Below, in pieces: positions 1 through 38,647 of a stretch of DNA of 38,647 bases. The position numbers and the translations under genes were made by a program. The DNA comes from an uncultured bacterium (GTDB taxonomy: Bacteria > Acidobacteriota > Thermoanaerobaculia > Multivoradales > J023), in the NCBI GenBank assembly GCA_937948815.1, contig CALFAM010000128.1:1-38647 (forward strand), in the 5' to 3' direction. The notes under the pieces were generated by a model. That model searched no databases and was not told the origin of the DNA. It worked only from the letters and a program-made list of their open reading frames with translations. Each line of letters begins with the position of its first letter. The first letter of the stretch is position 1.

Positions 1-89
1 GTAGTTGCCAGCAGCAGAGCCACGGCAGCGAGCAAACGGGCGCCGTGGCCGATGGGAAGGAGGACAGTCCTGGAGTCGTTGTCATTCAT
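1..89 (-). CDS. N-terminus of an exported protein (partial, runs off the window)
   Basis: Only the first 29 codons are present. The reading frame opens with ATG at 87-89 and is preceded by a good GGAGG ribosome binding site about eight bases upstream. The peptide has a short polar start, a basic residue and then an Ala/Leu-rich hydrophobic run (LLAAVALLLA), as in a Sec signal peptide or membrane anchor. It lies 34 bases downstream of the fecR-like gene on the same strand, so it is very likely the third gene of the sigma factor/FecR unit. In such units the third gene is often an outer-membrane receptor or other secreted protein, but nothing here identifies it. Confidence 0.6.
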   Translation of the reverse strand, partial: MNDNDSRTVLLPIGHGARLLAAVALLLAT

Positions 90-123
90 GCTGTTGCCTC
101 CGTGCCAGCGATGTGGTCAGTGA

Positions 124-1224
124 TCAGCCGCTGGCGCTGCCCACCCTGTTGTTCCGCGTGTCTTCTAGGTCACCATCCTCGCTGTCGCCGAGGATGGTGA
201 CCATGCCGTGGTCGAGCTCGAAGTCGAGTGCGTTGGTACGCATCACCATGGCCAGGGCTTCTTCGAGCTCCATCCCTTGGATGGGTGGTCCGTTCAGCTC
301 CCAGCTTCTGGCTTGGCCGGCGAGATCCTGGCTGCCGTAGCTCACGGTCCAGCCGCTCTCGTGTGACAGCCAGTCGAGGAACTCTGCCAGAGAGGCGCCA
401 TCCAGCTCGAAGCCCGGTCCGATACGCGTTGTCCACGCCCAGGTCGGGTCGTAGGGCTCGATCGGGCTGCGGGTCGTCCCACCTTCGGGATCGAGTACCA
501 GGGCGGTTCCGCCGGGCGCGCGGTGGAGATCGGTACCGTGCTCGACCTCGACCTCGCCGTCGCGAACCGCAACCCGCAGGCTCTGCTCCTCGAGGCGCAC
601 GGTGAACCGTGTTCCGATGTCTCGCGCTGTGCCGAATGGCGTCACGACTGCCAGGGCATGGGGTGTCGCTGGAATCTCTGCGCCATCAGTGTCGACATAC
701 AGCGCGCCGCGCGCGAGCGTGACCGTGTCGAGACCGGCGATGCGCAATTCAGTCTTGGTGTCGAGGCGAACTTCGATACCGCGTACGACGCTGACCCCAT
801 CCTCGAGCCGTAGTCCTACGCGCCCCTGACCGGTCTGAATACGTTCGTCCGAGCGGATGGTGTCACCAGCGTTCAGCACGCGGGCTACGGAGTTCTCGGC
901 TGCGCCAAGGTTGAGGACTTGGCCTTCGACCGTGGTTACGGTGGCGACCGTGGTCGGGGTGATGTGTGTTTCGGTCGATCCCGTCCGGCTCAGGAGCAGC
1001 CAGGCCGCGAGGACCGCGATCGTGATGCCGGCAGCGAGGGCCAGGATTGGATAGCGGTGCTGCCCGCGCCTCTCCGCCAGCGACTCGTGCCAGGCGGCGT
1101 GAACGCTCGCTCTGACTCGCTCCCGTCGTCGCGCGTCGGGCTCGTCACGCGTTGCACGCAAGAGCATCGCGACCGGGTCGACCGCGTGGGGGTCGGGGCG
1201 CTCGGGTGATTGTTGATGGTCCAT
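124..1224 (-). CDS. FecR-family anti-sigma/membrane regulator with C-terminal STN-like domain
   Basis: A 366-residue single-pass membrane protein. Residues 1-58 are a charged cytoplasmic part, residues 59-79 a hydrophobic segment (ILALAAGITIAVLAAWLLL), and the rest lies outside the inner membrane. Residues about 95-260 carry the beta-rich FecR domain: VEGQV at the start, then an AGDTI...GRVGLRLEDG stretch and a FGTARDIGTRFTVR stretch. Residues about 275-350 resemble the STN (secretin/TonB short N-terminal) fold, with LAEFLDWLSHESGW and LEEALAMVM helices. FecR proteins relay a signal from an outer-membrane partner to an ECF sigma factor. The gene follows the sigma gene by about 70 bases. The ATG at 1222-1224 is preceded by GGAAAGAG. 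The family call is firm; the signal sensed is unknown. Confidence 0.85.
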   Translation of the reverse strand: MDHQQSPERPDPHAVDPVAMLLRATRDEPDARRRERVRASVHAAWHESLAERRGQHRYPILALAAGITIAVLAAWLLLSRTGSTETHITPTTVATVTTVEGQVLNLGAAENSVARVLNAGDTIRSDERIQTGQGRVGLRLEDGVSVVRGIEVRLDTKTELRIAGLDTVTLARGALYVDTDGAEIPATPHALAVVTPFGTARDIGTRFTVRLEEQSLRVAVRDGEVEVEHGTDLHRAPGGTALVLDPEGGTTRSPIEPYDPTWAWTTRIGPGFELDGASLAEFLDWLSHESGWTVSYGSQDLAGQARSWELNGPPIQGMELEEALAMVMRTNALDFELDHGMVTILGDSEDGDLEDTRNNRVGSASG

Positions 1225-1294
1225 GGTCTCTTTCCAAATGTATCGTCAATTCACTTGCTAAATCGATCAATTCGTTTCCGATATCTGCTTCCGG

Positions 1295-1930
1295 TCAACC
1301 ATTTCCGGTCAAGGGGCGTACGTCGTTGCTGAGCTTTGGGTCGTCCAGAGCCCCTTCGTCCCGTGAAAACATCGTACGGAATGCCTGGCGCGCGCGTGTA
1401 AGCAATGACTCGGCAGCCTTGGCTCCGATGTCCAGGCGGGCTGCGATCTCACGGACCGGCAAATCTTCCAGGTACTTCCAAGCCAAGGCTCGGCCGTAGT
1501 GGCTCGGGAGCCGGTCGAGTGCGGCACGCACCCGCGAACGGAGATCGTCGTGCCGTAATGCAGCGTCAGGCTGATCACTGTCCGGAGCGGCCAGAGAGGC
1601 CAGCGCGGCCTCCAATGCGTCTGATTCGCCCGTGATCTCGAGTTGGTGCTTCTTCCGTCGGCGGAAGACTGCGCTGATCTCGTGTCGGCAGAACGTGCAA
1701 AGCCACGTAAACAAGGCTGCTTCGCCACGAAAGGTGGCGAGCTTGCGGGTGGCTTGGATCAGTGTTGCTTGCACGACATCCTCTGCTAGGTCTGCGTCGT
1801 AGCCGAGACGGCTCATCGCGAAACGGAAAAGTGCCGGGAATTGGCGGTCGAAGAACTGCGCAAATGCAGCTTCATCGCCTCGTAACATGAGGCGTACCAG
1901 CTCTCGATCGTCGTAATCTTCCTTCGCCAT
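1295..1930 (-). CDS. ECF-type RNA polymerase sigma factor (sigma-70 family)
   Basis: A 211-residue protein of typical ECF length. Region 2 lies at about residues 10-90: the DAFAQFFDRQFPALFRFA-like helix, then DLAEDVVQATLIQA, then the promoter-melting helix with FTWLCTFCRHE. Region 4 lies at about 125-190: LDRLPSHYGRALAWKYLEDLPVREIAARL followed by the recognition helix IGAKAAESLLTRARQAFR. Between them is an acidic linker. No extra C-terminal domain is present. It is the first gene of a minus-strand unit with the FecR-like gene, so it is probably held inactive by that protein and may control its own unit. The ribosome binding site is weak (AGAG close to the ATG). Confidence 0.92.
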   Translation of the reverse strand: MAKEDYDDRELVRLMLRGDEAAFAQFFDRQFPALFRFAMSRLGYDADLAEDVVQATLIQATRKLATFRGEAALFTWLCTFCRHEISAVFRRRKKHQLEITGESDALEAALASLAAPDSDQPDAALRHDDLRSRVRAALDRLPSHYGRALAWKYLEDLPVREIAARLDIGAKAAESLLTRARQAFRTMFSRDEGALDDPKLSNDVRPLTGNG

Positions 1931-2138
1931 GGGCTCTATCGTGCCACGTCCGTGTGTTGGAGGCAGCCAGTCGCTGAGATCCTTCGCGTGGGCCTCGGCA
2001 TCGTCTGTTGATGGTACCTCCGCTCCACACGGCTTTTGCCTCGCTTGCCATGGTCGGCGTCCAAGGTGGTAAGGTGGTAGCGCGAGTCAAGCCGCCGGGT
2101 TGCCGGCGACAAGTAGTTCTGATTTCGAGGGTGTCATC

Positions 2139-3812
2139 GTGGCAGGGACACGGGTATTTCCGAATGCGCTCGAGCTTCGTGCGGCAGCTGCACGATTGAG
2201 CTTCGAGAAGATCGACCGGGATCACGGCGCCGCGCAGACGAAGCTCCGGCCGCTGTTGTCGCATATCCGACAGAATCTGTTCTCGTCTGGACTCAATGTC
2301 CAGGCGCTGAAACGAGCTTGCGGTGTGCGCGATAATTCCGTATCGACCGCCTTTGGGCGTGCGATCGGCATGCCGCCGCGCCCCTACATCGAGGCGCGCC
2401 GCCTGGAGACAGCCGAGCGGCTCCTGATGGACACGGCCCTCCCCGTTCACCAGATCGGTGAGCTGGTCGGATTCTCGAGTGAGGCGGTCTTCTACCGCGC
2501 CTTTCGTCGCTGGCGGGGGGAGGCTCCGCGTGAGTTTCGTCAACGCTCGCAGGCCGGCTCCGAGTCCGCGGCGGCTGAAGGGCTGAGACCCGAGGCGGTT
2601 CAGCGCGCTCTGCGCGGGCGTGCGAGCACGGATGAGACCGAGGCGTTGATCGCTGGTCTCACCGCCGTTGCCCGCGAAGGCCACGAACACGCAGCGTGCA
2701 GTGACCCGACGGGGGCTGGCAACGAAGATGCCGAGGCTTTGTGGGCCACGATTCGTAGCCTCGATCCGCGGGCGCAGCGCAAGCGCGTCCGCTCGCTGAG
2801 GCGGCTTCGTGCCGACCTTGCAGAGCTGTTGTTCGAGAAGAGCCGCACGGAAGGTCGAGACAATCGCCCGCACGGTGTGCACATCGCCCAACTCGCGGTC
2901 GAGTGCCTCTACCCAGGCGGCCGCGCGCTCGATGACGCAGATCCAGCTGAGCTGGCGGTACTCCGCGCCCGCGCCTGGGCATGGTTGGCGAATGCCCATC
3001 GTTTGGCCGCGGACCTGGTCGAAGCCGACAAGGCGATGACAGTTGCCTGCCGAACCCTTCCCGCAGATGCCCCTGGTGAGAGCGCTGCCGAGGTTCTCGA
3101 GCTCTTGAGCACGCTCCGGTACTTCCAAGGCCAGCTGGACCAGGCGCTCGACGCCGTCGAGCGTGCCGAAGTACGGATCGAAGGCCTCCGCTTACCCGCG
3201 CAGTCCGCCAGGCTCCTCACCCAGCGCGCGACGCTGGCACTGGACCTCGGCCGTCCCGAAGAGACCATCCAGGCCGCAACATCGGCGCTGTGGACCCTGA
3301 CGCGCGAGCCGCATACCTACTTGGAATTCATCGCCTACCAACGGTTGATTGGCGCCTACCTGCAGGTCGACCGGACACAGGATGCGATGGCCCTATTGCC
3401 TGCGGGAAGAAGGCTTGCCGTCGAGATCGGAGGTGGCTATCCGTTGCGTCACCACCGTTGGCTCGAGGGGCTGATCAGCCTCGCATTGGCGTCGTACGGT
3501 GACGCCGAAGCGGTGTTGAGAGAGTTGCTCGACGAGTTCATGGCCGCCGGCGAGAGCTTCAGCGTGGCGTTGATCACGCTCGACTTGGCGGTCCTCTATG
3601 CCGAGTGCGGCAGCACGCACCAGTCCTTGAAGGCATGCTCGCATGCCCTCCCACTGCTGCAGGGTTTTGGTGCCCACCGCGAGGCCATGCGCGCAGTTCG
3701 CGTCCTGCACGAGATCGTGGCCAAGCAGGTGATTGAGACAGAAGCGTTGCGTGACCTACGGACCCGCCTCGACCGTTCCAAGAACTTCTTTTCGGTACAG
3801 CACAGCAAGTAG
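2139..3812 (+). CDS. AraC-type HTH regulator with a long helical (TPR-like) C-terminal region
   Basis: About 557 residues. The first 40 residues are a short leader. An AraC/XylS helix-turn-helix domain covers about 35-135: a first HTH (LNVQALKRACGVRDNSVSTAFGRAIG) and a second with the family signature around IGELVGFSSEAVFYRAFRRWRGEAPREFR. The remaining 420 residues are Ala/Leu/Glu-rich paired helices that look like tetratricopeptide-type repeats, for example the stretch RYFQGQLDQALDAVERAEV. In classic AraC proteins the DNA-binding domain is C-terminal, so the order is reversed. The start is chosen at GTG 2139 because GAGGG lies seven bases upstream; a TTG at 2100 would add 13 residues. The gene is divergent from the sigma factor gene, with about 200 bases between. 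Its target is unknown. Confidence 0.8.
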   Translation: MAGTRVFPNALELRAAAARLSFEKIDRDHGAAQTKLRPLLSHIRQNLFSSGLNVQALKRACGVRDNSVSTAFGRAIGMPPRPYIEARRLETAERLLMDTALPVHQIGELVGFSSEAVFYRAFRRWRGEAPREFRQRSQAGSESAAAEGLRPEAVQRALRGRASTDETEALIAGLTAVAREGHEHAACSDPTGAGNEDAEALWATIRSLDPRAQRKRVRSLRRLRADLAELLFEKSRTEGRDNRPHGVHIAQLAVECLYPGGRALDDADPAELAVLRARAWAWLANAHRLAADLVEADKAMTVACRTLPADAPGESAAEVLELLSTLRYFQGQLDQALDAVERAEVRIEGLRLPAQSARLLTQRATLALDLGRPEETIQAATSALWTLTREPHTYLEFIAYQRLIGAYLQVDRTQDAMALLPAGRRLAVEIGGGYPLRHHRWLEGLISLALASYGDAEAVLRELLDEFMAAGESFSVALITLDLAVLYAECGSTHQSLKACSHALPLLQGFGAHREAMRAVRVLHEIVAKQVIETEALRDLRTRLDRSKNFFSVQHSK

Positions 3813-3912
3813 CCTCTCCAGAATGAGGTCCACCCCGGAACGTAGGGCGAGCCCCTCGATCCGCCGAGACATGTTGCCGCAAGGGCGAATGCCCTGATCG
3901 ACAGCGACCGCT

Positions 3913-3959
3913 CCAAGCTGCCGCTCCGTTCGGTTTGTCCCAGGGGAGAGGCAGCTTGG
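3913..3959. repeat. Perfect 10-bp inverted repeat
   Basis: CCAAGCTGCC at 3913-3922 is exactly complementary to GGCAGCTTGG at 3950-3959. The spacer is 27 bases. It lies about 100 bases beyond the stop of the AraC-type regulator. No U-run follows on either strand, so it is not a textbook intrinsic terminator. Confidence 0.7.
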
Positions 3960-4001
3960 CGCGTCGATCGTTGTCAGCGCGCGCTTACGAGGCAGCACGG
4001 T

Positions 4002-4030
4002 TGCAAACGAGCGTCCGGTCGCTGTTTGCA
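4002..4030. repeat. Bulged 11-bp hairpin
   Basis: TGCAAAC (4002-4008) pairs with GTTTGCA (4024-4030), and AGCG (4010-4013) with CGCT (4020-4023). There is one unpaired G at 4009 and a six-base loop. The hairpin is AT-richer at its base than its surroundings and has no U-tract. Confidence 0.65.
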
Positions 4031-4170
4031 GCGTGTGCCTGCGTCTTGCTTCCGGTTCGTCCTGACATCACGATGTAGCGGGGCACGTCGTCCCTCAGTC
4101 GTTTCGCCAGCCAGCCGCTGGCGACTCAATGTGATGCTGTCCGACACCGTCAAGGGGCGCGGATTCCGAG

Positions 4171-4458
4171 TCAGCCGAAGATGTCGGCGCCGGCGACGAT
4201 ACCGTTCGGGGGATTGATCGCCGTCGACGGCTGGGACGCGTCACTTTCGACTTGACCCGTGGCTTGGGCTGCAGCGCGATCACAGTCTGTGAGGCACACG
4301 CTCTCCTGAATCTGCTTCCACATTCCGTCAAAGAACGAGATAACACGCTCGAGTGCCCCTGCCGGTGAGGGGATGGTGGGCTCGGCGGCCATGATGGGGG
4401 TGGAGGTCGCGAGGAACAGGGCGGCGGCCATCAAAACGATCAGGCTATTCTTGTGCAT
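4171..4458 (-). CDS. Small exported protein of unknown function
   Basis: A 95-residue protein. It begins MHKNSLIVLMAAALFLATS, a typical Sec signal peptide, with a likely cleavage after the Ala-x-Ala at residues 23-25. The mature part is about 70 residues, Pro- and Ser-rich at both ends, with one amphipathic helix and a CLTDC pair of cysteines that could form a short disulfide loop. The ribosome binding site (AGGAGAAGGAAG) is strong and well placed, which argues for a real gene despite the small size. It follows the lipid kinase gene on the same strand after about 160 bases. No family was recognised. Confidence 0.7.
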   Translation of the reverse strand: MHKNSLIVLMAAALFLATSTPIMAAEPTIPSPAGALERVISFFDGMWKQIQESVCLTDCDRAAAQATGQVESDASQPSTAINPPNGIVAGADIFG

Positions 4459-4621
4459 GTCTCTTCCTTCTCCTGGTGGGTGTGTCCCGTCAAAAGCGCT
4501 GTAGGGTCAGCGCGGATTCAGATTCCATCTTGCTCAGCGTAGCGTTCCAGTGCAGTCAAAAACTACAGTTGAAATGCAGGTATTGAAGAGTTTGGCCGCA
4601 AACGCACCCTGATTTTGCCTC

Positions 4622-5623
4622 TCAGGCGGCAACCAACAAGGCGTTGCGGTGAAGCAAAAAGGTGGCGCTCGGGGCGAACAAGGACTCGCCATCGAGATCG
4701 AAAGGCGGCCTGGCGTTGCGGAGTTCGTTGCAGTCATGGCGGGAATCCTCCGGCCGGTCTCGAGCGGCAGGAATGCGTGGCTCGACCCGCAGCGCTCGGC
4801 CGCGGAAAACGTGAACAAACGGCAGCCGAACATGACTGCCGCGAAGGAACTGGGGAAGTCGCATCGGCAAGGTCCAACGCGGCACAGGCGGGACGACGAC
4901 GAGGTCCGCCAACCCATCATCAACCACCGCATCGGGCGCGACACGCATGCCGCCGCCGAACATCGGACCGTTGGCAAAGGCGGCGACGAAGAGCGGTCCG
5001 TCATGAACCAGACGATCGTCGAGCCAGAGGCGCCAAGCGTGGGGTCGATAGCGCAGCAATGTCCGGATCGTCACCCATAGATAGGTCAGAGCGCTGCGTC
5101 GGGAGACGGCGTTGACGGCCTGGCCGACGGCACCGGACATTCCGATCGAAGCGATATTGATGACAAATCGAGGGGGCGCTTGTTCCCCCGTCACGCCGAT
5201 GACATCAATCGTGCGCGGTGACGCGGTCAGGGCATGGGAGAGCGCATCGTGGGGTTCGGTCGGAATGCCCAGAGCGCGTGCAAAGTCACTTCCGGTCCCG
5301 GCAGGGACCAGGCCGAAAGCCGCGCGTGTGCCGATGCTCGAAGCCAGGAGTCGGTTGGCGACCAGGTGGGCCGTCCCGTCGCCGCCGACCGCGACCACCC
5401 GCTCGACATCGTCGGTAAGCGAACGATCGAGGGCGCCTTCGGCAGATTCCGCATCGGAAGGCATCACGATTCGGGCATGCGTGATGCTTGGGTGACTGCG
5501 CAGCACCTGTTGCCAGACGCGGCCTGCACGCCCCCCCGCCGCGGTCGGATTGACGTAGACCACGAGCCTCGCCTGTTCGGCTTCCGGTGGTGGGCTGGAC
5601 ACCCAGCCGCTTTTTTGCATCAT
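4622..5623 (-). CDS. Diacylglycerol kinase-family lipid kinase (YegS/DagK-like)
   Basis: A 333-residue protein. The ATP-binding catalytic domain is N-terminal: VNPTAAGG at about 24-31, the nucleotide-binding GGDGT at 80-84, and GTGSDFARALG at 109-119 (commonly GTxNDFAR in the family). The C-terminal beta domain has NIASIGMSGAVG and FANGPMFGGGMRVAPDA, and ends with the FDLDGE motif. The enzyme should phosphorylate a membrane lipid such as diacylglycerol or a related lipid at the cytoplasmic membrane. About 25 residues rich in Arg, Asp and Pro sit just before FDLDGE, longer than I expect for this loop; the frame is intact through them. The gene is divergent from the glycosyltransferase gene. 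Confidence 0.88.
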   Translation of the reverse strand: MMQKSGWVSSPPPEAEQARLVVYVNPTAAGGRAGRVWQQVLRSHPSITHARIVMPSDAESAEGALDRSLTDDVERVVAVGGDGTAHLVANRLLASSIGTRAAFGLVPAGTGSDFARALGIPTEPHDALSHALTASPRTIDVIGVTGEQAPPRFVINIASIGMSGAVGQAVNAVSRRSALTYLWVTIRTLLRYRPHAWRLWLDDRLVHDGPLFVAAFANGPMFGGGMRVAPDAVVDDGLADLVVVPPVPRWTLPMRLPQFLRGSHVRLPFVHVFRGRALRVEPRIPAARDRPEDSRHDCNELRNARPPFDLDGESLFAPSATFLLHRNALLVAA

Positions 5624-5649
5624 CCAATAACTCTACCGCGTCGGTTGAA

Positions 5650-5669
5650 TACGGACTCCAAGGTCCGTA
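5650..5669. promoter_or_regulatory. Inverted repeat in a divergent promoter region
   Basis: TACGGAC (5650-5656) and GTCCGTA (5663-5669) form a perfect 7-bp inverted repeat with a six-base centre. It lies 27 bases upstream of the lipid kinase start and in the leader region of the glycosyltransferase gene. On the minus strand it falls between a TTGATT and a TATTCA spaced 18 bases apart, a weak -35/-10 candidate pair, so it could be an operator. The promoter reading is inference. Confidence 0.35.
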
Positions 5670-5826
5670 AATCAACGAGATTTGCGTCCCGATCTCGATG
5701 CCTTCGCTCCCGCCCATCTCACCGAAAATCGGTTGGATTCGCGACGACTCCGGTGAGCAAGCCGGGCTAGTCGGTAAGATCCGACGAGTTCCCGAACGTT
5801 TCCCTATCGTCACCGCGAGGTCGCTC

Positions 5827-7128
5827 TTGTCCGCCCCACACACACCCGAAACCGACCCTCGTCCGCGCCAGAACCCCTCTAGCGCTTCGGTCCTCGATCA
5901 TGCCTTTGTTTCCTGGCGGGCCACACCCCTCTCCTGGCATGCCGGTGCGCTCGTCGCCCTCGTGCTGCTCGCCGTCGTGCGGTACGCCGATCTACTGGTC
6001 TACCCGGAGGCTTGGATCGACGAGTCCATCTATCAGGATGGCTTTCGAGAGCTTCAGGCGGGGCGTTCGCCATACTCGCATCCGGGCTTTTACTACCCAC
6101 CGATCTTCGCTCATGGTGGCGCGTGGTTGCTCGCCTTGATCGGCGAAGGCCCCGAACGCCTGCTCTTTCGCGGGCTCAATCTCATCGGCCTGGTCTGGAT
6201 CGCCTGGCTGGCTGCTGGGTGGATCCCGGAGCCTCGCCGAGACCCAGCGCGTGGCTTTCTCGTCCGGCTCGTGGCTGCCGCGCTCCTTGTGGTCACGCCG
6301 GTCGGTGTCTTCTTCGGCTTCAAGGTCGGCAACATCTCCTTCGCGATTGTGTCCCTGGTACTGGCGGGGGTCTGTCTATTCCCGTACCGACCTATCGTGA
6401 GCGGCGTGCTGCTCGGGCTGAGCGTCGTGCTCAAACCCGTGGCGCCCGTCGCCATTGCTTTGCTCTTTGCGCACCCGCCCGGCGCCCAAACGGCGCGAAA
6501 TGGACGTCTCGCGGCAGTCGTGGCGGGGGCGACCGCGGCCCTCTTGTCCCTGCCCTTTCTCGATGAGTTGGGGGCGCTGCTCTCCCAACACCTGTCGACT
6601 CTGGTGCAGGGGCGAATCCTCTCGAGCTACAGGGTGCTGCAGCTGCTGGGACTCCCGTTCGGTCGGGCGACGATTTTTGCCGCGCTCACCGCCCTGTTGA
6701 TGCTGCTGATGTGGCGGCGCGGCACCAGCCACAGCGCGGTTGTGGTGATCGTGGCGGGCGGCGTGGTGGCGACGGCGCCGGCGATCTGGAGCCACAGCAT
6801 GACGGTCTTCTATCCCGTGCTCGTGATGGCTGCTGTGATTGCCCACAGACACTGGTCTGCGACCCGCGCTGATTTGGCCGCCGAGCCCGTTGCTCCACGC
6901 ACCGAGCCGACGACACCCTCGGCTACGCAGGAGCGAAGCCGTTCAGCTGCGCTCGAGCTGATTCTCGTCGCGCTGGCGCTGATCGCGGTTCTCTATTTCC
7001 AGAGCGGCGGCTTCGATCATCTCGCGAGCACCACACAGTTGATGATGCTGTTGCCCTTGCTGCTCATCCCTCTCCTGTTGGTGGTCTACGTACTGCGAGT
7101 TGCCTCGCGATCGTCTCCTGAGGCGTGA
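5827..7128 (+). CDS. Polytopic membrane glycosyltransferase, GT87/DUF2029-like
   Basis: About 433 residues with roughly ten hydrophobic segments. After the first membrane segment come acidic residues (EAWIDESIYQDG) and then a GRSPYS...GFYYPPIFA stretch. This matches the GT-C fold signature of GT87/DUF2029 mannosyl- or arabinosyltransferase-like proteins, which use polyprenyl-phosphate sugars on the outer face of the membrane. A Lys-Pro (VVLKPVAPVAIALLF) stretch and a long Pro/Thr-rich loop near residue 350 follow. The start is set at TTG 5827 because GAGG lies six bases upstream; an ATG at 5698 would add 43 polar residues but has no ribosome binding site. The stop overlaps the end of rmuC by 43 bases. 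Sugar and acceptor are unknown. Confidence 0.7.
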   Translation: MSAPHTPETDPRPRQNPSSASVLDHAFVSWRATPLSWHAGALVALVLLAVVRYADLLVYPEAWIDESIYQDGFRELQAGRSPYSHPGFYYPPIFAHGGAWLLALIGEGPERLLFRGLNLIGLVWIAWLAAGWIPEPRRDPARGFLVRLVAAALLVVTPVGVFFGFKVGNISFAIVSLVLAGVCLFPYRPIVSGVLLGLSVVLKPVAPVAIALLFAHPPGAQTARNGRLAAVVAGATAALLSLPFLDELGALLSQHLSTLVQGRILSSYRVLQLLGLPFGRATIFAALTALLMLLMWRRGTSHSAVVVIVAGGVVATAPAIWSHSMTVFYPVLVMAAVIAHRHWSATRADLAAEPVAPRTEPTTPSATQERSRSAALELILVALALIAVLYFQSGGFDHLASTTQLMMLLPLLLIPLLLVVYVLRVASRSSPEA

Positions 7129-8438
7129 TTCGATTCGTCGGTTCCGGAAGCCTCTGCTGGCTGGCGCACAGCACGCGCGACAGGGCTCCCCTTGTTGGGG
7201 CCCGAGCCGGCTCCGCTGGCGCTGAAGGAGCCAGTCTCCTGGAGGCGCCGTGCAGCCGGCATGACGCGACTTTCGAGGGATCCGATCGCCTGGTTGTAGG
7301 CTTGGACCGCCTGGTCGAGACCTCGGCCTGTTCTCGATAGGTGGCCGACGAAGGAGTCGAGGCGATCGTGCAGCGCCCGGCCTGCCGTCGCGATGGCGCG
7401 CGCGCTCTCCGCAATGCGCTGCTGCTGCCAGCCGAACGCCACGGTCTTGAGCAGTGCGAGCAGGGTGACTGGTGTGGCTGGAAGCACGCGCTGTGCGAAA
7501 GCATGCTCGAGCAGCGCCGGATCGTGGGCGAACGCTGCCGCCAAGGCCGACTCGTTGGGCACGTACATGACGACTGCTTCGGGCGCCTGGTCGAACTGCT
7601 TCCAGTAGCTGCGGGCCGCCAACTCGGCGATTCGCTGGCGTACCGCCCGTGTATGGTCTTCGATTCGCGCGCGCCGGGTGCTCTCATCCGTCGCCTCGGT
7701 GGCTTTCAGATAGGCCTCGAGTGGGGTCTTGGCGTCGACGGGTAAGCCGCCGCCATGCGGCATGTGGATCACCATGTCGGGCCGCTGGCCGCCCATCGTT
7801 GGCTGCGTGGAAAAGTCGACATGTTCCACCATACCTGCCAGCTCGACGACGCGCTGGAGATGGGCTTCTCCCCAGCGTCCTCGGACGTTGGGCGAGGCGA
7901 GGGCATTGCGTAGGCCCGAAGCCGAATCACGAAGCTCGCCATGTGCGTCGCGGAGCAAAGAGATTTCCTGGCGCAGGCCAGAATAGGCATCTGTGCGGGC
8001 CTGCTCGATGGTGCGAAGCGCCTCCTCGAGCGTGCCGAGGCGGTCCGCGACCTGATCGGCGAGCCGTCCGAGCTGGCGTTCGGAGCGGGCGAGCAGCTGA
8101 TCCGCGTTCTTTTCGAGGGCGCGGCTGGCCGCTGCATCGAAGCTGGCGCGCAGCTGTTCGTCGGCCGTGTGGATCCAGGCGAGGCGGCCGTGATTCGCCT
8201 CTCTTTCCGCCTCGAGCTGGCCAGCCCGCACGCGCAGCTGATCGTGCTCCTCCCGCAGGAGCGCCGCCGACTCAGCTTCCCGCTCGAACTGGTTGAGCCG
8301 CTCCACGAGCCGGGCGCGTTCCTCCCGGAACCGAGCACTATCCTTCAGCCGCCAGGCCAAGACAGCCAAGCCGCCGATCGCGAGGCCAACGAGGAACGCG
8401 ACCAGGCTGCCACCATCGATTTGCGCGACAGAATTCAT
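7086..8438 (-). CDS. rmuC: DNA recombination protein RmuC homologue
   Basis: About 450 residues. An N-terminal membrane anchor (residues about 10-28, LVAFLVGLAIGGLAVLAW) is followed by a long coiled coil to about residue 170. Then comes the RmuC nuclease-like domain: NVRGRWGEAHLQRVVELAGM, DMVIHMPHGGGLPVDAKTPLEAY and the helix with YWKQFDQAPEAVVMYVPNE. RmuC proteins limit DNA inversions and are thought to act on DNA structures. The start is ATG 8438, with GTG 8441 as alternative; AGGA lies 7-10 bases upstream. The C-terminal tail of about 50 residues is low-complexity (Ser, Gly, Ala) and its coding region overlaps the convergent glycosyltransferase gene. Confidence 0.92.
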   Translation of the reverse strand: MNSVAQIDGGSLVAFLVGLAIGGLAVLAWRLKDSARFREERARLVERLNQFEREAESAALLREEHDQLRVRAGQLEAEREANHGRLAWIHTADEQLRASFDAAASRALEKNADQLLARSERQLGRLADQVADRLGTLEEALRTIEQARTDAYSGLRQEISLLRDAHGELRDSASGLRNALASPNVRGRWGEAHLQRVVELAGMVEHVDFSTQPTMGGQRPDMVIHMPHGGGLPVDAKTPLEAYLKATEATDESTRRARIEDHTRAVRQRIAELAARSYWKQFDQAPEAVVMYVPNESALAAAFAHDPALLEHAFAQRVLPATPVTLLALLKTVAFGWQQQRIAESARAIATAGRALHDRLDSFVGHLSRTGRGLDQAVQAYNQAIGSLESRVMPAARRLQETGSFSASGAGSGPNKGSPVARAVRQPAEASGTDESNHASGDDREATRST

Positions 8439-8529
8439 CACGCGGTGATCCTACTTTCTGAGTACAGGTGCTGCTGGCTCTGGTGGGTATGAGCCGCTGC
8501 GTCGGCCGAGAGGCACCGAGCCGGGCAAC

Positions 8530-8556
8530 AAAAAGGGCGCCGTGAGAGCGGCGCCC
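8530..8556 (-). terminator. Rho-independent terminator of the minus-strand block
   Basis: GGGCGCCG (8535-8542) and CGGCGCCC (8549-8556) form a perfect 8-bp stem with a six-base loop. Read on the minus strand, the stem is followed directly by TTTTT. It is the clearest intrinsic terminator in the window. It ends transcription coming from the LytS-type kinase side before rmuC, so rmuC must have its own promoter in the roughly 90 bases that follow. Confidence 0.85.
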
Positions 8557-8792
8557 GGAGAAGGTCTCGAGAAGGAGAACGATGGGCGGCCGGACCGTTG
8601 AAGTAAAGACCAAGAGGAAATCACTCGGCCCTGCCGCCCCCGGCATCGGTTCCCGCCTTGATGATGCCGGTTGGGAATGGCGTGACCGACGATCGGCGTT
8701 GCCATGTCCACGATGAGAGTACGGGGCCTGGCATCCGACAAACAGGCTTCTGGGGCCAACGGCTCGGCATCGGTGACCAAAACGAGTCCTTT

Positions 8793-8807
8793 CGGGTTCA
8801 ACCCGAG
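8793..8807. repeat. 15-base near-palindrome
   Basis: TCGGGTT and AACCCGA flank a single central C, about 20 bases beyond the stop of the LytS-type kinase gene. The loop is too small for a stable hairpin, so a dimeric protein binding site is a better guess than a terminator. It also resembles a tRNA T-arm at first sight, but the loop length is wrong. Confidence 0.4.
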
Positions 8808-8826
8808 GAATTCATGAGCCCCCGGG

Positions 8827-10035
8827 TCAGGCTGCGGTCGGGCGCTGGAAGACCCCCGAGAGGATCCGACCTTCGCGCTCGAACGGGATCTCGAGCATGA
8901 CTTCGAAGCCGCCGTCTTCTGCGTTGCCGGGCGCGAAGCGGTGATCGGGGCCGTAGAGCTGGACGAGGCGCGCCCGCGTATTCGACAAGCCTACGCCTTC
9001 GCGCAAGGGCAGGCTCTTGGCCTGCAAACCCGGACCGTCGTCGACCACGCGGAGCCGCAGCCGTTCGCCGTCTTTGTGGCCATGCACGACCACGCGGCCG
9101 CCCGAGGCGCTGTGGGCGATGCCGTGGCGGATCGCGTTCTCGACCAAGGGTTGGAGAATCAGCTTCGGAACCTGGGCGTCGAGGCAATCGGGCGCCACTT
9201 CGATGTCGACGATCAGACGGTCACGGAAACGCACCAGCTCGATCCCAACGTAGCGATCGAGAAAGGCCAGCTCCTCGCGCAGCGGGATGACGTGACGGTC
9301 GTCGTGATCCAAGGACAGCCGGAGCAGGTCGGAGAGCCGGCTGATCATGCCGTCGGCAGCGTCAGGGTCGCTGCGCATCAGCGAAGAGATCGCGTTCAGG
9401 GCGTTGAACAGGAAGTGGGGATGGAGCTGCATGCGGAGCGCTTCGAGCTTGGCCTCGGCAAGCTGCATCTTGAGCTGAGAAGTCTTGAGCTCACGCCCGT
9501 GGTACTTCTGGTAGTAGCGCACGGCGTGCATGCCGGCGACGATCGCGAAGTAGACGATCAGGAAGTTTCCGATCGAAGCGAGCAGGTAGGTCGGCCACCG
9601 CTCCAGGCCGCCGAGCGAGAAAAAGTCCTCGACGCCGAAATTGGTAATGACGGTGTTCTTGGTCAGGCTCAAGAGCCCGTACAGCGAGGCCACGGCAATG
9701 CCGAGCACAATGTTGATCACCAGCCATGACAAAAAACGTCGCCGGTCGAAGGGAAATCGGCTCGCAATCCACCAGATCAGCGGTAGCACCAGCAGCCAGA
9801 GATACCAGTCGAGCATCTGGGAGAGCAGCAGCAGCCACGGGAAGTGCTCCCTGTCCGGTCCGTGATGGACGGTCAGGTTGAGGTAGAGGGGCGCCGCGCT
9901 CAGCAGGCCCAGGCCCATCCAGCCGCTGACGAACAAGCCCCAGCGCCAGCGGCGCTGGTCGAAAGGCTCACGCCGGCGCCCTTCGGAACGGGACCCTTCG
10001 TGACGGGGTAGGGGGTGTGTGGTCAGCGGGCTCAC
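8827..10035 (-). CDS. LytS/YehU-type sensor histidine kinase
   Basis: A 402-residue inner-membrane protein. Four membrane segments lie at about 33-52, 68-91, 102-124 and 148-172. A short coiled coil leads into the His_kinase domain with QLHPHFLFNALNAISSL (phosphoacceptor His in the region 205-207). The ATPase domain has LILQPLVENAIRHGI (N box), VVDDGPGL (G1) and GVGLSNTRARL (G2). Such kinases normally signal to a LytTR-type response regulator encoded next door; none is found within this window. The start is GTG 10035, 39 bases after the preceding small gene, so the two are probably cotranscribed. The signal is unknown. Confidence 0.9.
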   Translation of the reverse strand: MSPLTTHPLPRHEGSRSEGRRREPFDQRRWRWGLFVSGWMGLGLLSAAPLYLNLTVHHGPDREHFPWLLLLSQMLDWYLWLLVLPLIWWIASRFPFDRRRFLSWLVINIVLGIAVASLYGLLSLTKNTVITNFGVEDFFSLGGLERWPTYLLASIGNFLIVYFAIVAGMHAVRYYQKYHGRELKTSQLKMQLAEAKLEALRMQLHPHFLFNALNAISSLMRSDPDAADGMISRLSDLLRLSLDHDDRHVIPLREELAFLDRYVGIELVRFRDRLIVDIEVAPDCLDAQVPKLILQPLVENAIRHGIAHSASGGRVVVHGHKDGERLRLRVVDDGPGLQAKSLPLREGVGLSNTRARLVQLYGPDHRFAPGNAEDGGFEVMLEIPFEREGRILSGVFQRPTAA

Positions 10036-10074
10036 GTCCCCATGCTACAGGGGATTGCAGCCCGCGTTACCCTC

Positions 10075-10548
10075 TCAAGGGTGGTCGACGATCGATCCGG
10101 GGCGGGCGGCGAAGAAGAGCTGGTCGCTCGGGCCTGGGATGACGCGAATGCTCGACGCCTCGGCGACCTTCATGCGGATGGTCGTGGAGCGACCGCGGCG
10201 GATGTAGACGTTCGGGTCGTAGGCTTCCTGGTAGCCAGTGCCGGTGACCTCCAGGGTGTAGCTTCCCGGCTCGAGCTCCAAGAACTCGAAACGCCCGCGC
10301 TCGTCGGTGCTCGTCACCTGAAGGGATGTGCCGCTGCGAAGCATGACCTGCAACTCGCCGACACCATCGTGGCTGCTGTCGGTGATGGTGCCGAGAAGGC
10401 TTGCACCGCCATGTTGGCCGCCCTGTGCGACAGGAATGACCAGCAAGAAGAGTACGACGCCAATCCCCAGAACGACGCTGTAGTACCGCCATAGGCCACG
10501 GGTCTCAGAACCGAGAACGGAATCGTGGGAATGGGAGCGCTGGTTCAT
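10075..10548 (-). CDS. Small membrane-anchored protein with carboxypeptidase-regulatory-like domain
   Basis: 157 residues. A hydrophobic segment at about 22-41 (YYSVVLGIGVVLFLLVIPVA) anchors or exports the protein. Residues about 51-105 form a beta-sandwich of the CarboxypepD_reg-like type: LLGTITDSSHDGVGELQVML, then TDERGRFEFLELEPGSYTLEVTG, the usual TDxxGxFxF..LxPGxYxL pattern. These domains are non-catalytic and often found in envelope proteins. The start is taken at the second ATG (10548), because AGGAG lies nine bases upstream of it and abuts the first ATG at 10557. It precedes the LytS-type kinase by 39 bases and may be a sensing partner, which is inference. Confidence 0.75.
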   Translation of the reverse strand: MNQRSHSHDSVLGSETRGLWRYYSVVLGIGVVLFLLVIPVAQGGQHGGASLLGTITDSSHDGVGELQVMLRSGTSLQVTSTDERGRFEFLELEPGSYTLEVTGTGYQEAYDPNVYIRRGRSTTIRMKVAEASSIRVIPGPSDQLFFAARPGSIVDHP

Positions 10549-10627
10549 GTCGATCATCTCCTACCGCCGTCCTAAAACTGCCGGTCATCTCGGCTACGGC
10601 CGGGGGATGGGTCGGTCGTGGTGGCTA

Positions 10628-10658
10628 GGTGACCTCTGTAGGTGCCAGAGGTGTCACC
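10628..10658 (-). repeat. Imperfect hairpin between xseB and the small membrane protein gene
   Basis: GGTGAC (10628-10633) pairs with GTCACC (10653-10658), and CTCTG (10634-10638) with CAGAG (10646-10650). There is a two-base bulge and a seven-base loop. It lies about 90 bases downstream of xseB in transcription direction, in a 198-base gap. It could end or attenuate the xseAB transcript, but no U-run follows. Confidence 0.45.
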
Positions 10659-10746
10659 CGGCTGGGACACTTCCTGCGATTCATCCCCAAGCTCTGTGCT
10701 CTCACGTCTGTATACGCAAGACTGAGACCAATGGATACGGATTCGG

Positions 10747-10965
10747 TCAACTTTCTTCGTCACCAAGGCGATCGACGATCTGGCTGACCTCCAACTCGGC
10801 CTTGCGAATTTTGCCTCGGCATAGCTCGAGTAGCTCGGTCGCACGGCGCAACTCGTCGCCGAGCTGGTCGATGTCGGTGTCGTCGTTGTCGATGCGTTCG
10901 AGAATACTCTCGAGCTCCTGCAGCGCTTCGGTGAAGGTCGGCGCCTCCGGTTCCTTGTCACTCAT
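10747..10965 (-). CDS. xseB: Exodeoxyribonuclease VII small subunit
   Basis: 72 residues, the usual size. The pattern FTEALQELESILERIDNDDTDIDQLGDELRRATELLELCRGKI is the standard XseB helical hairpin (FEEALxELExIVxxLE...L.lEexlxxyexGxxLxxxCxxkL). It assembles with XseA to make exonuclease VII, which degrades single-stranded DNA from both ends. Its ATG overlaps the TGA of xseA in an ATGA junction (10962-10965), so translation is coupled. Confidence 0.95.
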   Translation of the reverse strand: MSDKEPEAPTFTEALQELESILERIDNDDTDIDQLGDELRRATELLELCRGKIRKAELEVSQIVDRLGDEES

Positions 10966-12422
10966 GGGTCTGGCTCACTCATGGTCTGGCGCCGTGCATC
11001 TTCGTCCGTCGTGTTCCGGTCGGGCGCCTCATGGATGGGAGAATTGGATGATGCCACGACCTGGCTTCGTACCACGCCGTCGGCGACTTCGGTTGCCAGC
11101 TCGGCGCCAGCGGTGGCCGCAGCGGCGTGGCGCAGCAAGCTGCCATCCGCTTGTCGTGTGATGCTGAATCCTCGGGCCAAGACCCGCGCGGGAGAGAGCT
11201 CGGCGAACAGGCGCTGGTGGCCGTCCACGACTGCACTGGCGAGCGCCAGCCGGGCGCGAGCGCGCTCGGAGATGCGTTCCACTGTGCGCGGTGCAAGCTG
11301 TGCCCGTCGCACGAGCGTGCGGCTGGCGGACACGGTCATCTGCCGCGCGGTGGACGCGATCGCGCTTCGGCCGCCGGAGATGCGTCGGCTCGCTGCTTGT
11401 TGCGCTCGCCGGGCGCTGGATTCGAGCTTCTCGGAGGCGGCCCGTACTTGTTTCTGGGCGAGACGCGCCGTGGTGGCGGCGTGGTCGAGCGTCCGCCGCG
11501 CGGCCTCGAGACGGTTCCCGGCGGTGTAGACGAGCTGTGACCCCAGCTCGCCCACCGTAGTCTCCGCGTGCGCGATGCGGTCAACCAGGAAGGTCGCCAC
11601 CGCACTGGGTGTCTTGAAGGCCTGGTGCGCGGCAACGTCTGCGACGGAGTGGTCGATCTCGTGCCCGAGGCCGGTGAGCACAGGCAGCGGACAGCGGGCC
11701 ACGGCTTCGGCGACTTCACGGCTGTCGAACGCCGCCAGATCAGAGCGCGATCCACCACCGCGGATCACGACGACTGCATCGAGATGGGTGGCAGCGTCCG
11801 GGCCCGCGGCCACGGATCCGAGCGCACGGCTCAACTCACGCTCGGCGTTCGCACCCTGCACGGCGCAGGAGGCGACCTGGACGCGAAAGCCGTAGTCGCT
11901 CGCCGCCAGCCCGGCCAAGAAGTCATGGTAGGCGGCCGACCCCGCGGACGTGATCAGCAGCAGGCTCAGCGGCAAGTCAGGCAGAGAGAGGGCGCTGTTT
12001 CGCTCGAGCAGGCCAGCGGACTCGAGCTGCGCGAGGGTCTCGCGCCGGCGCCGCTCCAGGAGCCCGAGCGAGAACAGCGGATCCACCTCGCGAACCACGA
12101 GCTGCAGTCGGCCCGCGGGCGGGTAGTAGTCGATCTGACCCCGGCAGCGGATCTGCTGCCCGGCTTCGATCTGTTGTCCCTCCTTGCGGAGCGCCCGTGC
12201 AACGCGGGTATGGTCGGTCCGCCAGAGAACGGCGTCGATCTTGCCGACGACGGTGTCGCCATCGCCCTTCTCGACCAGCTCGAAGTACAGGTGGCCGCGC
12301 TGGGTCGCGCGGGCGCGCTGGACCTCGCCCACCACCCAGAGGGAGCGATAGACCTCGACGAGCATGTCCCGCAGCTCGCCACCGAGTTGGGAGACCGAAT
12401 ACGTCGGCTCGTCGCTGAACAG
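10962..12422 (-). CDS. xseA: Exodeoxyribonuclease VII large subunit (start uncertain)
   Basis: About 486 residues. The N-terminal OB fold (YSVSQL...SLWVVGEVQRA...GHLYFELVEKG) is followed by the catalytic domain: LLLITSAGSAAYHDF, DAVVVIRGGGSRSDLAAFDS, VLTGLGHEIDHSVADVAAH and TPSAVATFL. A long coiled-coil region and a C-terminal tail follow. The oddity is the start. YSVSQL aligns with the conserved first strand of E. coli XseA, yet no ATG, GTG or TTG lies between it and the stop of the upstream gene at 12439. The first canonical start inside is ATG 12365, which would remove about 20 conserved residues. I place the start at CTG 12422; ATC 12444-12446 or a sequencing error are alternatives. Confidence 0.85.
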   Translation of the reverse strand: MFSDEPTYSVSQLGGELRDMLVEVYRSLWVVGEVQRARATQRGHLYFELVEKGDGDTVVGKIDAVLWRTDHTRVARALRKEGQQIEAGQQIRCRGQIDYYPPAGRLQLVVREVDPLFSLGLLERRRRETLAQLESAGLLERNSALSLPDLPLSLLLITSAGSAAYHDFLAGLAASDYGFRVQVASCAVQGANAERELSRALGSVAAGPDAATHLDAVVVIRGGGSRSDLAAFDSREVAEAVARCPLPVLTGLGHEIDHSVADVAAHQAFKTPSAVATFLVDRIAHAETTVGELGSQLVYTAGNRLEAARRTLDHAATTARLAQKQVRAASEKLESSARRAQQAASRRISGGRSAIASTARQMTVSASRTLVRRAQLAPRTVERISERARARLALASAVVDGHQRLFAELSPARVLARGFSITRQADGSLLRHAAAATAGAELATEVADGVVRSQVVASSNSPIHEAPDRNTTDEDARRQTMSEPDP

Positions 12423-12438
12423 GCTCGGGCGGTATCGA

Positions 12439-12978
12439 TCAGTGATAGTCGGCCAGCTCCGCAGCGCTCTCGAGCGGCAGTGCCTGGGCCCACTCCTGAG
12501 CCTCGGGATCGTCGGCGTAGCGTTCGGCCATGTAGTCGATTGCCGATTGCCGATTCTCGAAGATTCGCCAAATGAAGGTGTGACCCGCGGGGGCGATGAA
12601 GTAGCTGTAGTACTCGACGCCGTCGGACAAATCCAGCGACGATTCGCCATTGGTCCCTACACAGACCGCTCCGATGCACCGGTAGGCCACGGTCAGGGCC
12701 TTGAGCGCGTCATCGAAATCGCCGAGCTCTTCCCGTGACTGGGCTGAGTGGTAGAGACCGATCTGGTTGCCATCTTCTTCGGCGAGGGCGTTGTAGGGGA
12801 CGTCGCTGCGGTCCATGGCGTCGCGCGACTCTGCCGTCGTGATGAAGACGTCATCGGTACCCGCCACCTTGTAGGAGATGGCGTAGGACTCGCGGTCGAT
12901 GCGGGGGAAGGTCTCGGCGAGCAAGCTCTCGTCCTCGACCGTGAAGTAGTAGAGGCTGTTGTTCAGCCGACGCTTCAT
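12439..12978 (-). CDS. Hypothetical protein, cytoplasmic, upstream of xseA
   Basis: About 179 residues with no signal peptide or membrane segment. It begins MKRRLNNSLYYFTVEDESLLAETF and is acidic (Asp/Glu-rich), with alternating strand and helix features: YAISYKVAGTDDVFITTAE, then DFDDALKALTVAYRCIGAVC, then YYSYFIAPAGHTFIWRIFENRQSAIDYMAERY. I do not recognise the family. Two starts are possible, ATG 12987 and ATG 12978; an AAGGA lies two bases before the first and eleven before the second, so the second is preferred. Its stop lies 17 bases before the proposed xseA start, which suggests translational coupling to that gene. Confidence 0.7.
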   Translation of the reverse strand: MKRRLNNSLYYFTVEDESLLAETFPRIDRESYAISYKVAGTDDVFITTAESRDAMDRSDVPYNALAEEDGNQIGLYHSAQSREELGDFDDALKALTVAYRCIGAVCVGTNGESSLDLSDGVEYYSYFIAPAGHTFIWRIFENRQSAIDYMAERYADDPEAQEWAQALPLESAAELADYH

Positions 12979-13282
12979 TGCTGTCATGTTCCTTTCTCGG
13001 GTTTCGGTCTGGCTCGGCCGCTCGTTCTTCGCGGCGTCGGGGGCTGACCGCCAGACGGGCAACGCATGGATTCCTTGCCACGTGGTGCCCCGCTGCGCTC
13101 GCCGCAAGGATGTTGCTGGTGTGCGACGCTCCGGAGCCGGTCCGTGGGCGAACCTTCAATGTTTGGACCCGGGCGGCTCACAGCCATGACCGGGGGTCCG
13201 ACATGATAGCAACGTCGGGCGAGTCCCGCGGATTCCCTTCCGATGCGGGCTGGCGGACTGGGGGGCCGGAGCCCGCTCGGCT

Positions 13283-13945
13283 TCAGGAGCCAGCGAGGCG
13301 CTCGAAGATCGCCCGTTCCGCCTCGGTGATGTACTCGTTGGGCAGCAAGACGCTCTCACCAGCCGGCGGGATCGGAATTCGTTGCGACTCGAGATCGCGG
13401 GCAAACGCGTCGCAGTCGATGCCCAGGAAGCTGCCGAATCCAGTGCAGGCGCTGACCAGCTGACCCAGCAACCGGGACTCGATTCGGATCTCGACGGCTT
13501 CTGGCATCTCCACGAAGGTGATGCGGATACCGTCAGGCTCGGCCTCGAGTCGAACGACGCCTTCGAGGTCGAGGGTTTGGCGCGGAACCGTGACCTCGTC
13601 TTCGACGCGGGTCTTGACGCCGGCCTGAAGATCGGCGATCAGCTCGCCCTCACCTTCGAACTCGACTTCGAAAAAGGCTGCAACCTCGCCATCACCTTGC
13701 GGGACGAGGCGCACTTGGTTGCGGTGGACGGCCACACGGTGATGCGGCGAGCTGACAGTCACGGTCATCGGGCCGCGCTTGATGGGTGCCAGATCGGCGA
13801 CCATGTCGACCCAGACGCCATTGAGCTGGCTCAGCTCGAAGACGGCTCCCTCCTCGGCCACGGCCGCGGTGGGAGCGAACAGCAACGGGAAAACGGGCAG
13901 CGCGAGCGCGCAGACGAGCGACAGGGAGAGGGTCAAGCCACGCAT
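13283..13945 (-). CDS. Exported hypothetical protein
   Basis: About 220 residues. It starts MRGLTLSLSLVCALALPVFPLLF and has a clear signal peptide with cleavage near AVAEE. The mature protein is largely beta-strand: VFELSQLNGVWVDMVADLAPI, VTVSSPHHRVAVHRNQVRLVPQ, EVEFEGEGELIADLQAG, VTVPRQTLDLEGVVRLEAE and IRITFVEMPEAVEIRIESRLL. The alternating short strands suggest a lipocalin- or jelly-roll-like sandwich, but no family is recognised. Two Cys (ACTGFGSFLGIDC) may form a disulfide. The frame extends upstream to 14062, but that part is basic and unlike coding sequence. It is 116 bases downstream of the VWA gene. Confidence 0.75.
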   Translation of the reverse strand: MRGLTLSLSLVCALALPVFPLLFAPTAAVAEEGAVFELSQLNGVWVDMVADLAPIKRGPMTVTVSSPHHRVAVHRNQVRLVPQGDGEVAAFFEVEFEGEGELIADLQAGVKTRVEDEVTVPRQTLDLEGVVRLEAEPDGIRITFVEMPEAVEIRIESRLLGQLVSACTGFGSFLGIDCDAFARDLESQRIPIPPAGESVLLPNEYITEAERAIFERLAGS

Positions 13946-14061
13946 GACCCCATGGTAGCGCGCAATGGCTCGTATGCGTACATGGACGAACCTCGCGCTG
14001 CCCTCCACCGGGAGGCACGGAGAGCAGCACCGGCGATCCGAACGTCGACTGGTCGTCGCCA

Positions 14062-16695
14062 CTACTGATAGTAGCCACGGATGGTCCGGGCTTCCAGCTT
14101 GCGGTCGTTGTTGTCGCGTACCTCGATCGATACTTCGCGGTAGGTACCCCGCTCGGCAGGCTGATCGGAGTTGTAGGCCACGAGGTACTGGCTGCGCAGC
14201 TCCTCCTCGATGTCGCTGTAGACCGTGTTCAGCTCGCTGGCCTCCTTGATGTAGAAGGTGCGGCCGCCGGTCTCCCCGGCGAGGGATTCGAGCTTTTTGC
14301 GCACGCCGATCTGGGCTCTTCCGATGCGCAAACCGATCGTGTAGATCGAGACGCCGGAGCGCCTGGCGTATTCGAGTGTCTCGGGGAAGGTGATCGTGGA
14401 GGTCGTGTCCTCACCGTCGGACAGCACCACCAGGGCACGTCGCCCGCGGATCCCGCGGAAGTAGTACAAGCTGGTCACCACGGCATCGTGCAGCGCGGTC
14501 GAGCCGTTCGGCAGCAGGTTCTGGAGCCGCTCGGCGATTGCACCGACGTCCGAGGTGCGCGGCATGATCAGCTCCGGACGATCCGAGAAGGCGACTGCAA
14601 AGGCGATGTCGCGCGGTGTGATGATCGAGCGCAGGAAGCCCTCTGCCGCGCGCTTGGCCTCTTCGATCGACTCGAACATCGAGCCGCTGGTGTCGATGGT
14701 GAAGCCGAGGGTGAGCGGCAGGTTCTCGACCAGCTCGAACTTGGCGATCGTCTGCGGCCGGCCATCTTCCTCGATTGCGAAACGGTCGGGACCCAGGCCG
14801 CGAACCAGTCGTCCGCTCTTGTCGCTGACCGTGGTGTAGAGCTCCACCAGGTTCACGTCGACCTCTTCGATCCCTTCCGGCGGATTGAGAAAACGGACGT
14901 CCTCAGCGACCGAGCCGTCGTCCAGGTAGGCGGTGACCGTCAGATAGTGAATGTCTTGGCTGCCGGCGTAGGACGGCGGCACCGTGATTTCGGTCTGCCA
15001 AGGGGGTTTCTCGAGCACGGTGGCTTCCTGCTCGTTGACGCTGAAGCTCACCCGTTCGACCTTCCGCTCTTCCGGCACCACGACCTCGACCCGCGCCGGG
15101 GTCGTCCCCGAGAGCCGCGCACCACGCGGCGGCTCCATGATGCGCACCTGGAGGGCGCCGCGTGGTTGGTTCAGCACCACCTCGTCCGTGGCGAGCACCT
15201 CGCCGGTGGCGCTGTAGCCCTCTGCGCGCACGACCTGCTCGACCGGGTGGGCGGGCAGGCGCAGCTCGGCGGAGAACGGCGGGCGGGCACGCTTGAACAC
15301 CTGTTTGTCGTCCAGGAAGAACGCGACCTTGGTAATGCCGGCTCCGGTCACCAGCGCCTCGGCCCGCCAGAGGCCAAAGACCACGTCCGTCTCGGGCGGA
15401 ATCAGGATCAGGCTGTCGTGACCCGCGACGCGCTGCTGCTTGAGCTCGTCGCCGAGCGCGACGATCATCTGCTCCGAGATGGGTGGCGCCACAGTCTCGA
15501 TCGGCGTTGGCTGGCTCGGTACCGCAAATCCCAACGAGATCGGCACCGACCGGCCGGAAACTTCGTCCGTCACCCGCAGCCTCGCCAGGAAGCTCTGGCC
15601 CGGTCGTAGCCGGCGAGGTGCGACCAAGGCGATCGCGGCCGGTTCGCTTGGGGGCGTGAGCAAGAAGCGCATGCGGAAGCGGTCGAAAATCCGGCCCTCA
15701 TGCTCGAGAAGCCCCTCGATGTTGAGGCGAATCTCCTGGCGCTCACGCTCGTTGGTCACCACGCCGATCTCGGTTTCCGCGGGCAGAATGACCGTCAGGT
15801 GGGTTTCCATCCGTGGCCCCGCGCGCTCGGGGAAAACCACCTCGACCCGCGCTTCTGCCAGCGGCTCGGTAACGGGAGTGGTGTCGGCGGCGGCTTCACG
15901 TGCCCAGGCCGCGAGGTCCGTGGGCGGAATCAAGAAAGGCGTGAAGTCATCGTCGGCCGGGCGATCCTTCTGAAAGCCGTAGAGCCCTTCGATGCCGGTC
16001 GCGAGGTCGACATCTTCACGCTGGTCGCAGATCTGCCGCTCGTAGCGACGCCCCTCGCCGCGCGCCTTGTACTCCTCGAGCTGCTGGAGCAGGTACTCCA
16101 TCTCGTCGTTGTAGAGCACCCGTTTGCCGTCGCTGGGCAGCCAGGCGACATAGGGAAGGTCGGACGCCGGCCGGTAGAGGATGATCTTGCGTCCGCCCTC
16201 GATGCTGGCATCTGGGTAGGTCCAGATCTCGATCGGCTTGTAGGCTGCCACGCAGTCGACCAGGGTGCGGTCCAGCGGCATCCCGTGGACGAAGAGCAGG
16301 CGGGCCCGAGCGTCGAGAAAGCTGAGGAACACGCTGCGCACCAGCGCCCGCCGTCGCTCGACCCCGACCCGCAGCTCATTGATCTCGGTCTCGGGAATCG
16401 GATCGGCAAAGAAGCTCTCGATCTTTGCGGCCCGCCCGATCTGATCGTGGTCGATGAGCGCGTCCTGCGTCTTCTTGTCGAGCAAGAAGCCCGGGCCATC
16501 CAGCACGAACGCCCGTTGCTCCTCTGGCCAGGTCAGGAGAAGCTCGTAGAGATCGGGCTCGATGGTGGCGGCGGTCAGACCAGTGACGAAGAGCGCGCTC
16601 GCGACCAGCGCGGCAACCACGGTCAGCAGGGCCGAAGCCATCAAGCGCGGGCGGCGCACTGCGTGCGAGCAGAATGAAGTCCAGCGTCGTTCCAT
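14062..16695 (-). CDS. Exported VWA-domain protein with divergent GWxTD-like N-terminal domain
   Basis: About 877 residues. An N-terminal hydrophobic segment (residues about 20-42) exports or anchors it. Residues about 45-175 look like a divergent GWxTD domain: a LTWPEEQRAFVLDGPGFLL start, an FFADPIPETEINELR helix, DARARLLFVHGMPLDR and PIEIWTYPDA, though the GWxTD signature itself is replaced. Beta-rich Ig-like segments fill the middle. The VWA domain is at the C-terminus, with the MIDAS motif DTSGSM at about 668 and later TALHD and VVLSDGED, so metal binding should be intact. Such proteins are typical of Acidobacteriota envelopes; their task is unknown. The start is ATG 16695; a frame open to 16812 is not favoured. 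Confidence 0.85.
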   Translation of the reverse strand: MERRWTSFCSHAVRRPRLMASALLTVVAALVASALFVTGLTAATIEPDLYELLLTWPEEQRAFVLDGPGFLLDKKTQDALIDHDQIGRAAKIESFFADPIPETEINELRVGVERRRALVRSVFLSFLDARARLLFVHGMPLDRTLVDCVAAYKPIEIWTYPDASIEGGRKIILYRPASDLPYVAWLPSDGKRVLYNDEMEYLLQQLEEYKARGEGRRYERQICDQREDVDLATGIEGLYGFQKDRPADDDFTPFLIPPTDLAAWAREAAADTTPVTEPLAEARVEVVFPERAGPRMETHLTVILPAETEIGVVTNERERQEIRLNIEGLLEHEGRIFDRFRMRFLLTPPSEPAAIALVAPRRLRPGQSFLARLRVTDEVSGRSVPISLGFAVPSQPTPIETVAPPISEQMIVALGDELKQQRVAGHDSLILIPPETDVVFGLWRAEALVTGAGITKVAFFLDDKQVFKRARPPFSAELRLPAHPVEQVVRAEGYSATGEVLATDEVVLNQPRGALQVRIMEPPRGARLSGTTPARVEVVVPEERKVERVSFSVNEQEATVLEKPPWQTEITVPPSYAGSQDIHYLTVTAYLDDGSVAEDVRFLNPPEGIEEVDVNLVELYTTVSDKSGRLVRGLGPDRFAIEEDGRPQTIAKFELVENLPLTLGFTIDTSGSMFESIEEAKRAAEGFLRSIITPRDIAFAVAFSDRPELIMPRTSDVGAIAERLQNLLPNGSTALHDAVVTSLYYFRGIRGRRALVVLSDGEDTTSTITFPETLEYARRSGVSIYTIGLRIGRAQIGVRKKLESLAGETGGRTFYIKEASELNTVYSDIEEELRSQYLVAYNSDQPAERGTYREVSIEVRDNNDRKLEARTIRGYYQ

Positions 16696-16816
16696 AGTGG
16701 GTTCTCCCGTTGCACAGAGGATGCCATGGGGCGGGTCTTCCCGGCTGCCAATTGCCGCCAACGGCCGACGCCACGTGATGCACGGATCCGGGGCGCCCGT
16801 CGCGCGGGCCATCCTC

Positions 16817-16822
16817 TATACT
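16817..16822 (+). promoter_or_regulatory. Possible -10 element for the YhaM-like gene
   Basis: TATACT matches five of six bases of the sigma-70 -10 consensus, 46 bases upstream of the ATG at 16868, in a GC-rich 172-base divergent region. No good -35 is seen at 16-18 bases distance. Confidence 0.3.
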
Positions 16823-16867
16823 CACGGCGCCCGCCCGGTATCGGATCGGTCGGCTAGGGAGATCACG

Positions 16868-17902
16868 ATGCCATTCGTCCGCAATAACGAGCCGATCAGT
16901 GTTTGGGAAGAGGGCGATTTCGCCCAGGGATTCGCCTTGCTCGCGCGCAAGGAAGTCCGGGTCGACCGCAACGGTCGCGAGTACCTCGATCTCGAGCTTG
17001 CCGACGCCAGCGGCACGATCGGCGGCAAGATTTGGCCCGAGAACGCCTCGGTTCGAGGTGACTACGCGGCGCGCGACTTCGTCGCCTTCAAGGGGACGGT
17101 CCACTCGTACCGCGACCAGCTCCAGCTCAATATCGACCACTGCCGCCGGGTCGAGGACCGCGACAAGGAGCAGGGTTTCGATCCGGGTCTCTTGGTGCCG
17201 ACCACGCGCGAAGGCATCGATCCGCTGTGGCGTCGCCTGGAAGCGATTTTCCCGGCAAAGATCAAGCGTCCGGCCTTGCAACGCGTGGTCAAGGTCGGGC
17301 TCGAACGCTTCGGTGAGCGGTTCCGCGAGCATGCGGCCGCCAAGAGCATCCACCATGCTTACCGCGGCGGCTTGCTCGAACACACGGTGACCATGGCGGA
17401 GCTGGCGGTCGACATCACCGGACGCTATCCAGACGTCGACCGTGACTTGGTGCTGGTCGGGGTGCTCTTCCACGACATCGGCAAGCTCGAGGAGCTGGAG
17501 CCGATGCCGTCGAGTGACTACACCTTGCGTGGCCATCTGGTCGGGCACGTGGTCCTCGGGCGAGATGAGATCGTCGCCTGTTGCGATGCTGCGGGCGATG
17601 TGCCCGAGTCGCTGCGTCTGCATCTCGAGCACCTGGTTCTCTCTCACCAAGGGCGCCGCGAATGGGGTAGCCCAGTCGCCCCCAACACGCCCGAAGCCTT
17701 CTTGCTTCATGCCATCGACGACCTCGACTCGAAGCTCAACCAGCTTCGCGCAGCGCGTCGCGAGGGTCCCGATATTCAGTACCTGCGCGGGCTCGATCGA
17801 CACGTTTACGTGGCCGCTCCGCCAGACTTGTCGTCTGGTGCCGAGGCCCCGTCGCAGCCCCCGGACGGCACACCGCCGCCCGAGCCAGCGCCCTCTTCCT
17901 GA
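16868..17902 (+). CDS. YhaM-like 3'-5' exoribonuclease (OB fold + HD domain)
   Basis: 344 residues. Residues about 12-95 form an OB-fold nucleic-acid-binding domain (LLARKEVRVDRNGREYLDLELADASGTIGGKIW). The HD phosphohydrolase domain spans about 155-300: HHAYRGGLLEHTVTMAELA, LVLVGVLFHDIGKLEEL with the HD pair at 202-203, HLVLSHQGRREWG, and LLHAIDDLDSKL with the last metal-binding Asp. This order is that of YhaM/CbfI-type enzymes, which trim RNA (and some DNA) from the 3' end using Mn. The tail is a Pro-rich low-complexity stretch of about 25 residues. AGGGAG seven bases before ATG 16868 fixes the start. Confidence 0.88.
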   Translation: MPFVRNNEPISVWEEGDFAQGFALLARKEVRVDRNGREYLDLELADASGTIGGKIWPENASVRGDYAARDFVAFKGTVHSYRDQLQLNIDHCRRVEDRDKEQGFDPGLLVPTTREGIDPLWRRLEAIFPAKIKRPALQRVVKVGLERFGERFREHAAAKSIHHAYRGGLLEHTVTMAELAVDITGRYPDVDRDLVLVGVLFHDIGKLEELEPMPSSDYTLRGHLVGHVVLGRDEIVACCDAAGDVPESLRLHLEHLVLSHQGRREWGSPVAPNTPEAFLLHAIDDLDSKLNQLRAARREGPDIQYLRGLDRHVYVAAPPDLSSGAEAPSQPPDGTPPPEPAPSS

Positions 17903-18006
17903 CGTGTCCAGCGTCCTCTTCCCAACGCGATCTGTCCTCGCGATGGGACGAGTGTTCCTCCGGACGCGCACCCCAGAGGACGAGTACCTGCTCGGCGTCC
18001 GTCGAC

Positions 18007-18012
18007 TATGAT
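18007..18012 (+). promoter_or_regulatory. Possible -10 element for the acyl-CoA ligase gene
   Basis: TATGAT matches five of six bases of the -10 consensus, about 100 bases before the ligase start, in a 207-base gap after the YhaM-like gene. No -35 match is clear, so the ligase gene may be transcribed alone or with its upstream neighbour. Confidence 0.3.
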
Positions 18013-18109
18013 CTGATAGGGCCGGCCACGGCATGTCCAGCATACGTTTCGCCGAGTAGGCGGCGCTGTCGAGCTGGGTGTCCGACGATCCTCGACGGCA
18101 GGAGCAAGG

Positions 18110-19897
18110 ATGAGTTCAAACGAGCAGTTCTCCGATCTGGTCGACCTTCTGGCCAAGTCCAGCGCCAGGCACAAAGATGCCAACCTCTTCGGCACCAAGA
18201 CCGACGGGGTCTGGCAATGGACGACCTACGGCGAGTTCGCACGGCAAGTCGACGCGATGCGTGGCGGCCTGGCAAAGGTCGGCATCGGCCAGGGCGATAC
18301 CGTGGCGATCATCGCTGGCAACCGGGTGGAGTGGGCGGTTGCGGCCTACGCCACCTATGGTTTGGGTGCCCGCTTTTGTCCGATGTACGAGCATCAGCTC
18401 GACGAAGACCGGCGCTACATCGTCGAGGACAGCGGTGCCAAGGTCGTGCTGGTCTCGACCTACGCCATCTACGAGACCATCAAGAGCTGGCCCGCCGAGA
18501 TCGAGAATCTCGAGCACGTTTTCTCGATGGCCCTGCCGGCCGAGGACGAGGCCAGCTTTGCCGGCCTGATCGAGTTGGGCAAGAAGCATCCGACACCGAC
18601 CGTGGCGATCGATCCGAGCTGGGTGTGCGGCTTCATCTACACCTCGGGCACGACGGGCAAACCCAAGGGCGTGCTCCTCTCGCACAACAACATCGTGTCC
18701 AACATCAACGGCGTGTCGCGCTACTTCCCCATCGATGCGCGCGACGTCTCGCTCTGCTTCCTGCCTTGGGCGCACTCGTTCGGCCAGACCTGCGAGCTTC
18801 ATTTCTTGATCACGCGCGGCGCTGCCATGGCCATGGCCGAGTCGGTCGAGAAGCTGATCGAGAACTTCTCCGAGATCAAGCCGACCGTGCTGCTCGCCGT
18901 GCCGCGGATTTTCAACCGCATCTACGACGGTTTGCAGAAGCGCATGGCGGAAGAGGGTGGACTCAAGAAGACCCTCTTCGACACCGCCATGGCCAACGCC
19001 GAGAAGCGCGAAGTCTTGGCTGCCGAAGGACGGTCTTCCGGCTGGTGCGACTTCAAGCACAAGGTGCTCGACAAACTGGTCTTCTCCAAGGTCCGGGATC
19101 GCTTCGGCGGTCGCCTGCGCTTCGCCCTTTCCGGCGGTGCGGCGCTCTCGCCCGAGGTCGCGCAGTTCATCGACCGCCTCGGCATCTTCGTCTGTGAGGG
19201 CTACGGTCTTACCGAAACCAGCCCGATCACCGCGGCCAACCGACCCGGTGCGCGCAAGATCGGCTCCGTGGGGCAGCCGATTCCCGATGTTCAGGTCATC
19301 ATCGACAAGACGCACACGGGACCGGACGCGCCGGACGGCGAGGTGGTGGTCAAAGGGCCCAACGTCATGATCGGCTATCACGGCTTGCCCGAAGCCACCG
19401 CCGAAGTGCTGACCGAAGACGGCCATTTCCACACCGGGGATCTCGGCCGGCTCGACGAAGACGGCTACCTCTACATCACGGGTCGCATCAAGGAGCAGTA
19501 CAAGCTCCAAAACGGGAAATACGTGGTGCCGGGGCCGCTCGAAGACATGCTCCACATCTCCGGCTACATTGCCCAGGCCTTCATCGACGGCACCAACCAG
19601 CCGTTCAACGGCGCCCTGATCGTGCCCGACCGTGCCGCGATCGAGAAGTGGGCCGCCAAGGAAGGGCTCAGTGGCGACTACGAGTCCATCCTCGCCCATG
19701 ACAAGACCCGCGCGCTGATCGAGGCCGAGATCGACGCCCACAGCGACGACTTCCGCGGCTACGAGCGCGTTCGCCGCTTCGCCCTCATCCCCGAAGAGTT
19801 CTCCGTCGACAACGGCTTGCTCACCCCCAAGATGAGCGTCAAGCGCCGGGTCGTGACCCAGCGCTACGCCGAAGAGATCGCCTCGCTCTACGCATAG
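18110..19897 (+). CDS. Long-chain fatty-acid-CoA ligase (AMP-forming)
   Basis: 595 residues. The ANL-superfamily motifs are in order: P-loop YTSGTTGKPKG at 177-187, GYGLTETSP near 365, HTGDLGRLDEDGYLYITGR near 440, and the C-terminal catalytic Lys in LLTPKMSVKR. It should activate long-chain fatty acids with ATP and CoA, feeding beta-oxidation or lipid synthesis; the LPWAHSFGQ stretch and length match the long-chain (FAA1/ACSL-like) branch. AGGAG eight bases before ATG 18110 fixes the start. It converges on the DUF5916 gene with only nine bases between the stops. Confidence 0.92.
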   Translation: MSSNEQFSDLVDLLAKSSARHKDANLFGTKTDGVWQWTTYGEFARQVDAMRGGLAKVGIGQGDTVAIIAGNRVEWAVAAYATYGLGARFCPMYEHQLDEDRRYIVEDSGAKVVLVSTYAIYETIKSWPAEIENLEHVFSMALPAEDEASFAGLIELGKKHPTPTVAIDPSWVCGFIYTSGTTGKPKGVLLSHNNIVSNINGVSRYFPIDARDVSLCFLPWAHSFGQTCELHFLITRGAAMAMAESVEKLIENFSEIKPTVLLAVPRIFNRIYDGLQKRMAEEGGLKKTLFDTAMANAEKREVLAAEGRSSGWCDFKHKVLDKLVFSKVRDRFGGRLRFALSGGAALSPEVAQFIDRLGIFVCEGYGLTETSPITAANRPGARKIGSVGQPIPDVQVIIDKTHTGPDAPDGEVVVKGPNVMIGYHGLPEATAEVLTEDGHFHTGDLGRLDEDGYLYITGRIKEQYKLQNGKYVVPGPLEDMLHISGYIAQAFIDGTNQPFNGALIVPDRAAIEKWAAKEGLSGDYESILAHDKTRALIEAEIDAHSDDFRGYERVRRFALIPEEFSVDNGLLTPKMSVKRRVVTQRYAEEIASLYA

Positions 19898-19906
19898 GCC
19901 GAGTCG

Positions 19907-22282
19907 CTACAGCACCCAGGCATAGCCGAGCTTCATGAAGATGGCGCGGTTGGTCTGGGTGAGGTCGAAGCGATCGTTGGCCTGGTGGTTGTCGGAGTAG
20001 CCGAGGAAGAGGACGGTGCGCGGATTGAGCTTGTAGGAGAAGAGCAGCTCGTTGAGCAGGTCCTGGCTACGCGCTTCGACCGGGTCTCGAAACAGGCCGG
20101 GGTCGCGGTCGAGATCAAGGAGTTGGCTGATCAAGCGCACGAAGGTGCGGCGGTTGAATTGGTAGACCGCGCGTAGCTCGGTGAGGTTGGCGGTGAACAG
20201 CGTGCCGCCGTCGACCTTCAGGCGATTGAACGTGTGGTTGAGGCGCAGCACCACGCGTCGCCCCAGATTGAGCCGGATACCGGGCTCGAGCAGGAGCTGG
20301 TCGGCGGGCTGGGTGTTGGCGAAGTCGATGGTGTCGCCCGTGCGCGCGAACATCTCGAAGTAGAAGTTGGCCGAGGGCTGCAGCTCGAAGTAGGTCTGAC
20401 GGAAGCTCTCCTCAAACTCGCGGCCGTTGAAGTACCGCGTGCGCCGCCCGAGGCGGACGGTGGCGAAGGACTGCATGGGGCCTGAGATGCTGCCCCAAAC
20501 TTCTGCTTCGCGCTCGAGCTCCTGGCCGGATTGATCTTCGGTCACGTCGTAGTCGAAGCCCGCCCACATCCGCGTCCAGCGGTCGTCTTCGTCGCCCCAC
20601 CACTTCCGCTCGAGGCCCGCGACCCAGAATTGACGATCTCCCCGCGGGATGAAGCCGAGGTCGGCGCGGAAGTCAGTGCCGATCGACTCGAGGGTGGCAT
20701 AGCTGGTCCAGCCGCGACTGTTGTGGCGGTAGGCCACGCGGTAGGCGTCGTCGCTGAATCGCCCTTCCGGCTGTCCGAGCTCGCGGGCAAGCGCGTTCGG
20801 ATATTCGGTCTCGGAGGTGAGGTATTGGAAGCTGACCGAGTCCGAGTCCGTGAAGCGGAAGAGGCCGTCGATACCCGTGACCTGGTTCGAATAGGTGCCG
20901 TCGTCCCCCTGGCGATCGGTGAAAAGCATGCCGAGGGCGCTTTGCCCTCCGATGTCGCGCCGGTAGCGGAGCACGCTCGCCTGATTGCCTTCACCTTCGA
21001 TGCGTGCCGTGCGAGAACGTTGGCTGCCGGGGATCAGCAGGTTGGTCACGGTGTCGTCGGCGTAGAAGACACCGATGCCGTTCTTGCCTTGCTTGCCCGT
21101 CAGCTTGACGCCGACGTCGGGATCGGCGATCTGTCGCGTGTGCACGGCGTTGAAGGAGGTCTCGAAGAAGTCGGCGCCTTCGAGGAAGAACGGACGACGC
21201 TCGGGAAAGAAGAGCGTGAATTGGTTGTTCACATCGAGCTGGGCGACGTCTGCTTCGACCTGGGAGAAGTCCGGATTGATGGTCGCGTCGAGGGTCAGGC
21301 TGGGGGTGAATCCCCAACGAACCGTGAGCCCGGCATCGCCGTCGACACTGCCCGACTCGAACTCGGAGTCCCCGAGGTCGGGCCGGACGTCCAGACGGTT
21401 GCCGGTCACCGTCGGGTTGAGCTCCAGATTCATGCCCGGGCTGATGTCCTCGAAACCGGTCATCTTGGAAAGCTGGCAGACGTAGCACGAACGATCGCGG
21501 TCGCGCTTCTGGGTACGGAAGCTGTGCGTGTTGTCGCGCGGGTAGATGCGTAGACCCTCGAAGCCCCACGTCTGAGGCCCCGCGGCCTTGGGGAAGCGCA
21601 GCGAGGAGAACGGGATGGCCATCTCGACCACGAAGCCGGTCTCGGTCAAGCGACCCGCCGAGCTCCAGATCGCGTCCCAGGAGCTGTCCTCGTTGCCCGA
21701 GACGTCGTCGAAGAACTGGTCGATCTGCACGCCCAGTGGATTGGACCAGAATTCGAATGCCCGCCGTTCGTCGTTGAACGTGTCGATGGTGATGCCCACG
21801 ATGTCGTCGTCCCAGGCAGTGTCCCGGTCGGCCAGGCGCGCGCGGATGGCGCTCGGGTTCGGGTCCTGCGCGCGAAAGGCGACGTACAGGTTCCGCTGGT
21901 CATAGGTCACCATCATCTCGGTCTGCGCGGGCGGCGTGATGTTCTCGCCGGGCCGGATCTCGTAGCGCAGCTCGGCGCGCATGGCGTCTTGCCACACGGG
22001 CTCGTCGAGCTTGGCGTCGATCGTCATGTCTTCGGAGGTCAGCGAGACCTCGTAGTGGGCTACCGGAAAGGCCTCCGCGTCGGGCGTTTCGGACGCGTCA
22101 GCCCTGAGCGTCCCGGCACCGATCGAGATCGCATTGATCACAGCAGCGGTGATCAACGCGCCCGTGCGCAAAGCACGGGCTGGGTGACTTGCCGTGGGGG
22201 AGAGAGATCGTGCGGCAAGCTCGGGAGCCGGGTTGCGGGTCCACTGGGTGCCAGGCGAGCAGGTGGTGGCCGGGGGTGTCAT
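19907..22282 (-). CDS. DUF5916-domain outer-membrane protein with CBM9-like N-terminus
   Basis: About 791 residues. A long basic n-region leads to a hydrophobic export segment at about residues 40-60 (TGALITAAVINAISIGAG). Residues about 75-260 match a family-9 carbohydrate-binding-like fold (IDAKLDEPVWQDA, then VTYDQRNLYVAFRAQDPNPSAIRARL and GFVVEMAIPFSSLRFP). The rest is DUF5916: PDFSQVEADVAQLDVNNQFTLFFPERRPFFLEGADFF, then repeating beta-strands ending in KLGYAWVL. The terminal strand pattern suggests an outer-membrane barrel. Substrate unknown. The start is ATG 22282, with AGGAG 12 bases upstream; the frame stays open to 22786. Confidence 0.85.
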   Translation of the reverse strand: MTPPATTCSPGTQWTRNPAPELAARSLSPTASHPARALRTGALITAAVINAISIGAGTLRADASETPDAEAFPVAHYEVSLTSEDMTIDAKLDEPVWQDAMRAELRYEIRPGENITPPAQTEMMVTYDQRNLYVAFRAQDPNPSAIRARLADRDTAWDDDIVGITIDTFNDERRAFEFWSNPLGVQIDQFFDDVSGNEDSSWDAIWSSAGRLTETGFVVEMAIPFSSLRFPKAAGPQTWGFEGLRIYPRDNTHSFRTQKRDRDRSCYVCQLSKMTGFEDISPGMNLELNPTVTGNRLDVRPDLGDSEFESGSVDGDAGLTVRWGFTPSLTLDATINPDFSQVEADVAQLDVNNQFTLFFPERRPFFLEGADFFETSFNAVHTRQIADPDVGVKLTGKQGKNGIGVFYADDTVTNLLIPGSQRSRTARIEGEGNQASVLRYRRDIGGQSALGMLFTDRQGDDGTYSNQVTGIDGLFRFTDSDSVSFQYLTSETEYPNALARELGQPEGRFSDDAYRVAYRHNSRGWTSYATLESIGTDFRADLGFIPRGDRQFWVAGLERKWWGDEDDRWTRMWAGFDYDVTEDQSGQELEREAEVWGSISGPMQSFATVRLGRRTRYFNGREFEESFRQTYFELQPSANFYFEMFARTGDTIDFANTQPADQLLLEPGIRLNLGRRVVLRLNHTFNRLKVDGGTLFTANLTELRAVYQFNRRTFVRLISQLLDLDRDPGLFRDPVEARSQDLLNELLFSYKLNPRTVLFLGYSDNHQANDRFDLTQTNRAIFMKLGYAWVL
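22160..22180 (-). repeat. Perfect 8-bp hairpin in the signal-peptide coding region
   Basis: GCCCGTGC (22160-22167) and GCACGGGC (22173-22180) surround a five-base loop, about 100 bases inside the DUF5916 gene. A stem this strong early in an mRNA could affect translation or early termination, but it may be chance in GC-rich DNA. Confidence 0.35.
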
Positions 22283-22388
22283 GCTTGGGGATACTCCTGG
22301 CCCGAGAAGAGGTTTCCGAGCTGCGTGGGGTTTGGCGCTGGTGATCATGGGGTGCGTTGTTTCGCCCGATTCCTTGGCACGATGCTGT

Positions 22389-22405
22389 CTCTCGACGTTC
22401 GAGAG
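22389..22405. promoter_or_regulatory. 7-bp inverted repeat in a divergent intergenic region
   Basis: CTCTCGA (22389-22395) and TCGAGAG (22399-22405) are separated by CGT. The site is midway in the 216 bases between the divergent DUF5916 and phosphatase starts, where an operator would be expected. No regulator is assigned. Confidence 0.35.
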
Positions 22406-22498
22406 CTTTGACGTGATCCGGGCGCCGATCGTTGCCGCTTTGGGGCGCCTTTTACAGGAAGCTGACCCACCCATGCATCCGGCGAATATCATCAGCGG

Positions 22499-22990
22499 AT
22501 GAACGATCGATCGTCGGCTCCGTGCCGGGTTCTCTTCGTCTGCTTGGGAAACATCTGTCGCTCGCCCGCGGCCGAAGGCGTCATGCTCAGCTTGGTTCGC
22601 GAAGCCGGGCTCGAGGATGCTGTCGAGGTGGACTCGGCGGGTACCGGCGCCTGGCACATCGGGGAACGGGCCGATTCCCGAATGCGGAGTGCTGCCGAAG
22701 CCCGCGGACTGACGCTCAGCAGCCGAGCCCGTCAACTCGCGATCGAGGACTTCGAGCGCTTCGACCTGATCCTCGGCATGGACCACGACAACCTGCGAAA
22801 CATCCGCACCGCCGCGCCGGCTGGGACCGAACCACGTGCCGAAACGCGCTTGCTGTCGTCGTTCTTGGATGCGTCCTGGCCCGAAGACGTCCCCGATCCC
22901 TACTACGGTGGCGCCGAGGGATTCGAGCGTGTGCTCGATATGCTCGAGGCCGCCTGCCCGGCTGTTCTCGACGAGCTGGTCTCGGGCTAG
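22499..22990 (+). CDS. Low-molecular-weight protein tyrosine phosphatase family; possible ribulosamine-5-phosphatase
   Basis: 163 residues. The P-loop CX5R is CLGNICRS, with nucleophile Cys15 and Arg21. The general acid is Asp133 in DPYYGG, and VDSAGTGAWHIGERADSRM is the conserved middle stretch. All catalytic residues are present. Fifteen bases after its stop begins a fructosamine-kinase-family gene on the same strand. In the LMW-PTP family some members dephosphorylate protein-bound ribulosamine 5-phosphate, preparing it for such kinases, so a deglycation role is likely; a true phosphotyrosine role cannot be excluded. The start is ATG 22499. Confidence 0.92.
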   Translation: MNDRSSAPCRVLFVCLGNICRSPAAEGVMLSLVREAGLEDAVEVDSAGTGAWHIGERADSRMRSAAEARGLTLSSRARQLAIEDFERFDLILGMDHDNLRNIRTAAPAGTEPRAETRLLSSFLDASWPEDVPDPYYGGAEGFERVLDMLEAACPAVLDELVSG

Positions 22991-23005
22991 CCAAGCTGAG
23001 GGCGC

Positions 23006-23932
23006 ATGTCCGATCGCATCTTGATGGCAGCGGTCGCAGAAGCCATCGCGGCCGAAACCGGTGCCTCGAAGGGCGTCGAGCGCGTCTCGCTGGCTGGCGG
23101 CACCTCGTTCGATCGAGCGGTCTTTCTGACCCTCGACGACGGGGACCGATGGTTCGTCAAGCTGGCATCGGTGGGTGCGCTCGACCGTTTCGAAGGGGAA
23201 GCGGCCGGGCTGCGGGCGCTCGCCGAGCCTGGCGTCCTGCGGGTGCCGGCCCGGGCATGCTCAGGCACGGCCCAGGTGTGCGAACAGGCGAACGGGCGAC
23301 ATCCGGACGGTGGGCACGCCTTCGTGGCCATGGAAGCGATCGCGCGTGGCCGCCCTGTCGAAGAGGCCTGGTCGCGGCTGGGCCGTCAGCTCGCGGAGCA
23401 CCATCGCGCGACGCGACGCGACCGCTTCGGCTTCGACCGCGACAACCACTGCGGCGCCACCCCGCAACCCAATCCGTGGACGACGGACGGCATCGCTTTC
23501 TGGCGTGAGCATCGCCTCGGGCATCAGCTTCGGCTGGCCGAGACCCGTGGCTGTGCGGACGCGGCGCTGTCGCGGGCGGTCCGTGGCGTGATGGATCGGC
23601 TCGACGAGCGCTTGGACCCGGCCGAGGCTGCCTGCTTGATCCACGGCGACCTCTGGTCTGGCAATGTCCTGGTGGATGCCGTGGGTGGGCCCGCGGTCGT
23701 CGACCCGGCGGCCTATTGGGGACACCGCGAAGCAGAGCTTGCAATGGCTCATCTTTTTGGCGGTTTCCCCGCTGCCTTCTTCGCGGCCTACGATTCGGCG
23801 TGGCCGCTCGCGGCCGGTGCGGTCGAACGTCGCGAGATCTTCGTGCTCTACCACCTGCTCAATCATCTGAACCTATTCGGTTCGGCCTACTACGATCGTT
23901 GTCTGCGCGTCGCGCGAGGATGCTCTGCGTGA
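23006..23932 (+). CDS. Fructosamine/ribulosamine 3-kinase family protein
   Basis: 308 residues with an aminoglycoside-phosphotransferase-like fold. Visible motifs are GGTSFDRAVF and FVKLA (nucleotide-binding lobe), FEGEAAGLRAL, the family-specific DNHCGATPQPN (usually DNxIGxTPQ), HGDLWSGN at 213-220 with the catalytic Asp, and DPAAYWGHREAELAM at 233-247. Family members phosphorylate the third hydroxyl of sugars bound to lysine amino groups, which destabilises the adduct. Its position 15 bases after the phosphatase gene points to joint expression. Its stop falls inside a short tandem repeat. The sugar specificity is inferred from the neighbour, not seen. Confidence 0.9.
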   Translation: MSDRILMAAVAEAIAAETGASKGVERVSLAGGTSFDRAVFLTLDDGDRWFVKLASVGALDRFEGEAAGLRALAEPGVLRVPARACSGTAQVCEQANGRHPDGGHAFVAMEAIARGRPVEEAWSRLGRQLAEHHRATRRDRFGFDRDNHCGATPQPNPWTTDGIAFWREHRLGHQLRLAETRGCADAALSRAVRGVMDRLDERLDPAEAACLIHGDLWSGNVLVDAVGGPAVVDPAAYWGHREAELAMAHLFGGFPAAFFAAYDSAWPLAAGAVERREIFVLYHLLNHLNLFGSAYYDRCLRVARGCSA

Positions 23933-23971
23933 TGCCGCGGACCGTGATGCCGCGGGCCGTGATGCGCAGAC
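23928..23971. repeat. Three tandem copies of a 14-15-base unit
   Basis: Units begin at 23928, 23943 and 23958, each starting CGTGATGC and ending in GAC or GGC. The first two differ at one base; the third lacks one base. The stop codon of the kinase gene is inside the first unit. It may be a recent local duplication. Confidence 0.6.
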
Positions 23972-24048
23972 CGTGTTGACGTAGACTGGGATCGACAACC
24001 TCGAAGCTCCGCCTCGTTCCGCGCGACCCCCCATCGAAGGAGATGTTG

Positions 24049-27000
24049 ATGGCGCCCTTTTTGTACCGTGCTCCCTGGATTCTTGCTGCCACCGCGTTGG
24101 TGCTGGTGGGCTCGCGCGCGACAGCGCAGGATCGCCCCGCCCCGTCGCCGCCTTGGACGGTCGAAGGCCTCGAATCATCGTGGCAGAAGCACAAGGAGCT
24201 CGAAGCAAGCTCCCCGTTCCATGGCCTTTCATGGCGCAGCGTCGGACCGGTGGGGCAGGGAGGCCGGGTGGTCGACGTCGAGGTGGTCCCGGGCGAGCCG
24301 TACACGATGTACGTTGCCTACGCCTCCGGTGGTCTGTGGAAGACGGCCAACAACGGCGGCACCTTCGAGCCGCTATTCGACCAGCAGGGGTCGATGATCA
24401 TCGGGGATATCGCACTCGATCCGCAGGACTCCAGTGTCATCTGGGTCGGCACGGGCGAGGAGAACTCGTCTCGCTCATCCTACGGTGGCATGGGCATCTA
24501 CCGCTCGGGCGACGGCGGCGCCACCTGGGAACACAAGGGGCTCACGGGTTCCGACCGGATCGGCGAGATCCTGGTCGACCCGCGGGATTCGGATCGTGTC
24601 TATGTGGCTGTGCTCGGCAAGCTCTACACCCCGGGCGGGCCGCGCGGTATCTATCGGACCATCAACGGAGGCGAATCCTGGCAACAGGTGTTTACCGGCG
24701 CAGGCGCCTGGACTGGATTTCTCGACCTCGAGATCGATCCCAGCAACCCAGACGTGATCTACGCGTCTTCCTGGGAGCGCTCGCGCCGGCCGTGGGACTT
24801 CGTCGAGGGCGGTGATGGCAGCGGCATCTTCAAGTCGATCAACGGCGGTACGACCTGGGCCCGGCTCGAAGGCGGATTACCGCGTGGCCCACACGTCGGT
24901 CGCATCGCTCTGGCCGTGGCGCGCAGCCAACCTCAGACGCTCTACGCATCGATCGACAACCAAGAAGAGTTGCCCGAGGCGGATTGGGATCTCGGGGACA
25001 ATCCGTTGTCGGCCAATCGCTTGCGCACGATGGATCGCGAGACGTTCCTGGAGCAGGATCCGCAGCAGATCGACGCCTTTGTCCGTGGCAACGATCTCGA
25101 TACGTCGCTCGACGGCGAGAAGCTGATCGAGATGATCGAGAGCGAAGAGCTGACCATGGATGACCTCCGCGCTGAGCTCGCGGACGCCAATGCCAACCTC
25201 TTCAACACCAACATCCGGGGCCTCGAGCTGTGGCGTTCGGACGATGCTGGTGCGACCTGGCGGCGGACCCACGACGAGCCGATTCGCAACGTCGTCTTCA
25301 CCTATGGCTACTACTTCGGCAGCATGGCCGTGGCGCCGGACGACCCCGAGCGTGTCTACCTGGCGGGCGTGCCGATCATCGGTTCGACGGACGGCGGTGC
25401 GACGTTCACGTCGCTGCAGGATCCGAGTGTTCACGTCGAATACCATCCGATCTGGATTGATCCCGAGAACCCGTCTCGGATGGTCGTGGGCAACGATGGC
25501 GGGATCGACGTCAGCTATGACCGGGGCGAGACATGGTTCGGGCTCGATGCCCAGCCGGTCGGCCAGTTCTACGCCATCACCCTCGACAACGCCGACCCCT
25601 ACAATGTCTACGGTGGCCTCCAGGACAACGGCAGCCTCAAAGGGTCGTCCCAGACCCGCTGGGAGCTTGGTGAGCGCTGGCAGTTCATCGGTGGCGGCGA
25701 CGGTATGTACGTGCAGGTCGATCCCCGCAATGACGACACGCTCTACACCGGGTTCCAATTCGGTTTCTACCAGCGGGCAGGCAAGGCGGGACGCGCCACG
25801 GTGCGGCCGCGCGACGAGCTGAAGGCCCCCGCGCTGCGCTACAACTGGATGACGCCGATCCAGCTTTCGCCCCACAGTGCCGAGATCCTCTACTTCGGCA
25901 CCAATATCCTCTATCGCTCCATGGACCAAGGGGAGACCTGGACCGCGATCAGCCCCGACATGACCCATTCGGAGAAGCGTGGTGACGTTCCCTTCGGCAC
26001 CATCTCGACACTGTCCGAGTCGCCGAAGACCTTTGGGCTGATCTGGGTCGGCACCGACGACGGGCAGGTGCACGTGACCGAGGACGGCGGCGTGACCTGG
26101 CGCGATGCGGCCGCCGGTTTGCCGGCGGATCGGTGGGTCAGCCGGGTCGAAACCTCCTCCCACGCCCGCGACACGGTCTTCGTCTCGCTCAATGGTTACC
26201 GTGACGACGACATTACCCCGTACCTCTACCGCAGCGACGACCTCGGCGCGACTTGGCGCTCGATTGCCGACGGCCTGCCAGCCGAAGCGATCAACGTCGT
26301 GCGCGAGGACCCCGTGGTCGCCGACCTGCTCTACGTGGGCACGGACCGCGGCGTCTACGTGTCGTACGAAGGAGGCGGCGCGTGGCAGGCGCTCGACGCC
26401 GAGTTGCCCAACGTGCCCGTACACGACCTGGCGATCCATCGCCGCGAGCGTGAGCTGGTCGCGGGAACCCACGGGCGTTCGATCTGGATCGTCGACGTTC
26501 TGCCCGTCCAGGAGCTGGCCAGCGTCCGCGAGGAGCCTGTTCACCTCTTCCCGGTCGAGTCGGTCCAGTCGGGCCGAGGCTGGCGGTCGAGGCCGTCGCA
26601 GTGGTTCGATCGACCCGAATATCTGCCTGAGATCGACGTCCCGTTCTGGAGCGCGGCGGCGGGCACGCTGACGTTCGAGGTCCTCGATGGCGACGAACGT
26701 GTGCTCTACGCCACGGAAGTCGAGACCCGTGCCGGCGTCGGCAGCCTGACCTGGGATCTGTTGCTCGACAAGGAGCGCGCGTTGGCCGCCGAGCGCGCGC
26801 GCCTGGCCGCGGATGACCAATCCGGGGACGGTAAGGCCGCGGACGAGCCGAAAGGCAAGAAGCGCAAGAAGCAGAAAGCCGAGGAAATGGCCGAGGACGA
26901 TTCGCCCGATCGCAAGGGCCATCGCGCCAAGACGCCGTACGCCGAGGCCGAGCGTCTGGGTTGGCGCTTCTATCCCGCGCCAGGTGACTACACCTTGCGC

Positions 27001-27114
27001 CTGACGACCGCCGAGGGCGCCACGTCGGAGACCGACTTCACGATCGACGCACCGGAAGCCCGCGAGCCGCGCATGAAGAAGGAAGCGCCCATCCGCGGCC
27101 GCGACGACGACTAG
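24049..27114 (+). CDS. Exported multi-Asp-box (sortilin/BNR-like) beta-propeller protein
   Basis: 1021 residues. A signal peptide (APWILAATALVLVGSRATAQ) is followed by a two-propeller-sized region with at least nine Asp-box motifs (S/T-x-D/N-x-G-x-T-W), for example SGDGGATW, SINGGTTW, SDDAGATW, SMDQGETW and SDDLGATW. GTHGRSIWIVD closes the propeller region. A Lys-rich stretch (KGKKRKKQK) near residue 940 interrupts the C-terminal beta domain, which resumes with FYPAPGDYTLRL. Such proteins are annotated as glycosyl-hydrolase- or sortilin-like without proven activity; no catalytic residue is evident. AAGGAG six bases before ATG 24049 favours this start over ATG 24043. Confidence 0.85.
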   Translation: MAPFLYRAPWILAATALVLVGSRATAQDRPAPSPPWTVEGLESSWQKHKELEASSPFHGLSWRSVGPVGQGGRVVDVEVVPGEPYTMYVAYASGGLWKTANNGGTFEPLFDQQGSMIIGDIALDPQDSSVIWVGTGEENSSRSSYGGMGIYRSGDGGATWEHKGLTGSDRIGEILVDPRDSDRVYVAVLGKLYTPGGPRGIYRTINGGESWQQVFTGAGAWTGFLDLEIDPSNPDVIYASSWERSRRPWDFVEGGDGSGIFKSINGGTTWARLEGGLPRGPHVGRIALAVARSQPQTLYASIDNQEELPEADWDLGDNPLSANRLRTMDRETFLEQDPQQIDAFVRGNDLDTSLDGEKLIEMIESEELTMDDLRAELADANANLFNTNIRGLELWRSDDAGATWRRTHDEPIRNVVFTYGYYFGSMAVAPDDPERVYLAGVPIIGSTDGGATFTSLQDPSVHVEYHPIWIDPENPSRMVVGNDGGIDVSYDRGETWFGLDAQPVGQFYAITLDNADPYNVYGGLQDNGSLKGSSQTRWELGERWQFIGGGDGMYVQVDPRNDDTLYTGFQFGFYQRAGKAGRATVRPRDELKAPALRYNWMTPIQLSPHSAEILYFGTNILYRSMDQGETWTAISPDMTHSEKRGDVPFGTISTLSESPKTFGLIWVGTDDGQVHVTEDGGVTWRDAAAGLPADRWVSRVETSSHARDTVFVSLNGYRDDDITPYLYRSDDLGATWRSIADGLPAEAINVVREDPVVADLLYVGTDRGVYVSYEGGGAWQALDAELPNVPVHDLAIHRRERELVAGTHGRSIWIVDVLPVQELASVREEPVHLFPVESVQSGRGWRSRPSQWFDRPEYLPEIDVPFWSAAAGTLTFEVLDGDERVLYATEVETRAGVGSLTWDLLLDKERALAAERARLAADDQSGDGKAADEPKGKKRKKQKAEEMAEDDSPDRKGHRAKTPYAEAERLGWRFYPAPGDYTLRLTTAEGATSETDFTIDAPEAREPRMKKEAPIRGRDDD

Positions 27115-27129
27115 TCTGCTCGATCTCCA

Positions 27130-27166
27130 CGCCCGAGCCGCTGGTGCACTGCCACCGGTTCGGGCG
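27130..27166 (+). terminator. Strong stem-loop after the Asp-box gene
   Basis: CGCCCGAGCC (27130-27139) pairs with GGTTCGGGCG (27157-27166), ten pairs with one G-U, and an inner GGTG/CACC helix extends it. It starts 16 bases after the stop codon. No U-run follows, only AAAC, so it is a terminator-like or RNA-stabilising structure. Confidence 0.5.
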
Positions 27167-27184
27167 AAACCTCCCACCCCAGCC

Positions 27185-27214
27185 GGTTCCTCCCCGAGGC
27201 TGGGCCTCGGAACC
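27185..27214 (+). terminator. Second stem-loop after the Asp-box gene
   Basis: CCGAGGC (27194-27200) pairs with GCCTCGG (27204-27210) around a three-base loop, and GGTT/AACC flanks can extend it. A pyrimidine-rich run follows. It sits about 20 bases after the first stem-loop. Confidence 0.4.
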
Positions 27215-27474
27215 TCTCCCTCCGGTCCTTTCCAAGCGCTCGTTCCCGCAATAGCTGGTCCGGTTTGCGCCGGTCCTACGCGTAACCTGGCGAACAAACC
27301 CTGACAGCCGGCGGCTGCCCCGGCTGCCCGCTCCCCCGATGCTGCTGCGATCACCCGTCGCGGTCGCCCGACTTTGCTACGGCGTACGTGGGCCGCGCGC
27401 CGCAGAACGCGCAGCAGGGACTGTTCGCTCGCGCTCCTCAACACCTCGAATCGACCGCCTTAGAAAGGAACAGC

Positions 27475-30400
27475 ATGAGACGCATTCGCTCGCTCGCCGC
27501 CCTCTGTGCCGTCGCCGCTTTGCTGATGGCGACCGCGCCAGATGCCTTCGCCCAGGGAACCCTCTACGAACACGGATCCGAGACCTACGGCTCCCTGACC
27601 GAGGCCGAAGCCGCGATGCGTGCTTCTCACGGTGCGGCAGGGCAATACCTCGAGCTTCTCAATGTCCAGAGTCTCGGCGGCGAGATAACGCGAACCTATG
27701 CAATACGGGTGCACGACATCCAAGTCGAACCCTTCTCCTGGCAGCCCTATCAGGACGTTCCATCAGCAGGGATCGAAGCGTGCGAATTCACCGGGCCGAT
27801 CGTGACGGCCAGCAATCAGAACGATTGCAACACATCCATCGACTGGACCAGCCGCCAAGAGCAGCTATTCGCCTCCCGTGACTGCTCTAGCCCGCCGCCA
27901 GAGGTCCAGATTGTCCCCGCGTTGCAGCACCACAGCGTGGGTGGTGGCTCGGCTCACGAGTTCGCGGTGAGGCAGTTCTTCGCCGGCCAGCTCGGAATTT
28001 CGATCGATCGAATCTGGGGCGTTCTCAAGACTGTCGGCCTCTATCAAAGCTACTCATTTGGGGCGGACTGTGAACAACGTTTCGAACGCGAGCCCTCCCA
28101 AGACTGTGCGCCCAACACCACCTGCTTGCCCGGGCCAAGTTTGCGACAGAGCTTGCTAGGTATCTGTCCGGAGGGTTTAACGGCTGGTAACCGAAGCCCC
28201 TTCGAACCAGGCGTCATAACGTTCTTCCCCAAGAGCTGTACGCTCGACATTCGAGATTCGATCAGGATCCTTCCGGTGCCAGGGTCGACCGACGACCCGT
28301 TCGTACAGAGCAATGGCGATTGTGTCGGCAATCCTTGCGACGTCATCAGTGGTGACAAACTCCTTTTCGAACGCATTGTCGACCTCCCCGAGCTCTCGCT
28401 CGAGCTTACGTACCACTCGCTCGCAACCACGCCGACGTACTCGCGTCTCGGACCGAACTGGCGCCACAACTACGACTCGGTCATTCTCGACACTGGGTCG
28501 AGTAGCTGGGACAAGACGCTGATCTCGCCCGCCGGCAAGATTTCCGCATTCGAGGAGGATCCAGCCACACCCGGAACCTTCCGTCCGCTCCTGGAGAGCA
28601 ATGGTCTCTTGCGGGCTGTGAGCAACACAGAATTTCACTACCTTCCAGGCGATCACCGAAAGCTGGTCTATACCAACCGCAACGGTGGCGACCGACATTT
28701 TCTCGCGTCAATCACGGATCTTCGGTCGGGCAAGGTCGTGTCCATCGATCGCAATGCCAATTGGGTGGCGACGTCGGTGAGCGCCACCAGTGGTCGGCAG
28801 CTCGACTTGGTGTACGACGAAGAAGCGGGCAACCGCCTTCAGTCCATTCGCCTGGGCGGTACGACGCTGGCAACATTTACCTATACCGAGCTCTCGCCCG
28901 CCGAACCACGACTCGACACCATCCAGTTCGTAGACGGAACGATCCGGAGGTACAGCTACTCCGATCCGAGATTCCCCTTGCACATTACCGGAATCATCGA
29001 CGAGAACGGAAATGATTTCGCAAGCTATGCCTACCATGCCGATGGCAAGGCGCGATCCAGCGAGAGGGCTGGGGGAGCGGATCGGGTCACGCTCGACTAT
29101 CAGCCTGGCGAGACCGTCGTCGGTTTGCCACTCGGCTCCGAGCGGATCTATGAGCTCTCAAGAGCCGCCTCGAACGGCCTGACGCGCCGCGATCGGATCG
29201 TCGAAGGTGACCTCGTGACGCAATTTCTCTTCGATAGCCAGCGTCCCACGCTCTCTGCAAGTGAGATTGATCCGAACGGCAACCGGACCGACGTCACGTT
29301 CGACGATTGGAACCGAACAGTACGCGTGGTCAGCGGTGTCGCGACTCCAGAGGTCGTGGTCACGGAAATGGACTGGAACGATACCCACAACCGGCCGAGT
29401 CAGGTGCGTGTTCGCGATGCGACCGATACGGTCGTACAGCAGATCGACTTTGCCTACGACGATGAGGGAAGGACTCTCTCGAGAACCGAATCGGACCCGT
29501 CTGTTGCGGACAGCAGCCGTACCACCACGTACACCTACTACGAGATGCCGGCGATCTTGGCCGGCCTGCTCCGGAACATCGATGGTCCGCGTGACATCGC
29601 GGATACGACTACGTACACCTACCGTATGCAGGACGCGCCCGCCGGGGAATACCGAGCCGGTGATCTGCACACGATCACCAATGGTGTGGGACACCAAATC
29701 GAGTATTTGGCCTACGATATTGCGGGTCGACCTGTCGAGATCCGAAGCCCCAACGGCAGTGTGACGACGCTCAGTTACCATCCCCGCGGTCAACTCGCGG
29801 GCTCGAGTCGGGCGGGCGAAATATTCGTCTATGACTATGACGATGTGGGAAATCTGGAAACCGTCACCGAGCCGGATGGCGCCACAGTCACCTACACCTA
29901 CGACGATGCCCATCGTTTGGTCGGAATTGCCGATGCTCTCGGCAATTCCGTCACGTTCATGCTCGACGCCGCAGGCAACCGTACATCCGAAGAGAGCAAA
30001 GATCCCAGCGGGGTCGTACGCCGATCCCTCGGAAGAACCTTCGACGAGCTCGGTCGGCTGCGAGCGCTCCTCGATCACAACGACATCGCGACGTCCTTGA
30101 CCTACGATCACAACGGCAACCTCGAAACCGTGACCGATCCAGTCGGGCGCTTCAGTCGCTTCACCTACGACAGCCTCGACCGTCTGGCCAAGTTCATCAG
30201 CTCGACGGGGCCAACAACCGAACGGCAGACCGAAATCGCCTACGATGTACGCGGCAGGATTCGTACCGTCACGGACCCGCGCGGAAATGCCACGACCTAC
30301 GACCGCAACGGTGTCGACAGCCTGCTCGTCCTCGACAGCCCGGACGCGGGCGTGACGGAATTCCGTTTCGACAAAGCGGGCAATCTCGTCGCGCGGACCG

Positions 30401-32145
30401 ATGCGCGCAACGAGGTTGCCACGTACACCCATGACGCAATTGGTCGCTTAACGGGTGCCGCGTACGAATCAGATAGCCGTTTCGATACCACATTCACGTA
30501 CGACGAGGGCACGAATGGTATTGAGCAGCTGACCTCGATGAGCGACGGTATCAGCGGCACCACGACCTGGTCGTTCGACGCCCACGGCAGGGTGATCCGC
30601 AAAGTTCAGACTCCGATCGGAGGTCCAGGCCTGGTGGTGAGCTATGGCTACCGTAACGGTCGGCTTTCGACGATTACCTACCCCAGTGGGACGGTGCTCG
30701 CGTACCGTTACGACGCGGCGGGCCAGCCGGCCGGGGTCGACCGCTTGGACGGTCTATCGAAGCACCGTGCCACCACACCGATCATCACTCAGGTCGACTA
30801 TCTTCCGAACGGGCCGGTTTCTCGGGTCGACTATGCGCAGTCGGTGGCCCAGGATCGTCTCTATGACCTGGACTTCGACCCTGCGGGGTTCGTGGGCGGC
30901 CTGGCGCGAACGTATCTCACGAACGCCGCGGGAGAAATCACGCGCACGTCGGTTCCGGGTCGCGCCGACCATGCTTATGCCTACGACAAGCTCGGAAGGA
31001 TCGCACGTGTCGAGAGCCCACCTGGACAATCGGTCAGTTTCTGGGACTACGACCTCAGTGGAAACCTGATCAATCGAAGCGGGCAGACCTTCTCGGTCGA
31101 CAACGATTCCAACCAGCTCACGGGAACCTTCCAGACCTCCTTTACCTACGATGCCATGGGGAACCTGTCGGAACGAACGCAGGCGCTCGTCGGTTCGCTG
31201 CAGATGACCTATGGGCCGAACCAGCGTCTGGTTCACTTTGCACGGAACGGGCACTTTACGACGGCTGCCTATCGCTACAACGGTTTTGGGCAACGTGTCG
31301 GGAAGACGGTCACCACGCTCGGCATCGCAGGCAATGGAATCGAGACCAAGCAATTCCTCTATGACGAAAGCGAGAGACTCCTGGGTGAGTACGACGAGCA
31401 AGGGCGCCTCATCATGGAGTATCACTGGCTGGGGGACTTGCTGGTCGGCCTTCACCAGCCGGGAGCGTTCTTCCAGGTCTACACCGATCACCTGGGTACG
31501 CCACGGGAGGTTCGTGACAAGAGCAATGTCGTGGTCTGGAAATGGGAGAGTCTGGCCCAGCCCTATGGCCGGAGTGTCCCCAATGCCGATCCGGACCGGG
31601 ATGGCAAGACCTTCACGTTGAATCTGCGCTTTCCCGGCCAGTACTTCGACGCGGAGAGCGGTTTTCACTACAACTACTTCCGCGACTACGATCCGGTGAC
31701 CGGACGCTACATCCAGAGTGATCCCATTGGCCTTGCCGGTGGCATCAACCCATACGCCTATGCGGAGCTCAATCCGCTCGGGCTCATCGATCGTCGTGGT
31801 CTCCGCGGAGGCGGAGCGAGTACGACGGCTCGTCCCGGTGGAACGTTCGGAGGGCCGGGTAGGTTACGCATCGACCGCAAGCGGTTCACAGATGGCGTGG
31901 CGGATCTGCTCGACTCCTCGCTTTGTGACTTCGATCCGTCGCGTTGCTTCAAGATCGGCTGCCTGACGTTCGAGTGCACGCCCATTCCCGCACCGATCGT
32001 TTGCGCCATTGATGGGTCGACGGATCCATTCTTGCTCGGCGTCGGGGGCACACCGATCCTGACCGGTCCGAATACCGACCTGGGCATGTCATTCTTTACC
32101 GAGGATGCAGAGTGTCGGTGTGTCCGCGGGACATTCGTCCAGTAG
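27475..32145 (+). CDS. Exported RHS/YD-repeat protein with a unique cysteine-rich C-terminus
   Basis: 1556 residues. A signal peptide (residues 1-26, cleavage after AFA) is followed by a Cys-containing N-terminal part to about 270. A DUF6531-like stretch follows (CDVISGDKLLFERIVDLPELSLELTYHS, GPNWRHNYDS), then about 1000 residues of YD repeats (for example YDDVGNLETVTEPDG, YDSLDRLAKF, YDAMGNLSERT). The RHS-associated core YFDAESGFHYNYFRDYDPVTGRYIQSDPIGLAGGINPYAYAELNPLGLIDRRG ends near residue 1443. The last 113 residues carry seven Cys and match nothing I know. RHS shells enclose or display variable tails, often toxins. No immunity-like gene follows. AAAGGA before ATG 27475 fixes the start. 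Confidence 0.9.
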   Translation: MRRIRSLAALCAVAALLMATAPDAFAQGTLYEHGSETYGSLTEAEAAMRASHGAAGQYLELLNVQSLGGEITRTYAIRVHDIQVEPFSWQPYQDVPSAGIEACEFTGPIVTASNQNDCNTSIDWTSRQEQLFASRDCSSPPPEVQIVPALQHHSVGGGSAHEFAVRQFFAGQLGISIDRIWGVLKTVGLYQSYSFGADCEQRFEREPSQDCAPNTTCLPGPSLRQSLLGICPEGLTAGNRSPFEPGVITFFPKSCTLDIRDSIRILPVPGSTDDPFVQSNGDCVGNPCDVISGDKLLFERIVDLPELSLELTYHSLATTPTYSRLGPNWRHNYDSVILDTGSSSWDKTLISPAGKISAFEEDPATPGTFRPLLESNGLLRAVSNTEFHYLPGDHRKLVYTNRNGGDRHFLASITDLRSGKVVSIDRNANWVATSVSATSGRQLDLVYDEEAGNRLQSIRLGGTTLATFTYTELSPAEPRLDTIQFVDGTIRRYSYSDPRFPLHITGIIDENGNDFASYAYHADGKARSSERAGGADRVTLDYQPGETVVGLPLGSERIYELSRAASNGLTRRDRIVEGDLVTQFLFDSQRPTLSASEIDPNGNRTDVTFDDWNRTVRVVSGVATPEVVVTEMDWNDTHNRPSQVRVRDATDTVVQQIDFAYDDEGRTLSRTESDPSVADSSRTTTYTYYEMPAILAGLLRNIDGPRDIADTTTYTYRMQDAPAGEYRAGDLHTITNGVGHQIEYLAYDIAGRPVEIRSPNGSVTTLSYHPRGQLAGSSRAGEIFVYDYDDVGNLETVTEPDGATVTYTYDDAHRLVGIADALGNSVTFMLDAAGNRTSEESKDPSGVVRRSLGRTFDELGRLRALLDHNDIATSLTYDHNGNLETVTDPVGRFSRFTYDSLDRLAKFISSTGPTTERQTEIAYDVRGRIRTVTDPRGNATTYDRNGVDSLLVLDSPDAGVTEFRFDKAGNLVARTDARNEVATYTHDAIGRLTGAAYESDSRFDTTFTYDEGTNGIEQLTSMSDGISGTTTWSFDAHGRVIRKVQTPIGGPGLVVSYGYRNGRLSTITYPSGTVLAYRYDAAGQPAGVDRLDGLSKHRATTPIITQVDYLPNGPVSRVDYAQSVAQDRLYDLDFDPAGFVGGLARTYLTNAAGEITRTSVPGRADHAYAYDKLGRIARVESPPGQSVSFWDYDLSGNLINRSGQTFSVDNDSNQLTGTFQTSFTYDAMGNLSERTQALVGSLQMTYGPNQRLVHFARNGHFTTAAYRYNGFGQRVGKTVTTLGIAGNGIETKQFLYDESERLLGEYDEQGRLIMEYHWLGDLLVGLHQPGAFFQVYTDHLGTPREVRDKSNVVVWKWESLAQPYGRSVPNADPDRDGKTFTLNLRFPGQYFDAESGFHYNYFRDYDPVTGRYIQSDPIGLAGGINPYAYAELNPLGLIDRRGLRGGGASTTARPGGTFGGPGRLRIDRKRFTDGVADLLDSSLCDFDPSRCFKIGCLTFECTPIPAPIVCAIDGSTDPFLLGVGGTPILTGPNTDLGMSFFTEDAECRCVRGTFVQ

Positions 32146-32165
32146 GCGCAAGCTTGCGCATCCAG

Positions 32166-32195
32166 CCCGAGCGGCGTGCGAATCAGCCGCTCGGG
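32166..32195. terminator. Bidirectional terminator hairpin between the convergent RHS and kinase genes
   Basis: CCCGAGCGGC (32166-32175) and GCCGCTCGGG (32186-32195) form a perfect 10-bp stem with a ten-base loop. It lies in the 51 bases between the two stops. TTCAAT follows on the plus strand, a weak U-tract. Placement supports a shared terminator. Confidence 0.7.
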
Positions 32196-32196
32196 T

Positions 32197-34062
32197 TCAA
32201 TCGGTGAGGTCGCTGATCACCAAAGGGCCGGTCTTGTGACTGATCGGCTCGTCTTTCACCGGGATGCGGGCCACGATGATCGTGCCCGCGCCCGGTGCGC
32301 AGAAGACCGTGAGCTCGCCGCCGCATAGGTGGGCACGCTCACGCATGCCGGTCATGCCGACCGAGCGGCCGGTGCCGAGCTCGGCTTCGGAGATGCCCTT
32401 GCCATTGTCCGCGATGCGTAGCACGAGCATCCCTTCACGCTGAGTCAGCTCGATCTCGACCGATGTCGCGTCGGCGTGGCGGGCGACATTGGTCAGTGCT
32501 TCCTGAACGATCCGAAAGATGTGCGTTTCACGGTCGAGGCTGAGCCGGATGCGGCTCAATTCACTGATGAAGCGGCACTCGATGTCGATCTTGCGCGCGA
32601 AGTCCTCAGCGTGAAAGCGGATGGCGGGAAGCAGGCCGAGATGGGCGGTCGGGTTCGGCTGCAGGTCACGCGCGATGCGGCGTACGGTATCGGTCGTCGC
32701 ATGTACCAGGTCCACGGCTGTCTCGAGACTCGCCCCGGCGTTGGCGTCGAGACTGACCCGGGCGTTCTTGAGCACCGCCATGTGAAGCTTGAGGGCCGTG
32801 AGCTGCTGTCCAAGTTGGTCGTGAATCTCGCGGGCGATGTCGGCGCGCTCTTCGTCTCGAACCGTCTGAAGATGCTGTGCCAGGGAGCGGAGCTCTTCGC
32901 GCGACGCGCGCAGGGCTTCTTCGCCTTTCTCGCGCTCCGTGATGTCCTCGACGATGCACAGGAGCTGGCGAACGCCGCTGTCACTGCCGCGCGCGAAGAC
33001 GATGTGGCGCGCGAGCAGGATCCTCAGGTTGCCTGTGCGGTCGGGCGTGCGGTGCTTGGTGGTCGTGACGTTGTCGCGCGCCAGGCGAGTCATCAAGGCG
33101 GCCATGCCGCCGGCTTCTTCGTCGTGGAGGAGGAAGCGCAGGAGATTGGGGTCGAAGCCGCTTTCGCCGGGCTGCCAGCCGAGCATGCGCTCCAGCTTGC
33201 GATTCGAGTACACCTCCCGTTGGCTGTCGACGTCGAGCAAGCAGATGTGCTCGGGTACCGTCTCGGTGATCTGCTCTTGCAGGCGCTGCGCCTGACGCAG
33301 GCGCTTCTCGAGCTCCTTGCGTGCCGTGATGTCCTGGCCGATGGCGAGAATGCCCGGAACACCGTCCGCGTTGTCCAGGCGTGCCATGTTCCAGAGCACG
33401 GTCTTGGGCGATGCATTGCGCACCAGGATGGTGCTTTCAAGCCCTTCCTTGGCGTCGCCGCCGAGCACATCGTCGAAGGTCGCGCGCACCTGAGCGTGAA
33501 GCTCCTGCGGCTGGAACATGTCGATGTAGCTGCGGCCGAGGACCTCCGCGCGTCGGTAGCCGTGCAGCTCCTCGGCCGGTGGATTCCAGTCCTGGATGCG
33601 GAAATCCTCGGTCAGGTAGACGATCACGCTGCTCGTATTCTTGAGCAGGGTCTTGTAGCGGTCGTCGCGGGTGGCGAGCGCCTCCATGAGGCACTGGCCG
33701 AGCAGGCGATGCAGAAGAATGATCAGCGCATCGAGATTGTCGGCTGGCGCAACATGTAGCCAGTTGCGCCGATCTCCGGGCGCTTCGCCGGCGATCGGCG
33801 CCAGCAAGATCAACCGTAGGGTCGGGGTCGCCTGTCGCAGGATGTGCGCGATGTCGAGGGCGAGGCCGCCGCCGGGGGGCGGTCCCACCACCGCGACGCT
33901 CGACCGATGCCAGGCCAGGATGATCAGGGCTTCGTCGAGATCGTTGCAGACGATCGCGTCCAGATCCTCGTCGGCGAAGCGACGCAGGATGGCCTCACGG
34001 CGGGCTGGGTCCGACTCGACGAGTAGGACGCTGAAGGGTATGGATGTGTGCGGCGTGAGCAC
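32197..34062 (-). CDS. PAS sensor histidine kinase (NarL/HisKA_3 type) with degenerate receiver domain
   Basis: 621 residues, apparently soluble. Residues about 10-120 have a receiver-like fold (FSVLLVESDPARREAILRRF, LDEALIIL), but the phosphoacceptor Asp position reads VAVVGPPPG, with Gly60 in its place, and the switch Lys is absent. Two PAS domains follow at about 130-260 (YKTLLKNTSSVIVYLTEDFRIQDWN) and 270-385. The kinase core has REIHDQLGQQLTALKLHM (HisKA_3) with the phosphoacceptor His, then EALTNVARHADA (N box), IADNGKGI and GMTGMRERA. Such kinases partner with NarL-type regulators, but none is encoded in this window. The protein faces the RHS gene. Confidence 0.9.
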   Translation of the reverse strand: MLTPHTSIPFSVLLVESDPARREAILRRFADEDLDAIVCNDLDEALIILAWHRSSVAVVGPPPGGGLALDIAHILRQATPTLRLILLAPIAGEAPGDRRNWLHVAPADNLDALIILLHRLLGQCLMEALATRDDRYKTLLKNTSSVIVYLTEDFRIQDWNPPAEELHGYRRAEVLGRSYIDMFQPQELHAQVRATFDDVLGGDAKEGLESTILVRNASPKTVLWNMARLDNADGVPGILAIGQDITARKELEKRLRQAQRLQEQITETVPEHICLLDVDSQREVYSNRKLERMLGWQPGESGFDPNLLRFLLHDEEAGGMAALMTRLARDNVTTTKHRTPDRTGNLRILLARHIVFARGSDSGVRQLLCIVEDITEREKGEEALRASREELRSLAQHLQTVRDEERADIAREIHDQLGQQLTALKLHMAVLKNARVSLDANAGASLETAVDLVHATTDTVRRIARDLQPNPTAHLGLLPAIRFHAEDFARKIDIECRFISELSRIRLSLDRETHIFRIVQEALTNVARHADATSVEIELTQREGMLVLRIADNGKGISEAELGTGRSVGMTGMRERAHLCGGELTVFCAPGAGTIIVARIPVKDEPISHKTGPLVISDLTD

Positions 34063-34312
34063 GTTGATCTGAGTACCTGACCCGGAACACCTTGATCAAA
34101 ATCCTGGCGTCGGAAGAGGTCCATGCTATCGGATCCCGAGGCTGCTTGTGGCTGCCACATTGTCGCCGCATGCCATCAGGGCCGTAGCCACGGTCGGCTG
34201 CCACGCTCCGAGCATGATGTTGGTGATTCCCTCCCCCGAAGTCGGTCTCGACCGGTACACTCCGCGCCGGACTGCCCGCAGCCGCGGCAGAACCCTCCCC
34301 TACGAGCTTTCC

Positions 34313-35593
34313 ATGGACAAATTGCACATTCACGGCCCCTGTCGACTCGATGGCACGATCCGCGCGAGCGGTGCCAAAAATGCGGCCCTGCCCTGTCTCG
34401 CAGCTACCTTGCTGACAGACGAGCCGGTCGCCCTGTCCCGTGTTCCGCCGGTACGCGATCTCGCAACCATGCGGCGGCTCTTGGCCCACCTCGGCGTCGA
34501 GAGCGAAGACCGCCATGACGGCGCCACGGTGTTTCGGGCGGCGAGCCCCGGGAGCCTCGACGAGGCACCGTACGAGCTGGTGAAGACAATGCGCGCCAGC
34601 TGCCTGGTGCTCGGACCGCTGACCGCGCGCCGTGGTCATGCACGGGTGTCGCTTCCCGGTGGATGCGCGATCGGTGTTCGGCCGATCGACCAGCACCTTG
34701 CCGGGCTCGAAGCGCTCGGCGCCACGGTCCGTCTCGAGCACGGCTATGTGGAGACGCGCGCGAAGCGGTTGCGCGGTACGCGCTTCCGCTTCAGTGTGCC
34801 GACGGTTGGTGGCACCGAGAACCTGCTGATGGCCGCGGTGCTCGCCACCGGCACCACGGTACTCGAGAACTGTGCCCGCGAGCCGGAGATCGTCGATCTT
34901 GCACGCCTCCTGAGCGCCATGGGCGCGCGGATTTCCGGCGCGGGTTCTTCCACCATCGAGATCGAGGGCGTGGATCGCTTGGGGGCTGCCGAGCACCCGG
35001 TGATCGCCGACCGGATCGAGGCGGGTACGTACCTCATCGGCGCGGCCATGACCCAAGGTGACGTGACCGTGGACGGCAGCGACCCTGCCGATCTGGCGCC
35101 TCTTCTCGAAGCGCTGGTCGAAATCGGCGCCCAGGTCGATAGCCTGCCGCGGGGTGCAGGCGATGCGCCAGACGGTCGAATTCGCGTTCGTGCAGGTGAG
35201 CGCCTGGGGGCGCGAGACATGACAACCGCGCCGCATCCGGGCTTCCCGACCGACCTCCAAGCCCAGTATCAAGCCCTGATGACCCAGGCTGAAGGCATCT
35301 CCCATGTGCGCGAGACGGTGTTCGAGAACCGTTTCCAGCACGTTCCAGAGCTGGTGCGCATGGGCGCGCGCATCCGGACGCGGGGCAGTGTGGCCCGCAT
35401 TCGTGGAAAGGCGCGGCTGTCGGACGCCACCGTCATGGCGACGGACCTGCGGGCTTCCGCCTGCCTGGTGCTGGCTGGGCTGGTGGCGGAGGGCACGACC
35501 ATCGTCGACCGGATTTACCATCTCGATCGCGGCTATGAGCGAATGGAACTGAAATTGCAGGCTCTGGGTGCGCGCGTCGAACGCGTGGGCTGA
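34313..35593 (+). CDS. murA: UDP-N-acetylglucosamine 1-carboxyvinyltransferase
   Basis: 426 residues, the usual length. The enzyme transfers enolpyruvate from PEP to UDP-GlcNAc, the first committed step of peptidoglycan synthesis. SGAKNAALP contains Lys22/Asn23, [16 protein letters not shown] contains the active-site Cys118, and [25 protein letters not shown] (PEP/UDP-sugar site) and [19 protein letters not shown] close the fold. With Cys at the active site, the classic fosfomycin-sensitive form is expected. ATG 34313 is chosen because it starts the conserved N-terminal strand; the ribosome binding site is weak. The frame is open upstream to 34148. Confidence 0.93.
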
Positions 35594-35709
35594 GCCATGC
35601 TCGCAAGCCCGGCTGGGTTCGCGACCGAAAGCGAAGCGAAGCGCGAGCACGACTGGCGGATACCGGCGCCCCTGACCGAACCGACGTTCCTATGGAGTAA
35701 GCCACGACC

Positions 35710-38007
35710 TTGACTCGCAGATGCCTCGCTCGCTTTGGTACTGCCACCGCAGTGCTGGTGCTGGCTTCCGCCACGCTGGTAGTTGTCACTCAGGCGCAGA
35801 CGGACCCGCGCTATGCCTTGGTCGATCTCCAGACGGGTGGCGATCCCGAGAGCCTGCTGCGCGTCGTCGAAGAGGCGCAGCGCCAGCCGTTGGCAGGCTT
35901 TGCCGGGCTCGAATACCTGCGTGGGCGCCTCTTGGTCGAAGTCGATCGACAGCAAGAAGCCCTCCAGTCCTACGTCAGCGCAATCTCCTCGACACCACTT
36001 CTCGCACCCCACAGCCGTTTTCGCCTGGCCGAGTCGCAGGCGGACTTGGGCCGGCCGGATGTGGCCGCCGGGCTGGTGGCCAAGTTGTTGGCTGGAGGCC
36101 CGCCCCGCTCGCTGATCGCGCCCGCGCTCAATCTGCTGGAGCGTTCGCTGTCCGACGGTGGTGATTGCAAGGTCTTGCGTCAGATCGAAGGTAGCCGGTT
36201 GGGGGATGACGGACGCCGCCGTTTGCAGCTCGTCCGTGCCGTCTGCTCGACCCGGGCGGGTGATCGGGCAACCGCGGACGCCTGGCTCCTTGCCTTGCTC
36301 GAGTCGAACCATCGCGACGATAGTGCGCGCCAGGCTGCGGCCATGGTCGCAGCAGGTCAGCCGACACTGGAACGCAGCGCGCGGGCGCACATGCTGCTCG
36401 GCATGGCGTTTCACAACCACCGCGAATTCGACCTGGCGATTCAGCATCTTTCGCGTGCCATCGCGCGCCTTCCCGAGTCCAAGGAAATCTCGCGCGCCGA
36501 GGCCCACGACACGCGCTATGCGCTCGCCCGCAGCCACTTCTGGCAAGAGCGCTTCCACGTCGCAGGTGCGTTGTTCGGCTCCTTGGCCCGCGACACACGC
36601 ACGCCGAGTCTGCGCGCGCGTGCGTTTTACCAGCAAGGCCGATGCTTGGAGCTCGAGGAGCGCTGGGACCAGGCGATTCCGGTGTACCAGCAGGCCTATC
36701 GGGTCGAGCCATCGGGTGGCTGGTCGAGCTCGGCGCTTCTCGCCCAGCTTCGGCTGCACTGGCGTAGCGGCCGTGAGCGTGAAGCGCTCGAGATTCTGCG
36801 GACCATCGAAGGGCGGCGACGCGCCTCGGAGCAGCGGCGCGCCTTGCTGTTTCTCGCCAGCTCTGATTTGGTCCAGAACCGCGCCGACCGCACGGGTGCT
36901 TGGCTGACCCAGGCAGAAAGACTCACCAGCGGCGACGCGATGGGCGAGGTTGCCTATTGGCAAGGGCGCCATGCTGAGTTGGTCGATGATCCGGCCCAAG
37001 CCGTCGAGCACTATCGGAGCGTCTTGGCGCGCGATCCGCACGACCCATTCGCCTATGCCGCGCGAGATCGGCTGGCGCTCAGCGCCCTTCGTCCCGCAGC
37101 GGAGCAGGTCGGCATGCAGCTCGCACGCTCCAACCGCCTCTCGGATCTGCAGGCCGCGGCGCTGCTCCTGGGCGAGGATCACGAAGTCGGACGGATCTCC
37201 CAGGAGACCCTGCGAACGCGACTCGATTCCGATCCCGCGGCATCTCCGTTTCTGCGCCTGACCCAGGCGCCGCCTGGCTCCTGGCCCTTGCTTCAGCAGG
37301 CTCACCGGCGCCCCGAGGACATGCTGTTGTCACTCGGCCTCTGGCAGGAAGGCTCGTCCGCGGTGCTTCGCCACTTCCCGGTCAGCAACCCGACCCTCGC
37401 CTTTACGGGCAGCCTGATGCTCGCCCGCGCGGGCGAGACGCGTCGTTCGCTCTACATTGCCGAGATCTTGCACCAGCGGGTTCCGGATCGCTTGCCCGCG
37501 CAGCTTCTGCCGACGGCCTTCCGGCGCCTGCTCTACCCGTTCCGCTACGGCTATCTGATCTTGCGCGAGGCCGGCGAGCAGGACATCGACCCCTACCTTC
37601 TTTCCGCGATCATCCGTGAAGAGAGCCGCTACGATGCCCGTGCGCTCTCTGGCGCAGCGGCCCGCGGGCTCACGCAGTTCGTCTTGCCGACGGCACGACG
37701 GCTGGCCACCAAGATCGGCCGTTCGCAGATCGAGCCGGAAGATCTCGAGCAGCCGGAAACCTCGATCGCGCTCGGTGCAGCCTACTTGCGCGAGCTCGAC
37801 GATCGGTTCGATGGCGATCTTCCTCGCATGATCGTCGCCTACAACGCCGGCGAAGCCCAGGCCGACGCCTGGAAGCGATACTGCTTCAGCGACGATCCCG
37901 CCGAGTTCTATACCAAGGTGACGTTTCGCGAGACGCGCGGCTACCTCGACAAGGTGTTGACGAGCTATGCGCACTATCGGGAGCTGTACGCGCGCGACGG
38001 CGCCTGA
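35710..38007 (+). CDS. Exported soluble lytic transglycosylase (Slt-type) with long TPR-like region
   Basis: 765 residues. A signal peptide (residues about 8-30, TATAVLVLASATLVVVTQAQ) is followed by about 560 residues of helical TPR-like repeats (for example YVSAISSTPLLAPHSRFRLAESQ, FDLAIQHLSRAIARL and AIPVYQQAYRVEP). The SLT catalytic domain is at about 615-750: REESRYDARALSGAAARGLTQFVLPTARRLA with the catalytic Glu638, and MIVAYNAGEAQADAWKRY. It cleaves peptidoglycan glycan strands in the periplasm, giving anhydro-muropeptides. The start is TTG 35710 with GGAG 12 bases upstream. It follows murA by 116 bases, a plausible cell-wall pair. Confidence 0.9.
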   Translation: MTRRCLARFGTATAVLVLASATLVVVTQAQTDPRYALVDLQTGGDPESLLRVVEEAQRQPLAGFAGLEYLRGRLLVEVDRQQEALQSYVSAISSTPLLAPHSRFRLAESQADLGRPDVAAGLVAKLLAGGPPRSLIAPALNLLERSLSDGGDCKVLRQIEGSRLGDDGRRRLQLVRAVCSTRAGDRATADAWLLALLESNHRDDSARQAAAMVAAGQPTLERSARAHMLLGMAFHNHREFDLAIQHLSRAIARLPESKEISRAEAHDTRYALARSHFWQERFHVAGALFGSLARDTRTPSLRARAFYQQGRCLELEERWDQAIPVYQQAYRVEPSGGWSSSALLAQLRLHWRSGREREALEILRTIEGRRRASEQRRALLFLASSDLVQNRADRTGAWLTQAERLTSGDAMGEVAYWQGRHAELVDDPAQAVEHYRSVLARDPHDPFAYAARDRLALSALRPAAEQVGMQLARSNRLSDLQAAALLLGEDHEVGRISQETLRTRLDSDPAASPFLRLTQAPPGSWPLLQQAHRRPEDMLLSLGLWQEGSSAVLRHFPVSNPTLAFTGSLMLARAGETRRSLYIAEILHQRVPDRLPAQLLPTAFRRLLYPFRYGYLILREAGEQDIDPYLLSAIIREESRYDARALSGAAARGLTQFVLPTARRLATKIGRSQIEPEDLEQPETSIALGAAYLRELDDRFDGDLPRMIVAYNAGEAQADAWKRYCFSDDPAEFYTKVTFRETRGYLDKVLTSYAHYRELYARDGA

Positions 38008-38016
38008 CCCCTGCCG

Positions 38017-38041
38017 CCCGATGCGCGCAGTCTGCGTCGGG
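38017..38041. terminator. Terminator-like hairpin between the convergent Slt and arginase genes
   Basis: CCCGATGCG (38017-38025) and TGCGTCGGG (38033-38041) pair with two G-U wobbles around a seven-base loop, in the 77 bases between the stops. There is no U-run. Confidence 0.4.
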
Positions 38042-38084
38042 TATCGCTGGCCCGCCTTGCATCTGCGAGCAGCTCCACGTTCCG

Positions 38085-38647
38085 CTAGAAGATCTTCTCT
38101 CCCATGGCCGAGCAGAGCAGGCCGATCGCCAGCTCGGCGGTGCGGTTGCTGTGATCGAGAATCGGATTGACCTCGACCAGGTCCATGGAGCGGATCTTCT
38201 TCGACTCGGCAAGGATTTCCATCAGCAGGTGGGCTTCACGATAGCGCAGGCCGCCGGTAACGGGTGTGCCGACGCCTGGCGCTTCGCTCGGGTCGAGGGC
38301 GTCGAGATCGAGGCTGATGTGGAGACGAGAACGGTGCTGCAAGCGCTTGAGGGCTTCTCGGGCGACGATGGCCATGCCTCGCTCGTCGATTTCGCGCATC
38401 GTATAGACGCCGGCGCCGCTGGCACGAAGAAGGTCTTTCTCGTGGGTGTCGAGGTCGCGAATGCCGATGAGCATGGTGTCGCGGGGATCGACTTTCGCAC
38501 CTGGGCGCCCCAAGTTGACCAGCTCTGGGGCCCCTTGGCCGGTAAGCGCGGCCAGAGGCATGCCGTGAATATTGCCGCTGGGAGAGGTCTCCGGGGTGTT
38601 GAAGTCCCCGTGGGCATCGACCCAGAGCACGCCGATCGGCTCCTCAT
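38085..38647 (-). CDS. Arginase-family ureohydrolase (5' end off the window)
   Basis: About 187 residues of the C-terminal part, open to the window edge. Two metal-binding signatures are intact: [22 protein letters not shown] and [51 protein letters not shown] and the MGEKIF ending are close to the RocF/arginase type rather than agmatinase, so arginine hydrolysis to ornithine and urea is the likely reaction, with two Mn ions. The missing N-terminus prevents a check of the substrate loop. Confidence 0.85.

What the first reader, a model, noticed from the sequence alone, without database searches (positions are those of the whole stretch)
31804..32142. RHS protein carries a private seven-cysteine C-terminal tail with no immunity gene next to it
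Seen: after the conserved RHS core and its NPLGLID signature, the last 113 residues change to a Gly-rich linker and a Cys-rich domain (seven Cys, with four spaced 4-6 residues apart). Known: RHS cores are followed by exchangeable tails, often toxins with an immunity gene downstream. Here the next gene is on the other strand, 51 bases away. Inference: the tail may be a surface-adhesion or disulfide-stabilised effector domain, working without immunity because it is exported by its signal peptide.
Basis: partly seen in the sequence, partly recalled or inferred. Interest (0 to 1): 0.55.

Follow-up and report, generated by a model that had tools for sequence, protein, structure and literature searches.

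The report
Orphan cysteine-rich tail of RHS protein
A large exported bacterial shell protein of a known toxin-carrying kind ends in a small cysteine-rich piece with no recognisable relatives; most likely it is a cargo cut loose and held inside the shell, one more of many one-off tails, and its function is not known.

Summary
The RHS gene (window 27475-32145, +) ends in 113 residues with a Gly-rich linker and seven Cys. The next gene, a histidine kinase, is convergent 51 bases away, so no immunity gene lies between. The tail had no credible relative in any collection searched (family libraries, PDB, plasmids, phages, viral and GTDB contigs, genomes of the class and phylum). The shell end is ordinary: it matches the C-terminal plug of solved Rhs structures, and both aspartates of the published autoprotease are present (DPIGL-18-DRRGL). 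I therefore read the tail as a self-cleaved, encapsulated cargo rather than a displayed adhesin; toxicity is inferred. Two reasons in the finding weaken: a signal peptide is common here (23 of 38 RHS proteins, crude test), and an opposite-strand neighbour is not rare (13 of 62 tails, this one included). Tails around it differ widely (143 complete tails), so this is one more exchangeable RHS tail. It is unusual in Cys density (second of 143) and placement: ten in the N-terminal domain, seven in the tail, none in the 1,123-residue shell. This permits, but does not show, a plug-to-cargo disulfide like that published for a Bacillus teneurin-like protein.

The parts
27475..32145 (+). RHS / YD-repeat gene, 1,556 aa from the likely ATG
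   Evidence: ATG with an AAAGGA-like site upstream; ORF; RHS_repeat PF05593 E 6.9e-49, DUF6531; Rhs_assc_core TIGR03696 E 3.7e-22
27475..27555 (+). signal-peptide-like N-terminus, residues 1-27, AFA-Q cleavage site by eye
   Evidence: hydrophobic windows at 4-8; rule-based test positive; no SignalP available
27556..28407 (+). N-terminal domain with ten Cys, itself without a clear relative
   Evidence: Cys counts; 2 of 59 genomes incl. own at E<=0.01, the other E 0.004; no PDB match at E<=1
28408..31803 (+). RHS/YD shell, no Cys
31720..31803 (+). autoprotease end of the shell: DPIGL, 18 residues, DRRGL; predicted cut after the final Leu
   Evidence: aligned to solved Rhs core 8qjd, both Asp aligned; motif from PMC8765631, PMC8636562, PMC6425310
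31804..32142 (+). 113-residue orphan tail: Gly-rich linker, then seven-Cys part; 11.8 kDa, pI 4.9, no His
32146..32196 (.). 51-base gap with no gene
32197..34062 (-). PAS / HisKA_3 histidine kinase, convergent neighbour, not an immunity gene

Best explanation
The tail is the variable cargo of an exported RHS protein. The protein crosses the inner membrane by Sec and folds into a hollow YD-repeat shell. Its C-terminal plug cuts the chain after DRRGL, and the 11.8-kDa tail stays inside until the shell opens near another cell. The seven Cys form disulfides once exported, so the tail should act outside a cytoplasm (periplasm, membrane or surface), where it is most likely a small antagonistic effector. 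Shown: gene anatomy, an intact autoprotease motif, Cys placement, absence of relatives and of an adjacent immunity gene. Inferred: export, cleavage, enclosure, disulfides. Guess: toxicity.
For: RHS_repeat, DUF6531 and Rhs_assc_core matches. The shell end aligns to solved Rhs cores with both Asp kept. Mutating either catalytic Asp stops cleavage in RhsA (D1324, D1346), as does mutating Asp-1338 in Rhs1 (PMC8765631, PMC8636562; passages). The Asp before the cut is present in 143 of 143 cores and the following Pro in 133, so the Arg here is a minority state found in 3 of 143 (cores were found by a profile, so conservation is biased upwards). No T6SS sheath gene in the own genome (of 7 genomes searched, own included, only G002 has it), consistent with Sec export. 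Tails of relatives differ widely. The nearest relative of the shell (36-38% identity) ends in a Golvesin_C domain instead. Published precedent for small cargo: a Bacillus teneurin-like protein with a 92-residue tail inside the shell, growth-inhibiting only with a signal peptide (PMC13018210, passages).
Against: No activity, structure or homologue supports toxicity. AlphaFold2 on the tail alone gave pLDDT 31, no information. There is no immunity gene, unlike almost all published teneurin-like loci. The usual DPxGL is DRRGL here, and cleavage with Arg after the Asp was not tested. The seventh Cys is unpaired within the tail. Codon adaptation of the tail is weaker than in the core. The nearest shell relative is a broken gene lacking the shell end.
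Confidence: 0.5

Rival explanations
1. Adhesin or binding domain: the tail is displayed, anchoring or attaching the exported shell, and needs no immunity.
For: Cys-rich and signal-peptide-like start; no immunity gene; the nearest shell relative (G004:C58) ends in Golvesin_C, E 1.7e-7, 31.8 bits against a cut-off of 31.6.
Against: That relative lacks the Rhs_assc_core end and is broken across frames, while here the autoprotease aspartates are kept, which predicts cutting and enclosure.
Confidence: 0.2
2. Metal-binding rather than disulfide domain: Cys 41/48/53/58 hold zinc and the tail acts in a cytoplasm.
For: Four closely spaced Cys; weak zf-CCHC_3 match E 0.1, below cut-off.
Against: No His in the tail, no match above cut-off, signal-peptide-like start of the protein.
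Confidence: 0.1
3. Remnant: the original tail was lost or recombined and the present one is non-functional sequence read in frame.
For: No homologue in anything searched; no immunity gene; plain codon score near zero; tail shorter than most (5 of 143 are 113 aa or less, this one included).
Against: Synonymous codon use beats composition-matched recodings (0.35% reach it) and most wrong-frame segments; the Cys excess is not expected of random sequence.
Confidence: 0.2

Closest known systems
Bacterial teneurin-like proteins (B. inaquosorum BiTLP; PMC13018210)
   Same: Exported YD shell, Asp autoprotease motif, small polymorphic C-terminal domain (92 aa in BiTLP), Cys in both plug and cargo.
   Different: No FN-plug, NHL or TTR domain was recognised here (at E<=1); no immunity gene downstream; cargo without homologue; BiTLP's plug-cargo disulfide is solved, here only possible.
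T6SS Rhs effectors (RhsA, Rhs1/Tre23, Tse5, Tse15)
   Same: Shell and C-terminal aspartyl-protease plug; best PDB sequence matches.
   Different: Signal-peptide-like start and no PAAR match; no T6SS sheath in the own genome.
RHS proteins of relatives up to the same order (143 complete tails, own included)
   Same: Rhs_assc_core end followed by a variable tail; many with a signal peptide.
   Different: This tail matches none of the 87 compared directly (best E 0.047 to L104); ten N-terminal Cys and a Cys-free shell are extremes among 38 compared.

Membership tests
RHS / YD-repeat polymorphic proteins | YD/RHS repeats | tested here: met
   PF05593 E 6.9e-49, 11 stretches
RHS / YD-repeat polymorphic proteins | RHS-associated core at the C-terminal end of the shell | tested here: met
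   TIGR03696 78.6 bits over cut-off 32.5
RHS / YD-repeat polymorphic proteins | two catalytic Asp of the autoprotease | tested here: met
   aligned; cleavage itself not testable
RHS / YD-repeat polymorphic proteins | variable C-terminal tail differing between loci | tested here: met
   143 complete tails read; this one without convincing match among the 87 compared
Polymorphic toxin with immunity pair | immunity gene next to the tail | tested here: not met
   51-base gap, convergent kinase
Polymorphic toxin with immunity pair | known toxin domain in the tail | tested here: not met
   no match beyond chance
Polymorphic toxin with immunity pair | tail is toxic | not testable with these tools
   needs an expression assay
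Teneurin-like protein | FN-plug, NHL propeller and TTR before the shell | tested here: inconclusive
   Pfam scan at E<=1 shows none; best stretch to PDB teneurin-like chains starts at residue 1064 of P0001; no structure predicted
T6SS Rhs effector | PAAR domain and a T6SS in the genome | tested here: not met
   no PAAR match, no TssC/VipB in G000, which is 82% complete

The most novel reading that the evidence does not exclude
A disulfide-tethered cargo. All 17 Cys of the mature protein lie in the N-terminal plug-side domain (10) and in the tail (7), none in the 1,123-residue shell, and the tail count is odd. One or more plug-to-cargo disulfides would keep the cut tail attached and let it out only where the bond is reduced or the plug is pulled, a self-protection that replaces an immunity protein. 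A comparison of 38 RHS proteins does not show this as a general rule (tail against N-terminal Cys count, rho 0.01), so it would be special to this protein.
Probability: 0.12. Interest if true: 0.55.

Novelty: new member of a known kind. Interest (0 to 1): 0.27.

Why it matters
If the cargo acts without an immunity partner, it bears on how exported RHS shells protect their makers. Otherwise it adds one orphan tail to a very diverse pool. The wider use is the baseline obtained here: 143 RHS tails from one order of bacteria, their Cys content, and (for 62) how often the next frame is on the opposite strand.

Tried and rejected
Tail searches with no credible result: relatives (20 of 59 genomes at E<=1 including own), class (12 of 148 at E<=0.05 including own); I read 13 of the hits of these two calls, which looked like off-frame, low-complexity or unrelated sequence, and left the rest unread. 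Phylum: 3 of 396 at E<=0.01 including own. The two others, E 5.5e-6 and 0.0086, contain stops. The first lies in another frame of what I recognise by eye as MutS; the second lies outside the long open frame of its locus. They are the only hits again (1 of 38; 1 of 162). Plasmids: 0 records at E<=1 and 9 of 72,556 at E<=10, best E about 4. Phages, viral contigs and genome contigs: none. A scan of genome contigs with the whole RHS protein gave two Xenorhabdus RHS loci at 26-27% identity, not followed up. Fold of the tail alone: pLDDT 31, so no fold search was made.

Plug-cargo disulfide as a general rule: not supported. I fetched 40 RHS genes, chosen by tail Cys count and frame length, and added the own protein; three were dropped as 5'-open or under 1,200 aa, leaving 38. 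Tail Cys against N-terminal Cys count gave rho 0.01, P 0.93; by density rho 0.39, P 0.016; against shell Cys rho -0.41, P 0.011; without own (37), count rho -0.07, P 0.68.

Empty-site or synteny test: the kinase orthologue in the one same-genus genome has no RHS hit on its 10-kb contig, and the upstream Vps10-type gene's contig ends 13 bases after it. No conserved neighbourhood was found, so insertion is neither shown nor excluded.

Whether the motif C-x2-[DN]-P-x2-C, shared with four other tails, means homology: left open.

Full report
Observation. The 113 residues at 31804-32142 are as described. The gene is best started at ATG 27475, giving 1,556 residues: a signal-peptide-like start, an N-terminal domain, a shell of RHS repeats and the tail. 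Cys counts: one in the signal peptide, ten in the N-terminal domain, none in the shell, seven in the tail. The convergent histidine kinase ends 51 bases after the stop, so nothing can serve as an adjacent immunity gene.

Is the tail real? Synonymous codon use in the tail exceeds composition-matched recodings (0.35% of 2,000 reach it) and most wrong-frame segments (1.7% of 346), but sits at the 10th percentile of 173 genuine segments. A plain codon score falls from 0.40 per codon in the end of the core to 0.055 in the tail. I take it as coding, with moderate certainty.

Is it private? Within the searches made, yes. No family library matched it above a cut-off, no PDB chain at E below 1, no plasmid or phage at E<=1, nothing confirmed in genome contigs or viral contigs. 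Genome searches found the own copy plus hits I take for chance (one search shows the two best of the phylum search to be frames with stops, one within what I recognise by eye as MutS). Among 87 other RHS tails compared directly, the best match was E 0.047. The 60 tails fetched later were compared only for Cys content and a motif.

Tails in relatives. Rhs_assc_core occurs in 34 of 59 genomes, own included (the listing of matches was cut). I read 149 of the listed matches; 143 gave complete tails (one refetched duplicate, L105, was not counted). Lengths run from 71 to 438, median 207; 59 have no Cys and 113 have at most two. Three have seven or more Cys, this one among them. It has the second highest Cys density after L106 (9 of 78). 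For 62 of the first 89 tails with enough sequence after the stop, a codon-score heuristic put the best next frame on the same strand in 29, on the opposite strand in 13 (this one included) and weak in 20. An absent adjacent immunity gene is therefore not remarkable in this group.

How it should work. The shell end aligns to solved Rhs cores, 8qjd best and 7q97 (which I take to be RhsA) best, with both aspartates of the autoprotease in place. Published work shows that these aspartates cut the tail off and that the tail lies in the shell (PMC8765631 and PMC8636562, passages; PMC6425310, section 5). That last paper states the site as DxxGx, which DRRGL meets. In 143 cores the Asp is always present and the next residue is Pro in 133. 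Cleavage and enclosure are thus predicted, not shown. The signal-peptide-like start and the missing T6SS sheath gene (genome 82% complete) point to Sec export. Among 38 RHS proteins including this one, 23 scored a signal peptide by a crude rule, so export is the habit of the group and cannot by itself explain a missing immunity gene.

Disulfides. A solved teneurin-like protein has a bond between a Cys in its 92-residue cargo and one in its N-terminal plug, and its cargo inhibited growth only with a signal peptide (PMC13018210, passages). Here the Cys distribution would allow such a bond, and the protein is extreme among the 38 in N-terminal Cys (10; next 7) and shell Cys (0; others at least 1). 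There is no general correlation of tail and N-terminal Cys counts, so this remains the bold reading.

Tail exchange. The closest shell relative, in one genome of the family (38% over 623-1353 of P0001), ends in a Golvesin_C domain and lacks the shell's autoprotease end; its gene is split over frames. The same-genus genome has two Rhs_assc_core matches but no match to this protein at E<=1e-10. This fits the known separate evolution of shell and tail.

Literature. Listings named no paper about cysteine-rich RHS tails; the library is limited to open-licence papers. Zhang et al. [quoted passage not shown]

Verdict. A real, private, Cys-rich RHS tail; a new member of a known kind. Its interest rests on the possibility of a tethered cargo without immunity, which needs experiments.

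Noticed in passing
L087, L090, L159, L209 (tails) and window 31924-31947: C-x2-[DN]-P-x2-C, with Leu-Leu or Leu-Ile shortly before it, recurs in four of 142 other RHS tails (three of them one family) against 0.019 expected from shuffles; motif chosen after seeing it.
   Followed up: partly
L106 (G006:C281:5469-5699 and onward): A second RHS-core piece about 3.2 kb after another RHS core on the same contig (L068) carries a 78-residue tail with nine Cys, like an orphan tail module.
   Followed up: no
L247 about 4222-6855 (G004:C58): The nearest shell relative ends in a Golvesin_C domain in place of the autoprotease end, in a gene split over frames.
   Followed up: partly
G012:C3 near 400557 (L197): An Rhs_assc_core match lies in an open frame listed as 27,346 residues.
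   Followed up: no
G000:C252 (L249): A second RHS-repeat protein of the own genome, frame of 3,202 residues, lies at the end of its contig, so its tail cannot be read.
   Followed up: no
window 27556-28407: The N-terminal ten-Cys domain is also nearly without relatives: 2 of 59 genomes including own at E<=0.01.
   Followed up: partly
window 24043-27114: A Sortilin-Vps10/BNR-repeat protein precedes the RHS gene; it matches in 6 of 7 genomes searched, own included. The three relatives whose contigs could be read on had no RHS hit beside it.
   Followed up: partly
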